The notes below the pieces were generated by a model that saw only the letters and a list, made by a program, of their open reading frames with translations, made no database searches and had not been told where the DNA came from. Source: an uncultured Verrucomicrobiota bacterium (GTDB taxonomy: Bacteria; Verrucomicrobiota; Verrucomicrobiia; Limisphaerales; UBA9464). From it: a DNA stretch of 64,000 nt. The position numbers and the translations under genes are program-made. Location of the stretch: contig CAIVQH010000020.1 of NCBI GenBank assembly GCA_903907995.1, positions 1-64,000 of the forward strand, written 5' to 3'. Numbering within the stretch: the first letter of the stretch is position 1; each line of letters opens with the position of its first letter. Positions 1-64,000 of this stretch are shown in pieces.

Positions 1-66
1 CGTCCCCGCGAGCCGAGGCCGCCTTTGCCATGGGACGCCCGGCTCGCGGGGACGCTCGCCCTACCA
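1..66. repeat. Palindromic intergenic element, family A, copy 1
   Basis: Positions 1-14 and 41-54 are perfect inverted repeats of 14 bases (CGTCCCCGCGAGCC and its complement) enclosing a 26-base loop, followed by a tail GCTCGCCCTACCAA. A second copy with the same arms, loop core CCATGGG and tail lies at 35187-35253. Two diverged copies in 35 kb with compensating changes in the arms (CCCC/GGGG here, CCTC/GAGG there) indicate a dispersed hairpin element. The element may begin before the window. Function unknown. Confidence 0.75.
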
Positions 67-160
67 AAGTCCTCGGCATCACCGCTGGGCATCAGCAAAT
101 CTGAGCAGCCCCCCGGCGGACGCCTTCGCCAACCGTCCTAACAGCCAACGCACTCCGGAT

Positions 161-190
161 TTCATCATTCATCCTTCAAAATTCATCCTT
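161..190. repeat. Short repeated AT-rich motif upstream of sigma gene
   Basis: The 16-mer TTCATCATTCATCCTT at 161-176 recurs exactly at 3186-3201, where it forms one arm of an inverted repeat. Here it is followed by a second ATTCATCCTT at 181-190. It stands out as an AT-rich block in GC-rich DNA. It is probably one arm of a dispersed intergenic element; the rest of 67-255 shows nothing else recognisable. Confidence 0.5.
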
Positions 191-255
191 CCCTGAAACT
201 ATCCTGCCTTTGGGTGTGTGCTTCCGGCACGCTTCGCCCGGCAGGGGTGAATCTG

Positions 256-801
256 ATGAGCGACCCGGCCCAATTCGAGAGCTTCGTCCTGGCCTATCAG
301 GACATGGTTTTCTCCACCGCCATCCGCCTCCTCGGCAATGACACCGAGGCGGAGGACGTGGCGCAGGAGGTGTTCGTGCGTGCCTGGAACCATTGGGACA
401 GCCTCGCGGGCAGCAACACCGCCGGCGGCTGGCTGAAAACCGTGGCCCGCAACCTCTGCCTCAACCACCTCCAGCGCTACCGCGCCCGCTGGAAGATGTT
501 CAGCGAACTGGCCCGGGAAGATGACGAGGGCGAGGCCCGTGAGCTCGATTTTGCCGCCCCGGAGACGCTCGACCAGACGCTGCTCACCGCCGACCAACGC
601 GAACTGCTGGAAGAAACCATCCCAAAACTGCCCAAGGACCAGCGCGTGGCCCTGGTGCTCTATCACTTCGAGGACATGGATTATGCGGACATCGCGAAAC
701 AGCTCGGCGTGTCGCTGGGCAAGGTCAAGACCGACATTTTCCGCGCCCGTGAGGCGCTGCGAAAAAAATTGCAACCTGACCGGGACTCCGTGGGTGTTTA
801 A
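256..801 (+). CDS. ECF-type RNA polymerase sigma factor
   Basis: A 181-residue sigma-70 family protein of extracytoplasmic-function size. Region 2 covers about residues 8-75 (FVLAYQDMVFSTA, then the EDVAQEVF segment typical of sigma-70 region 2), and region 4 covers about residues 115-170 (LPKDQRVALVLYHFEDMDY, then the helix-turn-helix IAKQLGVSLGKVKTDIFRAR). I start at ATG 256 (MSDPAQFESF) rather than the upstream in-frame GTG at 214, because homology begins just after 256. The gene is followed 13 bases later by a small membrane protein in the position usual for an anti-sigma factor. It likely redirects RNA polymerase to a small regulon, probably including this operon; the inducing signal is not visible. 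Confidence 0.93.
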   Translation: MSDPAQFESFVLAYQDMVFSTAIRLLGNDTEAEDVAQEVFVRAWNHWDSLAGSNTAGGWLKTVARNLCLNHLQRYRARWKMFSELAREDDEGEARELDFAAPETLDQTLLTADQRELLEETIPKLPKDQRVALVLYHFEDMDYADIAKQLGVSLGKVKTDIFRAREALRKKLQPDRDSVGV

Positions 802-814
802 CTTGGAAGACGCC

Positions 815-1291
815 ATGAACGACAACCGCCACAACGAGGAAAAGCTCGCCGCCTGGGCCGACCAGGCGCTGAAGCAGCTGCCGGCCCGCCGCGCCCCGGC
901 CACGCTCGCCCCGCGAGTGCTGGCCGCGCTCGCGAAGCAACCGGCGCTACCGTGGTACCGCCGGCCGTGGCTGAACTGGCCACGCCACATGCAACTGCTT
1001 TCCTTCGTGCTGTTTGCGGGCATCATCGGCGCGGTCGGCTGGTTCCTCCTGCCGCATGCGGATGCCCTCAATCTGGCCAACGCGAAGCAGACGCTGGCCC
1101 AATCGGAAGGCGTCCGTCCGGTGTCGGTCGCGATGGGGGTGCTTACCACCCTCGGCAACGCGCTGGTGCTCGTGCTGGGTAACGTGAAGGGCTGGGTCAT
1201 TGCCGCTGGCCTGGGAGTGCTCGGCTTCCTCTACTGCTCCTGCCTTGGCCTGGGTACCGCCTGCTGGCGGCTCTCCGCCGGTAACCGCTGA
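815..1291 (+). CDS. Small membrane protein, candidate anti-sigma factor
   Basis: A 158-residue protein starting at ATG 815, preceded by GGAAGA at 805-810. The first 45 residues are charged and cytoplasmic in character (MNDNRHNEEKLAAWADQAL). A hydrophobic segment at about 60-80 (LLSFVLFAGIIGAVGWFLL) and one or two more near the C-terminus follow. No zinc-binding HxxxCxxC motif typical of ZAS anti-sigma factors is present, so the anti-sigma role rests on gene order, size and topology only. It sits 13 bases after the sigma gene and 36 bases before a bactofilin-like membrane protein, suggesting one operon. Confidence 0.7.
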   Translation: MNDNRHNEEKLAAWADQALKQLPARRAPATLAPRVLAALAKQPALPWYRRPWLNWPRHMQLLSFVLFAGIIGAVGWFLLPHADALNLANAKQTLAQSEGVRPVSVAMGVLTTLGNALVLVLGNVKGWVIAAGLGVLGFLYCSCLGLGTACWRLSAGNR

Positions 1292-1316
1292 TCGACGCTG
1301 ATCGACGCTGATCGAA
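1291..1316. repeat. Short tandem repeat
   Basis: The decamer GATCGACGCT begins at the stop codon of the preceding gene and is repeated twice, then starts a third time (GATCGA). It occupies most of the 36-base spacer before the next start codon. Probably replication slippage. It would alter spacer length, not coding sequence. Confidence 0.6.
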
Positions 1317-1327
1317 TTTCGCCACTT

Positions 1328-3097
1328 ATGAAGCTCCTCCGCCCATTTCATCCGCTCGCCGCCCTGCTGGGACTGCTGCTCTCCGTGGTTCCGCTCCATG
1401 GCCAGGGGCCGGTGCCCCCGGCAACCCCGGCCGATTCCGCCGAACTCGCCAAGCCGGCGGCGGAGGACGGCGACAACAAGGTTGTCGCTCCTGATGCTCC
1501 CGATACCGCGTCGGGCGAGATCAACGTCGTCGGCCAGGATGTGCATGTGCGCAAAGGGGAGAAGGTAAGCAGTGTGGTGGTGACTCAGGGATCGGCAACC
1601 ATTGACGGCGAGGTCGAGGAGAACGTGGTGGTGGTGAACGGCAAGCTTCGGATCAACGGACACGTGCACGGCGACGCCGTGAATGTCGGCACCGGATTGG
1701 TGCTTGGCACCGGCGCCCAGGTGGGCGGCAAGGCTGTGGGCATCCTCGGCGGCATCGTCCTGGGGACGAACTCACTCGTCGGAGGCGACGCCGTCGGCAT
1801 CGTGGGCGGCATCACCAGCTTTCCTGGAGCCAAGGTCCGTGGACAGACCGTGCCTATCGGCATTCCCAGTTTCTCCCAACTCATGGGCCCGGACGGCCTG
1901 CAACTGCCCGACTGGGTAGAGCGCTCGTTTCATCAGCTCGTTTTGAAGGGGCGTCCGCTGGCCTTCTCGGTGGGCTGGACGTGGGTGATGGCAGGCATCT
2001 TTGCGCTCGGCTACCTGGTGCTGCTCGCGCTCTTCCCCCGGCCCGTGGCCGCCACCGTACAGACGCTTGATGAACGCGCGGCGACCTCGTTTCTGATGGG
2101 ACTGCTCTCGCTTCCGTTGCTCCTGTTTCTCACGCTGATCCTGACGATTACCGGCGTGGGCATGATCGTGGTTCCGTTCCTCTTCGCCGCGTTCGTGCTG
2201 GCGGTGCTCTTCGGCAAGGCCGCCCTGCTCTGCCACCTCGGCGGTGCGCTGCTGCGCCAGTTCAAGGGGGGCACCGCGCCGTTCGCCGCCTTCGCCGTCG
2301 GCCTCCTGCTGGTGACGCTCTTCTATGTCGTCCCCTTCATCGGCCTGCTCGCCTGGGCGGTGCTGACGATGTGGGGATCGGGGGCGGCCCTGCTGACCCT
2401 CTTCGGCTCCTTTCGGAAGGAGCGCGCCCCTGCTGCCACCATCCCCGCCAGTCGTCCCGCTCCCGCCGCCAGCGCCGCCGCCATGGCACCGGTCGCACTC
2501 GCGGTTGCGTCGGCGCCCGTTGCGCCCGTCACGCCGACCGCCTCAACCACACCGGCCAGCTCCACCGCACCGATCCCAGCGGCCGAACCCATGATTCCGA
2601 GCATGTCCACCCCCAGTGAATCGGCTGCGCCCCTCCCCGGCCCCAGCCATGCACCATACATTCCCCCGGTCACCTCCTCGATCCCCCGTGTGCCAGAAGC
2701 GCTCACCCTGCCCCGGGCGGGCTTTGGCCGCCGGCTCAGCGCGACACTGCTGGATTGGGTTTTGATCCTGTTTGTGGTGCATGGACCGTTTCTGGGCTGG
2801 CTGCCACACTGGGCCCTGTTTCACGGCCTCCTGTTCCTCGCCTATTTCGCCGGCTTCTATGTCTGGAAGGGCACCACTCTGGGCGGGCTTGTGCTCGGCC
2901 TGAAGGTGGTCCGCCTCGATGGCCGTAAGATTGATTACGCCTGCGCCCTGGTGCGCGGCGTGGGCGCCCTGTTCAGCTTCATCGTCGCGGGCCTCGGCTA
3001 CTTCTGGTGCGCTTGGGACCCGGAACGGCAGACCTGGCACGACAAGCTGGCGGGGACGGTCGTGGTGCGCGTCGAGAAGATGCAGCCGTTGGTGTAA
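1328..3097 (+). CDS. Bactofilin-like / RDD-domain membrane protein
   Basis: A 589-residue protein. It has an N-terminal signal peptide (about residues 1-25), then a region at about 65-185 of short valine- and glycine-rich beta repeats (VVVTQGSATIDGEVEENVVV, HVHGDAVNVGTG) of the polymer-forming bactofilin type. Three to four membrane helices at about 215-345 follow, then a Pro/Ala-rich low-complexity linker at about 350-455. The C-terminal RDD membrane domain at about 460-585 shows the typical start FGRRLSATLLDWVLI and end WHDKLAGTVVV. The protein probably spans the envelope. Given its place behind the sigma factor pair it may be a target or sensor component of that system; this is inference. 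Confidence 0.8.
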   Translation: MKLLRPFHPLAALLGLLLSVVPLHGQGPVPPATPADSAELAKPAAEDGDNKVVAPDAPDTASGEINVVGQDVHVRKGEKVSSVVVTQGSATIDGEVEENVVVVNGKLRINGHVHGDAVNVGTGLVLGTGAQVGGKAVGILGGIVLGTNSLVGGDAVGIVGGITSFPGAKVRGQTVPIGIPSFSQLMGPDGLQLPDWVERSFHQLVLKGRPLAFSVGWTWVMAGIFALGYLVLLALFPRPVAATVQTLDERAATSFLMGLLSLPLLLFLTLILTITGVGMIVVPFLFAAFVLAVLFGKAALLCHLGGALLRQFKGGTAPFAAFAVGLLLVTLFYVVPFIGLLAWAVLTMWGSGAALLTLFGSFRKERAPAATIPASRPAPAASAAAMAPVALAVASAPVAPVTPTASTTPASSTAPIPAAEPMIPSMSTPSESAAPLPGPSHAPYIPPVTSSIPRVPEALTLPRAGFGRRLSATLLDWVLILFVVHGPFLGWLPHWALFHGLLFLAYFAGFYVWKGTTLGGLVLGLKVVRLDGRKIDYACALVRGVGALFSFIVAGLGYFWCAWDPERQTWHDKLAGTVVVRVEKMQPLV

Positions 3098-3098
3098 G

Positions 3099-3201
3099 GA
3101 TGAAGTAGGAATTATGAATTATGAAACGGGAAAGATATCTGCGCCCGTCCGGTTGCCTTCGCAACCTGCCCTTCATAATTCATACTTCATCATTCATCCT
3201 T
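3099..3201. repeat. AT-rich inverted repeat between convergent genes
   Basis: GGATGAAGTAGGAATTATGAA at 3099-3119 faces a partly complementary arm ending in ATTCATCATTCATCC-type sequence at about 3172-3201. The loop contains a small hairpin around GGTTGCCTTCGCAACC (3153-3168). The element sits between the convergent RDD gene and the epimerase and covers the epimerase stop codon. Its right arm shares 16 bases with 161-176. Could act as a bidirectional terminator or be a dispersed palindromic element. Confidence 0.6.
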
Positions 3202-4138
3202 TGCCCCGGTACCATTCGTAGGTCCGGCGCAACCCCTCGCTCCAGTCCACCGACGGGGTATAAGCCAAGGCGCGTTGCGCCGCCGAAATGTCGGCCCGGG
3301 AATGTTTCACATCCCCGGCCCGCGCCGGATGCAGGACGGGGGACAATGCCCGTCCGCTGATCGACGAGAGACTTTGAACCAGGTCAAGGAGGGTGATGCT
3401 GTTGCCGCCGGCGACGTTGAACACCTGTCCCGCCACCTGTGATTCCGGGACTTCGACCGCAGCGAGGTTCGCCGCGACCACGTTGTCCACGTAGGTGAAA
3501 TCACGCGACTGCGTGCCATCGCCGAAGATCACGGGCGGTTCGCCCCGGAGAAACGAAGTGCAGAAGCGCGCGATCACGCCGGAATAGGGCGAATCAAAAG
3601 CCTGACGCGGACCGAATACGTTAAAATAGCGGAGCGCGACGGTGGGCAGGCCGTAGAGCTGGTGGAAGAGCTGGCCGTAACGTTCGGCCGCATACTTTTG
3701 CAGCCCGTAAGGCGAGAGCGGATTGGGCGGCAGGCCCTCGTGCTTGGGCGACACCTCACTGTCGCCGTAAATCGCGGAGGATGAAGCGAAGGCAAACCGC
3801 TTCACTCCGGCGTCCCGGGATGCGACGAGCAGTTGCAGGGTGGCGTCGAGATTCCGGGCATTGCTCAGCAGGGGTTCGGCCACGGAGCGCGGCACGCTCG
3901 GCATCGCCGCCTGGTGAAACACCCAGTCGCAGCCCGGCAGCAGCCGCGCGAGCAGAGACGCGTCGGCGACCGAGCCCTTCACCAGTTCTACCGGCGCACC
4001 CGCCAAACGCCAGGCGAGGTTTGCCTCGCTTCCACCACTGAGGTCGTCGAGCACCGTCACATCGACATCCCGGCGCGCCAGCGCCTCCGCGAGGTGGGAA
4101 CCAATGAAGCCGGCACCGCCGGTGACGAGGGCTTTCAT
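3194..4138 (-). CDS. NAD-dependent nucleotide-sugar 4-epimerase
   Basis: A 314-residue extended short-chain dehydrogenase. The N-terminal Rossmann motif is TGGAGFIGSHL (about residues 7-17); catalytic Ser and YxxxK are in SSSAIYGDSE and SPYGLQK (about 115-155); RYFNVFGPRQ follows. It resembles UDP-N-acetylglucosamine 4-epimerases of the WbpP/TviC group more than housekeeping GalE, though sequence alone does not settle the substrate. Its start codon overlaps the stop of the UDP-sugar 6-dehydrogenase upstream by 4 bases, so the two are probably translationally coupled and make a UDP-hexosaminuronic acid for the polysaccharide locus. Confidence 0.88.
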   Translation of the reverse strand: MKALVTGGAGFIGSHLAEALARRDVDVTVLDDLSGGSEANLAWRLAGAPVELVKGSVADASLLARLLPGCDWVFHQAAMPSVPRSVAEPLLSNARNLDATLQLLVASRDAGVKRFAFASSSAIYGDSEVSPKHEGLPPNPLSPYGLQKYAAERYGQLFHQLYGLPTVALRYFNVFGPRQAFDSPYSGVIARFCTSFLRGEPPVIFGDGTQSRDFTYVDNVVAANLAAVEVPESQVAGQVFNVAGGNSITLLDLVQSLSSISGRALSPVLHPARAGDVKHSRADISAAQRALAYTPSVDWSEGLRRTYEWYRGKG

Positions 4139-5448
4139 GCCTTGAAGTATTTCACGGGATCCACCCGCACCCCGGCAAAGGCGTTGCGGGTGTCCACGAT
4201 GAGCCGCGCTGTCGCGGCGATGAGCGGGTAATCGACTCCGTCGTGTTTGGTGGCGACCAGCACGGCGTCAAATCCGGCGAGGGTCTCCGCCGTGAGCCCG
4301 ACGCTGCGCCGGCCTGCGTAGCGCGAATGTTCGCGCGAGGGGCGGATGACCGGGACATTGGGATCGTGGTATGCGACCAGGGCCCCGGCCTGCTCCAGCA
4401 GACCCCACAGCACATAGCCGGGACTTTCCCGGTCGTCATCCACATTGGCCTTGTAGGCGATGCCCAGCAGCAGCACCCGCGCCCCGGACAGCCCCCGACC
4501 CTGCGTGGCCAGCGCCTTTTCCAGCCGCGCCAGCACATAATGCGGCATCGCGGTGTTGATCTCGCCGGCCAGTTCGATGAAGCGCGTATCCTGCCCATAG
4601 CTGCGCGCTTTCCAGGTCAGATAAAAGGGATCGATGGGAATGCAATGCCCGCCCCAGCCCGGCCCGGGATAGAACGGCATGAATCCGAAGGGCTTCGTCT
4701 TGGCCGCGTCGATCACCTCCCAGATGTCGATGTCCATCGCGTCGTAGACCATCTTGAGCTCGTTCACCATGGCGATATTGACGGCGCGGAAGATGTTTTC
4801 CGTGAGCTTCACCGCCTCGGCCACGCGGCAGTTGGCCACCGGCACCAGCTGGCGGATCACGCGCCCATACACCGCCAGCGCCCGGTCGCGACAGGCCGGG
4901 GTGAAGCCGCCGATGACCTTCGGAATCTCCGCCACCTGGCTGGCCGGATTGCCCGGGTCCTCGCGTTCCGGCGAGAAGGCGAGGTGAAAATCCGTTCCGG
5001 CCTTCAGCCCCGAGCCGCGCTCCAGCACCTCCCGCAGCTCGGTGTCCGTGGTGCCCGGATAGGTGGTGGATTCGAGCACCACGAGCACGCCCGGCCGGAG
5101 GTGCGGCGCGATGTCCGCGCCGGTTTTCAGCACGTAGGAGAGGTCGGGCTCCCGCCGGCCCTTGAGCGGGGTGGGCACGCAGATGATGATGGCGGCGCAC
5201 TCCGTCACCCGCTGGAAATCCGTGGTGGCGGCGAACCCGTCGTCCTTGCGCGCCGCCGCGATGCGGTCCGCGCCGATGTGCAGGATGTAGCTCTCGCCCG
5301 CCGAAAGTTTCGCCACTTTCGCCGCGTCGATGTCGAAGCCGAGCACCCGGCCGCCGCCGCGCGCGAATAGCAGCGCCAGCGGCAGCCCCACATAGCCGAG
5401 GCCGACGATGCCAATCGTCTCAACGGGCGGGTTGGAAGCGGAACTCAT
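4135..5448 (-). CDS. UDP-N-acetyl-D-hexosamine 6-dehydrogenase
   Basis: A 437-residue nucleotide-sugar dehydrogenase of the WbpA/WbpO/TviB type. The N-terminal NAD motif is GIVGLGYVGLPLA. The central domain has FSPEREDPG. The catalytic cysteine lies in PGWGGHCIPIDPFY, a form typical of UDP-GlcNAc or UDP-GalNAc dehydrogenases. The C-terminal UDP-binding domain includes LGIAYKANVDDDRESP. I start at ATG 5448 (MSSASNPP), because the 60 codons upstream in the open frame are low-complexity Arg/Gly/Pro. It oxidises the C6 of a UDP-HexNAc to the uronate using two NAD+. Confidence 0.92.
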   Translation of the reverse strand: MSSASNPPVETIGIVGLGYVGLPLALLFARGGGRVLGFDIDAAKVAKLSAGESYILHIGADRIAAARKDDGFAATTDFQRVTECAAIIICVPTPLKGRREPDLSYVLKTGADIAPHLRPGVLVVLESTTYPGTTDTELREVLERGSGLKAGTDFHLAFSPEREDPGNPASQVAEIPKVIGGFTPACRDRALAVYGRVIRQLVPVANCRVAEAVKLTENIFRAVNIAMVNELKMVYDAMDIDIWEVIDAAKTKPFGFMPFYPGPGWGGHCIPIDPFYLTWKARSYGQDTRFIELAGEINTAMPHYVLARLEKALATQGRGLSGARVLLLGIAYKANVDDDRESPGYVLWGLLEQAGALVAYHDPNVPVIRPSREHSRYAGRRSVGLTAETLAGFDAVLVATKHDGVDYPLIAATARLIVDTRNAFAGVRVDPVKYFKA

Positions 5449-5522
5449 GCGGCGGGGCCACTCTGCCGGACCGGAGCCCGGTGGGCGAGCCTGTAGCGCG
5501 CGACGGGCACCCGGCGGCTCCC

Positions 5523-6608
5523 TCACGGAGCCGGCGCCGTGGCGCCCTCCGCCACCAGCGCCAGTTCGTGCAGCATCTGGGCCGGTTGGATCTCCGCGAG
5601 GCAGAGCGCCGTGCCGGCGCCGGCGCAATCCGGCCGGATTCCCGCCGGCCCGTCACAGCGGCATGCCCGGCAGATGTGCCGATGGCCGCCGCCCTGCGGC
5701 GCCCATTGCCGCCGGCCGGCATACTCGCGAAAGAGGGTCGAGGTGGGAACGCCAAGCGCCATGGCGAGGTGCGTGACCCCGGAGTCCGTTCCGACATGCC
5801 GGCGGCAGCGGGCAAGCAGGGCCGCCAGCTGTGCCACGTCCAGCCCGCCGCTGAAAATGCGCAGCCGGGGATGGTTGACCCGGCGGCTGAGTTCGCCCAG
5901 CCGTTCCACTTCACGCGGCGAACTGCTGCCGGTGGCGACCAGCTCGGTCTGGGGATCTTCCAGCAGTTTTCCCGCCAGCGCGGCCCAGTGGTCCAGCGGC
6001 CATTCCTTGAACGGGCTGCTGGCATTGATGGACAGGTGGATGGCCCCGGCCGGAACTGCCTGCTCCGCCCACGCCGTCGCCCCGGCCGGAAGGCACAGCC
6101 CGAACCGCGCCGGCTCCAGCGTGCAGCCGATAGCGGCCAGGACCTGCCGCCGTTGCTCGAAGATCAGCAGGTCGGGACCGATCCGGTCCGTCCAGGTGGG
6201 AATCAGCCAGCGGCTCCAGAAATGCCACCGGCTGCCCGGATGGCCCAGCCGCCATTTCGCGCCGGTCAGGGCGGTCAGGAACACGGTGCGGTCGGCCCCG
6301 CTGAAGTTGATCGCCAGATCGAACTTCTGCCGGCGCAATTCGCGGATGATCCGCCAGTGGCGCCACCAGGGCGGGCTTTTACCCCCCAGCGGAAAGGCCC
6401 ACACACGCGTCACGCACGGGGCCAGCTTCAGCACCTCGGCCCCGAGCGTGGCGGAGAGGGTGTGCAATTCCGCCTGCGGATAGTTCCGCCGCAGCTCCCA
6501 GAGCGCCGGAATGAGGTGCACCGAATCGCCGAGGAACCCGAGATCCACGACAATTATTTTGCGGGCGTCCCGCGTCGCATTGTAGAAGCTGGCCCATTCG
6601 CCGGTCAT
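5523..6608 (-). CDS. Glycosyltransferase family 9 (heptosyltransferase-like)
   Basis: A 361-residue GT-B fold protein like the lipopolysaccharide heptosyltransferases. The N-terminal IIVVDLGFLGDSVHLIPAL matches the conserved start of the family, and the donor-binding part has RRHVGTDSGVTHLAMALGVP. I start at ATG 6608 (MTGEWASFYN); the open frame continues far upstream but that part is the antisense of two neighbouring genes. A cysteine-rich stretch near the C-terminus (HICRACRCD) resembles the CxxC insertion seen in some GT9 enzymes. It probably adds a sugar to a lipid-linked or LPS core structure at the inner membrane. Divergent from the GT2 gene at 6645. Confidence 0.88.
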   Translation of the reverse strand: MTGEWASFYNATRDARKIIVVDLGFLGDSVHLIPALWELRRNYPQAELHTLSATLGAEVLKLAPCVTRVWAFPLGGKSPPWWRHWRIIRELRRQKFDLAINFSGADRTVFLTALTGAKWRLGHPGSRWHFWSRWLIPTWTDRIGPDLLIFEQRRQVLAAIGCTLEPARFGLCLPAGATAWAEQAVPAGAIHLSINASSPFKEWPLDHWAALAGKLLEDPQTELVATGSSSPREVERLGELSRRVNHPRLRIFSGGLDVAQLAALLARCRRHVGTDSGVTHLAMALGVPTSTLFREYAGRRQWAPQGGGHRHICRACRCDGPAGIRPDCAGAGTALCLAEIQPAQMLHELALVAEGATAPAP

Positions 6609-6644
6609 CCGCGCCGTTCGTAGCCTTCCCGCCGGTCCGATACG

Positions 6645-7433
6645 ATGAAAAAGCTGCCCATCTCCGTCTGCCTGATTTCCGGTGCCGAAGCGCACCGGAT
6701 CGGCCGCGCTTTGGCCAGTGTCTCGGGCTGGACCTCGGAAATCATGGTCGTGCTGAACGAGGAAACCGCGGACGGCACCGAGGAAATCTGCCGGCAGCAC
6801 GGCGCGCAGGTCTTCCGCGAACCGTGGAAGGGCCATGTCCGGCAGAAGAACTCCGCCGCCGAAAAGGCGACGCAGCCGTGGATCCTGGGGCTGGATGCGG
6901 ACGAGACCGTGTCCGACCGCCTGCGCGACCAGATTCTCCGCCTGTTCGCCGAGCCGGCGCGGCTGGAGGCGGCCTCCGCCTGTTCCTTCCCGCGGCTGAC
7001 CTGGTTCTGCGGACGCTGGATCCGGCACGGGGACTGGTATCCCGACCGGCAGACCCGTCTCTGGCGGGCCGGCCGCGCACGCTGGGGCGGCGTCGATCCG
7101 CATGACCGCCTGGTGGTCGAAGGCGCGGTCCTCCGGCTCAAGGGCGACCTCCTGCACAACAATGCCGAGCGCATCGACGCCCAGATCGCCAAGATCGGCC
7201 GCTACAGCGAAGACTTCCTGCTCAACGCCCGGACGACAGGCCGGAGCGCCAGCGGCCTCGATGTCTATGGCCGCCCCGTCTGGAGATTTTTGCGCGGATA
7301 TTTCTTCAAGGGCGGTTTCCTCGACGGCTGGCAGGGCTGGTATATCGCCTGGATGACGGCCTTCTACACCGCGACCCGCTACGTCAAAATCCGGGCCAAG
7401 GGCGAGAAATCCGCGCCGGAGAACCATCGTTAA
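6645..7433 (+). CDS. Glycosyltransferase family 2, LPS core type
   Basis: A 262-residue GT-A glycosyltransferase. The N-terminus KLPISVCLISGAEAHRIGRAL, the NEETADGTEEI segment and the DxD-like LGLDADE resemble the WaaE/KdtX group of beta-1,4-glucosyltransferases acting on LPS core. Near the C-terminus RPVWRFLRGYFFKGGFLDG is a conserved membrane-associated tail of this group. It is the first gene of a rightward series running to 15035; only 36 bases separate it from the divergent GT9 gene, so promoters must overlap. Confidence 0.87.
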   Translation: MKKLPISVCLISGAEAHRIGRALASVSGWTSEIMVVLNEETADGTEEICRQHGAQVFREPWKGHVRQKNSAAEKATQPWILGLDADETVSDRLRDQILRLFAEPARLEAASACSFPRLTWFCGRWIRHGDWYPDRQTRLWRAGRARWGGVDPHDRLVVEGAVLRLKGDLLHNNAERIDAQIAKIGRYSEDFLLNARTTGRSASGLDVYGRPVWRFLRGYFFKGGFLDGWQGWYIAWMTAFYTATRYVKIRAKGEKSAPENHR

Positions 7434-7449
7434 CCCAAATCGACTCGAA

Positions 7450-8181
7450 ATGAACAAACCCGTCGCCCCCAGGGCCAGGCCTGAGATCCACAACAAAGTC
7501 ATTCAGATTCTGGCCGGCATGGGGCTCAAGAATGGAAAAGCCCTGGACGCCCCTCTGGGGCCTGGCGCGATGGCCCTGTCACTCAGCGAGCTAGGGTTCG
7601 CCGTGACCGGCGTCGACATCGACCTGTCCCAGTCCGGCCACCTGCCGCCGAGCTTCGAGCGGATCCGGGCCGATCTGAACGGCCGCATCCCGCTGCCCGA
7701 TTCGACGTTCGACCTGGTCACCTGCCTGGAAGGGATCGAGCACGTCGAGAACCACGCCAACCTGCTCCGGGAACTGTCCCGGCTGATGAAGCCGGGAGGC
7801 ATCCTCATCGTAAGCACCCCGAACGTTTGCAACGTGGAGGACCGGCTCAATTTTCTGCTGCGCGGAAGCCACTACCGCTTCATCTCAAAGTCGGAGATGG
7901 ACCGGAACGGCAGCGGGTTTGACCACCAAAACCTCATCACTTCCGTGGAGTTGCGCCAGGTCATCGATTGGACGGGCCTTGAGTTCTTGCAGGCCCATTC
8001 GGACGTCACCAAATGGAAGCAGCTGGTCTTCCTCGCCCCCGTATGGCTCCTGGTGAAATTTTACGGGCTGCTTCAAAGCCCCCGGCGGCGGCAGAAGTAC
8101 CTGATGGAACTGGCCAATTCGAATGAGGTGCTGGTGGGTGGAAACACCATGATTTTCGTGGCCCGGAAGCCGCGCGGATAG
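7450..8181 (+). CDS. Class I SAM-dependent methyltransferase
   Basis: A 243-residue methyltransferase of the Methyltransf_11/23 type. The SAM-binding motif region ALDAPLGPGAMALSL lies at about residues 33-47, an acidic strand end TGVDIDL at about 54-60, then DLVTCLEGIEHVEN and MKPGGILIVSTPN. The first glycine-rich motif reads APLGPGAM, a little off the usual GxGxG. It lies 16 bases after the GT2 gene and 5 bases before another GT2, so it probably modifies a sugar or lipid intermediate of the same polysaccharide. Substrate unknown. Confidence 0.85.
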   Translation: MNKPVAPRARPEIHNKVIQILAGMGLKNGKALDAPLGPGAMALSLSELGFAVTGVDIDLSQSGHLPPSFERIRADLNGRIPLPDSTFDLVTCLEGIEHVENHANLLRELSRLMKPGGILIVSTPNVCNVEDRLNFLLRGSHYRFISKSEMDRNGSGFDHQNLITSVELRQVIDWTGLEFLQAHSDVTKWKQLVFLAPVWLLVKFYGLLQSPRRRQKYLMELANSNEVLVGGNTMIFVARKPRG

Positions 8182-8186
8182 GGTTC

Positions 8187-9125
8187 ATGGATGTTTCCGT
8201 CGTCATCGTCACGCGCAACACCCGCGCGCTCACACTCGCCGCCGTGTCCTCGGTGCTATCGGACCCCGATGGACTGCAAAAGGAGGTCATCGTGGTGGAC
8301 AACGGCTCGACCGACGGCACCGGCGAGCAGCTGGGGCGTGAATTCCCGACCGCCCGCCACCTTTACTCGGAGCGGAACCTCGGCTTCGGCCGCGCCAACA
8401 ATGCCGGGGTCAGGGAGGGCTCGGGGAGGTTTGTCCTGCTGCTCAATTCCGATGCGCGCCTCAAACCCGGCGCGCTCGCCCGGGCCGTCACGTGGATGCG
8501 CGCCCATCCCCGCTGCGGCATCGCCGGCGCTCAGCTCCTCAATCCCGACGGTTCGTGGCAGAACTCCATCGCCAACTATCCGACGCTGGCGACCGAACTG
8601 CTCAACAAATCGCTGCTGCGGCGGCTGTTCCCGGCAAAGTTTCCCGGCAAGGAAAACCGCTTCACGGAGCCGGTCGCGGTCGAGACGGTCATCGGGGCAT
8701 TCATGCTGATCCGGCGCGAGTGCTGGGAGCTGACGGGCGGCTTCGACGAGCGCTTCTTCTTCTTTTTCGAGGAGACCGACCTGTGCCTCCAGGCCGCCCG
8801 GCGGGGCTGGAGCGTGATGCATCTGCCCGGCGTCGAGACCTGGCATGAGCAGGGCGGCAGCGCAAAAAAGGTCTCGGCAGCCGCGCGGATCGAATACTGG
8901 CGCTCGCGTTACGCGTACTTCGCCAAGAACCACGGCCCGGCCACCGGTCTCATTCTCAGGCTCGGCCTGCTGTTGCGGCTGGGCGCGGACTGGCTGGCGA
9001 ACGGCACGGCCACCGCCATCACCCTCGGGCGGGCGGGGCGCGTACGGCAGCGCCTGGCCATCAGCTCGACGCTGTGGGTCTGGCATCTGCGCGGCTGTCC
9101 GGCCAGCATGGGGTTGCCACGATGA
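8187..9125 (+). CDS. Glycosyltransferase family 2, rhamnosyltransferase-like
   Basis: A 312-residue GT2 enzyme. Key segments are VSVVIVTRNTRALTL, VDNGSTDGT, NLGFGRANNAG and LLLNSDARL with the DxD-like motif, then GAFMLIRRECWE and FDERFFFFFEETDLCLQA, the pattern of WbbL/RfbF-type rhamnosyl or galactofuranosyl transferases. A hydrophobic segment near the C-terminus (about 255-285) suggests membrane attachment. Its stop overlaps the start of the next gene as ATGA, implying translational coupling. Confidence 0.88.
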   Translation: MDVSVVIVTRNTRALTLAAVSSVLSDPDGLQKEVIVVDNGSTDGTGEQLGREFPTARHLYSERNLGFGRANNAGVREGSGRFVLLLNSDARLKPGALARAVTWMRAHPRCGIAGAQLLNPDGSWQNSIANYPTLATELLNKSLLRRLFPAKFPGKENRFTEPVAVETVIGAFMLIRRECWELTGGFDERFFFFFEETDLCLQAARRGWSVMHLPGVETWHEQGGSAKKVSAAARIEYWRSRYAYFAKNHGPATGLILRLGLLLRLGADWLANGTATAITLGRAGRVRQRLAISSTLWVWHLRGCPASMGLPR

Positions 9126-10366
9126 CAGACCCGGTTGAAAAGCTTCGGTTGCTGACGCTCAATTCGCTCCTGAAGGGCGGGGGCGCGGACGACCAGTGCG
9201 TGAAACTGGTCCACGGCCTGCGCCAGCTCGGGGCCGAGGCCACCCTCGCCGGTCCGGCGGACCGGGAATATTCCCGCGTGGCCCGGTCCTTGGGCGTGCC
9301 CCTGTGCGGCACGCCGCCGGAAGGGCCGTTGAAGCTGCGCTTCATCTGGGCGGTGGCCCGCGAAGCGCGGCGGCAAAAGGTCCACATCCTCCATGGCCAC
9401 CAGGGACGCGATCTCTGGCCGACGATTCTGGCGGCCCGGCTTTCCGGGGTGCGCCCCCGGATTGTGCTCACGCGGCACATGGCCAAGAGTCCGAGTTCCT
9501 GGCCCAGCCGCCATTTTCTCCTGTCGCAGTGCGACGCGCTGATCGCCGTGTCCCGGTTCGTGGCCCATGTGTTGCGCGAGGGGGACCGGGATCCGGGTTC
9601 GCCCAATCCCGAACGGCACCACCGGCCGCCCCTCCGTGGCGACCTCAGCAAGATCCATGTCATCTACGGCGGCATTGACGTCGCGCGGTTCAACGTCCGC
9701 CCCGGCTCGGACATGGCGGTGGCCCGGCTGCGCGAGGAGTGGGGGCTGAAGGAAGGATGCCGGGCCTTCGCCATCATCGGCAGCATGGATTTTCCGCGCG
9801 GCAAGGGGCAGCGCGAATTCCTGCAGGCGGCCGCCCGGATCACGGCGCAGGCGCCCCAGGCCCGCTTCCTTCTGATCGGGCGGGGCAACATGGAATCACT
9901 GCTGCGTGAGGACATCGCCCGGCTCGGCCTGCAGGACGTCGCCCGCCTGACCGGCCATTGCCAGGACATGCCGGCGGTGATGAACGCGATCGACTGCATG
10001 GTCCACAGCCAGGTCGGCACCGAAGCGCTGCCCGGCGTGGTCCTCGAGGCGCACGCCTGCGGCCGGCCGGTGATCGCTTCGGATCTGGATGGCATCCCCG
10101 AAGCGTTCGCGGCCGGCGACCTGGGCCGTCTCGTCCGCCCCGAGTCCGTCGAGGAACTCGCCGGGGCCATGCTGACGGAGGCGAAACGGGGCCCGCTTTC
10201 CGAAACCGAACGCCACCTCTGCCACGACCGGGTCGCGCGCTCGTTCTCCCTCGAAAGGTCCGCGCGCGCACACCTGGAATTCCTGGGCGGAATGATCCCG
10301 GCCCGGAACATGGCGGACCGGCCCGCCCGCTTCACGGCCAAGGCGAAATCACGCGAATCGCCTTGA
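9122..10366 (+). CDS. Glycosyltransferase family 4
   Basis: A 414-residue GT-B glycosyltransferase. The N-terminal half has the KGGGADDQCVKLVHGL acceptor-side loop. The C-terminal half has VIYGGIDVARF, IGSMDFPRGKGQREFL, FLLIGRGN and the nucleotide-sugar site EALPGVVLEAHACGRPVIASD, including the EX7E-like arrangement. I use ATG 9122, which overlaps the previous stop by 4 bases, rather than the in-frame start at 9074. An insertion of about 25 residues rich in Arg, Pro and His (LREGDRDPGSPNPERHHRPP, about 160-182) interrupts the usual fold before VIYGG and looks like a surface loop. Confidence 0.9.
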   Translation: MTDPVEKLRLLTLNSLLKGGGADDQCVKLVHGLRQLGAEATLAGPADREYSRVARSLGVPLCGTPPEGPLKLRFIWAVAREARRQKVHILHGHQGRDLWPTILAARLSGVRPRIVLTRHMAKSPSSWPSRHFLLSQCDALIAVSRFVAHVLREGDRDPGSPNPERHHRPPLRGDLSKIHVIYGGIDVARFNVRPGSDMAVARLREEWGLKEGCRAFAIIGSMDFPRGKGQREFLQAAARITAQAPQARFLLIGRGNMESLLREDIARLGLQDVARLTGHCQDMPAVMNAIDCMVHSQVGTEALPGVVLEAHACGRPVIASDLDGIPEAFAAGDLGRLVRPESVEELAGAMLTEAKRGPLSETERHLCHDRVARSFSLERSARAHLEFLGGMIPARNMADRPARFTAKAKSRESP

Positions 10367-10405
10367 GCCTGGTCCCAGGCAAACATTCGGCCCCACCCTC
10401 CCTTC

Positions 10406-11611
10406 ATGAGTTCCCCTTTGCGCGTACTGTATCTCGGCACCTCATTCCCGCCCGGTCACGTGGACCTGCATCCGGGGATAAACCCTGCCGGACACACCTT
10501 CGAGGTGGGAATGCTCGAGGAACTGTCGCGGCTGTGTGATCTGAGATCGGTGACCACGCTTCCGGTCAGGCTTGCAGAAAGGGCGGCTTCCTCCCCTCCG
10601 AATGCCTCCCGGGGATGGCCCCATGACCTCGTGCTGCTCGATGCGCCTCCCCACCTGCTGAATCGCTGGCGTTCCATCCGCCAGCTGCGCCGTTGGCTGG
10701 AGCAGCAGATCCGGACCGGCTGGCGGCCGGACGTGGTGATGGTGTACAACACGATGCCGATCCACAATGCGTTCGTGCGGGGGAGGCGGGACACGCAGGG
10801 GCCAGCCCGCGTCCTGCTCATGCTGGACAGCCCGCGACTGGGACAGCGTCAGTCGCTTTCCAAACGCGTCCGGACGCGGCTGACGCCGTACCGCCATTCC
10901 GAGGATGAGATGCTCACGTCATTTGAGGGCTGCATCGGGCTCAGCCGGGAGATGGAGCGCCACTTCACGCCGAAAAGGATCCCGTTCCTGTGGATGCCCG
11001 GCGGCTGTTCCCTCTCCCGCGCGGCCCTGGCCCAAGAACCCGTCCTGACCGAAGATCACAAGCGGTCGCTTCGCTTCGGCTACTTCGGCTCCCTGGGACC
11101 CCATGCCGGCGCGGTGGAACTGGCCAGGATTTTCGCCGGCCTGGATTCGCCGCATGAGCTGGTGCTTTGCGGCTACGGGAAACAGGCCGCCGAACTGCGC
11201 GAACTGGCCCGGCGGCATTCGCGAATCCGTTTCGACGGCTGGCTGGAGACGGCGGCCGACACGATGCGCTTCGGTTCCGGCTGCGACGTGCTGGTGAGCC
11301 CCCGGCCGCCCGGCTACGGAAACGAGCACAACTTCCCCTCCAAACTTTTTGACTACGCCCTCTGCGGGCGTGCCGTTGTCTCCACTCGTCTCTCGGGCGC
11401 GGACACGGTTCTCGGACCCGAGGCCTTCCTCGTGGAGGCCGGGAACTTCAGGGAAAGCCTCCTCGCCGCCCTGCGCGCCGCCGGGGCCTGTTCACCGGCG
11501 GAACTGCTCCGCCGCGGCCGGGCCATCCGTTCACAGGTCATGGCACATTACTCCTGGAACATCCAGGCGGCGCGGATCGCGGGGTTTCTGACGCAAATCG
11601 CCGGCCGTTGA
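10406..11611 (+). CDS. GT-B glycosyltransferase
   Basis: A 401-residue protein with the C-terminal GT4-type half clear: GYFGSLGPHAGAVELARIF, LVLCGYGKQAAELREL, FDGWLETAADTMRFG, SPRPPGYGNEHNFPSKLFDY (acidic/basic donor site) and GRAVVSTRLSG. The N-terminal half is diverged, beginning VLYLGTSFPPG. It follows the GT4 gene by 39 bases. Probably adds one residue of the repeating unit; donor and linkage cannot be read from the sequence. Confidence 0.84.
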   Translation: MSSPLRVLYLGTSFPPGHVDLHPGINPAGHTFEVGMLEELSRLCDLRSVTTLPVRLAERAASSPPNASRGWPHDLVLLDAPPHLLNRWRSIRQLRRWLEQQIRTGWRPDVVMVYNTMPIHNAFVRGRRDTQGPARVLLMLDSPRLGQRQSLSKRVRTRLTPYRHSEDEMLTSFEGCIGLSREMERHFTPKRIPFLWMPGGCSLSRAALAQEPVLTEDHKRSLRFGYFGSLGPHAGAVELARIFAGLDSPHELVLCGYGKQAAELRELARRHSRIRFDGWLETAADTMRFGSGCDVLVSPRPPGYGNEHNFPSKLFDYALCGRAVVSTRLSGADTVLGPEAFLVEAGNFRESLLAALRAAGACSPAELLRRGRAIRSQVMAHYSWNIQAARIAGFLTQIAGR

Positions 11612-11696
11612 TCCGCTTTCGCCCGGCCGGCGGAGGCGGGACGAAACATCGTCGCCGGATGGCTTGCCTGCCCCGTCTCCCTGTCATTAAAATCGC

Positions 11697-12410
11697 ATGG
11701 AATTGATCTCGTCCTCGTCCCAGTTCGGTGAAGATGTGCTTCTTTGGGAGCACTTTGAGCACGCACCTCACGGATATTTCGTCGAAGTGGGCGCCAACCA
11801 TCCAACCAAGTTCAGCCAGACCTGGTTCTTTGAGCAGCAGGGCTGGAAGGGGCTCCTGGTCGAGCCCCTGGCGGCCAAGTGCGGCTTGTTGCGGGCCGGC
11901 CGGCCGGGCAGCCGCGTGATCCAGGCGGCGGTCGGGGCGCCGGACCAGCGCGGCCGGGCCCGCTTCCACATGGCGGCGGACGATGACATGTATTCCGGTC
12001 TGGCCGTCCCTCCCACCGGAACAATCCTCACCGAGGAAGTCGAGATCCTCACCCTCGACGACATCCTGGATTCGGAAGGGTCGCCGCGCATCGATCTGCT
12101 CTCCATCGATGTCGAAGGCCATGAACCCTCCGTCCTCGCGGGCTTCGACATCGCCCGCCACCGGCCGCGGATGGTCCTGCTTGAGGACCATCTGGAGTCC
12201 CTGGTCGTTCACCGTTGGATGACGGCGCATGCCTATCGCCTGGTGAAGCGCACCGGCTGCAACAGCTGGTATGTGCCCGGGGATGCGCAGTTCACGGGCG
12301 CCTCCCTCTGGGAGCGGCTCTCGCTCTGGAAGGAGATCCGGCTCGACACTCCGATCCGTATCCGGCGGCGCCGGCGCCAGCGCCGGAAGTCCAACGCCGC
12401 CCCGACATGA
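11697..12410 (+). CDS. FkbM family methyltransferase, first of tandem pair
   Basis: A 237-residue FkbM-type SAM methyltransferase. FVEVGANHPTKFSQTWFFE is the SAM site, followed by GLLVEPLAAKC and, at about residues 125-150, IDLLSIDVEGHEPSVLAGFD, the family's conserved core. The C-terminal tail is strongly basic (IRIRRRRRQRRKS). Such enzymes O-methylate sugars or other hydroxyls in surface glycans. It overlaps the next FkbM gene by 4 bases (ATGA). Confidence 0.87.
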   Translation: MELISSSSQFGEDVLLWEHFEHAPHGYFVEVGANHPTKFSQTWFFEQQGWKGLLVEPLAAKCGLLRAGRPGSRVIQAAVGAPDQRGRARFHMAADDDMYSGLAVPPTGTILTEEVEILTLDDILDSEGSPRIDLLSIDVEGHEPSVLAGFDIARHRPRMVLLEDHLESLVVHRWMTAHAYRLVKRTGCNSWYVPGDAQFTGASLWERLSLWKEIRLDTPIRIRRRRRQRRKSNAAPT

Positions 12411-13144
12411 TACGCGAAAACCCGCCCTTCCGTCGCCGGCTCAAGGCGGCCGGCCGGCTTGCCTGGCACCGCCTTGCGGGCGCTCCGATCAGGGGCCTGT
12501 TCGGCCTGCCCTGGAGCCTCCTCCGCCACGTTGACCGCCGCACTCCGGTCACCGTGGTGGACGTCGGTGCGCATGATGGTGACTTCACCGGCCGCCTTTC
12601 CATCTGGTGTCCGGTCACCGCCGCCATCCTGGCCGAGCCGCTGCCGGGAAAGTCGGCGGCCCTGCGGCAGCGTTTCCCCATGCCGGAAGCCCACATCTTC
12701 GTCGGCGCGCTGGGTGACACCGACGGGACGGCCACCTTCCGGGTCAACGCGCTCGAATCCACCTCTTCGCTGCTGCGCGCCGACCGGAAGCAGGCTGACA
12801 TGGCGGCCCTTCCCCTGGGCGAGGAGGTGGCGATTCCGGTGCGCATCCGCCGCCTGGATGACGTGTTTCTCGAGTCGGGCCTGGACGATGTCGGCATCCT
12901 CAAAATCGACGTGCAGGGTGCCGAACACATGGTGCTCCGGGGGGCGGCCAGGACCCTGGCCAAAACCCGGCTCGCCTGGATCGAATGCTCGGTCCGGCCC
13001 CTCTACGAGGGTTCGGCCGCCTTGTCCGAGGTCATCGAAATCATGAACGGGGCGGGCTTCGGCCTGCACGGCTGGGAGGAGGGCATGCGGGGCGCGAACG
13101 GCGAACTGCTGCAGGTGGACGCCCTGTTCCTTCGCCGTTCCTGA
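12407..13144 (+). CDS. FkbM family methyltransferase, second of tandem pair
   Basis: A 245-residue FkbM protein. The motifs are VVDVGAHDGDFTGRL, ILAEPLPGK, ALESTSSLL and ILKIDVQGAEHMVLRGA. I start at ATG 12407 (MIRENPPFRR), which overlaps the previous stop codon; the longer open frame upstream is out-of-frame sequence of that gene. The two FkbM proteins are only distantly alike, so this is not a recent duplication. They probably methylate different positions or different residues of the polysaccharide. Confidence 0.87.
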   Translation: MIRENPPFRRRLKAAGRLAWHRLAGAPIRGLFGLPWSLLRHVDRRTPVTVVDVGAHDGDFTGRLSIWCPVTAAILAEPLPGKSAALRQRFPMPEAHIFVGALGDTDGTATFRVNALESTSSLLRADRKQADMAALPLGEEVAIPVRIRRLDDVFLESGLDDVGILKIDVQGAEHMVLRGAARTLAKTRLAWIECSVRPLYEGSAALSEVIEIMNGAGFGLHGWEEGMRGANGELLQVDALFLRRS

Positions 13145-13199
13145 CGTCTGGAAAAATCGGCTCGCGTTTCGTTTCCCGGGAAAGGGATGTTTACGGTGC

Positions 13200-15035
13200 A
13201 TGTTTGATTTCCTCGCGAACCTCTGGCAGCTGGTCCGTCCCTACAAAACGCGCCTGCTGCTCGGCGTTTTCTTCGGCATCGTCGCGGGGCTCACCGCCCC
13301 GCTGCTGATGATGACGGTCAAGCTGGCGATCAACCTGCTTTTTCCCGATGCGGGGGGCGCCAGCCTGGCCCGGGAGCTCGCGTCGGCCCCGGCCTGGCTG
13401 CGCGACTATGCCGCGCAGCTGGAGGCGTCCGTGCCGCGGGGCACCCGGTCTCCGGCGGCCCTGCTGGCCATCTGCGCGATCCCGCTGGTGATGTTCATAC
13501 GGGGTGCGGCCGGCTACCTGAACCTCTACTGCCTGCACTGGGCCTCGCTCCGCGGGATCAACGATCTCCGCATCCGGCTCTTCGGCCACCTGGAACGGCT
13601 CTCGTCCGACTTCCACAACCGCAACAGCACCGGCGAGCTCATCTCCCGGATCTACAACGACACGCTTCAGCTCCACGCCACCCTGACCGGCCCGGTCAGC
13701 ACGATCGTCGCCGCGCCCATCAGCATCATTTCGCTGGCGGCCTGGCTGCTCGCCCAGGAGCCGCGCCTGACCCTGGTTTCCCTCACCGTCCTCCCGCTCT
13801 GTGTCGTGCCCATCAGCATCTACGGACGAAAGCTCCGCCGGGCCAGTGAAGGCCTGCAGAACGAGGCCGCCGGGCTGACCAACCTCATTCATGAGGCCTT
13901 CAGCGCCATCCGCGTGGTGAAGGCCTACAACCTGGAGGACACCATGCTGGGCCGCTTCGCGGCCGCCGGCCGCCGGTTCTCCGACCATGGCATGCGGGCG
14001 ATCCGTTCGCTGGAGCTGCCGGGGCCCATGATCGAGTTCTGCGGCGCGATCGGGGTCGCCCTCATTTTCGCCACCATCGCCCAGCGTCCCGGCAGCCCGA
14101 TGAAGTCCGGGGACTTCTTCTCGTTCATCGGCGCGCTCTTCCTCCTCTACCAGCCCATCAAGCAGCTCTCGCGGCTCCACGGCGAGCTCCAGCGCGCCAA
14201 GGCCGCGAGCGATCGGGTGTTCCAGATGCTGGAGCTGACCCCTTCCGTCGCGGATCCCGCCTCCCCGGCGCCGTTCCGGGCCGCCGGCGCGGATATCGTC
14301 TTCGATCACGTCGGCTTCAGCTACGGCGAAAAGTCGGCCCTGGTGGACTTCAACCTCACGATCAGGGCCGGCCAGGTCGTGGCGCTGGTGGGCCAGAGCG
14401 GTTCGGGGAAGACGACCGTCACCAACCTGCTGCTGCGGTTCATCGATCCGGCCAGCGGGGCCATCCGCATCGGCGGGGTGGATGTCCGCGAAGTGGGGCA
14501 GCACGACCTGCGGTCCCAGATCGCGATCGTCACGCAGGATGTGGTGCTCTTCAACGAGACCATCCGTCAGAATATCGGCTACGGCCGGACCGGGGCCACG
14601 GCCGCCGAGATCGAGCAGGCCGCGCGGCAGGCGCACGCGCACCAGTTCATCCTCGAGAAACCGGAAGGGTACGACACCGTGGTTGGTGAAAAGGGCGTCA
14701 CCCTGTCCGGCGGCCAGCGCCAGCGCATCGCGATCGCCCGGGCGATCCTGCGCAACGCGCCGATCCTGGTGCTGGACGAGGCCACCAGCGCGCTCGACAA
14801 CGAGTCGGAACGGGCCGTCCAGGAGGCCTTCGACCGCCTCATGCAGGGGCGCACCACCCTGTGCATCGCCCACCGGCTCTCCACCATCCAGCACGCGGAC
14901 GTCATCGTCGTGATGGACCAGGGACGCATTGTCGAGACCGGCCGTCACGCCGAGCTGCTGGCCCGCAACGGCATCTACCGGAAGCTGCACGATCTCTCGT
15001 TCCAAACCGCCGAAGGCCGGGTTTTCACCGGATGA
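13200..15035 (+). CDS. ABC transporter, MsbA-like lipid/polysaccharide flippase
   Basis: A 611-residue half-transporter with an N-terminal six-helix membrane domain (about residues 15-335) fused to an ATPase (about 360-600). The ATPase has Walker A GQSGSGKTT, the signature LSGGQRQR, Walker B ILVLDEATSALD and a switch histidine in CIAHRLST. The conserved HNRNSTGELISRIYNDT loop of the membrane domain is present. The family exports lipid A-core or lipid-linked oligosaccharides across the inner membrane as homodimers. It closes the rightward glycosyltransferase series, suggesting it moves the product. A housekeeping MsbA elsewhere is not excluded. Confidence 0.9.
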   Translation: MFDFLANLWQLVRPYKTRLLLGVFFGIVAGLTAPLLMMTVKLAINLLFPDAGGASLARELASAPAWLRDYAAQLEASVPRGTRSPAALLAICAIPLVMFIRGAAGYLNLYCLHWASLRGINDLRIRLFGHLERLSSDFHNRNSTGELISRIYNDTLQLHATLTGPVSTIVAAPISIISLAAWLLAQEPRLTLVSLTVLPLCVVPISIYGRKLRRASEGLQNEAAGLTNLIHEAFSAIRVVKAYNLEDTMLGRFAAAGRRFSDHGMRAIRSLELPGPMIEFCGAIGVALIFATIAQRPGSPMKSGDFFSFIGALFLLYQPIKQLSRLHGELQRAKAASDRVFQMLELTPSVADPASPAPFRAAGADIVFDHVGFSYGEKSALVDFNLTIRAGQVVALVGQSGSGKTTVTNLLLRFIDPASGAIRIGGVDVREVGQHDLRSQIAIVTQDVVLFNETIRQNIGYGRTGATAAEIEQAARQAHAHQFILEKPEGYDTVVGEKGVTLSGGQRQRIAIARAILRNAPILVLDEATSALDNESERAVQEAFDRLMQGRTTLCIAHRLSTIQHADVIVVMDQGRIVETGRHAELLARNGIYRKLHDLSFQTAEGRVFTG

Positions 15036-15172
15036 TTCGGGCCGTTGCGCCGCACGTTGTGACTCCCCGGCCACGGCTCCGGCAAAGCCTCCCGCAAGCG
15101 TGCGAGGCGGTTATGCAATCCGGCGATTACGGGCCTGGACGGGCCGGCAGGCTGCTCCGTCCGGTCCCGTCC

Positions 15173-16111
15173 TCAGCGCGGCGGCGGGCCGGTGCCCAGC
15201 ACCTTGCCATTGAGGAAGCGGACGCCCACCTCCGGGTAGAAGTGGATCGGATCAGTCCTATAAAAATTGGTCCGGGCCGAGAACGGACTGCTGGTCAGGT
15301 CGATGACGTCGGGAAAAAGCGTGCGCACCGCCTTTACGGCCGAGTTCCATTCGGTCCCGGTCGTGCCTTCGGACAGGGCGGGCAGGAGGTCTTCGTTGAG
15401 GGGGCTTTGAAAGACCGTCAGGACCGCGCCCCTTTGCCGTACCAGCGCCGCGATCGCCTGCAGTTCCGCGAGACGGCGCCGTTCAAACCGGAAGGTCGCC
15501 AGCCGTTCCCGCTGCGCCCTTAGCTGGCTGTCCAGCCACGCCGGATCGTCCACATCCCGCTGCCGCTTCCATTCGCTGGCGTCGGCCGTCCCGTCGGCCA
15601 GGAAGCTCTGGGGCCGGCCTGCCAGGCCGCTGGTGACGGTCTTGAGGGAATACTCCAGCGCCTTGAGGCTGGCCAGATAGCCGCCCAGCACCCGCAGGGA
15701 TGGCGCAGCGAAAGCGTCGCCGGGAACCCGGTTCGACTCGGCACCGAGCAGGTAGTTGTCGAGATCCAGGACGACTCGCCGCTGCCCGTGAAGCCGGCGC
15801 TCCAGGAACTGGCGGATCTCCTCCAGGGTTGCGCCCTCAAAGGCCGCGTTGAAAAACTTTCCGCCATCGAGGGAGCTTGCGGGGATCTGGGCCATCCGGC
15901 TGTTGCCGAGCAGCAGCGTATCGTGCGGGAAGCGCGATGCCTCGGTCAGCTTGAATTCGCGCGCGGCAGAAATGAAGACACCAAGCCGGTTCAGTCCAAA
16001 ACGGTCCCACGGATCCACGGCCAGGTTGACCAGCACGACGGACGCGACCAGTCCCAGCGCCAAAGCACCGAAGCGGCGCAGAAATTTCCGGCTTTCCTGA
16101 TTGGAATTCAT
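15173..16111 (-). CDS. SGNH-hydrolase-like membrane-anchored protein, MBOAT partner
   Basis: A 312-residue protein with one N-terminal membrane helix (about residues 14-33). It has the SGNH-type block I LLLGNSRMAQIP, with Ser in a GNSR context, and a C-terminal DPIHFYPEVGVRF with the Asp-x-x-His pair. It resembles the AlgJ/AlgX/DltD-like proteins that take an acyl group from an MBOAT protein and place it on an extracellular polymer. Start ATG 16111 lies 5 bases after the MBOAT stop. The pair probably O-acetylates the polysaccharide. Family assignment is by motif, not overall similarity. Confidence 0.72.
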   Translation of the reverse strand: MNSNQESRKFLRRFGALALGLVASVVLVNLAVDPWDRFGLNRLGVFISAAREFKLTEASRFPHDTLLLGNSRMAQIPASSLDGGKFFNAAFEGATLEEIRQFLERRLHGQRRVVLDLDNYLLGAESNRVPGDAFAAPSLRVLGGYLASLKALEYSLKTVTSGLAGRPQSFLADGTADASEWKRQRDVDDPAWLDSQLRAQRERLATFRFERRRLAELQAIAALVRQRGAVLTVFQSPLNEDLLPALSEGTTGTEWNSAVKAVRTLFPDVIDLTSSPFSARTNFYRTDPIHFYPEVGVRFLNGKVLGTGPPPR

Positions 16112-16116
16112 CGGGT

Positions 16117-17571
16117 TCAGAACTGCCAATAGAGAAACTCGCCGGCCTTGGACAGGCTCAGCACGCAGGCGGCGAAGAGCGCCGCGAGCGCGGCAGCCCA
16201 GACGGAGTCGGGCCGCCACTCCGGCCGCAGCCACCAGACCGGCGACGGGATTTCAGCCCTTTCGCGAAAGACAATCTGCTGCGAATTCGGCAGCCAGCGC
16301 ATGGCCGCGATTAAGAGCGCGGCGTAGATCCAATAGCGGGGCTTCACCAGAGAAGGCCCGCCGGGGCCGACACCGAAGTCCAGCAGCTTGGCGTAAAGCC
16401 GGCCGGCTGCGGCCAGGCTTTCCGCACGGAAAAGCGCCCAGGCCAACATCACAAAGACGAAAGTGCCGAGCCAGCCGAACCACGCCGGCAGCCGGACCTT
16501 TTCCCCTGCCTGCTTCCGCCACAGGCGGTTGGCGACCAGCGCCAGACCATGCACCGCGCCCCAGAGCACGAAAGTCCATCTCGCCCCGTGCCAGAGGCCT
16601 GCGATGGTCATGACGAGAGCGAGGTTGAAACAGGTCCGGAACATCCCGCCGCGGCTGCCGCCGAACGGGATGTAGAGGTAGTCGCGGATGAAGTTGGAAA
16701 GCGTGATGTGCCAGCGCCGCCAGAAGTCAGCCGGTGACGAGGCGGCGTAGGGGGAGTTGAAGTTGAAGGGCAACCTCACCCCGAACATTCGCCCGAGGCC
16801 GATGGCCATGTCGGAATATCCCGAGAAGTCGAAATAGAGCTGGAAAGCATAGAGGAGCAGGCCCAGCCAGGCATCCCCACAAGAAAGCTCCTTGCCGGCC
16901 GCCACGGCCGAGAAGACGTGACCCACCGGGGCGGACAGGCTGTCGGCTACAAGCACTTTCTTCGCCAGACCGAGTGTGAAGAGCGCCACGCCTTGGGCCA
17001 GCGTTCCGGCATCGCAGCCACGATTCTCCTGCCGTTGAAACTGGGGAATCAGCTCTGAGTGGTGAACGATGGGCCCGGCGACAAGCTGCGGGAAAAAGCT
17101 GACGAACAGGCAGTAGTCGGCGAAGGAGCAGCCGCGCGTCAGGCCACGATAGGAATCCACCAGAAACCCGACCTTCTGAAAGGTGTAAAACGAGATGCCA
17201 AGGGGCAGGACCACCCTCAGCAGAGGCCAGTCCGTGCCGAACACGGCATTGGCGTTGGCCACGAAGAAGTCGGCATACTTGAAATACCCCAGCACACCCA
17301 GGTTCACGGCCAGTCCGAATGCAAGCAGCAGCTTCCGTAACCCCGGGGCCGTGGATTCGCGGGCAACCAGACGGCCAAAGCCGAAGTTAAAGGCCATCGA
17401 ACCCATCAGGAGCGGCAGAAACTGCGGGCCACCCAGGCCATAGAATGACAGGGAGGCCAACAGGAGGAGGAACTTTCCCGCATTGGCACCCACCTTCCGC
17501 GCCGTCAGGTGCCAGAGCACCAGGATGACGGGCAGAAACAGGAAGATGAACTCATAGGAGTTAAACAGCAC
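16117..17571 (-). CDS. MBOAT family O-acyltransferase
   Basis: A 484-residue polytopic membrane protein of the AlgI/DltB/PatA type. It starts with FNSYEFIFLFLPVILVLW, has PLGISFYTFQKVGFLVD, then FDFSGYSDMAIGLGRMFG and FWRRWHITLSNFIRDYLYIPFGG, and ends the core with AGLWHGARWTFVLWG carrying the putative catalytic histidine. I choose the GTG at 17571, because this family commonly begins M-x-F-N-S; an in-frame ATG at 17670 would add 33 unsupported residues. It moves an acyl group from a cytoplasmic donor across the membrane for its SGNH partner just downstream. Confidence 0.9.
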   Translation of the reverse strand: MLFNSYEFIFLFLPVILVLWHLTARKVGANAGKFLLLLASLSFYGLGGPQFLPLLMGSMAFNFGFGRLVARESTAPGLRKLLLAFGLAVNLGVLGYFKYADFFVANANAVFGTDWPLLRVVLPLGISFYTFQKVGFLVDSYRGLTRGCSFADYCLFVSFFPQLVAGPIVHHSELIPQFQRQENRGCDAGTLAQGVALFTLGLAKKVLVADSLSAPVGHVFSAVAAGKELSCGDAWLGLLLYAFQLYFDFSGYSDMAIGLGRMFGVRLPFNFNSPYAASSPADFWRRWHITLSNFIRDYLYIPFGGSRGGMFRTCFNLALVMTIAGLWHGARWTFVLWGAVHGLALVANRLWRKQAGEKVRLPAWFGWLGTFVFVMLAWALFRAESLAAAGRLYAKLLDFGVGPGGPSLVKPRYWIYAALLIAAMRWLPNSQQIVFRERAEIPSPVWWLRPEWRPDSVWAAALAALFAACVLSLSKAGEFLYWQF

Positions 17572-17766
17572 CGGGCGGAAGCTTGGGGTTGCCGGAACGC
17601 CGGACTCAATTTCATTCCCTCCGTCGCGGAGCCCCGGCCGTTGCCCGATTTGGCACAGGGTACTTGCCATCGGCCGACAAGTTCCTAGAAAATGGGCGAC
17701 CGGCGGCGGCCCTTCACACGATGAAAAAAATCCCCTCCCAAACTGCCCCGGCCTAAATTCCGACCG
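17572..17766. promoter_or_regulatory. Divergent intergenic region
   Basis: 195 bases separate the leftward MBOAT start from the rightward deacetylase start, so both promoters should lie here. An A-rich patch at 17721-17737 (GATGAAAAAAATCCCCT) lies about 30 bases before the deacetylase start. I cannot assign -35 and -10 boxes with confidence. Confidence 0.4.
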
Positions 17767-18522
17767 GTGACCACAAGCTACTACACGTCGCTGCATGACT
17801 GTCCCGGCCTGCTTCGGGAAGGCCTGCCGATCATCACCTACCACAAGCTGGGTCCGCGCCCGCCCGGCACGCGGCTCAAGGGGCTGTATGTGGGCGAAGC
17901 CCTGTTTCGCCGTCAGCTGGGCGAGTGGCGCGACGCCGGCATGAATCCCGGTTCGCTGGCCGAAGCCGGCACCGCCGACGGCAATCCGCAGGGCCGGGTC
18001 GTGCTGACGTTCGATGACGGCTTTGAGAATGTGCTCCGGCACGGACTGGCGCCGCTGCGGGAACACCGCTTCCGGGCGATCCAGTTTCTCGTCGCCGATC
18101 TGCTGGGGAAAACCAACGAGTGGGAACAGCGCGAAGGTGAGGCGACCGAGCGGCTCATGGAGCCCTCCCAGGTGCGCGAATGGATGGCGGCGGGCCATGA
18201 GATCGGCGCGCACACCTGCACGCATCCGCACCTCACCCAGAGTCCCCTGGCCCAGGCGCGGGAGGAGATCACCGCCAGCCGCCGGAAGCTGGAAGACCTC
18301 TTCGGGGTTCCGGTGCAACACTTCTGCTATCCCTACGGCGACTGGAACCCGGCCGTGCGCGACCTCGTGGCCGGGGCGGGCTACCTGACGGCCTGCACCA
18401 CGGAAACCGGCGTCAACGGTGCGACGGCGGACCGGCTTGCGCTCCGCCGGCTCACCGCCCGCTACGCCTCGCGCAACTGGAAAAACCTGTGGGCGCTCGT
18501 GAAACGGAAGCTCGCACGCTGA
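17767..18522 (+). CDS. Polysaccharide deacetylase, NodB family
   Basis: A 251-residue NodB-homology protein without a clear signal peptide, starting at GTG 17767. The metal site is visible as TFDDG at about residues 80-84 and the HTCTHPHLT pair of histidines at about 150-158. FCYPYGDWN is the downstream catalytic motif. The family removes N- or O-acetyl groups from polysaccharides. It is transcribed away from the MBOAT pair, so the locus carries both acylating and deacylating functions. Confidence 0.88.
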   Translation: MTTSYYTSLHDCPGLLREGLPIITYHKLGPRPPGTRLKGLYVGEALFRRQLGEWRDAGMNPGSLAEAGTADGNPQGRVVLTFDDGFENVLRHGLAPLREHRFRAIQFLVADLLGKTNEWEQREGEATERLMEPSQVREWMAAGHEIGAHTCTHPHLTQSPLAQAREEITASRRKLEDLFGVPVQHFCYPYGDWNPAVRDLVAGAGYLTACTTETGVNGATADRLALRRLTARYASRNWKNLWALVKRKLAR

Positions 18523-18590
18523 TCCCGTCGCAAGGCCGCTGAATTCCGCCTTGCCGATGCGCGTCGGTTCCCGCGCACTTCCGACATCGC

Positions 18591-19469
18591 ATGAAATTCC
18601 CCCCGTCCTTCCGCATCCCTGTCCGCCACCTGATGGTCGCCTCGGCCCTCGCCACCCTGGCCCTCAATGCCGCGCCCATCCCGGCCGAGAACCGCATCGG
18701 CGGCGTCGCCATCGGCTGCCAGGCCTACAGCTTCAACCGCTTCACCCTCTTCGAGGCCATCGAAAAGACCGAGCAGACCGGCAGCAAGGTCATCGAGTTC
18801 TTCCCCGGCCAGGCGCTCAGCCCCGACCAGCGCGGCGTCAAGTGGGACCACAACGCCAGCGACGAGGTCATCGCGCAGGTGAAGGCCAAGCTCGCGAAGC
18901 ACGGCATCCGCGGCGTGAACTACGGCGTCGTGGGCATCCCGAACAACGAGGCGGACGCACGGAAGATTTTTGAGTTCGCCAAAAAGATGGAGCTCTACGG
19001 CCTCACGACCGAGTCCACCGAGTCCATCGACGTGATCGAGAAGCTGGTGAAGGAGTACGACATCCGCGTCGGCTACCACAACCACCCGCGCCAGCCGGAC
19101 AACCCGAACTACAAGGTCTGGGACCCGAACTACATCCTCGCGCTGGTGAAGGACCGCGACCCGCGCGTGGGCTCCTGCGCCGACATCGGCCACTGGCAGA
19201 CCAGCGGCCTGAAGCCGGTGGACTGCCTGAAGATCCTCGAGGGCCACATCATCTCGATGCACGGCAAGGAGCGCCCCGCGCTCGGCCCCGGACAGCACGA
19301 CGTGCCGTTTGGCGCGGGCGGCTCCGACATGGCCGGGGTGCTGGCGGAACTGAAGCGCCAGAACTTCGTCGGCAACATCAGCGTCGAGTACGAGTACAAC
19401 TGGGACAACTCGGTGCCCGACATCGCACAATGCGTCGGCTTCGTCCGGGGCTGGGCGGCGACGCACTGA
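18591..19469 (+). CDS. Secreted sugar phosphate isomerase/epimerase-like TIM barrel
   Basis: A 292-residue protein with an N-terminal signal peptide (to about residue 32, cut near LNAAPIPAE) and a xylose isomerase-like TIM barrel (AP_endonuc_2). Candidate metal ligands are Glu in KVIEFFPG, His in VGYHNHP, Asp in CADIGHW, His in SMHGKER and Glu in SVEYEYNWD. Exported members of this family are common in Verrucomicrobiota and Planctomycetota; their substrates are mostly unknown. Downstream are two small secreted hypotheticals. Confidence 0.83.
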   Translation: MKFPPSFRIPVRHLMVASALATLALNAAPIPAENRIGGVAIGCQAYSFNRFTLFEAIEKTEQTGSKVIEFFPGQALSPDQRGVKWDHNASDEVIAQVKAKLAKHGIRGVNYGVVGIPNNEADARKIFEFAKKMELYGLTTESTESIDVIEKLVKEYDIRVGYHNHPRQPDNPNYKVWDPNYILALVKDRDPRVGSCADIGHWQTSGLKPVDCLKILEGHIISMHGKERPALGPGQHDVPFGAGGSDMAGVLAELKRQNFVGNISVEYEYNWDNSVPDIAQCVGFVRGWAATH

Positions 19470-19529
19470 GGTGGTGACAGGCGGAGCCGGGCCGGCTTAA
19501 GTGGGCTCGTTCATGGAGGCGAACGTACC

Positions 19530-20051
19530 ATGAAACGCAAACTTACCGGCCCGGCCTGCCTCTTGGTTCTGGCCTCCGTGCAACTGGTCGCCGAGGAATC
19601 GGCGCGCGGTCGGCTGGAGGATTTTCGGACTCCCATCTTCCAGGCGCACCCAATCACCGCCGCCATCGCGACTGCGGACACGGAAAACCCCAAGCCCCTC
19701 GCGGAAGTGACGGCGGACCGTCCCCCGCCCCGCCTGTCCCTCACGCCGGCGACCGTTACGTTCGGAACCGAATTTTCCAACGGCAACCATTCTTCCTCCT
19801 ACTCCGGCTCGGTGCTCATGGAGAAGCAGATGGAGCGAATCCGGGCCGACTGGACGGCCCAGGATGCGGTCCGGCTGGAACGTGTGCGCCGCCTCGAGGT
19901 ACCCGTAAATCGCGCCATGTATTACGTCTTTCCGGAGGCGCAAACCTTCCGGGTGGGGCATCACGAAATGGGCGGCGGCCTCATCAACGCCATCAAGCAG
20001 CGGAACCCGTTCTGCCTGTTCGATCAGAATTTCTTCCTCTGGAGCTTTTAG
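19530..20051 (+). CDS. Hypothetical secreted protein
   Basis: A 173-residue protein with a signal peptide (MKRKLTGPACLLVLASVQLVAEE, shown in part: cut after about residue 21). The rest has no domain I recognise; it is soluble in character, with a Ser/Asn-rich stretch (FSNGNHSSSYSGS) in the middle and an aromatic C-terminus (FDQNFFLWSF). The next gene encodes another small exported protein ending in phenylalanine, and the two may work together. Confidence 0.6.
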   Translation: MKRKLTGPACLLVLASVQLVAEESARGRLEDFRTPIFQAHPITAAIATADTENPKPLAEVTADRPPPRLSLTPATVTFGTEFSNGNHSSSYSGSVLMEKQMERIRADWTAQDAVRLERVRRLEVPVNRAMYYVFPEAQTFRVGHHEMGGGLINAIKQRNPFCLFDQNFFLWSF

Positions 20052-20122
20052 GCCCGCCTCATGTTGAACAAGTGCCCCCGGTAAGTCGTCTGTACCGGTG
20101 TATGTGGGGAACGCATCGAATC

Positions 20123-20557
20123 ATGAGGCGCTGGGTGGCGCTGCTAGGAATCGTCGGCCTGAGCTGGCTGGGGCTTAATTACGCCTCGCAGTCGGCCCCC
20201 AACTCGTCCGAACCCAAACCGGTTGCCTTTTCTTTATCGGTTACCGCCCACCAGGAGGCCGATCCGGCCACGGTCTCTGAACCCGCCCCGCTGACGGTGG
20301 AAAACACGGGCTTTGATTCCACCCCGGCCTCCCTGCACAGCAACCGGCTGCTGGCCGACTGGCGTAACTGTGACCAGTCACGCTGGATCACCTCCCCGTG
20401 GATCTCAATGCTTACCGGAGTCGTGGACCCGCTCTTTACCAAGACCGACGGCCTGCATTTTTACAATCCGAACGTGCAGGATTCCTTCCGTGATTCGATG
20501 CGCCGGCCGGCTTCGTTCGCCATTTCCGGCGGGTTGAAGTTCTCCCGGTCGTTCTAA
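20123..20557 (+). CDS. Hypothetical secreted or membrane-anchored protein
   Basis: A 144-residue protein starting at ATG 20123 (MRRWVALLGIVGLSW); the in-frame GTG at 20072 would add 17 residues before the hydrophobic segment and seems less likely. The first 20 residues form a signal or anchor helix. The mature part has a DGLHFYNPNVQDSF segment and ends KFSRSF. No family recognised. Codon positions look coding (GC-rich third bases), and it follows the preceding exported protein by 71 bases. Confidence 0.55.
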   Translation: MRRWVALLGIVGLSWLGLNYASQSAPNSSEPKPVAFSLSVTAHQEADPATVSEPAPLTVENTGFDSTPASLHSNRLLADWRNCDQSRWITSPWISMLTGVVDPLFTKTDGLHFYNPNVQDSFRDSMRRPASFAISGGLKFSRSF

Positions 20558-20600
20558 ACCTCCGGATTCCGCGGGCCGGTGACTTCGGAGGGCGAGTCAA

Positions 20601-20747
20601 TCCACCCTAACCCTCTCCCGCTGGGAGAGGGAACAGCGGGGAATACCGTTGGCTGATCGAAAATTCTCCGGCCAATTCCGCGCCCGCCTTCGCCGACCGA
20701 CGGGCGACCATTCCCCCTCTCCCAGCGGGAGAGGGCAGGGGTGAGGG
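20601..20747. repeat. MITE-like palindromic element, family B, copy 1
   Basis: Two hairpins with arms CCCTCTCCC/GGGAGAGGG at 20611-20631 and 20715-20735 flank a central part with CTCCGGCCA followed by GCGCC. The right end reads GGGGTGAGGG. The same arrangement, in the same orientation, occurs at 63744-63896. Such two-hairpin units of about 150 bases suggest a non-autonomous mobile element. It occupies much of the 362-base gap before gap. Confidence 0.65.
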
Positions 20748-20840
20748 AGAACGGCCACCCAACTCCGCCCCGCTCCCAACACCCGTGGCCAACCACAGTG
20801 AAAAGCGGCGCCCCCTGGCCGGCCGGGTTAAAATCATCCG

Positions 20841-20868
20841 TTGACCCCCCGACTGCCGCCATTAGGCT
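20841..20868 (+). promoter_or_regulatory. Candidate sigma-70 promoter of gap
   Basis: TTGACC at 20841-20846 and TAGGCT at 20863-20868 are separated by 16 bases. A start site near 20875 would give a 45-base leader to the ATG at 20920. The leader is AT-rich and shows no strong Shine-Dalgarno sequence. Confidence 0.45.
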
Positions 20869-20898
20869 CCGCGCGTTTATTGCGAATTGATTTGGTAA

Positions 20899-21984
<1,086 letters not shown>

Positions 21985-22002
21985 GCCACCGGTGAGAAAA
22001 TC

Positions 22003-22031
22003 AAAGCGGCCCGCTGAGGGCCGCTTTTTTT
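22003..22031 (+). terminator. Intrinsic terminator of gap
   Basis: AAAGCGGCC and GGCCGCTTT form a stem around CGCTGAG, followed by a run of T, starting 19 bases after the gap stop codon. Confidence 0.85.
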
Positions 22032-22128
22032 GTTGCCGTTGAGGGAGCGCGGGTGTGGGCAACACCCCACCCACAGCAACTTCCGATCGCCGGAAGAGGC
22101 TTCGGGAAAACGGATGCCTCCGGAGCGA

Positions 22129-22178
22129 GTCCCGGTGCTGCGGCTGGTCCTCCGGACACAGCCGCGCTCCGCCCCAAT
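22129..22178. repeat. Short palindromic element
   Basis: GCGGCTG and CAGCCGC face each other around GTCCTCCGGACA within 22135-22170. The surrounding 22032-22318 holds no gene; other parts (GGGTGTGGGCAACACCC at 22051-22067) also form a hairpin. Probably another dispersed intergenic palindrome. Confidence 0.45.
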
Positions 22179-22318
22179 ATCTGCCTGCCATCCTTTTCGG
22201 AAGAATCTGGCCAAGCGGAAACCCGTGGAGAAGACTTCCGCCTGACCGTCCATCTGTGCTCCCAATCTGAAAACCTTGAACGAAGGCACCGAACCGCTGC
22301 CGCGCTGACTCCCTGTCC

Positions 22319-23566
22319 ATGCAGACCCGCAAACCCGCCCTCGGCTTCATCTTCATCACGCTGCTGCTCGATATCCTCGGGTTCGGCCTGATCATCCCGA
22401 TCCTGCCGAAGCTCATCGAGCAGTTGCAGCACAGCACCACTTCCTCGGCGGCGCACATGTATGGCGCGCTCACCGGCGTGTATGCGCTGATGCAGTTCCT
22501 GTTCGCGTCGGTGCTCGGCAGCCTGTCGGACCGCTTTGGCCGCCGGCCGGTCATCCTAGTGTCGCTGTTCGGCTCGGCGGTGGACTTCCTGTTCATGGCG
22601 CTCGCTCCGAACGTGCCGTGGTTCTTCATCGGACGTGTCATCAACGGGATCAGCGGCGCGAACATCACCACGGCGACGGCCTATATCGCCGACATCAGCC
22701 CGCCGGAAAAGCGGGCGGCCAACTTTGGCATCATCGGGGCCGCGTTCGGCGTGGGCTTCATCCTCGGGCCGGCACTGGGCGGCTGGCTGGGTGAGTACAA
22801 CCTGCGACTGCCATTCTTCGTGGCCGCCGGGCTGACCTTCGCCAACTGGCTCTATGGCTACTTCGTGCTGCCCGAATCGCTCGCGCTGGAAAACCGCCGC
22901 GCGTTTTCCTGGAAGCGGGCCAACCCGGTCGGCTCGCTGACCGCGCTTGGCCACTACCCGCTCGTGCTGCGGCTCGCGGTGTCCCTGTTCCTGATCAACA
23001 TCGCGCAGTTCATGCTGCACAGCACCTGGGCGCTCTACACCGCCTACCGCTACAGCTGGTCGCCCAGGCAGATCGGCCTTTCCCTCGCCTTTGTCGGCCT
23101 GATGACTGCGCTGGTGCAGGGCGGGCTCACCCGCCGGATCATTCCCAAGCTGGGCGAACGCCGCGCGATCCTGCTCGGTTTCAGCATCTCCTCGGTGTGC
23201 TACCTCGGCTATGCGTTCGCCCCGCACGGCTGGGTCATTTACATCGTGCTCGCCTTCGGGTGCCTCGCGGGCATCGGCGGACCCGCCACGCAGGGACTGA
23301 TCTCCCGCAATGTGCCCGCGAACGAACAGGGTGCCGTGCAGGGCGCACTGACCAGCCTCTCCAGCCTCGGGCAGATCATCGCCCCGCTCGTGTCCACAAA
23401 CCTCTTCGGCTGGTTCATCGGACCGCAGGCGCCGGCGCATCTGCCCGGTGTAGCCTTCATTCTGTCATCCGTGGCCACCGTAGTGGCCTTGGTGCTGGCG
23501 GTCCGTTCGTTTCAGGATCACGCCGCCCCGGCTGCCCCGGGAACTCCGGCTCCTGCGGCCGGCTGA
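22319..23566 (+). CDS. MFS transporter, TetA-like drug/H+ antiporter
   Basis: A 415-residue major facilitator protein with about 12 membrane helices. The loop 2-3 motif A is [14 protein letters not shown]; a second copy in the other half is degenerate. [19 protein letters not shown] at the start is typical of the TCR/Tet (DHA1) group. It probably exports small molecules with proton exchange; the substrate cannot be predicted and resistance should not be assumed. Monocistronic by spacing. Confidence 0.87.
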
Positions 23567-23640
23567 CCTTCGCGCCGGGCTGAGGCGGGAATTTCGCTGG
23601 CCTCCTATTCACACCGGGCGGATGCTTTGGACTTCACGCC

Positions 23641-25425
23641 ATGCAAAATCCGCTTCGCCCCATTCTGACCTTGGCCGTCGCACTGTTCGCCAGCTGCCTG
23701 CTCTTTGCCGAGGAATACAAGCTCGGCCCCGAATCTACCGAACGCGCCCCCGGCGTGCCCAAGGGTCGCGTCGAGAAGTTCCAGTACACGGAGTCGAAGG
23801 TCTTCCCCGACACGACACGCAGTTGCTGGATCTACATCCCCGCGCAGTATGACGGCTCCAAGCCCGCCGCGCTGATGGTCTTTCAGGATGGCGGCGGCTA
23901 CGTGAGCGAGACGGGCAGCCAGCGTGTGCCCATCGTCTTCGACAACCTGATCGCTAAGGGCGACATGCCGGTGACCATCGGCGTCTTCATCGACCCCGGC
24001 GTGCGTACCGCGCCCGATTCCTCCGCCGCCGGGGCGAACAACCGCAGCAACCGCAGCTTCGAGTACGACTCGCTCGGCGGGGCCTACGCGAAGTTTCTCA
24101 TCAGCGAGTTCCTGCCCTACGTCACGCAGAAGTACGGCGTGAAAATCACGGATGATCCCGAACTGCGCGCCACGTGCGGCATGAGCAGCGGCGCGATCTG
24201 CGCCTTCACGGTCGCGTGGGAGCGGCCCGACCAGTTCCGCAAGGTGCTCTCGCAGATCGGCAGCTTCACCAACATCCGGGGCGGCAATGTCTATCCCTCG
24301 TGGATCCGCAAGACGGAGCGCAAGCCCATCCGCGTGTTCCTGCAGGATGGCTCGAACGACCTCAACAACCTCCACGGCAACTGGCCCCTCGCCAACCAGG
24401 AGATGGCCAGCGCCCTGGGCTTCATGGGCTATGATTACCAGTTTGTGCTCGGCACCGGCAGCCACAGCGGCACGCACGGCGGCGTGATCCTGCCCGACAC
24501 GCTCCGCTGGCTCTGGCGCCCGGCGCTCGCCGAGCTCCCCAAGCCCCTGACGAAGGATAACCTCGGCGGCGACGAGGCGCTCTCCAAGGTGCTCGCCGAT
24601 GGCGGCAGGCCCGGCGATTGGGAACTCATCGGCGAGGGCTACGGCTTCACGGATGCCGCCTGCGGTGATGCCGAGGGAAACTTCTACTTCAGTGACCTTG
24701 GCAAATCCCTGCTCTACCGCGTGGGTGCCAATGAGACCAAGCCCACCGTCTGGCTCGAAGGCGGGCCGAAAATCAGCGGCCTCAAGTTCGGTCCGGACGG
24801 CAAGATGTACGCCTGCGTGCAGGGCACGGGGACCAACAACGTGAAGCGCATCATCGTCATCGATCCTGCCACGAAGCAGATCGAGACCGTCGCCACGGAT
24901 GTCCAGCCCAACGACCTGATCGTGTCCAAGGCCGGCTGGATTTATTTCACCGACACCGGCGAAGGCCAGGTCGTCGGCGTGCCCACGAGCGCACGCAACC
25001 TGAACCGTCCGCACCCGGTCGCCGGCGGCATCAACAAACCCAACGGCATCGGCCTCACGCCCGACCAGCGCCAGCTTGTCGTGAGTGAGTACGGTGGCAC
25101 CAACGCTTGGACCTTCCTAATCGCGGACAACGGCTCCCTGCGCGGCGGTGAGAAGAACATGGAACTGCGCGCCCAGGTCGGAAAGACCGACAGCGGCGGC
25201 GACGGCCTCACCACCGACGCCCAGGGCCGCGCCTGGATCACCAGCAACCTGGGCATCCAGATGTTCGACGCCAATGGCCGCATGGGCGGCATCGTGTCGC
25301 GCCCGCAGGAGAAAGGCACCGTGAGCTGCGCCTTCGCCGGGCCCGGCCGCAGCTACCTCTACGTGTGCAGCAGCGACAAGGTCTATCGCCGCAAGACGCT
25401 CGTGGAAGGCGCGAAGGTGCCGTAA
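23641..25425 (+). CDS. Secreted esterase / SMP-30 gluconolactonase fusion
   Basis: A 594-residue protein with a signal peptide (to about residue 22). The first half (about 35-300) is an enterochelin esterase-like alpha/beta hydrolase: WIYIPAQYDGSKPAALMVFQ, the nucleophile in CGMSSGAICAF, and a late histidine in GSHSGTHGG. The second half (about 320-590) is an SMP-30/gluconolactonase beta-propeller: GLKFGPDGKMYACVQG, TDTGEGQV, GGINKPNGIGLTPD, DAQGRAWITSNLG. The domains are in frame with no internal stop. The combination suggests stepwise hydrolysis of an ester and a lactone on plant-type carbohydrate in the periplasm; this is inference. Confidence 0.85.
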   Translation: MQNPLRPILTLAVALFASCLLFAEEYKLGPESTERAPGVPKGRVEKFQYTESKVFPDTTRSCWIYIPAQYDGSKPAALMVFQDGGGYVSETGSQRVPIVFDNLIAKGDMPVTIGVFIDPGVRTAPDSSAAGANNRSNRSFEYDSLGGAYAKFLISEFLPYVTQKYGVKITDDPELRATCGMSSGAICAFTVAWERPDQFRKVLSQIGSFTNIRGGNVYPSWIRKTERKPIRVFLQDGSNDLNNLHGNWPLANQEMASALGFMGYDYQFVLGTGSHSGTHGGVILPDTLRWLWRPALAELPKPLTKDNLGGDEALSKVLADGGRPGDWELIGEGYGFTDAACGDAEGNFYFSDLGKSLLYRVGANETKPTVWLEGGPKISGLKFGPDGKMYACVQGTGTNNVKRIIVIDPATKQIETVATDVQPNDLIVSKAGWIYFTDTGEGQVVGVPTSARNLNRPHPVAGGINKPNGIGLTPDQRQLVVSEYGGTNAWTFLIADNGSLRGGEKNMELRAQVGKTDSGGDGLTTDAQGRAWITSNLGIQMFDANGRMGGIVSRPQEKGTVSCAFAGPGRSYLYVCSSDKVYRRKTLVEGAKVP

Positions 25426-25431
25426 GGCCGC

Positions 25432-26856
25432 ATGCGCAAATTCGTCGGCCTGCTGTTTGCATTTGTTGTCCTCCTGGGCCTGCTGGCTGGGTTATGCGAT
25501 CGGCTATGGCGTTCACATGTGGCGCGACGCGAACTGAGCGAGCCCCGCGTCGGCTCAGTTTCGCTAGGCCGCTGGCTGTTGGATAACCCCTACTCGGTGC
25601 CCGATACGGCAGCCCAGGAGACGCTGGCTCGCGCGGGCGGGAGCGCAGTGCCCGTTTTGGTGCGGGTGGCTGAACAGGGCCTGTCACCGTTTGAGCTTCG
25701 TTTTTTCCTGCTCTGGCAAAACCACCTGCCCCCTCCCCTGCGAAAGGCGACTGCCCGCTGGATCACGGCTGACCCAAACCGATCGGCCAAGGCGATGTTG
25801 CTGCTCGGTAGTCTCGGCTCCGAGGCTTCTAATGCCGTGCCCGCTCTCCTGCGTCTGGCCCGGGTTGATTTTATGGGTACCGGGCAGCACGCCCGGATCG
25901 CCCTCTTGAACATTGCCCCGCAAGATCCGGACGTTCGAGCGCTCGAACTTGCCTGGCTGAACTCGGAATCCATCGCCGCATCCTATTTCTTTCGGGAAGC
26001 GAATTGCACCTATCAGGAAGCTCTGCCGATCCTGTTGGGGGCGATCAGGAGGAATCCTGCCGTCGCCGGCAACGAATTGCAGGTCTTGGCGCAATATGGG
26101 GAGGCCGCGTCCAACGCTCTGCCCATCTTGCGGAGCATCTTAAAAAACGGGCAAGGGGATGCCCTCTCCGTTCTGCAAGCCATGGGACCGCCGGCCGCGC
26201 CCGCAGTCGCGGAACTGGCGGGTAAATTCGGCATCACGGAGGCCACGGACATACAAATCCTGGACGCTTTGCGACGGATCGGTCCGGGAGCCGCCGTGAC
26301 CTTGCCCGAGGTGGGACATTACTTGACCGCCACCAATCCACTCACCCGACTGCTTGCGGAAGCCACTGTCGCCAGTCTTCACGGGGAACCCACCGCCGTC
26401 CTCCCCAGTTTCCAACGCACATTGGAGGCACACCGCCCTTTCAGCGCCGAGTACGATCCCCACTTCCCCCGCTTGCACGACTCTGTCACATACAGTCTCG
26501 GTCCGCGCCAGATGGCCTGCTGGATCGCGGGCGAGATGGGCTCTACGGCGGCTTCGATTCTTCCCTCTCTGGAGGCCTGTTTTGATGATGAGCGCGAGTT
26601 GATGCGAATTATGGCGGCGTGGGGCCATTGGCGGATCGCTCACCGGGCCGACAAAGTTCTGCCCGTGTTGCAAGCGGTCCTGCGCATTCCGAACCCTCCT
26701 GCCCGGGAACTGGCCATTCATGTCCTGTCCGAAATTGGACCTCCCGCCGCCGCCGCCGAGCCCGACCTGCAGGCCATCATGACCGCCGATCTGAATACCC
26801 GTCGGTTGGTGAACCTGGCGCTCACCGAAATCCATCGGACCCAGCAGCCGAAATGA
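25432..26856 (+). CDS. HEAT-repeat protein with N-terminal anchor
   Basis: A 474-residue protein starting 6 bases after the esterase stop. One N-terminal helix (about residues 3-23) is a signal or anchor. The rest is a series of alpha-helical repeats of 35-40 residues with the AVP/APAV pattern of PBS-lyase/HEAT repeats (GSAVPVLVRVA, SNAVPALLRLA, SNALPILRSIL, APAVAELAGKF, AVTLPEVGHYL). Function is probably protein binding. Its third-position GC is visibly lower than in the genes either side, so it may have a different history. It is likely cotranscribed with the esterase fusion. Confidence 0.75.
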   Translation: MRKFVGLLFAFVVLLGLLAGLCDRLWRSHVARRELSEPRVGSVSLGRWLLDNPYSVPDTAAQETLARAGGSAVPVLVRVAEQGLSPFELRFFLLWQNHLPPPLRKATARWITADPNRSAKAMLLLGSLGSEASNAVPALLRLARVDFMGTGQHARIALLNIAPQDPDVRALELAWLNSESIAASYFFREANCTYQEALPILLGAIRRNPAVAGNELQVLAQYGEAASNALPILRSILKNGQGDALSVLQAMGPPAAPAVAELAGKFGITEATDIQILDALRRIGPGAAVTLPEVGHYLTATNPLTRLLAEATVASLHGEPTAVLPSFQRTLEAHRPFSAEYDPHFPRLHDSVTYSLGPRQMACWIAGEMGSTAASILPSLEACFDDERELMRIMAAWGHWRIAHRADKVLPVLQAVLRIPNPPARELAIHVLSEIGPPAAAAEPDLQAIMTADLNTRRLVNLALTEIHRTQQPK

Positions 26857-26887
26857 CCATTACGGCAGGCGTCCACCCCGCAATCAT

Positions 26888-27026
26888 GGGAGAGCGCGGT
26901 TCCACCCGCGCTCCATCGTTTTCTCCGCCGAACGCCTTGAAAATCCAGGACGTGAGGCGGCCCAAGGGTTAATTCACACGACGCCGGCAGGAAACAGTTT
27001 CGGCGCGGGTGGAACCGCACCCTCCC
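26888..27026. repeat. Palindromic intergenic element, family F
   Basis: The segment at 26888-26914 (core GCGCGGTTCCACCCGCGC) is matched in inverted orientation at 27002-27026 (core GCGCGGGTGGAACCGC). Each arm can also fold on itself. It lies in the 244-base gap between the HEAT-repeat and kinase genes. No gene seen here. Confidence 0.65.
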
Positions 27027-27100
27027 AAGGATGGTGTTTGCTCGGCGCGTGGTAACTCTTTGGCATTTCGCGCCAAGTCGGCCATGCTGGCGTCCTCAGC

Positions 27101-28807
27101 ATGAGTTCGCCCGTCACACCATCCGCCGGCAAACCGGCCGTGGCCATTCCGCTGGATGAGGTCGTGTTTGATTCCACGCTGGGCCAGCTTACGCACGCCT
27201 CGCGTGCGGATGACGCGGTCAGCGGGGTCATCCGGTTCGCGGTCATCGCCGCCAGCATTCTGGGCCTGACCGCGCTGGGCGTCGCGATCCACCGGTTCTG
27301 GCTGGGCGAGCTCATCGACGCGCAGCTCGGACTGGCGGGCAACGGCCTCTATACCGAGGCGCTGGTGTTCCTCTGCCTCGGGGTCGCCGCGCACGCCGCG
27401 TTCCGCCGGCAGTCCACCGAAAGCCTGGTGGCCGCCGCCGGGCTCTACCTGCTGCTCGGCTTTGTGTTCGCGCAGTATCACGTCGCCTACCTGGCCGGCG
27501 ATGCGGCGGTGGTCCTGCGGCCCTCTTGGAGCGCCATCGTGCTGCTTGTGTTCGTGCTGTTGGTGCCCGGCCCGCTCATCTACCATTTCGGACTGCTGGC
27601 CTTCATGGCCCTGATCACCCCGTGCTCGACCACGGTGTGGCTGTTGCTGGGCAAGACCGCTGACTTTCCGCATCCGCACCCGCCGGCCATCCTCATCCAG
27701 CGCATGGTGGTCTCCCTGTTGCCCACCTGGATCTGCATCATCGTCGGCGCGGCCATCGCGCTGCATCGCGACCGTGAACGCCGCCGCTGGCACGTGCTCG
27801 CCGAGCAGCTCCACTCCGCGCGCGGCAAGCTCAGGGAACTGGGCGCCTACTCGCTCGAACGCCGCCTCGGCATGGGCGGCATGGGCGAGGTGTGGCAGGC
27901 CACGCATCGCATCCTGGCGCGGCCGGCGGCCATCAAGCTCATCAGCTCGAAGTTCCTCCTCGAACAGGCCTCCAGCGAGGCGGAAGTCGAACGCTACCTG
28001 GGCCGCTTCCTCCAGGAGGCCAAGGTCACGGCGCGGCTCACCTCTTCCCACACCGTGCAGGTGTACGACTACGGGCGCGCCGAGGACGGCCAGCTCTATT
28101 ACGTGATGGAGCTGCTGCAGGGGGCCGATCTCGCACGCGTCGTGAAAACCATTGGACCACTGCCGCCCGAGCGTGTGGTCCACTGGCTGAAGCAGCTCTG
28201 CGATTCCCTCTCGGAGGCGCATTCGCTCGGGCTGGTCCACCGGGATCTGAAGCCCGCGAACATTTTCCTCTGCCATCAGGGCGCGCACCAGGAAGTCGTG
28301 AAACTGCTCGATTTTGGTCTCGCGCTCACCCGTCGCCGGCACGGGCCGTCGCCCACCAGCCTGGCGGACGCCGGCACCATCACCGGCTCGCCGCATTTCA
28401 TGGCCCCGGAACAGGCGCGCGGCGACGAGGATCTCGACGGTCGCGCCGACCTTTACGCGCTGGGCTGTGTCGCCTGGTTCCTGCTGACGGGCCAGCATGT
28501 CTTCGAGACCACGGACGTCCACGAGACGATGCAGGCGCAGCAGGAGGAGGAGCCGCGCCGTCTCCAGTCGGTGAGCCCCGTGCCGTTGCCACCCCGCCTA
28601 TGCGCGCTCATCCACTGGCTGCTGGCGAAGAATCCGGACGAACGCCCGCAGAGCGCCGACGAGCTGGCTGCCGAACTGGCCTCGCTGGCGCTGCCCCGTC
28701 CGGAGGAGCACCTTCTCACCGCCGAGCTGCTAAGCGCCACCGCCGAGCACGATTACGCCGCCGAACCCACGCTGGTGATGGTGAACTCCAAATCCCCGGC
28801 CAAATAA
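27101..28807 (+). CDS. Serine/threonine protein kinase with N-terminal membrane domain
   Basis: A 568-residue protein. About six hydrophobic helices lie within residues 40-228, then a bacterial Hanks-type kinase at about 250-525. Visible kinase parts are the glycine loop LGMGGMGEVW, the lysine in AAIKLI, HRDLKPANIFL, DFGLAL, the activation segment and MAPEQARG, and ADLYALGCVAWFLLTG. The usual bacterial order is kinase first and sensor after the membrane segment; here the membrane part comes first and the kinase is C-terminal and cytoplasmic. No sensor domain is recognisable outside the membrane helices. Confidence 0.88.
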   Translation: MSSPVTPSAGKPAVAIPLDEVVFDSTLGQLTHASRADDAVSGVIRFAVIAASILGLTALGVAIHRFWLGELIDAQLGLAGNGLYTEALVFLCLGVAAHAAFRRQSTESLVAAAGLYLLLGFVFAQYHVAYLAGDAAVVLRPSWSAIVLLVFVLLVPGPLIYHFGLLAFMALITPCSTTVWLLLGKTADFPHPHPPAILIQRMVVSLLPTWICIIVGAAIALHRDRERRRWHVLAEQLHSARGKLRELGAYSLERRLGMGGMGEVWQATHRILARPAAIKLISSKFLLEQASSEAEVERYLGRFLQEAKVTARLTSSHTVQVYDYGRAEDGQLYYVMELLQGADLARVVKTIGPLPPERVVHWLKQLCDSLSEAHSLGLVHRDLKPANIFLCHQGAHQEVVKLLDFGLALTRRRHGPSPTSLADAGTITGSPHFMAPEQARGDEDLDGRADLYALGCVAWFLLTGQHVFETTDVHETMQAQQEEEPRRLQSVSPVPLPPRLCALIHWLLAKNPDERPQSADELAAELASLALPRPEEHLLTAELLSATAEHDYAAEPTLVMVNSKSPAK

Positions 28808-28874
28808 ACGGGGAGCGGGGGACGCGGAATGACCGGCAGTCTGGGCTTGTTCTATGGAAACCGTTCCCGGTTTC

Positions 28875-28941
28875 GTAGCAGCCGACGTGAGGAGGCTCTG
28901 ACTTGGAACGAGAAATGGAGCCTTCTCACGTCGGCTGCTAC
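28875..28941. repeat. Palindromic intergenic element, family C
   Basis: A 24-base arm at 28875-28898 (beginning GTAGCAGCCGACGTGAGGAG) is matched by its near-perfect complement at 28918-28941, with a 19-base loop. It lies between the kinase and the convergent moaA gene and could serve as a structured 3' end for either. Only one copy in the window. Confidence 0.7.
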
Positions 28942-29012
28942 ACAAAGAAGTCAGTTCGTTCGCCATCGGGAGGATTTCTACGGAGCAGCTGGACCCTCTG
29001 CTCTTACCTTTC

Positions 29013-30086
29013 CTACCCTCCGATGCAGCTCATCGTGCGCGCGGGCTGCACAAAGTCGGGCTGCCCGATGCGATGGCCGGCCTCCTTGTCCGCGACCAGC
29101 CCGCCCAGACGCTGTGCGATCGCCGCATCATCGGCGCCGCCCCGCAGCAGCGGCTTGAGGTCGTGCTCGCCGACGCTGAAGAGGCAGGTACGGAGCTTGC
29201 CATCGGCGGTGACCCGGAGCCGGTTGCAGTGGCCGCAAAAGGGCTCGGTGACCGGCGCGATGATGCCCACCTCGCCGCGACCGCCGGCAAATTTCCAGCG
29301 CCGCGCGGTCTCAGCGGGATTGCCCGACTGATCGACCGGCAGCAGCTCAAAGCTCTCGCGCAGCCGCGCCAAAATTTCCCGGCCGGGCACGACGAGGTCG
29401 CGCTTCCAAGCATGGCCGGAATCCAGTGGCATGAACTCGATGAAACGCAGGCTCAGTTCACGTTCGCGCGCGAACGCGGCCAGTGGGACCAGTTCGTGGT
29501 CGTTGAGCCCGCGGATGACCACGGCATTGACCTTCACCGGAGCAAAGCCCAGCGCCTGCGCCTGGGCGATGCCGGCGAGCACTTCCGCGAGACCGTCGCG
29601 ACCGGTCATCTTCCGGAAGTTCACTGGATCGAGCGAATCCATGCTGAAGCTCACGCGGCGCAGGCCGGCGGTCCGCAGCGCTTCGGCATGCCGGGCGAAG
29701 AGGAAGCCGTTGGTCGTCATCGCCAGGTCGCGGACGCCCGGAATCGCCGCAAGCTTCGCGATCAGTTGCGGCACATCCCGGCGCAGCAACGGTTCGCCGC
29801 CGGTGACCCGGATCTTTTCCACGCCCAACCCGACGGCGATGCGTACCAGGCGCTCAATCTCCTCGAAGCTCAGCAGGTGTGCCTTGGGCTTCCATTCGTA
29901 GCGGATCGGCGTGAGCGCGACCGGCTGGGGATTCCGCAGGGCATCATGGCGGGTGCGGTAGAAATTGGCCGCCTCCTCGGTTTCCGGAAGGCAGTAGAGG
30001 CAGCGAAAATTGCAGCGGTCGGTGATGCTGACCCGGAGGTCACGCATCACCCGGCCGTGGGAATCCTGCAACAGAGCCGCTGTCAT
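29013..30086 (-). CDS. moaA: GTP 3',8-cyclase, molybdenum cofactor synthesis
   Basis: A 357-residue radical SAM protein. The N-terminal cluster motif is CNFRCLYC; GGEPLLRRDV is the SAM-binding GGE; the second Fe-S cluster is bound by CGHCNRLR and the cysteine in LRTCLFS. The protein ends in Gly-Gly, as MoaA proteins do. It converts GTP to 3',8-cyclo-7,8-dihydro-GTP in the first step of molybdopterin synthesis. I start at ATG 30086; the open frame upstream is not conserved. Some 35 extra residues between the two conserved halves of the first motif region (EEAANFYRTRHDALRNPQ) are an insertion. No other moa gene is in the window. Confidence 0.93.
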   Translation of the reverse strand: MTAALLQDSHGRVMRDLRVSITDRCNFRCLYCLPETEEAANFYRTRHDALRNPQPVALTPIRYEWKPKAHLLSFEEIERLVRIAVGLGVEKIRVTGGEPLLRRDVPQLIAKLAAIPGVRDLAMTTNGFLFARHAEALRTAGLRRVSFSMDSLDPVNFRKMTGRDGLAEVLAGIAQAQALGFAPVKVNAVVIRGLNDHELVPLAAFARERELSLRFIEFMPLDSGHAWKRDLVVPGREILARLRESFELLPVDQSGNPAETARRWKFAGGRGEVGIIAPVTEPFCGHCNRLRVTADGKLRTCLFSVGEHDLKPLLRGGADDAAIAQRLGGLVADKEAGHRIGQPDFVQPARTMSCIGG

Positions 30087-30150
30087 GTCCGCGCAAGGTA
30101 GCGCGGCCGGGGAAGGAGGCGAGCCACGAAGCACGCCACCGGCCTGGGAC

Positions 30151-30933
30151 TCACTTCGGGGGCGCAGCGGGCGCGTTGGTCGTGGCGTTGACCTTGGCCG
30201 AGCCGTCGTTGCCGATCTCAGCATTGATCTGGGCACCCACGGCATTGGTCGCGCGCGGGCCGGGCGAATGCACGCCCTCGTTCAGCACCTGCGCGCCTTT
30301 CTTGTCGAAGCCATAGAGGCCGCGGCGGATGAAGTCGAGGCGGTTGGCGATGTTCAGCTCCTCCTTGAGCTTCCGGACCTGCTCCCGCAGCACCGCGAGG
30401 TCGTTGAACTTGCGCTCCAGGTCGGCCTTCTCGGCGAGCAGCCGCTTGAGCTCCTTCTGCAGCAGCTCCCGGTCGCCCTCGCTGGCGGCGAGCTTGCGCT
30501 CGGTCTCCTTGATCTGGTCACCCAGACCGGTGATCTGGGTGTTGAGCCCGTCCATCTTCTTGGTCAGGTCATCTTTCTGGCTTTCCAGCTCGGTGATCTT
30601 GGCGTTGCGCTGCTCAATGTCGGCCTTGGCCTTCTCGGCGGCGGCCTTGGCCTCCGCCTCGGTCCGGGCCAGGTCGGCGGTGACGGACGTCCACTTGTTC
30701 GAGAACTGGAGCACTTCAGTCTCGCGCTCGACGATGTTCGTGCTGAGCTTGACGTTCACCGTCTTCTGCTCGGCGAGAAACGACTCCGTGCTCACCAGCT
30801 TGTTCGAGATGGAACCGATGGTGTTGGCGGCGACGGCCCGGTCCTCCGCGGCCTGCTTGCTCGTCATGAACCAGCCCACGCCCAGTCCGAGCGCGACGAG
30901 CAACAGCACAATGCCGAATGTTTTAGCATTCAT
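30151..30933 (-). CDS. Membrane-anchored coiled-coil protein
   Basis: A 260-residue protein with one N-terminal membrane helix (about residues 6-22, FGIVLLLVALGLGVGW) and a long charged coiled coil at about 25-200, rich in Glu, Lys, Leu and Ala with regular heptads (LESQKDDLTKKMDGLNTQI). The C-terminal 50 residues are non-helical and Asn/Ala/Pro-rich. No catalytic motif. A structural or tethering role in the envelope is likely. It lies 64 bases upstream of moaA on the same strand, without a functional link that I can see. Confidence 0.75.
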   Translation of the reverse strand: MNAKTFGIVLLLVALGLGVGWFMTSKQAAEDRAVAANTIGSISNKLVSTESFLAEQKTVNVKLSTNIVERETEVLQFSNKWTSVTADLARTEAEAKAAAEKAKADIEQRNAKITELESQKDDLTKKMDGLNTQITGLGDQIKETERKLAASEGDRELLQKELKRLLAEKADLERKFNDLAVLREQVRKLKEELNIANRLDFIRRGLYGFDKKGAQVLNEGVHSPGPRATNAVGAQINAEIGNDGSAKVNATTNAPAAPPK

Positions 30934-31098
30934 AAGTCAGGGTAACACTGCTTCCGTCCTCCGCCCTTGGCAAGGGCGGCTTCAACATCTTGCAATTCGG
31001 CCGGCGCCATTGGTTTTGCTGACCATGGTTTTGCTGAACACCAGCGTTCCGATGACCTGCCGGCTTGCGGTCGGACCCACAAAAGCTAGCCTGCATTC

Positions 31099-31770
31099 AT
31101 GGAAATTCCCGACCGCACGGGGGTGATGATCCTCGGCGGCTGCAACCTGTTCCCCCAGTCCCTGTTCCCGCTGTTCATCTTTGAACCGCGATATCGCACC
31201 ATGCTGGCCGAGGCGCTCGACACGGACCGGATGTTCTGTCTGGCGATGCAGAAGCCGGGCGTTTCCCGGGAGACCCCGTGCCAGGTCGCCGGTCTCGGCC
31301 TCGTGCGCGCCTCGGTGCTGAACGAGAACGGCACCTCGAACCTGGTGCTGCAGGGGCTGATCCGTGTGCGGCTGGGCAAGGCCGTGCAATACAAACCCTA
31401 CCGCAAGCACCTCATTGAGCCCCTGGAATCCGAAGTGCCCGACAGCCTCGTGGTGGATGCGCTGGTGGCGCGAGTGCTCGATCTGGTCGAGGCCCGGCTG
31501 CAGCTCGGCACGCGGCTGCCGCTGGCCCTGCTGCAGCAGCTCGCCGGCGGCGTGACGAAGGACAAGCTGGATGTCGCCGCCTGTCTCAAGACCTTGCGCA
31601 GCATAGAGGATCCCGGCGCCCTGGCCGACTTCGTCGCAACCATGCTGCTCACCGCCGGGCTCGCCCGGCAGGTGATCCTGCAGAGCGTGGACATCGAGGA
31701 GCGCCTCAAACATCTCGTGCACTTCATGCTGGGCGAAATCGCCCGGGCCGAAAAGAGTTCCCAGCCATGA
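31099..31770 (+). CDS. LON substrate-binding domain protein
   Basis: A 223-residue protein made only of the N-terminal domain of Lon protease (LON_substr_bdg): NLFPQSLFPLFIFEPRYRTML, GLGLVRASVLNENGTSNLVLQGLIRV, then a helical bundle. No ATPase or protease follows. Stand-alone LON-domain proteins are common in bacteria and are of unknown role. The stop codon overlaps the start of the DUF1844 gene (ATGA), so the two are translationally coupled. Confidence 0.86.
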   Translation: MEIPDRTGVMILGGCNLFPQSLFPLFIFEPRYRTMLAEALDTDRMFCLAMQKPGVSRETPCQVAGLGLVRASVLNENGTSNLVLQGLIRVRLGKAVQYKPYRKHLIEPLESEVPDSLVVDALVARVLDLVEARLQLGTRLPLALLQQLAGGVTKDKLDVAACLKTLRSIEDPGALADFVATMLLTAGLARQVILQSVDIEERLKHLVHFMLGEIARAEKSSQP

Positions 31771-32138
31771 CCGACTCAACCCCTCCCCTGGACGAAGAGG
31801 CGCTGAAAGACGCCAGCCCGGCGGAAATCCATTCCGCCCTGTTCGAACAGCTGGTGACCGGTCACGCCCAGATGACACTGACGTTTCTGGGCCGGCTGCC
31901 GAATCCGCAGACCGGCAAGCCCGACGAGGTCAACGCCGAGGCGGCCAAAATGTTCATCGACCAGCTCGAAATGCTGGAGGCCAAGACCAAGGGCAATCTC
32001 TCCGCCGAGGAAACCCGTCTGCTCACCCATTCGCTGAACTTCACCCGCATGGCCTTTGTGGAGGTGATGGAGGCGCAGGTGACCGGCCAGCCGGGGGCTA
32101 CCGCGGCGCCGCCTGTCGCCACGCCGCCAACAGCCTGA
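31767..32138 (+). CDS. DUF1844 domain protein
   Basis: A 123-residue acidic protein. The core at about residues 25-108 (FEQLVTGHAQMTLTFLGRLP, then EVNAEAAKMFIDQLEML and EETRLLTHSLNFTRMAFVEV) matches DUF1844, a small helical family frequent in Planctomycetota, Verrucomicrobiota and Acidobacteriota. Function unknown. It overlaps the LON-domain gene by 4 bases, a pairing worth testing in other genomes. Confidence 0.85.
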   Translation: MTDSTPPLDEEALKDASPAEIHSALFEQLVTGHAQMTLTFLGRLPNPQTGKPDEVNAEAAKMFIDQLEMLEAKTKGNLSAEETRLLTHSLNFTRMAFVEVMEAQVTGQPGATAAPPVATPPTA

Positions 32139-32168
32139 CCTCGTTGCCGTCCTAACCCTCCTGCCGCC

Positions 32169-32381
32169 ATGAAACTGTTCCTCTGTCTCATCGCCTGGTG
32201 CCTGCTGCTGGTTGTGTGCTGGCCGCTCGCGCTGCTGGCACTGGTGCTGTTTCCCCTGGTGTGGCTCATCGCCCTGCCCTTCCGGCTGGCGGGTCTCGTG
32301 GTCGGGGCGGCCTTTGCGCTGCTCAAGGCGGTGCTTTATCTCCCGGCCCGCCTGCTGGGCCACGGTCGTTCTCCCGCCTGA
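32169..32381 (+). CDS. Small hydrophobic membrane protein
   Basis: A 70-residue protein, almost entirely hydrophobic, with two predicted helices (about residues 3-31 and 36-58: LLLVVCWPLALLALVLFPLV and LAGLVVGAAFALLKAVLYLP). It ends with a short basic tail. It sits 30 bases after DUF1844 and 9 bases before an ABC-2 permease, so it may belong to that transporter's operon. No family recognised. Confidence 0.6.
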   Translation: MKLFLCLIAWCLLLVVCWPLALLALVLFPLVWLIALPFRLAGLVVGAAFALLKAVLYLPARLLGHGRSPA

Positions 32382-32390
32382 GCCCCGCAC

Positions 32391-33197
32391 ATGCGGAAGT
32401 ACCTGCACGTTTTCGCCATCGGCATCCAGAACACGCTGGTTTACCGGGTGAATTTCTTCTTCCGGGCTGCGTTTGGCCTCATCCCGCTCGCCGGCACGCT
32501 CTTCGTGTGGCGCGCCATCTACGCAGACAAGCCGGCCGGCGCGAACATCGGGGACTACACGCTGAGCGGGATGGTGAGCTACTATCTGCTGGTCAACTTC
32601 GTGGACGCGCTCACCGCCGTGGCCGAGGACGACTGGCAGATCGCTGCTGACATCAAGGACGGCAACATCAGCCAGTTCCTCCTCAAGCCGCTGGATTACC
32701 TCGCCTACCGGATGTGCCTCTACGTGTCGGGCCGGGCCATCTACACGGTCTTCGCGATCGTGCCCGTGGCGCTGTTCACGTTCTGGCTGCGGGCGGATTT
32801 CACGCTCCCGAGCGATCCGATGACCGCCGGGATCTTCGCGCTCTCGGTGGTCCTCGCGGGGCTGCTCCAGTTCTTCCTCGCCTACGTGATGGCCCTGCTC
32901 GCGTTCTGGGTGCTGGATGTGAGCACATTCATCTTCATCCAGTTCGCCTTTGAATACCTCGCCAGCGGCCACCTCTTCCCGCTCGACATCCTGCCGGGCT
33001 GGCTCGCGCAGCTCTTGAAGCTCACGCCGTATCCTTACCTCTGCTACTTCCCCATCTCGGTCTATCTGGGGCGCGTGACCGGCCCGGAACTCTGGCAGGG
33101 GCTGGCCATGCAGATCCTGTGGGTCGTGCTGGGCTACGGGCTCGCGCGGCTCGTCTGGAGCCGGGGAATTAAGAAGTACTCGGCGGTGGGGGGATGA
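32391..33197 (+). CDS. ABC-2 family permease, first subunit
   Basis: A 268-residue membrane protein with six helices, of the ABC-2 type commonly found as pairs of permeases with one ATPase. It begins MRKYLHVFAIGIQNTLVYRVNFFF, a conserved start of this family, and shows ISQFLLKPLDYLAYRM after the second helix. The second permease is at 33886, after a 690-base interruption, and no ATP-binding subunit is in the window. Substrate unknown. Confidence 0.84.
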   Translation: MRKYLHVFAIGIQNTLVYRVNFFFRAAFGLIPLAGTLFVWRAIYADKPAGANIGDYTLSGMVSYYLLVNFVDALTAVAEDDWQIAADIKDGNISQFLLKPLDYLAYRMCLYVSGRAIYTVFAIVPVALFTFWLRADFTLPSDPMTAGIFALSVVLAGLLQFFLAYVMALLAFWVLDVSTFIFIQFAFEYLASGHLFPLDILPGWLAQLLKLTPYPYLCYFPISVYLGRVTGPELWQGLAMQILWVVLGYGLARLVWSRGIKKYSAVGG

Positions 33198-33263
33198 CGG
33201 GATGAAAAACTCAAAATTTACAGCTCAAAGCTCCAGGGCAACACCATGCGATGGAAGACTTGG

Positions 33264-33392
33264 TAGGGACGGTGCGCCGCGCCGTCCCCGCCCTGAAGTG
33301 GCGGCAGAAGCGTGCGGATGCCGTGGGTATTCGTTCCGTCGCCTGACGCTTCGCTCGGCGACGGGGACGGTGCAGCGCACCGTCCCTTCCAT
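33264..33392. repeat. Palindromic intergenic element, family D
   Basis: Two self-complementary blocks, GGGACGGTGCGCCGCGCCGTCCC-type at 33266-33289 and a near copy at 33363-33386, also pair with each other, with flanking GATGGAAG near 33250 and CTTCCAT at 33386-33392 extending the outer inverted repeat. It lies in the 320-base gap between the first ABC permease and a lower-GC small gene. No other gene seen in 33198-33518. Confidence 0.65.
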
Positions 33393-33518
33393 GGGCGATC
33401 GGCATGCAATAAGAGGAATCAAGACAGGCCTGATAAATGTCTTGGCCAATGAATCCTTAAATAGTCTCGGAAGCTTGGCGCAATCAAAGCCATCCAACGT
33501 CCGCACCATGGCCATTTT

Positions 33519-33845
33519 GTGAAGACGAAGCGTTTTTCGGCAATTGTGCTGTCTTTAGTGATCGTGCTCGTGACGCTGATCATCGCTGTGGCGTATCGGG
33601 TACCGACCGGCGCTGATGCCAAAGAGTCTTCCAAAATATACGCTGAGTTTGGAACCCGGGTGAAAACCCTGCAAACTGGTGTACCACCAAGATTTTTCAG
33701 ACCTCGGAAAGGCGCGACCGAGCTGATCTTCGATTTAACGCCCGACGCAAAAGTCCAAGAAGCTAACGAACAAATCAAAAATGCCATCGCACCCTTGCAC
33801 CCTGGTCGGCGTATAATTCTTAAGTACGCTCCACCTGCCGGTTAA
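33519..33845 (+). CDS. Hypothetical small anchored protein, lower-GC insert
   Basis: A 108-residue protein starting at GTG 33519. It has one N-terminal helix (about residues 8-27, IVLSLVIVLVTLIIAVAYRV) and a soluble domain ending NEQIKNAIAPLHPGRRIILKYA. Base composition and codon use (TTT, AAA, GAA, CAA) are visibly more AT-rich than in the neighbours. It stands between two permease genes that in other genomes are usually adjacent, and a palindromic element precedes it. This suggests acquisition by insertion. No family recognised. Confidence 0.55.
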   Translation: MKTKRFSAIVLSLVIVLVTLIIAVAYRVPTGADAKESSKIYAEFGTRVKTLQTGVPPRFFRPRKGATELIFDLTPDAKVQEANEQIKNAIAPLHPGRRIILKYAPPAG

Positions 33846-33885
33846 GGCATTCCGTCATGATTCTTGGCCTTACGAGTTTTCTTCC

Positions 33886-34689
33886 GTGACCACTTTCCGC
33901 CGCTACCTCTCCCTCTACGGCGCGCTGTGGCGCAACAGCGTCACGCGCGAGATGTCGTTCAAGGCGAACTTCCTCCTCTGGATCATCGTGGAACTGCTGT
34001 GGTTCGGCCTGCAGCTCACGTTCATGTCGGTGCTCTACTCGCATACGGACAGCATCGCCGGCTGGAGCAAATGGGAGGTGGTGCTGCTGGTTGGCTGTTC
34101 CAATTTCATCCAGCAGCTGTTCACCGCATTCTTCCTGACCAACCTGACCGAGATCTCGGAACACATCCGCACCGGCAAGCTCGACTTCATGCTCCTGCTG
34201 CCGGTGAACACTCGCTTCCTCGTCTCCTTGCGCAAGGTGGACCTTGGGGCCTACCTCAATGCGGCCTGCGCCGTCGCCGTGATGGGGTATGCGGCACATC
34301 GGCTGCACCTCGCGCCGACCGCCGCGCAGTTCGCCGGCTTCGGCCTGATGGTGCTGGCGGGGCTGCTCGTGCACTACTCGCTGATGTTCCTGCTTTCGAG
34401 CATCGCCTTCTGGACCGTGCGGGCGCAGGGCATCGTTTTCGGCTACTACAACCTCTTCAACATAGCGCGCCTGCCCGATGCGGCCTTCCCGCGGGGGGCA
34501 TTCAAGGCGTTCTTCACCTTCGGGCTGCCCATGCTGCTGGTGTCGAACGTCCCGACAAAGGTACTCGCCCACAAGCTCGGATCGCCTTGGGAAATGGCCG
34601 TGCTGGGCGGCATGAGCCTCGCCTGCTTTGCCGCCAGCGAGGCTCTCTGGCGCTATTCCCTGCGCCACTATACGAGCGCCAGTTCCTGA
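33886..34689 (+). CDS. ABC-2 family permease, second subunit
   Basis: A 267-residue protein with six membrane helices, starting at GTG 33886. It begins FRRYLSLYGALWRNSVTREMSFKANFLLW and has HIRTGKLDFMLLLPVNTRF, the counterpart of the first permease's LLKPLDY region, typical of this two-permease ABC-2 family. It presumably pairs with the product of 32391-33197. The ATPase is absent nearby. Confidence 0.84.
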   Translation: MTTFRRYLSLYGALWRNSVTREMSFKANFLLWIIVELLWFGLQLTFMSVLYSHTDSIAGWSKWEVVLLVGCSNFIQQLFTAFFLTNLTEISEHIRTGKLDFMLLLPVNTRFLVSLRKVDLGAYLNAACAVAVMGYAAHRLHLAPTAAQFAGFGLMVLAGLLVHYSLMFLLSSIAFWTVRAQGIVFGYYNLFNIARLPDAAFPRGAFKAFFTFGLPMLLVSNVPTKVLAHKLGSPWEMAVLGGMSLACFAASEALWRYSLRHYTSASS

Positions 34690-34719
34690 AACCTCCCTGC
34701 CGAAGATGGCTTTTAGAGC

Positions 34720-35030
34720 ATTTTCAAAAAAACTGTGGCCGCAGGAAACGAACGGGACGGGAATTGGGGACCGCGCCCGCCCCGGGCGCCGCCGACCGCG
34801 CCCTCGCGGTCGGCCCCGACGCGTCCGGGGTTCCGGACCGTGAAAGGCCCGGACAACGCCGCCCTCCCATTCGGTCACCCCGGACGCGGGGTGCATCCTC
34901 CGAGCGACGGCAGCTCCCTTTGAACTGGCAAAACGCGGCTTTCGTTCCGGCAGGGGCAGGTAACTTCGCACGCCGCAGGGTTTCCCGCGAGGGCGCGGGA
35001 AACAGCGCCCGGGGCGGGCGCGCTCCCCGG
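34720..35030. other. Structured GC-rich region of unknown nature
   Basis: No credible gene. The region is dense in inverted repeats: GCGCCCGCCCCGGGCGC-like sequence near 34775-34792 is matched inverted near 35004-35021; GACCGCG/CGCGGTC at 34797-34814; CCCCGACGCGTCCGGGG near 34816-34833 opposite CCCCGGACGCGGGG near 34883-34897; and CCCGCGAGGGCGCGGG near 34984-35000. The borders may be AGAGCATTTTC (34712) and TTTGAACTGG (34919) on one side. It may be a decayed mobile element or a structured RNA; nothing decides. Confidence 0.4.
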
Positions 35031-35134
35031 ATCACCGGCGCATTCGCCTCACGCCGCCGGCCAGATGCTCCCGCACAAACTCCCACCGCTGTCGCGCCGC
35101 ACTCTCAGTTTTCCAAGGCATACCGCCTCAGAAG

Positions 35135-35179
35135 TGTCACCCATGCGCTGAGCATAAAGGGTTACCCATGCGTTGAGCA
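35135..35179. mobile_element. Possible terminal remnant of an insertion sequence
   Basis: Two direct repeats with a 25-base period: TGTCACCCATGCGCTGAGCA at 35135-35154 and the related TTACCCATGCGTTGAGCA at 35162-35179. Tandem ends of the type TGT-A-CCCATGC-TGAGC resemble the multiple terminal repeats of IS21-like elements. No transposase or opposite end is present, so at most a solo end remains. It directly abuts palindromic element A, copy 2. Confidence 0.4.
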
Positions 35180-35186
35180 CATGACA

Positions 35187-35253
35187 TCCTCGCGAGCCGC
35201 GGCCACTTCAGCCATGGGCTGCCCCGGCTCGCGAGGACGCTCGCCCCACCAAC
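35187..35253. repeat. Palindromic intergenic element, family A, copy 2
   Basis: TCCTCGCGAGCC at 35187-35198 pairs with GGCTCGCGAGGA at 35226-35237. The loop has CCATGGGC and the tail is CGCTCGCCCCACCAA. It aligns along its whole length with 1-66, including paired changes in the arms. Confidence 0.75.
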
Positions 35254-35369
35254 TGCCGTGCCAGCCCGCACCTCGCCGTGTTCATGCCTTCATCATTGGG
35301 AAAAAGCGGCCGGATCGGGCAGCCGGAAAACCCTTCCCAACCCGCGCCGGTTTTCCGCAGTCTGCCGCC

Positions 35370-36251
35370 ATGCCGATTGCGGAAGCCCCCAAATTAGCAA
35401 AATGGCCGTTCCTGCTGGGCGATGCCCTGGTCCTGGCGTCCGTGGGGACGTTGATCTGGAAAGAGACCGGCCATTGGACCTTCGCCGACACCGCGCTGAC
35501 CTGCGGGCTCGTCGCCTTTGGCGCGGTCGTCGCCATCCTGCCCTTCCTCCGGGAGCACAGCGCCGCAGTGAAACTGTGGGAGCAGACCAACCTCGCCGAG
35601 GCCGCCCAGCAGCTCGACCAGCTGGTCACCATTGCCAACCAGATTTCCGCCGCGACCACCCACTGGCAGTCCGTACAGGAGACCGCCGCCAAAACCGCCA
35701 GCCTGGCCGACGAAACCGGCCGGCGCATCGCCGCCGAGGCCAAGGGCCTGACCGAATTCTTCCAGCGAGCTGACTCCCAGGAAAAGGCCGCCTCCCGGCT
35801 GGAGCTGGAGAAACTGCGGCGGAATGAGGCCGAATTCTTGCAGATCCTCGTCCACCTGCTGGATCACGTTTATGCCCTGTTTCAGGCCAGTATCCGGTCA
35901 GGACAGCCGCAACTGACCCACCAGATCGGGCAATTCCGCTCGGCCTGCCTCGATACCGTCCGCCGCCTCGGGATCGTACCGCATGAGGCCCGGCCGGGCG
36001 AAATGTTCGACCCGCGGGCGCATCAGACTCCCGATGGGCAGGAGCCGGCGGCCGGCTCCGTGATCGCCGCCACCATCGCCTGCGGCTACACCTACCAGGG
36101 TCAGCCCGTGCGCCGCATCCTGGTCGCACTGGCCAAGGAAGGCGGCCCAGAACCCGTTGCCGCCCTAGGCGAAACAGCGGCGGCCGACGCGCCGGTCACA
36201 GAAGAGTCCCCCGCCGTCGCCCTGCCGCCGGAGAGCGAACAGCCCACCTGA
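35370..36251 (+). CDS. Membrane protein with coiled coil and GrpE-like C-terminal domain
   Basis: A 293-residue protein starting at ATG 35370; the much longer open frame upstream is non-coding. Two hydrophobic helices lie at about residues 12-55 (FLLGDALVLASVGTLIW and ALTCGLVAFGAVVAILPFL). A long helical segment at about 60-165 looks coiled-coil. Residues about 195-255 carry GEMFDPRAHQ, then AAGSVIAATIACGYTYQGQPVRR and ILVALA, which matches the spacing of the GrpE beta-domain (G-x2-FDP-x2-H, then G-x-V and GY-x3-G-x2-R). GrpE is the cytoplasmic nucleotide-exchange factor of DnaK; a membrane-bound relative here could localise a chaperone or be a structural reuse. No dnaK or dnaJ is adjacent. 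Confidence 0.65.
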   Translation: MPIAEAPKLAKWPFLLGDALVLASVGTLIWKETGHWTFADTALTCGLVAFGAVVAILPFLREHSAAVKLWEQTNLAEAAQQLDQLVTIANQISAATTHWQSVQETAAKTASLADETGRRIAAEAKGLTEFFQRADSQEKAASRLELEKLRRNEAEFLQILVHLLDHVYALFQASIRSGQPQLTHQIGQFRSACLDTVRRLGIVPHEARPGEMFDPRAHQTPDGQEPAAGSVIAATIACGYTYQGQPVRRILVALAKEGGPEPVAALGETAAADAPVTEESPAVALPPESEQPT

Positions 36252-36329
36252 ACGGGCAGGAAAAAGGCGCGTTCCCCAGCGGAGGGAAAACACGCCGGTC
36301 GCAGAAACGTTAGCCGCACGTGCGCGGAA

Positions 36330-36731
36330 CTACTTCGCTCCCTGGTCGATCCATGCGCGGATCAGCGCCACCTGCTCAGTCGTGAGAGGGTCGCCCTTGC
36401 CTTTCGGCGGCATGGCATCGTCCTCGTCACCGATGCGGGCCACGGACCAGACGAGCGGGCTCTTGGCGCTGTCCTTCACCACGACGTCCGGGGCGTTTTC
36501 GCCGCCCTTGATGGCGGCCTCCAGCGAATCCAGCCGCAGCTTGCCCTTCTGCTTCTCGGGACCGTGGCACTTGAAGCAGGACTTTTCGAACACCGGCTTG
36601 ATGTTCTTGTCGTAAGTCACTCCCGCCTGCTTGGCGGCGGGCGGAAGCTTGCTGACATCCACATCGGCGGCCAGCAGGGATGCCGTGGCCACGAACAGCA
36701 CAGACGGCACAATAAGGTGGTTGAGTTTCAT
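36330..36731 (-). CDS. Planctomycete-type cytochrome c domain protein
   Basis: A 133-residue exported protein with a signal peptide to about residue 22 and one heme c site, CFKCH, followed by GPEKQKGKLRLDS and late MPPKGKGDPLT with the likely axial methionine. This is the PSCyt1 pattern, usually fused to DUF1549/DUF1553; here it stands alone. I use ATG 36731 (MKLNHLIVPS) over the upstream 36755. Probably a periplasmic electron carrier. Confidence 0.85.
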   Translation of the reverse strand: MKLNHLIVPSVLFVATASLLAADVDVSKLPPAAKQAGVTYDKNIKPVFEKSCFKCHGPEKQKGKLRLDSLEAAIKGGENAPDVVVKDSAKSPLVWSVARIGDEDDAMPPKGKGDPLTTEQVALIRAWIDQGAK

Positions 36732-36984
36732 GCGATTAAATAAACTGACATGCAAAGCTGTCGGAAGACGCCAGTGGGGTCAAAACATTCATCCGATCGT
36801 GAGCGGGAATGGGCCAACAATAATTGGCTTCCGGCTCATTTTCGGCATTGCGGTTGCTTTGGAAGCCCTGAACCCGATCGCTGCGGCAGCTGGCAGATTT
36901 GCGGGAGTCAGTTTTTGACAATCCGGTTAACTTAGCGTGACGTTTGCCCGGCTGGACGCCGGAAACACCCACGCCGCCCGATAC

Positions 36985-37827
36985 ATGGCCGAAGACAAGA
37001 TGCAGCTCCAGCGGTGGGAGCTGAAGTACATCATCCCTGAGGAGCTCGCGCTGGCAGTGCGCGAGTTTGTACGGTCGTACCTAGAGCTGGACGAATACGG
37101 GGCGAAACGGGACGACCTGAGCTACACGATCCACAACCTGTACCTCGACTCCGGCGATCTGGCCATCTACTGGGGCACGATCAATGGCAGCAAGAACCGC
37201 TACAAGCTCCGCCTGCGATTCTATGAGGACAACCCGTCCGCACCCGTCTTTTTCGAGATCAAGCGGCGGATGAACGACGCCATCCTGAAGCAGCGCGGCG
37301 GCGTGAAACGCGCAGCCGTGGACAGCGTGCTGGGCGGGCAGATGCCGGCCGCCTCCGACCTGGTCTCCGGGGATGCACGCCAGCTCGTCGCGGTGCAGCG
37401 TTTTGTGGAGCTGGCCACCAGCCATTGCGCGGTGCCGGTGGCCCACGTGCGCTATGAACGCGAGGCCTGGATCAGCCCGGCCGACAACTCGGTTCGCGTG
37501 ACCATGGACCGCAAGGTCCTCATCTCCCCGGAGTTCACCCCCCGTTTCACCTCGCAGATGGATGATCCCACCTGCGTTTTCGGCCCGCTGGTCATTCTGG
37601 AACTCAAGTTCACCGGTCGCTTCCCCGACTGGTTCAAGGAACTGGTGCGGATCTTCAACCTGAAGCAGGAGGCCGCCTCAAAGTACGCCGACGGAATCGC
37701 GTTGAAGGGCGAACATTTTTTCCATCCTCACGGCCTCACCGCCTGGCGCGGCGCGGACGCGGATTCGGCCGCCAACCGCCGGGCCCGCCTCGCCAGACTC
37801 GACAACCTCCTCGCCCAGGCCGCATAA
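36985..37827 (+). CDS. VTC-domain polyphosphate polymerase-like protein
   Basis: A 280-residue VTC-domain protein of the triphosphate tunnel type: RWELKYIIPEE at the start, NRYKLRLRFYED, FFEIKRRMNDAILKQRG, HVRYEREAW, MDRKVLIS, ILELKFTGRFPDW. The alternating charged Glu/Lys/Arg residues line the tunnel in this superfamily, which makes polyphosphate from ATP in eukaryotic VTC4 and is found in many bacteria. GTG 36937 could add 16 residues; I prefer ATG 36985. Followed at 15 bases by a DUF4956 membrane protein, the standard partner. Confidence 0.87.
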   Translation: MAEDKMQLQRWELKYIIPEELALAVREFVRSYLELDEYGAKRDDLSYTIHNLYLDSGDLAIYWGTINGSKNRYKLRLRFYEDNPSAPVFFEIKRRMNDAILKQRGGVKRAAVDSVLGGQMPAASDLVSGDARQLVAVQRFVELATSHCAVPVAHVRYEREAWISPADNSVRVTMDRKVLISPEFTPRFTSQMDDPTCVFGPLVILELKFTGRFPDWFKELVRIFNLKQEAASKYADGIALKGEHFFHPHGLTAWRGADADSAANRRARLARLDNLLAQAA

Positions 37828-37842
37828 ATACGCATCTCCTAA

Positions 37843-38529
37843 ATGTCTAACTGGCTTCTTCGCGGTGATTACGGCACCGCCCCCGACGATTTGAGCGGGA
37901 TGTTCCTCGGGCTGCTGCTCGCCTTCCTGTGCGGGCATGTCATCGCGTGGGTGTACATGGCCTGCCACAACGGCCTGAGCTACTCGCGCTCCTTCGTCAA
38001 CGCGCTGATCGTGCTCTGCATCATCGTCTCGGTGGTGATGTTTGTGATGGCCAACAACATCCTCATCGCCTTCGGCCTGATGGCGGTGTTTGCGATCGTG
38101 CGCTTCCGCAACGTGCTGCGCGACACGCTGGACACGACCTACATCCTGGCCTCGATCTCCGTCGGCATGGCCTGCGGCACCAAGAAGTTTTCGACCGCCG
38201 CCATCGCCACCTGCATGTTTGCCGCGCTGATGCTGTACCTTCGCTGGACGCAGTTTGGCGCCCGCCACCGCTATGACCTCATCCTGAACCTGCACTGGGC
38301 GCGGCCCTTGGGCGAGGTGCCTGAGCTGTCCGAACTGCTGGACCGCCATGCCCGCCGCCTCCAGGTCGCCAGCCAGCGCAGCAACGTGGGCTACGAGGGC
38401 ACCGACATCAGCTACCGCCTCCTGCTGCGTGATTCCGGGCGGGTCGAAGAACTGGTGACCGAACTGAAGTCATTCCCCGGGGTGTCGCGTGTGACCAGCC
38501 TCAAGGCGGAGGACGAATCCGAAGTCTGA
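37843..38529 (+). CDS. DUF4956 membrane protein
   Basis: A 228-residue protein with three to four N-terminal membrane helices (about residues 22-130) and a cytoplasmic C-terminal alpha/beta domain (RLLLRDSGRVEELVTELKSF). The segment LIAFGLMAVFAIVRFRNVLRDTLDTTYI is diagnostic for DUF4956. In many bacteria this family sits next to VTC-domain genes and is proposed to be the membrane component of a polyphosphate system. It is 15 bases after the VTC gene and 4 bases before the HlyD-family gene. Confidence 0.85.
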   Translation: MSNWLLRGDYGTAPDDLSGMFLGLLLAFLCGHVIAWVYMACHNGLSYSRSFVNALIVLCIIVSVVMFVMANNILIAFGLMAVFAIVRFRNVLRDTLDTTYILASISVGMACGTKKFSTAAIATCMFAALMLYLRWTQFGARHRYDLILNLHWARPLGEVPELSELLDRHARRLQVASQRSNVGYEGTDISYRLLLRDSGRVEELVTELKSFPGVSRVTSLKAEDESEV

Positions 38530-38533
38530 TCCG

Positions 38534-39670
38534 ATGGACAAATTACCCCGCATTCCCAGTCCTTCCGGCACCGTCTGGCGCGAGTTCCGCGTCACCGCCG
38601 TGCCCATCGTCGCCTTCGTGATCGTCCTGATACTGACGATCATCCTGTGGCGCACCTATGTCGGCCCCTCGACGGTTGTGGGCGAGGTGGAGACCGTGCG
38701 TTCCATCGTGGCCAGCGCCCAACCGGGCCGGGTGACGCAGATGAAGGTCACCCTGCTCCAGCGGGTGAAGGCGGGTGACGTGCTCCTGCAGGTGACTCCG
38801 GCGGACCTGAAGATGATTGATGCCCAGCTCTCCCTCAGCCGGACGCGCATCTCCTTCCTGCGTGCAGGCATCGATTACAAGGTCCGCCAGCAGAATAACC
38901 GGATCGGCTACGCGAAGCTCCGCCTGGACTGGCTCAGCCAGAAGATCGAGCTGGCCGCGATCCAGGCCCGCACCAACTACCTGGCGGGCGAGCTGGACCG
39001 GACCCGTCGCAGCTACCTGGGCCTGGGCACGAACCAGATCGGCACCGTGACGTCGGACACGAACTCTCTCGGCTATGGCAGTTTTGCCGCGTTCCAGGCC
39101 GCTGAGGCAGGCCTGGCGCAGGCCATGGCGCAGATCACCGAGCGTACCAAACTGATCGAGGACATCGAGCAGACCATGACCCAGATGAGCCCCGACGAGG
39201 CCAAGCTCGCCGAGGAGATCCCCAATGCCATCCGGACCGCCATCACGGTGCAGGAACAGGAGCTGCATCTCCTCGAAATGCAGCTCGCCCCGGTCGTCTT
39301 CACCGCGCCGATGGACGCCTTTGTCTCCTCCATCACGCACCGCGAGGGGGAAAACGTCATTGCGGGCGAGCCCATCATCGTGCTGAGCGCCGTGAATTCC
39401 GAACGCATCGTCGCCTACCTGCGCCAGCCGCTCAACGTCGAGCCGCGGCTCGACCAGCCCGTGGAAATCCGTTCCCGCTCCGGACGGCGCAACCTGGGCC
39501 AGGGCCGCATCCTTTCCGTCGGCGGCCAGATGGAGGTGATCCTCCCCGAACTGCTGCCCGCCAAGACGGTCAACGGCGCGGTGGAATACGGCCTGCCGAT
39601 CGTGGTCAGCCTACCCTCGGGCTTCAAGGCCTTCCCCGGCGAGATCGTGGACCTGCACCCGCAGGATTGA
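38534..39670 (+). CDS. HlyD-family periplasmic adaptor protein
   Basis: A 378-residue protein with one N-terminal helix (about residues 19-38, VPIVAFVIVLILTIILW), a biotinyl-lipoyl-like half domain (VRSIVASAQPGRVTQMKVTL, then VKAGDVLLQV), a long coiled coil (about 85-235) and the second half of the barrel (LAPVVFTAPMDAFVSSI, then REGENVIAGEPIIVL). It resembles membrane-fusion proteins of tripartite exporters, but no inner-membrane pump or outer-membrane channel is encoded here. Position in the VTC/DUF4956 cluster suggests a periplasmic extension of that system. Confidence 0.85.
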   Translation: MDKLPRIPSPSGTVWREFRVTAVPIVAFVIVLILTIILWRTYVGPSTVVGEVETVRSIVASAQPGRVTQMKVTLLQRVKAGDVLLQVTPADLKMIDAQLSLSRTRISFLRAGIDYKVRQQNNRIGYAKLRLDWLSQKIELAAIQARTNYLAGELDRTRRSYLGLGTNQIGTVTSDTNSLGYGSFAAFQAAEAGLAQAMAQITERTKLIEDIEQTMTQMSPDEAKLAEEIPNAIRTAITVQEQELHLLEMQLAPVVFTAPMDAFVSSITHREGENVIAGEPIIVLSAVNSERIVAYLRQPLNVEPRLDQPVEIRSRSGRRNLGQGRILSVGGQMEVILPELLPAKTVNGAVEYGLPIVVSLPSGFKAFPGEIVDLHPQD

Positions 39671-39758
39671 ACCGGGCAGGAAAAACCCGCTTGCGGGTCC
39701 GGGCCACGGGCACCATATATCCGCCCGCAATTTTTTAACGAAAAACCAGAACTGAACT

Positions 39759-39992
39759 ATGGCCGACCTAGCAAACCGCTACGAACAGAATGTCGCCGGC
39801 AAGTACTTCGTGGACAATCAGTGCATTGACTGCGACCTCTGCCGCGAAACCGCCCCCCAGAATTTCACCCGCTACGACGACGGCGGTTACAGCTACGTGA
39901 AGAAGCAGCCGACCTCCCCCGAGGAGGAAGCCGCCTGCAAGGAGGCCAAGGAAGGCTGCCCCGTGGAAGCCATCGGCGACTTCGGTCCCTGA
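39759..39992 (+). CDS. Ferredoxin, single-cluster type
   Basis: A 77-residue acidic protein with CIDCDLC at about residues 23-29 and a final CP in EGCPVEAIG, giving the C-x2-C-x2-C...CP ligand set of one [4Fe-4S] cluster; a further Cys (AACKE) may be structural. The short N-terminus and FTRYDDGGYSYVKKQP resemble ferredoxins found next to oxidoreductases. It is monocistronic with its own terminator, and upstream CATATAT at 39714-39720 may be a -10 region. Confidence 0.88.
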   Translation: MADLANRYEQNVAGKYFVDNQCIDCDLCRETAPQNFTRYDDGGYSYVKKQPTSPEEEAACKEAKEGCPVEAIGDFGP

Positions 39993-40012
39993 TTCTCCCT
40001 TCTTTGCCGACC

Positions 40013-40042
40013 AGCCCGCCGCAACCACGGCGGGCTTTTTTC
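40013..40042 (+). terminator. Intrinsic terminator of ferredoxin gene
   Basis: AGCCCGCCG and CGGCGGGCT form a stem around CAACCA, followed by a T run, 20 bases after the ferredoxin stop. Confidence 0.85.
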
Positions 40043-40084
40043 GTCTAGACGGCCCGAGCCGGTCCCCGGCGTGAAAGCGCCGGA

Positions 40085-41449
40085 TCACTTGCCCAGGCAA
40101 AACTGCGAGAAGATTGCATCCAGCAGGTCATCGGTGGTGGTCTTGCCCACCACTTCGCCCACCGCCTGTGCGGCGATGCGCAGTTCCAGTGCGGTCAGCT
40201 CCAGCGATTCATTGGCGATCAGGCCATTGGCCGCCCGTTCGGCGGCCTCGCGTGCGCGGCGCAAGGCCTCCGCGTGCCGGGCGTTTACGGTGACCTGCAG
40301 CGGTTCGCCACTCACGCGCCCCGACCACACCACCCGCTCGATCTCGTCCTTCAGCGCATCGATGCCCTCGCCCGTCGTGCAGCAGACAGGCAACCCGGCG
40401 TGAGGCGTCGGCAGTTCCAGGCGGTGCGGCAGATCGGCCTTGTTCAGCACCAGCACGCGTGGACGTCCCGCCATTTCTGCCAGCAGTTGCAAGTCTTCCG
40501 GTCCCAGCGCTTCCGCGACATCGAACACATGCAGCAGCAGTTCCGCCCGCTCCAGGGCGGAGCGGCTCCGGCGCACGCCCTCCGCTTCGACCGCATTTTC
40601 CGTGTCGCGCAGGCCCGCCGTGTCGATGAACACCACCGGGATGCCGCGCACGTTGGCAGTCTCCTCCACGGTGTCGCGCGTGGTGCCGGCCACCGGCGAC
40701 ACGATGGCCCGCTCGTGACCGAGCAGCTGGTTCAGCAGGGAGGATTTGCCCGCGTTGGGCCGGCCCACGATCGCGGCCCGGACGCCGCGCCGCAGAATCT
40801 GCCCCTCCCGCGCGGTCCGCAGCAATCCGTCGATGAAGGCCATGCCCCGGTGCAGGCGCGCCAACAGCGCCTGCCGGGTGTCCGGCGAAATGTCCTCGTC
40901 CGGAAAATCAATGTGCGCCTCGATGTGGGCCAGCGTCCGCATCAGCTCATCCCGCAGCTCATGGATGCGCGCCGACAGCTTCCCGGCGAGCTGCTCGCCC
41001 GCCGCTCCCAGGGCCAGCTCCGTGCGGGCGTGAATCAGGTCGGCCACGGCCTCGGCCTGGGCCAGATCCAGCCGGCCATTCAGAAAGGCGCGCTGGGTGA
41101 ACTCGCCCGGCTCCGCCGCCCTTGCCCCGGCCGCCAGCACCGCCTCCAGCACCAGCCGCGTGACCAGCAGGCCGCCGTGGCAGGAAATCTCGGCGGTATC
41201 CTCCCGGGTAAATGTGCGCGGGGAACGCAGCACGGTGAGCAGCACCTCATCAAGCCGATGGCCTTCGCGCACGACATGGCCATAGTGGACGGTGTGGCTG
41301 GCCGCCTCGGAAGGCTTCACCGCTGCCTTGCCCGCCGGCATGAAGACGCGGTCGGCCACCCCCAGTGCATCCGGCCCGGAGACGCGCACGACGGCCAGGC
41401 CGCCTTCCCCCAGCGGCGTCGCGATCGCGGCGATGGTGTCGGTCACCAT
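40085..41449 (-). CDS. mnmE: tRNA uridine-34 modification GTPase MnmE
   Basis: A 454-residue protein of normal length. The N-terminal tetrahydrofolate-binding domain begins DTIAAIATPLGEGGLAVVRVSG. The GTPase domain has GRPNAGKSSLLN, DTAGLRDTE and NKADL. The C-terminal Cys-Leu-Gly-Lys motif is intact (FCLGK). With MnmG it installs cmnm5 on U34 of tRNAs that read two-codon boxes. No mnmG in the window. A small gene lies 3 bases upstream of its reading direction. Confidence 0.95.
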   Translation of the reverse strand: MVTDTIAAIATPLGEGGLAVVRVSGPDALGVADRVFMPAGKAAVKPSEAASHTVHYGHVVREGHRLDEVLLTVLRSPRTFTREDTAEISCHGGLLVTRLVLEAVLAAGARAAEPGEFTQRAFLNGRLDLAQAEAVADLIHARTELALGAAGEQLAGKLSARIHELRDELMRTLAHIEAHIDFPDEDISPDTRQALLARLHRGMAFIDGLLRTAREGQILRRGVRAAIVGRPNAGKSSLLNQLLGHERAIVSPVAGTTRDTVEETANVRGIPVVFIDTAGLRDTENAVEAEGVRRSRSALERAELLLHVFDVAEALGPEDLQLLAEMAGRPRVLVLNKADLPHRLELPTPHAGLPVCCTTGEGIDALKDEIERVVWSGRVSGEPLQVTVNARHAEALRRAREAAERAANGLIANESLELTALELRIAAQAVGEVVGKTTTDDLLDAIFSQFCLGK

Positions 41450-41452
41450 GGG

Positions 41453-41707
41453 TCAGACGTGGCCGCAGTTGCCCGCCGCGTTGGCCGCGTCGTTCCCTTC
41501 CAAAAACAGGCGCGCTTTTTCCCAGCTCTGCTTGTGCAGGTAGTGCAGCAGCGTGGGATCGGCATCCCGGGGAAGCTGGCGCGTGAGCTCCTGCAAGCGG
41601 GCAAGATACGGACGCAGATCGGGTGGCGGCTTCACCGTGCGCAGCGAGGCGACAGCCGCCTCCAGCTCCCGCAGCGCGCCGAGGATGGACTGCTCCGTTG
41701 GTTTCAT
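41453..41707 (-). CDS. Small hypothetical protein upstream of mnmE
   Basis: An 84-residue protein starting at ATG 41707 (MKPTEQSILGALREL), with an alternative at 41743. It is helical and charged, with DLRPYLARLQELTRQLP and LHYLHKQSWEKARLFLEG. Its stop ends 3 bases before the mnmE start codon, so the two are probably coupled. No family recognised; the pattern fits small helical proteins seen in PVC genomes. Confidence 0.6.
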   Translation of the reverse strand: MKPTEQSILGALRELEAAVASLRTVKPPPDLRPYLARLQELTRQLPRDADPTLLHYLHKQSWEKARLFLEGNDAANAAGNCGHV

Positions 41708-41788
41708 CCCCCAACTGGTAGCGCGCCTGTGGTCCGAAACCAAGGCGGCGTTGCTTTGTACCCCGTGCCCGCGCTACATTTTCGCTAC

Positions 41789-42853
41789 ATGCGAGCCACC
41801 CTTCGCCAACTGCAGCTGGTCTGCGCAGCCATTCTGGCGCTGCTGCCGGGCCCGGCCCTGCACGCTCAGCCCGTCTCCGCGCCAACTGCCGCTGAACTGG
41901 TCTCCGCCGACCCCGAGGAAATCCTCGCCCGCGGCACCAACATCGTCATCCGCCGGCGCGACCTCGAGGAGCCCTACCAGCGCCTTCAGACCAGCCTGAT
42001 GAACGTCGGCCAGCTGATGCCGGCGGACCGCCGCGAGCAGATCCAGGCACAGGTGCTCAACCAGATCATTTTCCTGAAATTGTGCGAGGCCCGCGCCACC
42101 GACCAGGATCGCGTCCGCGCCAAATTCGAGGCCGACGCCTTCACCCGCGGCCTGCGCGACAGCGCCGCGAGCGATGAGGCCTACCAGCGCCAGCTGCTCC
42201 GCGCCGGCTACACCGAGGAGCGCTTCCTCAAGGACAAGTTCCTGGAGGCGCTTACCGCCGTGGTCGTGGACCGCGAGGTGAAGTCGAAGGTCACCGTTTC
42301 CGACGAGGAGGTCAAAAAGGCTTATGAGGAGCATCCCGAGCGCTGGACCCGGCCGGAAACCGCGCGGGTTAACCACCTGCTCATCTCCACCCGCGAGCCG
42401 GTCGGCGGTGCGGAACTGCCGGAGGAGGCGAAGAAGGAGAAGCTCAAGATCATCCAGGGGCTCCGCGACCGCGTCCTCAAGGGCGAGGATTTCGTCACGC
42501 TGATCAAGCAGTACAGCGAGGACTCCACCTCCAAAAGCCGCGGGGGCGAATATCTCTTCCAGCGCGGGCAGATGGTGATCGAGTTTGAGGCGGCCACTTT
42601 CAGCATGAAGCCGGGGCAGATGAGTGACATCGTCACCACGCAGTACGGCTATCACCTGATCAAGCTGCTCGAAAAGACGGCGTCTGCGCGTCCACCGCTT
42701 GAGGAAGTGGCCCCGCGTATCCGCGAGGAACTCATCGACAAGGCCGTCCAGCAGCAGTTGCCGGCCTACGCCGAGCGCCTGCGCAAGGAGGCTGGCCTGG
42801 AACTGACCGCCGCCGCACCCAAACTTGCCCCACCCGCGCCCGCCGCGAAGTGA
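41789..42853 (+). CDS. SurA-like parvulin peptidyl-prolyl isomerase
   Basis: A 354-residue exported protein starting at ATG 41789 with a signal peptide to about residue 24 (LLPGPALHAQ). The N-terminal helical part is SurA-like (EEILARGTNIVIRRRDLEE, then LNQIIFLKLCEAR). One parvulin domain lies at about 195-300: RVNHLLISTREP, DFVTLIKQYSEDSTSKSRGGEY and GYHLIKLLEK. It is expected to fold outer-membrane proteins in the periplasm. It diverges from the small gene upstream of mnmE. Confidence 0.88.
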   Translation: MRATLRQLQLVCAAILALLPGPALHAQPVSAPTAAELVSADPEEILARGTNIVIRRRDLEEPYQRLQTSLMNVGQLMPADRREQIQAQVLNQIIFLKLCEARATDQDRVRAKFEADAFTRGLRDSAASDEAYQRQLLRAGYTEERFLKDKFLEALTAVVVDREVKSKVTVSDEEVKKAYEEHPERWTRPETARVNHLLISTREPVGGAELPEEAKKEKLKIIQGLRDRVLKGEDFVTLIKQYSEDSTSKSRGGEYLFQRGQMVIEFEAATFSMKPGQMSDIVTTQYGYHLIKLLEKTASARPPLEEVAPRIREELIDKAVQQQLPAYAERLRKEAGLELTAAAPKLAPPAPAAK

Positions 42854-42887
42854 TGGAGATCTGCCTCCGCTAACGGAGGACGAACAC

Positions 42888-43277
42888 CTAACCGATCCGC
42901 AACCCGGAGAAGCCGGCGGCCATCTCCTGCAGCCGCCCGGCCACCAGGCGCGCAATGGCCATCAGCTCCGCCGCCAGATCGTCGCCGAACAGGCTCCGCG
43001 CCGTCTGCTCCCAGAGCGCCAGCCAGCGGGCAAAATGCTCCGGTTGCAGGCCAAGCCGGATGTGCCTGCCCATACCGCCTCGATAGAGCCGGGGCCCGCC
43101 GGCCTGCGTGCTCCAGAAGTCGGCCACCGTCACCAAATGCGACGGCCAGTCGTGCACCTGAGTGGCGAACACCGGCCCGAGCACCGGATCGTTCTGGGCG
43201 TCGCCGTAAAATGCGGCCACCAAGCGGTCCAGCGCGGGACGTCCACCGAGGCGGTCATAGAGGGAAGCGGTTTGCAT
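42888..43277 (-). CDS. Truncated hemoglobin, group III-like
   Basis: A 129-residue globin: SLYDRLGGRPALDRLVAAFY, DPVLGPVFA, then WPSHLVTVADFWSTQAGG, YRGGMGRHIRLGLQPEHFARWLALW with the proximal histidine, and LFGDDLAAELMAIA. The HxxHL-like spacing and short N-terminus suit group III. ATG 43277 is preferred; GTG 43283 would overlap the antitoxin stop by 3 bases. It is transcribed just after the toxin-antitoxin pair and may be read through from it. Probable role in O2 or NO handling. Confidence 0.82.
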   Translation of the reverse strand: MQTASLYDRLGGRPALDRLVAAFYGDAQNDPVLGPVFATQVHDWPSHLVTVADFWSTQAGGPRLYRGGMGRHIRLGLQPEHFARWLALWEQTARSLFGDDLAAELMAIARLVAGRLQEMAAGFSGLRIG

Positions 43278-43279
43278 TT

Positions 43280-43594
43280 TCACGCCACTGCGATGCGTGG
43301 GGTGAAAGCAAGACTCTCACGGATCGCCTTCGTGACCGCGAAAAGATTGCGGGTGGTAGGGTTGCCTCGACGGCTCAGCATCCGATGAAGCGCCTTCTCG
43401 CCCAATCCAGTCTGCTGGGCCAGCTCCTTGAATGAAATTTCGGCGTGGACGAGATCGCGAAGCATGGAAAGTCCCTCCTCCGTCTCGCCATCGAGCAAGG
43501 CGTTCAAGGCCTCGGCGTAGAGCGCCCGCGCAAACTCCTTATCCCGCTGGATGCGGGCGATCACGGTCGTCTTGTACTCACGAGTCAGGGCCAT
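43280..43594 (-). CDS. Antitoxin, HTH type, of a HigBA-like module
   Basis: A 104-residue protein starting at ATG 43594 (MALTREYKTTV). The N-terminal half is helical. The C-terminal helix-turn-helix is at about residues 55-95 (FKELAQQTGLGEKALHRMLS, then GNPTTRNLFAVTKAIRE), matching the antidote family that partners RelE/HigB killer proteins. It overlaps the toxin by 17 bases and follows it, the reversed order typical of higBA. It should neutralise the toxin and repress the shared promoter. Confidence 0.87.
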   Translation of the reverse strand: MALTREYKTTVIARIQRDKEFARALYAEALNALLDGETEEGLSMLRDLVHAEISFKELAQQTGLGEKALHRMLSRRGNPTTRNLFAVTKAIRESLAFTPRIAVA

Positions 43595-43925
43595 TTTTCG
43601 GTTTCTTTGCCAATTGATATCGTCGCCATCGCGCAATTGCGTCGGCGATGTCCGCCGACTGCCTTCGCTTGGATCCGCCGCCCAACAGAATGATGAGCTT
43701 CGTCCCGTCCCGGCCGAAGTACACCCGGTAGCCTGGACCGAAATCCAAGCGCAGCTCGGACCCACCCGAGCCAACCACTTTAGCAGCACCAAAATTGCCG
43801 GATTCTAGCCGGCGGATATAGCGATCAACCCGAGCTGCCGTCACTGAATCGAGTTCATCGAACCAGTCAGCGAACGGCGAATTTCCAGTTTCGGCATATT
43901 CGCGGATTTCGAATGATTTATGCAT
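43578..43925 (-). CDS. Toxin, RelE/HigB-like killer protein
   Basis: A 115-residue basic protein. SPFADWFDELDSVTAARVDRY, then FGAAKVVGSGGSELRLDFGPGYRVYF and LIILLGGGSKRRQSADI is the signature of the RelE/ParE addiction-module killer family (phage-derived Gp49-like/HigB). Members are ribosome-dependent mRNA endonucleases. It is the first gene of the module, with a candidate promoter at 44024-44052. Confidence 0.87.
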   Translation of the reverse strand: MHKSFEIREYAETGNSPFADWFDELDSVTAARVDRYIRRLESGNFGAAKVVGSGGSELRLDFGPGYRVYFGRDGTKLIILLGGGSKRRQSADIADAIARWRRYQLAKKPKNGPDS

Positions 43926-44023
43926 GAAGGACCTTTGGCAAGGGTGTCAGTTCTCATGGGCTCCTTCTCAGTTTTTTCCCGCTTCCGGCGGTGCGGTGCG
44001 GCGTTATTGCCGCTGCTCGAAGC

Positions 44024-44052
44024 AATAGTGTCTTACGTGTTACCATTGTCAA
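44024..44052 (-). promoter_or_regulatory. Candidate promoter of the toxin-antitoxin module
   Basis: Reading leftward, TTGACA (44047-44052) and ACTATT (44024-44029) are separated by 17 bases, about 100 bases before the toxin start codon. The stretch GTAACACGTAAGACAC between them has partial symmetry that could serve as an operator. Confidence 0.45.
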
Positions 44053-44077
44053 GGGCCGGCACGAAACGCGAAAACAA

Positions 44078-45262
44078 TCAAACCGCGGCCATATCGGTCT
44101 CTTTCATCCGTTCAGGACTCGCATCCCCACCCACCTCGGTCTTCGCCACCACCGCCGCCTGTGTCTCCTCCCACACTTTGATCGGCTCGTAAAATGTGTT
44201 TCGCTGCACCGGCGTCCGGCCGGCCTCGCGGATGGCCTTCACCAGCTCTTTTTCCGTCTGGAGCTGCGGCGATTTCGCGCCGGCCATGTGGAAGATGTGT
44301 TCCTCGACGATGGTGCCGTGGATGTCGTCCGCACCATAGCTGAAGGCGACCTGCGCCATCTTCATCCCCATGCCCACCCAGTACGCGGTGATGTGCGGGA
44401 AGTTGTCGAGGTAGAGCCGCGCAACCGCGACGGTACGGAGCAGGTCGAAGCCGGTCGGCGGATGCTCGACCGGGATGCCGTTGTTATCCGGCTGGTAGGG
44501 CAGCGGGATGAAGCCGGTGAAACCGTGGGTCTCATCCTGCAATTCCCGGAGCTGCCGCAGATGGTCCACGCGGTCGGCCAGGCTCTCGACGTGGCCGAAG
44601 AGCATCGTGCAGGTGCTGCGCCCGCCGAGCTGGTGCCAGGTGCGATGCACATCGAGGTATTCGGCGGCGCTCTCCTTGCCCTTGGCGATGGCGCTGCGGA
44701 CCTCCTTGCGGAAGATTTCCGCGCCGCCGCCGGTGAGCGATTCCAGGCCGGCCGCCTTCAGCTCCAAGAGCGTGTCGCGGACCGATTTCTTGGCGAGCCA
44801 CGCCAGATGGAGAATCTCGATGGCAGTGAAGCACTTCAGTTGCAGCCGTGAATCCAGCGCCTTCAGCTCGCGCAGGAAGCCGGTGTAGTAGTCGAACGGC
44901 AGCGAGGGATGCAGGCCGCCGACAATGTGCAGCTCGGTGATGCCGAGGGCGAGCGCCTCGCGCGCCTTGGAGACCATCTGTTCGGCGGTGAGCTGGAAAC
45001 CATCCGCATCGCGCTTCTTCTTGGAGAAGGCGCAGAACTGGCAGCTGAGGATGCAGTAGTTCGAGTAGTTGAGGTAGCGGTTGACGATGTAACTGGCGCG
45101 ATTGCCGTTGCGACGCTGGTTGGCCAGATCTGCGAGCGCCCCGAGGGCGTTGAGATCCTTGGTGGCAAACAGACGATCCGCGTCGGCCTCGGTCAGGCGC
45201 TCGCCGGCTTCGACCTTGGCGGCCAGATCGGCGAGCCCGCTATGTCTCACGATGAACTGCAC
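44078..45262 (-). CDS. mqnE: Aminofutalosine synthase, menaquinone synthesis
   Basis: A 394-residue radical SAM enzyme. The cluster motif is CILSCQFC (C-x3-C-x2-C) at about residues 71-78, followed by FSKKKRDADGF. ELHIVGGLHPSLPFDYY, ESLTGGGAEIF and the late ADDIHGTIVEEHIFH fit MqnE rather than MqnC. It joins chorismate-derived 3-enolpyruvylbenzoate (the MqnA product) with SAM to make aminofutalosine. The prenyltransferase and UbiX-type genes at 52381-53882 could serve later steps of the same pathway. Confidence 0.9.
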   Translation of the reverse strand: MQFIVRHSGLADLAAKVEAGERLTEADADRLFATKDLNALGALADLANQRRNGNRASYIVNRYLNYSNYCILSCQFCAFSKKKRDADGFQLTAEQMVSKAREALALGITELHIVGGLHPSLPFDYYTGFLRELKALDSRLQLKCFTAIEILHLAWLAKKSVRDTLLELKAAGLESLTGGGAEIFRKEVRSAIAKGKESAAEYLDVHRTWHQLGGRSTCTMLFGHVESLADRVDHLRQLRELQDETHGFTGFIPLPYQPDNNGIPVEHPPTGFDLLRTVAVARLYLDNFPHITAYWVGMGMKMAQVAFSYGADDIHGTIVEEHIFHMAGAKSPQLQTEKELVKAIREAGRTPVQRNTFYEPIKVWEETQAAVVAKTEVGGDASPERMKETDMAAV

Positions 45263-45340
45263 GGGGAGAAACTAACGCCAAAAGCGGTCCCTGCACAGAA
45301 ATGGAGCGGGCGAGAATCAGCGAGAGCTCACGGCCCCCTT

Positions 45341-46105
45341 TCACCGGAACTGGTTGTCGTAAAAATGAATCTCGCCGGTGGCAAGGTCATACATGCCGCC
45401 CACCAGCCCAATCTTCCCCTGATCCAGCATCTCCCGCAAAATTGGGCTGCGTTCGCGAATCTGTTGCAGAGCCAGCCGGACATTTGCTTCCGCCACTTTG
45501 GCGACAAAGGCGTAGTTTTTCGCGTTCCGCGGCTGACCATCGTCAGGAACCTGGTCGATGGCGGGCTTAACCCGGGTGAGGAGTCCGGTGAGGTTGCCCA
45601 GTTCAACCTTGTCCGCCGCGCCTTTGATCGCCCCGCAATTGGAATGGCCAATCACCGCGATCAGTTTTGCGCCCGAAACTTTGCAGGCGAATTCCATGCT
45701 GCCGAGAATGTCGTCGTTCAGCACGTTGCCGGCGACGCGGGCGCTGAAAATGTCACCAATTCCCTGATCCAGGACCAGTTCGATGGGCTGGCGGGAATCC
45801 AGGCAGCTCAGAACCACCGCAAAGGGGTATTGGCCCGACGCGGTCGCTTTGACGTCCGATGCCGGCTGGCGGACTCGCGGTTGACTGGAGACGAAACGCG
45901 CATTGCCCGCCCGCAATTCAGCCAATGCCTGCGAGGGTGTCATCGCCGCCTGCGATTCTTTTGTGGAGGGCGAGGCGATTCCGCCAGCAACAGAAGCCTG
46001 CGCCGGAATCGAAGGTGCGGGACCTGAACTCTGGCAACCCGCCGTGAACAGAATTGCCGCGCCAAGGCCGGCAAAAAGTCCGAAATGATTCGATGCGCGC
46101 TTCAT
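45341..46105 (-). CDS. Lipoprotein beta-carbonic anhydrase
   Basis: A 254-residue protein with a lipoprotein signal (LFAGLGAAILFTAGC, lipobox cysteine about residue 24), a Pro/Ala/Ser linker, and a beta-class carbonic anhydrase from about residue 55. Zinc ligands are visible in SCLDSRQP (Cys with the Asp-Arg pair) and GHSNCGA (His-x2-Cys). Start ATG 46105. Export of a beta-carbonic anhydrase to the periplasm as a lipoprotein is less usual than the cytoplasmic form; it would interconvert CO2 and bicarbonate outside the inner membrane. Confidence 0.9.
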   Translation of the reverse strand: MKRASNHFGLFAGLGAAILFTAGCQSSGPAPSIPAQASVAGGIASPSTKESQAAMTPSQALAELRAGNARFVSSQPRVRQPASDVKATASGQYPFAVVLSCLDSRQPIELVLDQGIGDIFSARVAGNVLNDDILGSMEFACKVSGAKLIAVIGHSNCGAIKGAADKVELGNLTGLLTRVKPAIDQVPDDGQPRNAKNYAFVAKVAEANVRLALQQIRERSPILREMLDQGKIGLVGGMYDLATGEIHFYDNQFR

Positions 46106-46247
46106 AGGGTCGAGAGGGTGAATTCGGTTAGGAACTGCCAACGAAACTTCACGTCCAACCTTCTGCCATGTCCAACCGAAATAAATGAAATGGTTTTCCG
46201 GGCTGAAGGACCGAAGTCGGTTTGCGTCGAACAACGGCGGAATCGTT

Positions 46248-47093
46248 TCATTTGCCCACCGCGCTGGCGGCCGGTTTCACTGCTTTCGGGTCGCCGGTGG
46301 GCGGCGGTGCGTGGTCCGTCGTTGATGGCGGGCCAAGAATTTCCCTGAGGACCGGTTTCAGCGCGTCGGCCCAGATTTGGTAGCCTTTCAACGAGAGGTG
46401 CAAGCCATCCACCGTCACGCCCTCAAGAGGTTTTCCGTCCGGATCGGCCAGACGATCACTGAGGTCGAGGTAGCGGATGGTTTTGCCATCTGCCAGGCCG
46501 GCCAGGCGAACGTTGATCTGACGGATGACCGGGGCCATGCCCTCGCCGATCCGCGGGGTGATGCCCATAAGGATGATCCGGGTCTGCGGGGACTTATGGC
46601 GCATAATTTCCAAGATCGCGCGGATGCCTTCCACCACTTCCTCCACCTTGGCCGTCGGCCCCTCCGGTGCGGGCTTGCCGCCGAGATTATTGGTGCCGGC
46701 CAGCAGCACGATCACTTTGGGATTCACGCCATCCAGCTCCCCATTCTGCAACCGCCACAGGATGTTCTGGACGGTGTCACCACCCCAGCCGAAATCGGCC
46801 GCATTCCAGCCGTAAAAATTCTGCGTCCAGTTGGCGAGGAAGTCGCGGTATTGCGCGTCACTGGTTCCCCAGCGGCGGGTGATGGAATCGCCCTCGAAAT
46901 AGACATCGATGCCGCCCTTGCGGGCCTTTTCCAGCAGCTGCACGTGCGCGGCCTGCGAGTTGACGTCAGTACGCGGCACCGGCTGGATCGCCATCGTGCT
47001 GATTTCGGCCGCGATCAGGGCCGAGGCCAGCCAAGCGTTGGCCAGGAAGGTGCCTGCGGCGATCGGGCAGCAGTCGCGGGAGAAACGGGACAT
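46248..47093 (-). CDS. Secreted SGNH/GDSL hydrolase
   Basis: A 281-residue protein with a signal peptide to about residue 29. The four blocks are FEGDSITRRWG (nucleophile Ser), FGWGGDT, LLAGTNNLGG and VTVDGLHLSLKGY (Asp-x-x-His). This is the GDSL/SGNH lipase-acylhydrolase pattern close to carbohydrate acetylesterases and PAF acetylhydrolase-like proteins. The C-terminal 30 residues are Pro/Ala-rich. Divergent from the CE15 esterase at 47272, so both may target acylated plant-type polysaccharide. Confidence 0.88.
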   Translation of the reverse strand: MSRFSRDCCPIAAGTFLANAWLASALIAAEISTMAIQPVPRTDVNSQAAHVQLLEKARKGGIDVYFEGDSITRRWGTSDAQYRDFLANWTQNFYGWNAADFGWGGDTVQNILWRLQNGELDGVNPKVIVLLAGTNNLGGKPAPEGPTAKVEEVVEGIRAILEIMRHKSPQTRIILMGITPRIGEGMAPVIRQINVRLAGLADGKTIRYLDLSDRLADPDGKPLEGVTVDGLHLSLKGYQIWADALKPVLREILGPPSTTDHAPPPTGDPKAVKPAASAVGK

Positions 47094-47271
47094 GGGCTCA
47101 CCTCACTGCGGATCATGCCGTCGCGCCAGCCAATTTACCGGACCGGCCGGCGGCGCCCGTGGCGGACTCGCACTGGACGGCCTGGGGCGATTCCGCCAAG
47201 GTCGCGCCATTCACTCCATCGCTCGGGACCGGTTACCCCATTGGGTGTTTCGCGTACCCGCCTCTCAGCCT

Positions 47272-48747
47272 ATGCCAAGCATCCATTGTCGGCGGAACCT
47301 TGTATCCGGCCTGATCACCCTCGCTGCCAGCCTGCTGCTCACTTCGGGTGCCCTTCGTGGCGAGACCGCTCCGGCTCTGGAGCCGATGAACTGGACCGCC
47401 CAGCAGGATCACCAGAACATGATGGACCAGCTCGGCATCCGGGCGCTCCGACCGGGCCCGAGCGGCAAGCCGGGCGCAACCAACGAGGCGAATTACGACC
47501 CGGCCAAGGCCAATCCGTACCCAAATCTGCCTGACGTGCTCACGCTGAAGAATGGCCAGAAGGTCACCACCGCCAGGATGTGGTGGAAGCAGCGCCGCCC
47601 GGAGATCGTCGAGGATTTCGAACGCGAGGTGATCGGCCGTGTGCCGCCGCACGTGCCCAAGGTGACGTGGACGGTGGTCACGCAGATGACGGATGGTGTG
47701 GTCGGCAACATGCCCGTCCTCGCCAAAAAGCTCGTGGGCCACGTGGACAATTCGGCGTACCCGGCGATCAAGGTGGACATCGCGATGACACTCGTCACTC
47801 CGGCGAACGCCAATGGACGCGTGCCGGTCCTGATGATGTTCGGCGGCTTCTTCGGCGGGGACGGAATGCCCAAGCCGGCAGGATATGTTTCGACGAACAA
47901 AATGCCGGAGTTCGGCGGGCCGTATGCAGATCCGCCCTCGACTGAGCAGCTCATCGCCGATGGCTGGGGCTACGCCATCATCAACCCTGGCAGTGTACAG
48001 GCGGACAATGGGGCCGGGCTAACGAAGGGCATCATCGGCCTCGTCAACCACGGCCAGCCGCGCAAACCCGACGACTGGGGTTCGCTGCGTGCATGGGCCT
48101 GGGGTGCCGCGCGCGGCCTCGACTACCTGGCAACCGAACGCACTGTGGACGCCAAGCACGTCGGCATCGAGGGCGTGTCCCGATACGGCAAAGCCGCGCT
48201 GGTCACCCTCGCCTTTGAGCCGCATTTCGCCTTCGCGCTGGTCGGTTCCTCCGGAGAAGGCGGGGCCAAGCTGCACCGCCGCAATTTCGGCGAGGCGGTG
48301 GAGAGCCTCACTGGCTCTGGCGAGTATCATTGGATGGCCGGCAACTTCATCAAATACGGCGCCTCCGACGCGACCTTCGGCAGCAAGAACGCCAATGACC
48401 TCCCGGTGGATGCCCATGAGCTGATTGCGCTGTGCGCGCCCCGGCCCACATTCATCAGCTACGGCATTCCGGCACGCGGCGATGCCAACTGGCTCGACCA
48501 GCAGGGCAGCTACATGGCCACGGTCGCTGCCGGCCCAGTCTTTCGTCTGCTGGGTGCGCACGATCTCGGCGTGAAGGAAGATTATCGCACCGCGCAGATG
48601 CCTCCCGTGCAGACGGACCTGCTCGACGGCGAGCTCGCCTGGCGCCAGCACAACGGCGGCCACGAGGACCGGTCGAACATGAAGCATTTCCTCCGCTGGG
48701 CCGACCGGCTGATCCATCACCAGGCACCGGTCGCCGCTGCGAAGTAA
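47272..48747 (+). CDS. Glucuronoyl esterase-like protein, CE15 type
   Basis: A 491-residue exported protein (signal peptide to about residue 30, ending GALRGETA). The nucleophile lies in GVSRYGKAAL, matching the G-x-S-R-x-G-K-x-A motif of CE15; FISYGIPARGDANW, VFRLLGAHDLGV and the catalytic-histidine region NGGHEDRSNMKHFLRW follow. CE15 enzymes cleave ester bonds between lignin alcohols and glucuronoyl side chains of xylan. ATG 47272 chosen since the upstream open frame is antisense to the GDSL gene. Confidence 0.84.
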   Translation: MPSIHCRRNLVSGLITLAASLLLTSGALRGETAPALEPMNWTAQQDHQNMMDQLGIRALRPGPSGKPGATNEANYDPAKANPYPNLPDVLTLKNGQKVTTARMWWKQRRPEIVEDFEREVIGRVPPHVPKVTWTVVTQMTDGVVGNMPVLAKKLVGHVDNSAYPAIKVDIAMTLVTPANANGRVPVLMMFGGFFGGDGMPKPAGYVSTNKMPEFGGPYADPPSTEQLIADGWGYAIINPGSVQADNGAGLTKGIIGLVNHGQPRKPDDWGSLRAWAWGAARGLDYLATERTVDAKHVGIEGVSRYGKAALVTLAFEPHFAFALVGSSGEGGAKLHRRNFGEAVESLTGSGEYHWMAGNFIKYGASDATFGSKNANDLPVDAHELIALCAPRPTFISYGIPARGDANWLDQQGSYMATVAAGPVFRLLGAHDLGVKEDYRTAQMPPVQTDLLDGELAWRQHNGGHEDRSNMKHFLRWADRLIHHQAPVAAAK

Positions 48748-48802
48748 TCAGGTAATCAGTGAGCCTGTGAGTCGGTGAGTCGACGAGTCACCCTGCCTAC
48801 GA

Positions 48803-49020
48803 GAATGCCGAAGGCATTCGATCATTCAGCCCAGGGTTGGCGTGGAGCGACTACCCTGGGTCATGGTTAGAAAAGTGATCCCAACCGCAACGCGGTTGCA
48901 TCGGTAAGCGCCGGGATTTGATTCATCTCCTTCAGAGATGGTCGCGATTTCCGCGCCTAACCCGGCGTAGTCTGACTTCGTCGCGCAACGCCGGGCTGAA
49001 TGATGCAATCCCTTCGGGAT
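48803..49020. repeat. Composite multi-hairpin intergenic element, family G
   Basis: At least six small perfect hairpins in 218 bases: GAATGCC/GGCATTC (48803-48819), CCCAGGGT/ACCCTGGG (48830-48860), CAACCGC/GCGGTTG (48882-48899), CATCTC/GAGATG around CTTCA (48924-48940), CCCGGCG/CGCCGGG (48961-48995) and ATCCC/GGGAT around TTC (49008-49020). Four of them have loops of 3-5 bases. It fills the gap between the convergent CE15 and symporter genes. Just before it, 48759-48788 has short GTGAGTCG direct repeats. Confidence 0.7.
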
Positions 49021-49038
49021 ATTGCCGTGCTCGCACTT

Positions 49039-50508
49039 CTACACCGACGCCTTCGCCATCGTCAGGCGAGCAAATGCCACCACCCCCAGCGCGGTGAGCA
49101 GGCCGTTCAGCAGCAGCAGCTCGAAGCCGAACTGGTAGCCGCCAAACCACGCCACCGAATAATGGCTGAGCACGCCGCAGAGCACCGGTGAAACCAGGCA
49201 GACCACCGGCACCATCCATCCGCCCGCGCGCACCTTGGTGAACAGGCCCAGGGTAAACAGGCCGAGCAGCGGCCCGTAGGTGTAGCCCGCGAGATCCAGC
49301 ACGAGCTTGATGACCGCGCCATTGTGGCGCGCCTTGAAAGCCAGGATCGCCCCGAGCAGCACCACCGCGAAGCCGAGGTGGATGAGGCGCCGCCATTTCG
49401 TCTGCGTGGTTTCGTCGAGGTCGCGGCGCGTGCCGAAGCCAAGGAAGTCGATGCAGAAGCTCGTCGTGAGCGTCGTGAGCACCGAGTCGGCGCTGTTGAA
49501 GGTCGCGGCGGTGAGGCCGATCACGAAGACCAGCGCGGCAAACGCGCCGAGGTGCTGCAGCGCCAGCAATGGGAAGAGCTGGTCGGTCTGTGCCGGGATG
49601 GCGATGCCCTTGGCCTCGGCGTAATGGAAGAGCAGCGCGCCCAGCGCGAGAAAGGCCGCGTTCACGAGCACCATCACCACGGTGAAGGCGTAGAGGTTTT
49701 TCTTCGCATCTCCCAGGGAACGGCAGCTCAGGTTCTTCTGCATGGCGTTCTGGTCGAGGCCCGTCATCACGACGGCGATGGCCGCGCCGGAGAAGAACTG
49801 CTTCCAGAAATATTCGGGCGCCCGCCAGTCCTCGAAGAAGAAGGTCTGCGTCAGCGGGCTGGATTTCACCGCCGCCCACAGGCCGCCCAGCCCAAGGTGC
49901 AGGTCGGCCCCGACGGCGGCGATGGAAAGCAGCACGCCCAGCACGAGGAAGCCGCTTTGCAGGCTGTCGGTCCACACCAGCGTCTTGATGCCGCCGCGCA
50001 GCGTGTAAACGAGGATCAGCCCGATGATGACCGCGACCGTCACCGCGAACGGCACGCCCATCCGGTCGAACACAAAGGTCTGAAACACATTCGCCGCGAG
50101 ATACAGCCGCGCTGCCGCCCCCAGCAGCCGGGAGAGGAGAAAGAACGCCGAGCCGGTGCGTTGGGCCGCGAGACCGAAGCGCTGGCCGAGGTAGGAGTAG
50201 ATGCTCGTGAGGTTCAGCCGGTAATAGAGCGGCAACAGCACCTCGGCGATGATGACATAGCCCAGCACATAGCCCAGCACGACCTGGAGATAGGCGAACT
50301 TCGCGGTGCCCACCTGCCCCGGCACGGAGATGTAGGTGACTCCCGAAAGCGAATCACCGATCAGGCCGAAGGCGACCACCAGCCACGGCGAGTTTTTATT
50401 GCCGAGGTAGTAGCCCGCCGCGTCGGCGCGGCGACCGGTGATCCAGGCGACGCTGAGCAGGAGCGCAAAGTAGAGCGCGACGCAGCCGAGGATGAGTAGC
50501 GGGCTCAC
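49039..50508 (-). CDS. Sodium:solute symporter family protein
   Basis: A 489-residue protein with about 13 membrane helices. GYYLGNKNSPWLVVAFGLIGDSLSGVTYISVPG is a long conserved N-terminal stretch (here partly quoted: GLIGDSLSGVTY and SVPGQVG), with RLLGAAARLYLAANV and TAATFNSADSVLTTLTTSF near helix 9. These are typical of SSS transporters with a LeuT fold. GTG 50508 overlaps the upstream stop codon (GTGA), so translation is coupled to the UreF-like gene. Substrate unknown. Confidence 0.88.
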   Translation of the reverse strand: MSPLLILGCVALYFALLLSVAWITGRRADAAGYYLGNKNSPWLVVAFGLIGDSLSGVTYISVPGQVGTAKFAYLQVVLGYVLGYVIIAEVLLPLYYRLNLTSIYSYLGQRFGLAAQRTGSAFFLLSRLLGAAARLYLAANVFQTFVFDRMGVPFAVTVAVIIGLILVYTLRGGIKTLVWTDSLQSGFLVLGVLLSIAAVGADLHLGLGGLWAAVKSSPLTQTFFFEDWRAPEYFWKQFFSGAAIAVVMTGLDQNAMQKNLSCRSLGDAKKNLYAFTVVMVLVNAAFLALGALLFHYAEAKGIAIPAQTDQLFPLLALQHLGAFAALVFVIGLTAATFNSADSVLTTLTTSFCIDFLGFGTRRDLDETTQTKWRRLIHLGFAVVLLGAILAFKARHNGAVIKLVLDLAGYTYGPLLGLFTLGLFTKVRAGGWMVPVVCLVSPVLCGVLSHYSVAWFGGYQFGFELLLLNGLLTALGVVAFARLTMAKASV

Positions 50509-51140
50509 GCGGCGGCAAACAGGGCGGCGTCCGGCAGGGGCGGCAGGCTCGCCGGCAGGGTGGCGCAAACTTCGTCCAGCAGCCGTAGGCACTCCGCTTC
50601 CGGCAGGCCATGTTCCTGGATGGCCCCGTCCACGAATCCGCCGAGTGTCTGCGTGGCAAAGTTCATCAGCCCCTGCCGGAGCGGCAGGTTGAAGACGGCC
50701 AGCACGACCCCATAGACCAGCGGATGCCACCCCCGCGCGTCGGCGTGGTCGACGGCGGAGATATACTTCTGCACCACACGCTGGTCGTGCAGCGGACGCA
50801 GCCGGTTCAACTGTCGCTGGCCGACGCGGAAACTGGCCTCGGAAAAACTCCGCTGCGCGGCGGTCGTGCCCCATTCGCGGTCGAGGGCCATCAGTTCACG
50901 GGCCTGGCCAGCCCGCGCCAGTTCGAAGGCGCGCACGATCATGGGCCATTCCTGCGCCGCCAGCACCTCCCGGCTGTGAGCGGTCAGGGTGGCCTGCAAG
51001 GCCAGAACCGTCCGGCACGTCGCCCAACTGCTGGTCGCGGGCACGACCGCCCGCTCGTCAGCGCGGCCGACCTGCTCGGCCAGGGACCGCACATCCCCAA
51101 GCACTTCGGAGACGTGGGCGGTGGAAGACGTGTTCGTCAT
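50505..51140 (-). CDS. UreF-like helical protein
   Basis: A 211-residue helical protein. The middle and C-terminal parts, LMALDREWGTTAAQRSFSEAS with FRVGQRQLNRLRPL, and HPLVYGVVLAVFNLPLRQGLM, recall the urease accessory protein UreF (its Arg-x-x-Ser-x-x-x-Gly and H-P-x-x-x-G blocks). No urease structural gene or other accessory gene is in the window, and it is translationally coupled to a sodium:solute symporter. The similarity is limited to these blocks, so this could be a distinct family. Confidence 0.45.
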   Translation of the reverse strand: MTNTSSTAHVSEVLGDVRSLAEQVGRADERAVVPATSSWATCRTVLALQATLTAHSREVLAAQEWPMIVRAFELARAGQARELMALDREWGTTAAQRSFSEASFRVGQRQLNRLRPLHDQRVVQKYISAVDHADARGWHPLVYGVVLAVFNLPLRQGLMNFATQTLGGFVDGAIQEHGLPEAECLRLLDEVCATLPASLPPLPDAALFAAA

Positions 51141-51242
51141 GTCGGGACAAGGCTAACGGAGGCCTTTGAAACGGCGAGCGGGATTTGAAGGTCGTGCCGA
51201 ATTGCGCACCGAATTGGCCAAAAACACGCAGCTCCGCCGGCT

Positions 51243-51492
51243 TTGTTGATAATTAGTCACCTTAACCGCAATTATGAATGCGAATACCGGGTTGGCATCC
51301 CTAATGCAGTCACCTCAACCCGTGGAAAGAGCACTAACAAACGCAATGCGAATGAGAGTGTTACCCTCCGTCCCGGCTATCACGGCTGGGACACCCTTCC
51401 TTCCTTCCACTCCAAACGCGGCTGGCGAACAGGCTGGCCGTGAGACCTCATGAACCTGGCCCGGCGGCTTGTTCCACAGGCCGCCGGGTTTT
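51243..51492 (+). other. Orphan short open frame with terminator-like hairpin
   Basis: Part of the 483-base gap 51141-51623. A 66-codon open frame at 51243-51443 starts MLIISHLNRNYECEYR and has no recognisable family. It is followed at 51460-51492 by CCCGGCGGC/GCCGCCGGG and four T. The first 130 bases are clearly less GC-rich than the surroundings. It could be a small gene, a gene remnant or a small RNA with its terminator; coding is not established. Confidence 0.3.
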
Positions 51493-51562
51493 CTAATTTC
51501 CCAACCGCAAACCAATTTCCCGCTGGCACCTTCGCTGGCGGCCAACCAAGCTGAACCTGAAC

Positions 51563-51588
51563 GGGGCGGTGCCGCAAGGCACCGCCCC
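51563..51588. repeat. Perfect short palindrome
   Basis: GGGGCGGTGCC and GGCACCGCCCC enclose GCAA. It lies 35 bases beyond the DUF4337 stop codon, in an orientation that could also end that transcript, although no T run follows on that strand. Similar in core to the arms of element D. Confidence 0.55.
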
Positions 51589-51623
51589 TATGGTTTTGCA
51601 GCACAGCCATTTGCCCCGGCCGC

Positions 51624-52172
51624 TTACGCCCCGATAAAGGCCACGGCGAGCAGCACCAGACCCGCGATGCCGGAAGCGATTCCGGCGTACCAGAACAGCC
51701 GTCGCTTGGTCAGCACGGCGATGGCAGAGACGCCGATGGCCACCTGGAACAGCGTGACGCTCCGGGCCAGGCGGGTATGCAGGTGCATGTGATGGGCGGA
51801 GGTTTTGACGAGCTTGTCGGCCTCGGTCCGGATCTCCTCCTGCTCTTGCTTATACTGCGCCAATTTTTCGCGGTCCTTGTCCGCCGTGGGTTTGCCGAAG
51901 GCCTCCAGCAGGTCGAGTTTCGAGCGCAGGACGTTCTCCTTCAAGCTCTTCGCCTGATAGTAGCTCCACTGGTTGGCGGCTTCCATCTGCTCCAGCATGC
52001 CCTCGTTGGCATAGTGGCCCGACGCAAGGGCGCCGATGGCAGCCAAAACCGCCAACAGCGCGGTCGTCAGCGCCACGCCTAGGGTCCAGTCCGGCCGCCC
52101 CGCGCCATGGCTGTGGCGGTGGCGGTGGATATCTTCGTCAACCTGCTCCATCGGAACTTCCTGATCTTCCAT
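51624..52172 (-). CDS. DUF4337 membrane protein
   Basis: A 182-residue protein starting at ATG 52172 (MEDQEVPMEQV). After a His-rich acidic start (HRHRHSHG) comes a helix (about residues 32-52), then a segment conserved in DUF4337, ANQWSYYQAKSLKENVL, a charged helical stretch, and two C-terminal helices. Function unknown; common in Proteobacteria, Planctomycetota and Verrucomicrobiota. Confidence 0.84.
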   Translation of the reverse strand: MEDQEVPMEQVDEDIHRHRHSHGAGRPDWTLGVALTTALLAVLAAIGALASGHYANEGMLEQMEAANQWSYYQAKSLKENVLRSKLDLLEAFGKPTADKDREKLAQYKQEQEEIRTEADKLVKTSAHHMHLHTRLARSVTLFQVAIGVSAIAVLTKRRLFWYAGIASGIAGLVLLAVAFIGA

Positions 52173-52232
52173 AAAAGGGATGCCGGAATGCCGTGCCGGC
52201 CCCGGAAACGCAAGTACGGGTTGACCCACCCC

Positions 52233-52331
52233 ATCCTGATCTTGCTCGTGCTCTTGCTCTTGCTCAGTTCGCCAGTCCGAAAGTCCAAAATGGAATGGGT
52301 CAAGAGCAGGAGTATTAGCAAGAGCACGATG
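52233..52331. repeat. Inverted repeat of GAGCAAGA units, family I
   Basis: TTGCTCGTGCTCTTGCTCTTG at about 52242-52263 faces GGGTCAAGAGCAGGAG and AGCAAGAGCACGATGG at 52297-52331. Each arm is built of hexamer-like GCTCTT units. It fills the 208-base gap between ubiA and DUF4337. In one frame it would encode a Ser/Lys-rich stretch, but no gene is implied. Confidence 0.55.
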
Positions 52332-52380
52332 GCAGAAGCGAAACGTCCTTGGCCGGACTCAGCAATGCTCGCGAACCCGC

Positions 52381-53319
52381 TCAGTACCAGTGCATCCGGA
52401 ACCACGGAAACACCACCTCCACCGTGGTGACCGACACGAAAATCATGCTGATGACCGCGTTCAGCTTGAAAAATGCGAGGTTGATCCAACTCAGGCTGCG
52501 CTTGCGGGCGATGATGTGCTCGAACACCAGCAGGCCGAGGATGAGCACCAGCCCAATCCAGTAGGCGAACCGGAAGCCGTTCAGCACGCCAAACACCACC
52601 AGCAGCCCCCACATGAAGATGTGCGCGAGGAAGGCGACCCCGAGCGAATTCTTCAGCCCCCAGCGCACCACCAGCGAATGCAGCCCGAAACTGCGGTCGA
52701 ACTCGTAGTCCTGCGTCGCGTAGATGATGTCGAAGCCGACCAGCCAGAGCACGACCGCCAGCGCCAGCACGAGCGGTACGGTCGTGCCGAATTTCAACGC
52801 CTCCAGCCCCCCGCTCCCTGCCACTGCCGGCAAAAAGGAGACCCGCCCTTCGACGGCCAGCCACGCGCCGATCGGCGCGATCGCCAGCGCGATGCCCAGC
52901 CAGACGTGGGTGAAGTCGGTGAACCGCTTGGTCAGCGAATAGAAGCAGACGAAAAACAGGGCTACCGGCGAAAGCCACAGGCACAGCGGGTTCAGCAGTC
53001 CCGCCGCCACGATCAGCCCGGCCCCGCTAAGCAGGCAGAGGGCGATGGCGCTTGTGAGCGAGATTTCGCCGGTGACAAGGTGCCGCTTGGCCGTGCGCGG
53101 ATTGGCCGCGTCGAACCGGCGGTCCACGATGCGGTTGAAGGCCATCGCGCAGGTCCGTGCGCAGACCATGGCGAGGAGGATCAGCCCGAACACACGCCAG
53201 CCCGGCCAGCCCCGGGTTTCCCGCGCCGCCACCACCATCGAGGCAAGGGCGAACGGCAGCGCGAAAATCGTGTGGCTGACCTTAACAAACGAGGCCCACT
53301 TGGAGAGCGTACCAAACAT
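52381..53319 (-). CDS. UbiA-family polyprenyltransferase
   Basis: A 312-residue protein with about eight membrane helices, starting at ATG 53319. The first aspartate-rich motif is NRIVDRRFDAANPRT (N-x3-D-x3-D) and the second is YATQDYEFDR. It transfers a polyprenyl chain to an aromatic acceptor. Because the window also has MqnE, the acceptor may be the futalosine-pathway product 1,4-dihydroxy-6-naphthoate (MqnP role) rather than 4-hydroxybenzoate. It lies 5 bases after the ubiX stop. Confidence 0.88.
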   Translation of the reverse strand: MFGTLSKWASFVKVSHTIFALPFALASMVVAARETRGWPGWRVFGLILLAMVCARTCAMAFNRIVDRRFDAANPRTAKRHLVTGEISLTSAIALCLLSGAGLIVAAGLLNPLCLWLSPVALFFVCFYSLTKRFTDFTHVWLGIALAIAPIGAWLAVEGRVSFLPAVAGSGGLEALKFGTTVPLVLALAVVLWLVGFDIIYATQDYEFDRSFGLHSLVVRWGLKNSLGVAFLAHIFMWGLLVVFGVLNGFRFAYWIGLVLILGLLVFEHIIARKRSLSWINLAFFKLNAVISMIFVSVTTVEVVFPWFRMHWY

Positions 53320-53324
53320 CGCGT

Positions 53325-53882
53325 CTATTCTGGCTCCTCCTGCCACCGGGCAACAAGGTCATGCTTCACGCCGAGATGATCGAGCACCCGAGCCACCACC
53401 GTGTCAGCCACCTGCTCCACGGTCTGTGGCAGCGTGTAATAGGACGGATTGGCCGGCAGAATCTGCGCACCCGCCAGGATCAGCAGCTCGAGATTCTTCA
53501 CGTGGACGAGCGAAAGGGGCGTCTCGCGCGGCACGAGGATGAGCTTCTTCCGCTCCTTCAGCATCACATCGGCGCAGCGCAGCAGCGAATCGGAGCTGAG
53601 CCCGTGCGCAATACGGCCGAGCGTGCCCATGCTGCACGGGATGACGACCATGGCGTCCGGCGGATTGGAGCCGCTGGCAAACGGCAGGTTCATCGAGCGC
53701 AGCGAATGCTGCAGCACGCCCTCACGCAGGCGCAGCCCGTCGGGCAGCTCGGTGGAGATGACCTGCGCCGCGTACTGGCTGAGGATGACGTGAACCTCGT
53801 GTTCCGCCGGATCCAGCCGATCAAGCAGCCGCTGCGCATAGAGCGAGCCGCTGGCGCCGGTGATGGCGACGAGAAAACGCAT
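53325..53882 (-). CDS. ubiX: Flavin prenyltransferase UbiX
   Basis: A 185-residue protein starting at ATG 53882. GASGSLYAQRL is the FMN-binding loop; MVVIPCSMGTLGRIAHGLSS and the ETPLSLVHVKN and PSYYTLP motifs complete the family pattern. It makes prenylated FMN, the cofactor of UbiD-type decarboxylases, which are used in both ubiquinone and futalosine-type menaquinone synthesis. No ubiD is in the window. Confidence 0.92.
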   Translation of the reverse strand: MRFLVAITGASGSLYAQRLLDRLDPAEHEVHVILSQYAAQVISTELPDGLRLREGVLQHSLRSMNLPFASGSNPPDAMVVIPCSMGTLGRIAHGLSSDSLLRCADVMLKERKKLILVPRETPLSLVHVKNLELLILAGAQILPANPSYYTLPQTVEQVADTVVARVLDHLGVKHDLVARWQEEPE

Positions 53883-53933
53883 GGGCGAAGTATGGCGGGA
53901 CCGCCGGCAAACACCAGCCGGCACCAGCCCCAT

Positions 53934-54061
53934 AGTAGGACGCGGCGTCTCGCCCGTCCTCTCACTGCTCTTCGTCGAAGCCAGAGTCGTTCATGCTTGT
54001 TGAAGGGAGTCAAACTTGAGGAGGCGCAGACCAGAGGACGGGCGAGACGCCGCGTCCTACT
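53934..54061. repeat. Long inverted repeat, family E
   Basis: A perfect 29-base inverted repeat, with arms at 53934-53962 and 54033-54061, starting AGTAGGACGCGGCGTC. The 70-base loop has no open frame of note. It separates ubiX from the divergent gene at 54124. The perfect arms and the AGTAGGACG/CGTCCTACT outer ends suggest a mobile palindromic unit. Confidence 0.75.
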
Positions 54062-54123
54062 TTACATTCGTCCCGAATGCGACGCCATTGCGACGCGTCG
54101 ATCCGCCGCTTAACTTCGTCGCC

Positions 54124-54762
54124 ATGAACCGATTCCTGCCGTCTTTCGCCGCCGTTTTCATGCTCGCCAGCCTGCCACTCGTCCACGCCGAGGTGGTTTA
54201 TCAGCAGGATTTCACCAAAGCCGACGTGGGTTCGCAGCCCGACGAGCTGCTGATCCTGGATGGCCAGTTCGCGGTGCAGGAGGCCGAGGGCAACCGGTTC
54301 TTCGAGCTGCCCGGCGCGCCGCTGGAGAGCTACGGCTTCCTGTTCGGCCCGAGCGCCGCCAGCGACGTGCAGGCCTCGGCGCGCATTTTCAGCACCAAGC
54401 AGGGCCGTAAGTTCCCTACCTTCGGCATCGGGCTGTGCGGCGCGAGCGGCTACCGGCTGCAGGTGTCACCGGCCAAAAAATCGATCGAACTTTTCAAGGG
54501 CGACACGGTGGTAACGAACGCACCCTTCGATTGGAAGAGCGGTGAATGGACCCAGTTACGCCTCCAGGTCCGCAAGGTGAAAGACGACGAGTTCAAGGTG
54601 GAAGGCAAGGCCTGGAACGCGGGCACGGAGGAGCCCAAGGAGCCCACAATCACGCTGACCGAGCCACAGGCCGTCCCGGCGGGCAAGGCCGGGGCTTGGG
54701 GCATGCCTTTCGCCGGTACTCCGATCCGCTTTGACGACCTGAAGGTCACCAAGCTGCCCTGA
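54124..54762 (+). CDS. Secreted beta-sandwich hypothetical protein
   Basis: A 212-residue exported protein (signal peptide to about residue 22, ending LPLVHA). The mature part begins EVVYQQDFTKADVGSQPDE and has alternating beta strands, FGIGLCGASGYRLQV, SGEWTQLRLQVRKV and a C-terminal IRFDDLKVTKLP, the usual pattern of concanavalin-like or DUF1080-like folds that bind carbohydrate. No catalytic residue is obvious. Confidence 0.65.
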   Translation: MNRFLPSFAAVFMLASLPLVHAEVVYQQDFTKADVGSQPDELLILDGQFAVQEAEGNRFFELPGAPLESYGFLFGPSAASDVQASARIFSTKQGRKFPTFGIGLCGASGYRLQVSPAKKSIELFKGDTVVTNAPFDWKSGEWTQLRLQVRKVKDDEFKVEGKAWNAGTEEPKEPTITLTEPQAVPAGKAGAWGMPFAGTPIRFDDLKVTKLP

Positions 54763-54787
54763 AGGGAAGGCGACGTGAGCGCGGTAG

Positions 54788-54907
54788 CGTTCTGGAGTGC
54801 GCCGGTGCGCCGGCGCTTTGCAGCAGCGCGTGCCTCCTTGCGTGCGAGCAATCTTGTTCCGGGTTGCTCACCCTGCAAAGCGGTGCAGCAGCACCGCAGT
54901 CCAAAAC
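54788..54907. repeat. Palindromic intergenic element, family H
   Basis: TTCTGGAGTGCGCCGGTGCG with CGGCGCTTTGCAG (54790-54823) faces CTGCAAAGCGGTGCAG with CACCGCAGTCC (54873-54902). The outer pair TGGAGTGCG/CGCAGTCC and the inner GCGCTTTGCAG/CTGCAAAGC are the conserved parts. It fills half of the 342-base gap before the AIM24 gene. The other half, 54908-55104, shows nothing else I can name. Confidence 0.6.
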
Positions 54908-55104
54908 CTCGCGGACTCCGTAGCGAGGCTTGAGCAGTGCCAAGCCAGCCACGATGAAAGATGCCCCCATTGGAACCATGACCTCATTCGTCCACTTGCT
55001 GCGGGGACGGATTTTGTGGTTTCTAGTCATCGGTTGTTGAAACCAAACCCGCGCTGGCGGGTATATCCTATCACAGAAACACACACCATCCGGAGACCCT
55101 GACC

Positions 55105-55911
55105 ATGCCCACGATGCACGAGATTGATTACAAGATTTACGGCGACGACATGCAGTTTGTCGAAGTCGAGCTCGATCCCCAGGAGGCTGTCGTCGCCGAG
55201 GCGGGCGGCATGATGTACATGGAGAGCGGCATCGCCATGGAGACGATCTTCGGCGACGGCTCGCAGCAGAACAGCGGCTTTCTCGGCACGCTGCTGGGCG
55301 CTGGCAAGCGCCTGCTCATCGGCGAATCGCTGTTCATGACCGTGTTCCAGAACCGGAGCATGGAAAAATCCAAGGTCGCGTTTGGCGCGCCGTATCCGGG
55401 CAAGATCATTCCCGTGCGCCTGAGCGAGATCGGCGGCGAACTGATCGCGCAAAAGGACGCGTTCCTGTGCGCGGCGAAGGGCGTGAGCGTGGGCATCGCC
55501 TTCAACAAGCGCATCGGCGCCGGCCTGTTCGGCGGCGAAGGCTTCATCATGGAACGGCTCACCGGCGACGGCTGGGCGTTCATCCACGCGGGCGGCACCA
55601 TGCTGTGCCGGGATCTTGCGCCAGGCGAGGTGCTGCGGGTGGATACGGGCTGCATCATCGGCTTCACGCCGGGCGTGGATTTCGACATCCAGTTCGTCGG
55701 CGGCATCAAGACGGCGGTGTTCGGTGGCGAAGGCCTGTTCTTCGCCACCCTGCGCGGTCCCGGTCGGGTCTGGCTGCAATCGCTGCCGTTCAGCCGTATG
55801 GCCGACCGCATCGTGCAGGCGTCGCGCATCACCGGCAAAGGCGGGCGCGAAGAGGGTTCCATCCTCGGCGGGCTGGGGAACCTGCTTGATGGCGACAACC
55901 GCGGCCGATGA
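55105..55911 (+). CDS. AIM24/TIGR00266 family protein
   Basis: A 268-residue protein of the AIM24 beta-helix family: [20 protein letters not shown] at the start, [33 protein letters not shown], then [20 protein letters not shown] and [22 protein letters not shown]. It is widespread, and its function in bacteria is unknown. It ends 12 bases before the convergent cyclase stop. Confidence 0.9.
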
Positions 55912-55923
55912 AGCCGCCGCCGT

Positions 55924-58263
55924 TCAGGCCTGACGCCAGGGAACCTCGTAGTTCCGCACTTCCTGGCGGAAGCCTTTCACGGTTCGTGGCTCTTGCTCCA
56001 CGCAGGATTTGGCGAGATCGGGCGTGTGCCTAGTCAGCTCCGCATAGGTTTCCTGACCAATGATGATGCGGCTGCGGCCGGAAACGCTTTCGAGCCGGGA
56101 GGCGAGGTTCACCTCGCGGCCAAAGACGGTGTAGTTGAGAATGTGGGCATCGCTGCCCATCAGGCCGACGGTCATGGTGCCAGAGTTGATGCCGGTACCG
56201 AGCGCCAGCTGGGTCAGCAGGGGCAGCAAGGGCTGGCCGGCGGCGCTGCGGGCTTTGTTTTCCTCCTCACGCCGGGCGTTTTCCTCGCCCCGGACTCCGT
56301 TGAGCCGCTCGATGGCACGTTGCGCGTCGATGGCGGCCAGCACGCAGTTGACCGCGTGCTTGGGGTCGAGGGTCGGCGCACCCCAGAACGCCATGACGCA
56401 GTCGCCGATGTATTTGTCGAGGGTGCCACCGTGTGACTTGACGACATCGGCGATGGTGGCGAGGTAGAGATTCACCGTCGCCAGCACCTCGCCCGCCTGC
56501 TGTTCGAAGTACACCTCGGCTTCGGCCTCCGAAAGCTGATGCGTCCGCACGTATTCCTCGGCGGCCACCTGATAGCGGTCGGTCATCTCGGTAAAACCGC
56601 GCACATCCGCGAAGAACACGGTGAGCTTGCGCCGCGCTCCGCCGAGACCAACTTTTTCGGCCTTGAGCAGTTCCTGCACGACGTCTGGGGAGACGATCTT
56701 GGAAAAAACGGAGCGAACCCGTTGCCGCTCCTTCTGCTCGAACAGCACGCGCCACGTGATCATGACCGCGTGGTTCAACAGCAATCCGGTAAGGAGCGGA
56801 TGCACGATGGGCAACCACAGCCGGCCTTCCACGTACGCCAGCGAGGCGATCCCGCCATAACCCAAGGCGATGGCTGCCACGCTGATCCCGGCCAGGCTGG
56901 TCCGCAGCCGCCACGTGAGCAGGCCGCCCGCCAACGAAAGGACCAGCTGGATGGCCAGTTCCACTGGGAATGGCAGCCGGTGGACAAAACGGTCCTGCAG
57001 GATGCCGTTGGCCACGTTGATGTACGTCGTGACCAGGAAGTCCTGCGTTGCCAGCGGCGTGGGCCCCAAATCCGAGAGGTTGTTGCCCTTGGCGCTGGAA
57101 CCGATGAGGACCAGCTTGTCCTTCCAGAAATGATTCGTGTGCGCCGCCTGAGGATTCGCCTGGCGTTCGACATCCTCCTCCAGCACGTGCTCCATCAGCT
57201 GCACGCGCTTCAGCTGGTTAAGCCCGTCCATGGAGACGCTCCAGTCCACCGGCAGCATACGACCGGCCTCGATCGGCAGCACCCGCCGGAGGCTCACGTC
57301 GTTCGTGCTGTGCAGCACAATCTGGTGCGGACTGATTTCGGCGTGATCCAGATCCAGGCCCAGTTCCACCGCCGCCATCACGATCCCCATGTGCCAGACC
57401 CGGCGATCCTCGTAGGCCGTCATCGTGTAGCTTTCCTTTCCTACATCCAGCTCCACATTGCCATCGGCATCAATCGGCAGCAGGCGCGATTCGCCCTTGC
57501 GGGGATCCCGCACACGAATGGTGTTGTTGGTGCCGAACTCGACGATCTGTTTCAGCCGTGTCGTGACAAAGCCCACGAGATCACTGCTGAGATAGCGGCA
57601 ATCATTGAAGGCCCGGATGCGGCGGGCCGAACCATCCACATCCCGCGGTGAATCGACCTCACCCAGGCTGTAGGCGGCCCGGCGGAACGGGGTGGCCGGG
57701 GGTTGATCCGGCAGAGCTGCCAAAATGACCCGCCCATTTTCCTCCACTTGCCGGGCGAAAAAGGTGTCGGACCTTACCACGTTGGTCGTTCCTTCCAAGT
57801 GCATCACCGGATGATCCTGGCGCAAATCCCCCAGCAGCACGTCAAACGCGATCGCCTTGCTCCCTTGGGCGGTCAGTTCCCTTACAATCCGGCCATAGAC
57901 TTTTCGGGGGAACAACAGGCCCATTTCTTCCCCCTTCAGTGGATAGCCGAGCGCCAGCCTTTCCACCGTGGAATCCTGGGCAACAATCAGCCCTAGTTGC
58001 GGAGCCAGCGGCGGCGCCGTGCGGGCTGCCTGGCGAACCCGCCAGTCGAACAGGGTCAGTTCAAGGCTGTGAAAGAGGTCGTATTTGCTGGCCGACTCCA
58101 GGGTCTTGGCCCACAGCGTCTCCGCCCGACCACTGGTGCGTGAACGCAGGAACTCCCTTTCCAGCCAGGCCGAAGCGCCAAATATCAGCCCCCCGGCCAA
58201 CGCCGCCGATAACGACACCCAGAGCGTCGCCCGGCGTTGGAACAGTTTGGCCAGCAGGTTCAC
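55924..58263 (-). CDS. CHASE2-domain adenylate/guanylate cyclase
   Basis: A 779-residue membrane protein starting at GTG 58263. One N-terminal helix, a large periplasmic CHASE2 sensor (about residues 45-400; GLIVAQDSTVERLALGYPL at its start and DKLVLIGSSAKGNNLSDL near its end), three helices (about 420-500), and a class III cyclase domain at about 545-775. The cyclase shows LTVFFADVRGFTEMT and YIGDCVMAFWGAP, each with one metal-binding Asp, and YTVFGREVNLASRLES. About 70 residues are inserted between the two metal motifs and another insertion follows AFWGAP. It lies behind a FecR protein and an intervening terminator. Confidence 0.9.
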   Translation of the reverse strand: MNLLAKLFQRRATLWVSLSAALAGGLIFGASAWLEREFLRSRTSGRAETLWAKTLESASKYDLFHSLELTLFDWRVRQAARTAPPLAPQLGLIVAQDSTVERLALGYPLKGEEMGLLFPRKVYGRIVRELTAQGSKAIAFDVLLGDLRQDHPVMHLEGTTNVVRSDTFFARQVEENGRVILAALPDQPPATPFRRAAYSLGEVDSPRDVDGSARRIRAFNDCRYLSSDLVGFVTTRLKQIVEFGTNNTIRVRDPRKGESRLLPIDADGNVELDVGKESYTMTAYEDRRVWHMGIVMAAVELGLDLDHAEISPHQIVLHSTNDVSLRRVLPIEAGRMLPVDWSVSMDGLNQLKRVQLMEHVLEEDVERQANPQAAHTNHFWKDKLVLIGSSAKGNNLSDLGPTPLATQDFLVTTYINVANGILQDRFVHRLPFPVELAIQLVLSLAGGLLTWRLRTSLAGISVAAIALGYGGIASLAYVEGRLWLPIVHPLLTGLLLNHAVMITWRVLFEQKERQRVRSVFSKIVSPDVVQELLKAEKVGLGGARRKLTVFFADVRGFTEMTDRYQVAAEEYVRTHQLSEAEAEVYFEQQAGEVLATVNLYLATIADVVKSHGGTLDKYIGDCVMAFWGAPTLDPKHAVNCVLAAIDAQRAIERLNGVRGEENARREEENKARSAAGQPLLPLLTQLALGTGINSGTMTVGLMGSDAHILNYTVFGREVNLASRLESVSGRSRIIIGQETYAELTRHTPDLAKSCVEQEPRTVKGFRQEVRNYEVPWRQA

Positions 58264-58269
58264 AGAAAC

Positions 58270-58304
58270 GAAAAAGCCCAGAGCAACGGTAGTCGCTCTG
58301 GGCT
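58270..58304 (-). terminator. Intrinsic terminator between FecR gene and cyclase
   Basis: Reading leftward, AGCCCAGAGC and GCTCTGGGCT form a 10-base perfect stem around GACTACCGTT, followed by TTTTT-C. It starts 17 bases after the FecR stop, and its U run ends 7 bases before the cyclase GTG. No ribosome-binding site fits between. Confidence 0.85.
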
Positions 58305-58321
58305 GAAATTATCGGCTGAAA

Positions 58322-58996
58322 TCAGCCCCGCTTCGGAGAAACGAAAACTTCGGGACCGGTCGGATGGTTGTCCAAGTCGAGATCATCACCCAAGTTGGTG
58401 AATTCAGGCTGCTCGAACTGGCCGGGAGTGAAGTCGGCCACTCCGCCGGCATCACCAACGGTGGGATCAAAGTACTGGCCCTTGCAAACGTTGAAGTCCT
58501 TGTCCTTGTACTTGACGTCCACGCAGCCCTCGAACACCACAATCTGACCCTTGGGGGTCACCGAGAACTTCGTGCCGCGGATGGCTGCCGTTGCGGTCGG
58601 CGTGGTCACGACATAGGTGGACTGCGAAGACTTCTTCACCACGTCACCTTCCATGCCGCCCGACTTCAGGGTCAGCGCGGTATGGGAAACCTGTTCAGCC
58701 CCGCCGTCATCGTACGTCAGGTCGGTGATCGTCAGCGCGCTCGACTCCTTGAGGTTGACGTAAGGCCCGTTGATGCCGAGGTAAAGGGATGCCTTGGAAG
58801 CGGCCTCCGTCTTGACGGTGGCACCGGGCGTTGCGATATCGCCCACCTTGGCGGCCGCAGCATCCAGCCAGACAGAACCTTCAACCTTCTTGAATTCCGC
58901 CTGACCGGTTTTTGCCGCTGCCATCAACGCGCCCGAAACGAGCGTGGATGCAGCCAACAGACTGACCGACCGAGTAAAGCTGCCAAACATGTTCAT
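58322..58996 (-). CDS. FecR-domain exported protein
   Basis: A 224-residue protein starting at ATG 58996 (MNMFGSFTRS), with a signal peptide to about residue 27. The FecR domain at about 60-165 has AKVGDIATPGATVKTEAASK, YVNLKESSALTI and, typically, YVVTTPTATAAIRGTKFSV. A C-terminal Asp/Gly/Pro-rich tail follows. FecR/CHASE2-cyclase gene pairs are known from several phyla; the FecR part may sense the envelope and pass a signal to the cyclase downstream. Confidence 0.87.
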   Translation of the reverse strand: MNMFGSFTRSVSLLAASTLVSGALMAAAKTGQAEFKKVEGSVWLDAAAAKVGDIATPGATVKTEAASKASLYLGINGPYVNLKESSALTITDLTYDDGGAEQVSHTALTLKSGGMEGDVVKKSSQSTYVVTTPTATAAIRGTKFSVTPKGQIVVFEGCVDVKYKDKDFNVCKGQYFDPTVGDAGGVADFTPGQFEQPEFTNLGDDLDLDNHPTGPEVFVSPKRG

Positions 58997-59033
58997 GGTA
59001 AAGCCTTTGAGATTTGATTTTTCGAACGCCGAC

Positions 59034-59061
59034 AAATTAGATATTGGACCCGGAAAGTCAA
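59034..59061 (-). promoter_or_regulatory. Candidate sigma-70 promoter of FecR gene
   Basis: Reading leftward, TTGACT (59056-59061) and TAATTT (59034-59039) with a 16-base spacer. The start site would be near 59027, about 30 bases before the ATG. Confidence 0.55.
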
Positions 59062-59127
59062 CGCCAATTTCCCCTTCATTTGGTTCCCGCCGGGCCGTGA
59101 GACTCAAGACCTTGCAAAATTTCGGAG

Positions 59128-59155
59128 TTGCCGCCGCAAATCTGCACGCTAGCCT
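59128..59155 (+). promoter_or_regulatory. Weak candidate promoter of the cimA leader
   Basis: TTGCCG (59128-59133) and TAGCCT (59150-59155), spacer 16. A start near 59162 would place the leader-peptide ATG (59163) at or next to the 5' end of the RNA. The -10 resembles the TAGGCT proposed for gap. Confidence 0.3.
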
Positions 59156-59162
59156 CGCGGCC

Positions 59163-59276
59163 ATGGTGCTTGGCACAACGAGTTCGTCAACTGGCTTCTT
59201 CCGTTCTTCGGAAGCCGGTCCGGTCATCTCGATTTGCCCCATTAGCCCGATTATTCGGCACCCACAGCATCGCTGA
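59163..59276 (+). CDS. Isoleucine-rich leader peptide of cimA
   Basis: A 37-codon open frame starting ATG at 59163 and ending TGA at 59274-59276. Codons 21-31 read GPVISICPISPII-type sequence: Val 21, then Ile at codons 22, 24, 27, 30 and 31. Ile makes up 5 of 10 codons there, none elsewhere in the peptide. The start codon lacks a clear Shine-Dalgarno. The stop codon lies inside a segment able to pair with the downstream terminator. Together with cimA's role in isoleucine synthesis this is strong circumstantial evidence for a regulatory leader. It is not detectable as a protein family. Confidence 0.7.
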   Translation: MVLGTTSSSTGFFRSSEAGPVISICPISPIIRHPQHR

Positions 59277-59334
59277 ACGAGTTTCCCTTTTCCAAAAACC
59301 CCGTTCTGCGATGCAGCGCGGGGTTTTTCTTTTT
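59265..59334 (+). promoter_or_regulatory. Transcription attenuator of cimA: antiterminator and terminator
   Basis: Terminator: AAAAACCCCG (59294-59303) pairs with CGGGGTTTTT (59319-59328), with an inner CTGC/GCAG stem, followed by a T-rich run to 59334. Antiterminator: CAGCATCGCTGAACG (59265-59279), which contains the leader stop codon, can pair with CGTTCTGCGATGCAG (59302-59316) at 13 of 15 positions, which would break the terminator. A ribosome stalled at the Ile codons (59226-59255) would leave 59265-59279 largely free; a ribosome reaching the stop codon would cover it. cimA starts at 59369, 35 bases beyond the T run. Confidence 0.75.
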
Positions 59335-59368
59335 TCCAATCCACACCGCACTCCGACACCATCCACCC

Positions 59369-60934
59369 ATGAAGCCGAGCAAAGTTGAAATATACGACAC
59401 CACCCTCCGCGACGGCGCCCAGGCCGAAGGCATCAACTTTTCCCTGGCCGACAAGCTCCGCATCGCCGAACGGCTCGACCAGTTTGGCGTGCATTACATC
59501 GAGGGCGGATGGCCGGGCTCGAACCCTAAGGATATGGAATTCTTCCAGCAGGCCGCCAAACGCCGGTGGAAACATGCCCAGATCGCCAGTTTCGGCTTCA
59601 CCCGCAAAAAAGGCGTGGCCGTGGAGGCCGACCCGCAGGTCCGCATGCTCCTCGACGCCAAGACGCCGGTCGTGACCATCGTCGGCAAGACGTGGCTGCT
59701 GCACGTCACCGAGGTGCTGCGCGTCAAACCCGAGGAAAACCTGGGCATGATCGGCGACACCATCCGTTACCTGAAGGATCAGGGGAAGATCGTGGTCTAT
59801 GATGCGGAGCACAGCTTTGACGGCTTCAAGGACGAGCCCGAATACGCGCTCGCCACCTGGCAGGCGGCCGAAAAGGCGGGGGCCGACGTCATCTGCCTCT
59901 GCGAAACGAACGGCGGCGCGCTGCCCAGCGAGGTCAGCCGCATCGTCACCTTCGCCAAGGGCAAACTGAACGCCCGGCTCGGCATCCACACCCATAATGA
60001 CTGCGGTTTCGGCGTGGCCAATGGCATCGCGGCGCTGGAGGCCGGGGCCGACCACATCCAGGGAACGATCAATGGCTATGGCGAGCGCACCGGCAACTGC
60101 AACCTCACCAGCGTCATCCCCACGGTGCACTTCAAGATGGGCCGCCTCGGGGTGCCGGTGAAATCGCTGCCTAAGCTGAAGGAGCTTTCGGAGTTCGTGG
60201 ACGAGATCGCCAACGTCCGGCACGACACCCGCCAGCCGTGGGTCGGCCAGACGGCCTTCGCCCACAAGGGCGGCATCCACGTCCACGCCATCGAGCGCGT
60301 GGCCCGGAGCTACGAGCACATCGTGCCCGAGGCGGTTGGCAACCACCGCCGGGTGCTCGTCAGCGACATGTCGGGCCGGACGAACATCCTGCTCAAGGCC
60401 GCCGAGCTGGGCTTCAAGCTCACGCCCGAGGCGCCGGAAGCCCGCGCCATCACCACGCGGGTGAAGGATCTGGAATCGGCCGGCTACGAATACGAGGCCG
60501 CTGAGGCCTCGCTCGCGCTGCTCATCCGCAGCGTGCTGGATCAGAACCCGGAACTGCTGTTCACGGTGGATTCCTATCACGTTTCCATGCGGGGCAATGG
60601 CGCCAGCTCCGTCTGCGAGGCCACGGTCAAGGTTCGCGTCGGCAAGCAGGTGCATCACACGGTCGCGGAAGGCGACGGCCCGGTGAATGCGCTCGATGGA
60701 GCGTTGCGTACGGCCCTCGCCAAATCATTCCCCACCCTGAAGAAGATCACGCTGACCGACTACAAGGTCCGCATTCTCGATGGGGTGGCCGGCACCGCCG
60801 CCAAGACCCGCGTGCTGATCCAGTCCACCGACGGCAAGCGCGAATGGGGCACCGTCGGCGTCAGCGAGAACATCATCACCGCGTCACTGCAGGCGCTGGT
60901 GGACTCGATGGAGTACGCGCTGCTGGAGCACTGA
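59369..60934 (+). CDS. cimA: (R)-citramalate synthase
   Basis: A 521-residue DRE-TIM metallolyase. IYDTTLRDGAQAEGINFS at the start, GGWPGSNPKD, YDAEHSFDGFKDEPEYAL and HTHNDCGFGVANGIAALEAG mark the CimA group as against LeuA, which lacks GGWPGSNPKD and the AEHSFDG form. The C-terminal regulatory LeuA-dimer domain is at about residues 400-515. It condenses pyruvate and acetyl-CoA to citramalate, the first step of the threonine-independent route to 2-oxobutyrate and isoleucine. It stands behind a candidate Ile attenuator. The regulatory domain also allows feedback inhibition by isoleucine. Confidence 0.93.
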   Translation: MKPSKVEIYDTTLRDGAQAEGINFSLADKLRIAERLDQFGVHYIEGGWPGSNPKDMEFFQQAAKRRWKHAQIASFGFTRKKGVAVEADPQVRMLLDAKTPVVTIVGKTWLLHVTEVLRVKPEENLGMIGDTIRYLKDQGKIVVYDAEHSFDGFKDEPEYALATWQAAEKAGADVICLCETNGGALPSEVSRIVTFAKGKLNARLGIHTHNDCGFGVANGIAALEAGADHIQGTINGYGERTGNCNLTSVIPTVHFKMGRLGVPVKSLPKLKELSEFVDEIANVRHDTRQPWVGQTAFAHKGGIHVHAIERVARSYEHIVPEAVGNHRRVLVSDMSGRTNILLKAAELGFKLTPEAPEARAITTRVKDLESAGYEYEAAEASLALLIRSVLDQNPELLFTVDSYHVSMRGNGASSVCEATVKVRVGKQVHHTVAEGDGPVNALDGALRTALAKSFPTLKKITLTDYKVRILDGVAGTAAKTRVLIQSTDGKREWGTVGVSENIITASLQALVDSMEYALLEH

Positions 60935-60945
60935 CCCGGCGGCGC

Positions 60946-61470
60946 TCAGTGGCGCAGCCGCCACAGGCTGAGACTGGTAAAGACCGCCACGGCAAACCCG
61001 TAGGCGGCCATGCCCAGCCCTACGCCGAAAGGCACCAGTTCCCAGCGCGTGAACCACATCAGCGCCACGCCCACGATGGAAAAAAGCGCGGCCTCGCCGA
61101 GAAAGCAGGCCCAGGCGAGCCCGCGCGGACTTTCCATGAGGCGATCCGACATCCATGCGCGGTATTTGTGCTCGCCCAGCGTCCGCATCAGCCAGGCGGA
61201 TTGCAGGTTGCGCGCGGCCACGAGCAGGCTCGTGGTCGTGACCGCCACCGCCGGCAACGGCCAGCAGCCGATCGCCAGGCCGATCGCGAGGTTCAGCGGC
61301 ACACCATACTTCCAGCCGAGCCGCCGGGCGATCGGATTGCCCTCCAGCACCAGGTTCGGCGTCGCGATCCGGGTGGAGAGCAGGTCGCAGCTCCGCCCCA
61401 GGATGACCAGCCCGGTCAGCAGCAGCCAGGGACGGCTGCCAAACGCCACGAAATCATCGAGCCGGACCAC
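60946..61470 (-). CDS. DUF5658-like small membrane protein
   Basis: A 174-residue protein starting at GTG 61470, 4 bases after the hisI stop. It has four helices. The start, FGSRPWLLLTGLVILGRSCDLLSTR and VLEGNPIARRLGWKYG, carries the D-x3-T...E-x-N-P pattern seen in DUF5658-like proteins. Function unknown; position suggests cotranscription with the his genes. The open frame extends upstream over hisI but in a non-coding reading. Confidence 0.65.
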   Translation of the reverse strand: MVRLDDFVAFGSRPWLLLTGLVILGRSCDLLSTRIATPNLVLEGNPIARRLGWKYGVPLNLAIGLAIGCWPLPAVAVTTTSLLVAARNLQSAWLMRTLGEHKYRAWMSDRLMESPRGLAWACFLGEAALFSIVGVALMWFTRWELVPFGVGLGMAAYGFAVAVFTSLSLWRLRH

Positions 61471-61474
61471 GGGA

Positions 61475-61864
61475 TCACTTTTTCCCGTAGATTTGCTCCG
61501 GAGTCTCGAGCTGAGCCTCGGTGACCTTGGACGTGGCGCCGTCGCCCTCGATACTGCGGAAGAAGCACGACTGGTAGCCTTCGTGGCAGGCGGCCCCGAT
61601 CTGCTCAACCTGGATCAGCAGCGTGTCGCCGTCGCAATCGAAGGCGATGTCTTTCACGACCTGCACGTGGCCGCTGGATTCGCCCTTCATCCAGAACTTC
61701 TGCCGGGAGCGGCTCCAGAAGAAAGTCCGTTTCGTCTCCACGGTCTTCTCCAGGGAGGTCCGGTTCATCCAGGCCATCATGAGCACGCGGCCGGTCTTCT
61801 GTTCCTGGATGATGGCCGGGATCAGGCCATCGGCGTTGAATTTCAGCTGATCGTAGAACGACAT
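61475..61864 (-). CDS. hisI: Phosphoribosyl-AMP cyclohydrolase
   Basis: A 129-residue protein. [37 protein letters not shown], then the metal-binding segments [13 protein letters not shown] and [11 protein letters not shown] are all present. It opens the ring of phosphoribosyl-AMP in histidine synthesis. There is no HisE fusion. It lies 41 bases after a DUF486 gene and is followed by a small membrane protein. Confidence 0.95.
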
Positions 61865-61905
61865 GATTTGCGGAATCTCGGTTTGGCGGGTTGCGGCGGC
61901 AAGAT

Positions 61906-62265
61906 TCACTTTCCCGGCAGGAAGGCAAACCCCACGGCAGCGAGGATGCAGGCAAAGGCGGCCACGTGGTTCCACTGCGGCTTCGTCCCAAAGTAGAAGA
62001 ACGCGAACCCGGTGAAAACGACGAGCGTGATGACCTCCTGGCTCAGCTTGAGCTGAAACAGCGAGAAACGGGCTGAACCGTAACGGTTCGCCGGCACCAT
62101 CACCAGATACTCGAAAAACGCGATGCCCCAGCTCGCGGCAATGGCGATCCAGAGGGGCTGGTGCTCCTTGAATTTCAGGTGGCGGTACCACGCAAACGTC
62201 ATGAAGACGTTGCTCACGAACAGCGCGACGAACGGAAACCAGACGGTTTGGGCAATTCGTTCCAT
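61906..62265 (-). CDS. DMT-family (DUF486) membrane protein
   Basis: A 119-residue protein with four helices, of the DUF486 family: [41 protein letters not shown] and [20 protein letters not shown] are typical. It is distantly related to drug/metabolite transporters and probably works as a dimer. It lies between hisF and hisI with short spacers (8 and 41 bases), so it is likely cotranscribed; the link to histidine is unknown. Confidence 0.88.
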
Positions 62266-62273
62266 GGGAGAAA

Positions 62274-63050
62274 TCAGATGCGGCGGATCGGGAGCCCCTG
62301 CGCGGCCAGGTAGTCCTTCACCTGACGTACGGTGAAGGTGCCGAAGTGGAAGATGCTCGCGGCGAGCACGGCATCCGCCCGGCCTTCCAGCAGCACTTCC
62401 GCCATGTGCTCCAGCGTGCCCGCACCGCCGCTGGCCACCACAGGGACACCCACGGACTCGCTGATGCGGCGGGTGATCACCAGGTCAAACCCCGCCTTGG
62501 TGCCGTCGGCATCGATCGAGTTCAGCACGATCTCGCCCGCGCCCAGCTCCACCGCCCGCTGTGCCCAGGCCACGGCCTCCAAGCCGGTCGGCTTGCGACC
62601 GCCCTGGGCAAACACCTCCCAGCGATCCGGGGCGACTTTCTTCGCGTCGATCGACACCACGATGCACTGGCTGCCGAACTTCTCCGCGCCGGCCCGGATC
62701 AGGTCGGGATTGGCCAGGGCGCTGGAGTTGATGCTCACCTTGTCCGCGCCCGCCTTGAGCATGGTGCTCATGTCCTCCACGGCCCGGATGCCGCCGCCGA
62801 CTGTCAGCGGCATGAAACAGCGGTCCGCCGCGCGCTCGATGACCCCCACCATGCTGGCGCGGCCGTGGGCGCTGGCGGTGATGTCGAAAAACACCATCTC
62901 ATCCGCGCCCTGTTCGTTGTAGCGCACCGCCAGCTCGACGGGATCGCCCACGTTTTTCAGTTCGCCCGCCTCGGCCCGGCCAAAGCTGACACCACGCGTG
63001 ACCTTACCGTCATGCACATCCAGACAAGGAATGACCCGGCGCGCTAACAT
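62274..63050 (-). CDS. hisF: Imidazole glycerol phosphate synthase, cyclase subunit
   Basis: A 258-residue TIM barrel starting at ATG 63050. [20 protein letters not shown] carries the catalytic Asp of His[14 protein letters not shown], then [35 protein letters not shown] with the second catalytic Asp, and [15 protein letters not shown] complete the family. With HisH it makes imidazole glycerol phosphate and AICAR. No hisH is in the window. Confidence 0.96.
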
Positions 63051-63076
63051 GCGAAAAAATGGCTGACCGATGGGGA

Positions 63077-63105
63077 CAAAAAAGCCCGCCGATGGCGGCG
63101 GGCTC
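63077..63105 (-). terminator. Intrinsic terminator before hisF
   Basis: Reading leftward, GCCCGCCG and CGGCGGGC form an 8-base stem around CCAT, followed by six or seven T. It ends the transcript of the winged-helix gene (stop at 63133) 27 bases before hisF begins. Confidence 0.85.
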
Positions 63106-63132
63106 ACAAACTTTCAGGATACGGTTAAGGGG

Positions 63133-63501
63133 TCAAGCCGGACCGAACTTGCCGTCGCTATTCTTGAACGCCTTGTCGCTGTAGAGCAGCGTGTTCAGCG
63201 AATTCATGGGGCTCTTGGCGGTGAACTTGTAGCCGATCTTCGCGATGGCATCGAGGATGTCGGGCTTGGAAAGAGTCTTGCCCTTGGTGACCGTGAGCAC
63301 GGCTTCCTTGAGGGACAGCTCGTTCTTGGCGCGCTTCGCCCGGCCGGTGCTGGTGACCGCTTTCGGGGCCGCGGCAACCGAACCCTTGGGGGACAGGGAC
63401 AGGACCCGGTCAATCTGGGCCAGTTCGGCTTCCAGCTCGCCCTTGCGCTTCAACAGACTGTCACGGAGGTTAACAAAAGCTTTCAGTGGATCGTTCTTCA
63501 T
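63133..63501 (-). CDS. Small protein with coiled coil and winged-helix-like domain
   Basis: A 122-residue basic protein starting at ATG 63501 (MKNDPLKAFVNLRDS). Residues 5-35 are a charged coiled coil (LLKRKGELEAELAQIDRVL). After a Lys/Ala linker, residues about 60-122 read ELSLKEAVLTVTKGKTLSK, PDILDAIAKIGYKF and NSLNTLLYSDKAFKN, similar to HARE-type helix-turn-helix domains. It may bind DNA as a coiled-coil dimer. Monocistronic with a strong terminator. Confidence 0.7.
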   Translation of the reverse strand: MKNDPLKAFVNLRDSLLKRKGELEAELAQIDRVLSLSPKGSVAAAPKAVTSTGRAKRAKNELSLKEAVLTVTKGKTLSKPDILDAIAKIGYKFTAKSPMNSLNTLLYSDKAFKNSDGKFGPA

Positions 63502-63743
63502 GCGCGCGAAATGTAGCGGAGAAAATATCAGTCGCAAGAGGACAAAAATAATGATGCCACCCTGAGCACGGTCCACCCATACCGACCCGCCGGCAATAAG
63601 CAGCCGTTTAGGCAAGATATTTTATCTCAGAATGCCCGGTCATGGCACAACTGGAGCGGTTTCAGAAATGATGCAGCCATGAAAGGAAGCACTTACGGAA
63701 ACCACTTTGCAAAATGGGAATTCGGCAAGGCGTAAGCTCCCTT

Positions 63744-63896
63744 CCCCTCACCCTGAACCGCTCCCTTGGGAAGAGGGAAAAGCCGGGCTGCAGCTGGGTT
63801 CGTCGCCAGATCCCTCCGGCCAGTCCGGCGCCGGTTTTCACACGCAGTCGGACGACGATTCTCCCTCTCCCTGAGGGAGAGGGCCGGGGTGAGGGG
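63744..63896. repeat. MITE-like palindromic element, family B, copy 2
   Basis: Ends CCCTCACCC (63745-63753) and GGGTGAGGG (63887-63895) are inverted. A hairpin CTCCCTTGGGAAG lies near the left end, CCCTCTCCC/GGGAGAGGG at 63863-63883 near the right. The central CTCCGGCCAGTCCG is shared with copy 1 at 20601-20747, same orientation. The gap 63502-64000 contains no other feature that I can support. Confidence 0.65.
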
Positions 63897-64000
63897 GAAG
63901 GGCGTAAACGGACTTCCAGGCTGCCGGCGAGGATTGCGGCTGGATCGAACAGCGTAATGAGGGGCGCGTCATCCGCCTTTGGCACACGGAAAGGGCATCC

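Follow-up and report, generated by a model that had tools for sequence, protein, structure and literature searches.

The locus upstream of cimA

The stretch of DNA analysed here (the window; 64,000 nt from an uncultured Verrucomicrobiota bacterium of the Limisphaerales) carries a gene for (R)-citramalate synthase, cimA, preceded by a short open reading frame (ORF) and an intrinsic terminator. The identification of cimA, first proposed in an earlier note made from the sequence, is borne out by a TIGR00977 match of 692.5 bits against a cut-off of 450. On the opposite strand, a gene that resembles FecR when judged by eye (58322-58997, -) runs divergently from cimA, and the intervening region therefore probably holds promoters in both directions. 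The features referred to below are as follows.

59128..59133, + strand: candidate -35 box, TTGCCG, 16 nt before the candidate -10 box
59150..59155, + strand: candidate -10 box, TAGCCT, ending 7 nt before the leader ATG; placed by consensus inference only
59163..59276, + strand: leader ORF of 37 codons with UGA stop; stop frame and Ile cluster conserved
59226..59255, + strand: putative regulatory Ile codons 22, 24, 27, 30 and 31 (positions -16, -14, -11, -8 and -7 from the stop)
59268..59284, + strand: predicted antiterminator 5' arm, comprising the last two codons CAUCGC, the UGA stop and GAACGAGUUU
59296..59313, + strand: predicted antiterminator 3' arm, AAAC...CGUUC-U-GCGAUG, equivalent to the terminator 5' arm plus the terminator loop
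59294..59335, + strand: intrinsic terminator hairpin and U-tract, from folding and leader comparison
59369..60934, + strand: cimA, (R)-citramalate synthase, the presumed controlled gene (TIGR00977, 692.5 bits)

The leader ORF (59163-59276) translates as MVLGTTSSSTGFFRSSEAGPVISICPISPIIRHPQHR followed by the stop, and the five Ile codons and one Val codon previously noticed within codons 21-31 are present as Val21 and Ile22, 24, 27, 30 and 31. Such a concentration is exceptional in the window: among 2290 stop-terminated frames, only this one contains at least five Ile per 11-codon stretch within its last 25 codons. The terminator hairpin (59294-59328, with its U-tract) begins 17 nt past the leader stop, and the 106-nt segment that contains it folds at -29.8 kcal/mol vs -18.6 ± 3.0 kcal/mol for shuffled sequences, in agreement with the claim that a strong intrinsic terminator follows shortly after the ORF. 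Around the Ile codons the window offers small hairpins only, and a conserved protector (1:2) hairpin, of the sort that would restore termination when the leader is untranslated, is not obvious.

The start of the leader transcript can be placed approximately by comparison with the leaders of relatives described below. In 16 of 44 leaders, an in-frame ATG or GTG is preceded at a distance of 34-38 nt by a TTGNC box, as against a single leader for out-of-frame starts, and this spacing suggests that transcription initiates at the start codon or close to it; the leader mRNA in the window may likewise begin at or near its AUG. In other leaders (the L004 group) a short untranslated region that contains a GAGGG motif seems to be present.

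Conservation of the leader and its isoleucine codons

CimA orthologues were gathered from 58 related genomes, and their upstream regions were read. The named relatives are Verrucomicrobiota metagenome-assembled genomes, many from freshwater, some of them labelled Verrucomicrobia subdivision 3, Limisphaerales or Pedosphaera. Within the window's own family a common element emerges: an Ile-rich ORF whose terminal UGA is fused to GAACGNGUUUUC, with GAAAACCCCGUUCCGC...GCGGAACGGGGUUUU next and cimA last, the cimA match starting 59-113 nt after the UGA. When a covariance model of the element was applied, matches above 52 bits appeared in approximately 40 of 50 genomes of the family; of the roughly 10 without a strong match, some are incompletely assembled or have a contig that breaks off within cimA. 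The model also finds the element outside this family, in five genomes from a second and a single genome from a third, and in all three families every readable match precedes cimA, save where the contig ends first. When 388 genomes sampled evenly over the phylum were searched with the model, nothing was returned beyond the window itself and a single plain terminator, the latter (G447, 42 bits) being so judged from a hairpin that lacks the TGAACG stop segment. Convincing copies before genes other than cimA were not seen in the family, order or phylum samples. Weaker matches in the family and order genomes (22-49 bits) proved, where inspected, to be ordinary terminators with no Ile leader, for example after rpsI-like and before tatA-like sequences (named by eye from their translations).

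The earlier note had predicted that an alignment of related leaders would retain the Ile cluster while other codons varied, and this pattern was found, with the cluster kept in one frame and at a fixed distance from the stop. Across 44 leaders, Ile occupies 160 of 616 codons (26.0%) at positions -7 to -20 in the stop frame, vs 5/616 (0.8%) and 13/616 (2.1%) in the other two frames over the same range, and the frame-specific enrichment recurs in all 11 genus-level groups. Ile is nearly absent from codons -1 to -6 of the first 31 leaders, in which -7 is its last common position; three leaders (L003, L032 and L044) have just one or two Ile codons within reach. The other branched-chain residues show no enrichment (Val 2.4% and Leu 3.4% of the last 15 leader codons), and the peptide varies except in its Ile density and stop-proximal codons. 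Codon choice is also distinctive: ATT accounts for 105 of 168 leader Ile codons (62%) but for 14 of the 142 that occur in five genes of the window's genome.

These patterns bear on three other ways to account for the locus. One supposes an ordinary terminator beside a frame that is rich in Ile by chance, with the cimA promoter located downstream of the terminator, and it draws support from order relatives without the element, in which a promoter-like TTTGC-N17-GTAGAAA lies directly before cimA. An ordinary terminator, however, would neither retain a frame-specific Ile cluster nor covary with the last codons of the ORF; moreover, the orientation of upstream neighbors varies while the element stays with cimA, and because those neighbors are often divergent there would be no transcript for such a terminator to end. 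We regard this explanation as very unlikely. Alternatively, the leader might act on translation or reinitiation, or the peptide might itself be functional, as was reported for the trans function of the attenuator leader peptide peTrpL (PMC7298713), rather than serve transcription termination; the absence of peptide conservation beyond Ile density and the stop-proximal codons, together with a terminator that is always found between leader and cimA, renders this exceedingly improbable. Equally hard to credit is a riboswitch, T-box or protein-binding leader that governs the terminator and to which the short ORF is incidental. Riboswitches and T-boxes of branched-chain genes do exist in other phyla (general knowledge; cf. 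PMC2494555, PMC8632094), but Ile conservation at cimA follows the codon frame, the conserved part spans only approximately 60 nt with no further aptamer-sized structure, and a search of Rfam returned no family at gathering score, T-box and other leader families included. At a relaxed threshold, the sole match was that of the terminator to the F6 sRNA family at 26.4 bits, below its gathering score of 46, and it was rejected.

Mutually exclusive structures and the proposed mechanism

Within the window sequence, 13 of 15 positions can pair between 59265-59279 (CAGCATCGCTGAACG) and 59302-59316 (CGTTCTGCGATGCAG), as the earlier note stated, with the small correction that the 3' arm of the antiterminator continues beyond the terminator 5' half into the loop. 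The antiterminator helix joins the last two leader codons and GAACG with the terminator 5' arm and loop, and the pairs made with the loop are possible only in the antiterminator. Covariation in the leaders, a check that the note had also put forward, is evident in this antiterminator-only helix, where 93 pairs are found vs 69 ± 4 in shuffles, a value reached by 0 of 20,000 shuffles, although kinship among the sequences inflates this test. A sliding control, which retains kinship, shows the register to be specific (85.7% of cells paired vs 31-52% on sliding), and the first base of the last leader codon engages in three standard pair types (CG, UA and AU) across the leaders. In five leaders (L004, L005, L010, L210 and L211) the inner helix GUUUUC/GAAAAC is apparently swapped for GGG/CCC, with pairing still possible.

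The minimum free energy fold of the full-length leader is the terminator in every case, with a mean of -27.1 kcal/mol vs -16.7 kcal/mol when the antiterminator is forced. Because the terminator is everywhere the more stable fold, readthrough would require the antiterminator to form ahead of it while the RNA is being transcribed, and antiterminators of attenuators usually do win by folding earlier.

The comparison supplies a conserved ORF stop, an Ile cluster specific to one frame, a terminator and an antiterminator that covaries; from these we infer the translation, stalling and termination events and the direction of the response. When Ile is ample, the ribosome would reach the UGA and mask the GAACGAGUUU segment just past the stop, preventing the antiterminator, such that the terminator folds and transcription ends ahead of cimA. 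When charged tRNA-Ile is scarce, the ribosome would instead stall at Ile codons 7-16 positions before the stop, and the exposed arm would pair with the emerging terminator 5' arm and loop, blocking the terminator and allowing cimA to be transcribed. Approximately 13 nt separate the first A-site base from the front edge of a ribosome. A ribosome stalled at the last Ile codon (Ile31) would accordingly have its edge at ~59267 and leave the arm exposed from 59268, whereas one positioned at the UGA would extend to ~59287 and cover the arm. With this footprint size, taken from general knowledge, the Ile positions, stop and antiterminator arm match the ribosome footprint, and the geometry of the leader fits closely with classical attenuation. 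The reading first advanced in the earlier note, of ribosome-mediated attenuation by Ile, is thus supported by the frame-specific Ile cluster and the covarying antiterminator: the leader in all likelihood controls cimA by ribosome-mediated transcription attenuation in response to charged tRNA-Ile, and, as judged from sequence comparison, very probably represents a clade-specific new family of classical ribosome-mediated attenuators.

Leaders of other branched-chain genes and relation to known systems

Comparable leaders, described from sequence only, precede other genes of branched-chain synthesis. Val/Leu-rich leader ORFs such as MQFGAQLVVVLVAGGDAAAGTVGA (then stop) lie upstream of ilvB in 17 of 17 loci examined, spanning several families of the order (L217-L234, including L229 from the window's own genome), with, in most cases, 16-17 nt between the leader stop and a CCCACG...CGTGGGTTTTTT terminator. 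Leu-rich leader ORFs such as VIRILSLRLIALALLLSRAMVGA (then stop) occur before a terminator at leuA (L261 from the window's own genome, and L262, L263, L266, L270 and L272). The TIGR00973 search returned cimA in the window's family, because leuA there is of another type, and leuA was taken instead from the weaker paralogue matches of the search for CimA orthologues. At the ilvB and leuA loci, as at 59128-59165 of the window, the leader start often lies ~6-9 nt past a candidate -10 box, as if leaderless. A Trp-rich leader with a terminator was not evident by eye at trpE. With ilvB (Val/Leu) and leuA (Leu) leaders in the same genomes, the branches appear to be sensed separately.

On CimA trees made by quick searches, element-bearing sequences cluster strongly. 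One genus (g7; L028, L291-L294 and L296) has the attenuator, yet its CimA protein groups with attenuator-free lineages; the mismatch would be accounted for if the coding sequence downstream of the leader had been replaced, or if the leader had been transferred, and we offer it as a lead from quick trees. We give an even chance to a broader scenario, in which Limisphaerales-type Verrucomicrobiota evolved, independently of other phyla, single-branch attenuators (Ile at cimA, Val/Leu at ilvB, Leu at leuA) whose leader ORFs are leaderless and whose regulatory Ile codons favor AUU, a codon that is otherwise rare, and one genus kept the cimA leader before a CimA coding sequence of another lineage.

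Leader-peptide attenuators control the ilvGMEDA, leu, his, thr and trp operons of E. coli. The cimA leader resembles these in its short ORF rich in codons for the pathway product, its mutually exclusive antiterminator and terminator, and the structural gene downstream. It differs in its target, cimA, in its reliance on Ile alone, in matching no Rfam leader model, in an antiterminator arm that includes the last two leader codons and the stop, and in having no obvious protector hairpin and possibly a leaderless start.

A 2010 survey noted that leader-peptide attenuation was known only from Proteobacteria and Actinobacteria and added the Firmicutes (PMC2965389); it has since been proposed for ilvB in additional groups (PMC10272879). 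The candidate attenuators of actinobacterial ilvB, leuA and trp were likewise predicted comparatively from leader peptides and terminators, but concern other genes in another phylum, and some were not borne out by mutation (PMC1262725). The ilvD leader of Staphylococcus aureus similarly carries Ile/Leu codons in an ORF upstream of a terminator; it is, however, Leu-dominated and controls ilv-leu, and its terminator lies 52 nt past the stop with an antiterminator that pairs the U-tail (PMC5794164). The Corynebacterium ilvB-II uORF, ilvB-OMG and Leptospira ilvB motifs share a leader peptide rich in branched-chain residues with a terminator and antiterminator, but precede ilvB, mix Ile, Leu and Val (and Thr), and belong to other taxa (PMC10272879). 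In keeping with the earlier note, no account of an attenuator at cimA or of a verrucomicrobial leader peptide was found in the searchable literature, outside which most subscription papers fall; this type of control is well established, but its occurrence at cimA and among Verrucomicrobiota appears to be undescribed. The cimA leader would extend leader-peptide attenuation to a phylum and a gene for which no report was found, and would provide a sensor responsive to Ile alone where the citramalate route begins. Considered with the leaders of ilvB and leuA, it opens the sensing of amino acids branch by branch to testing in a group that is known chiefly from metagenomes, and its combination of a short element with a variable peptide is a good case for studying how attenuators originate and move between genes.
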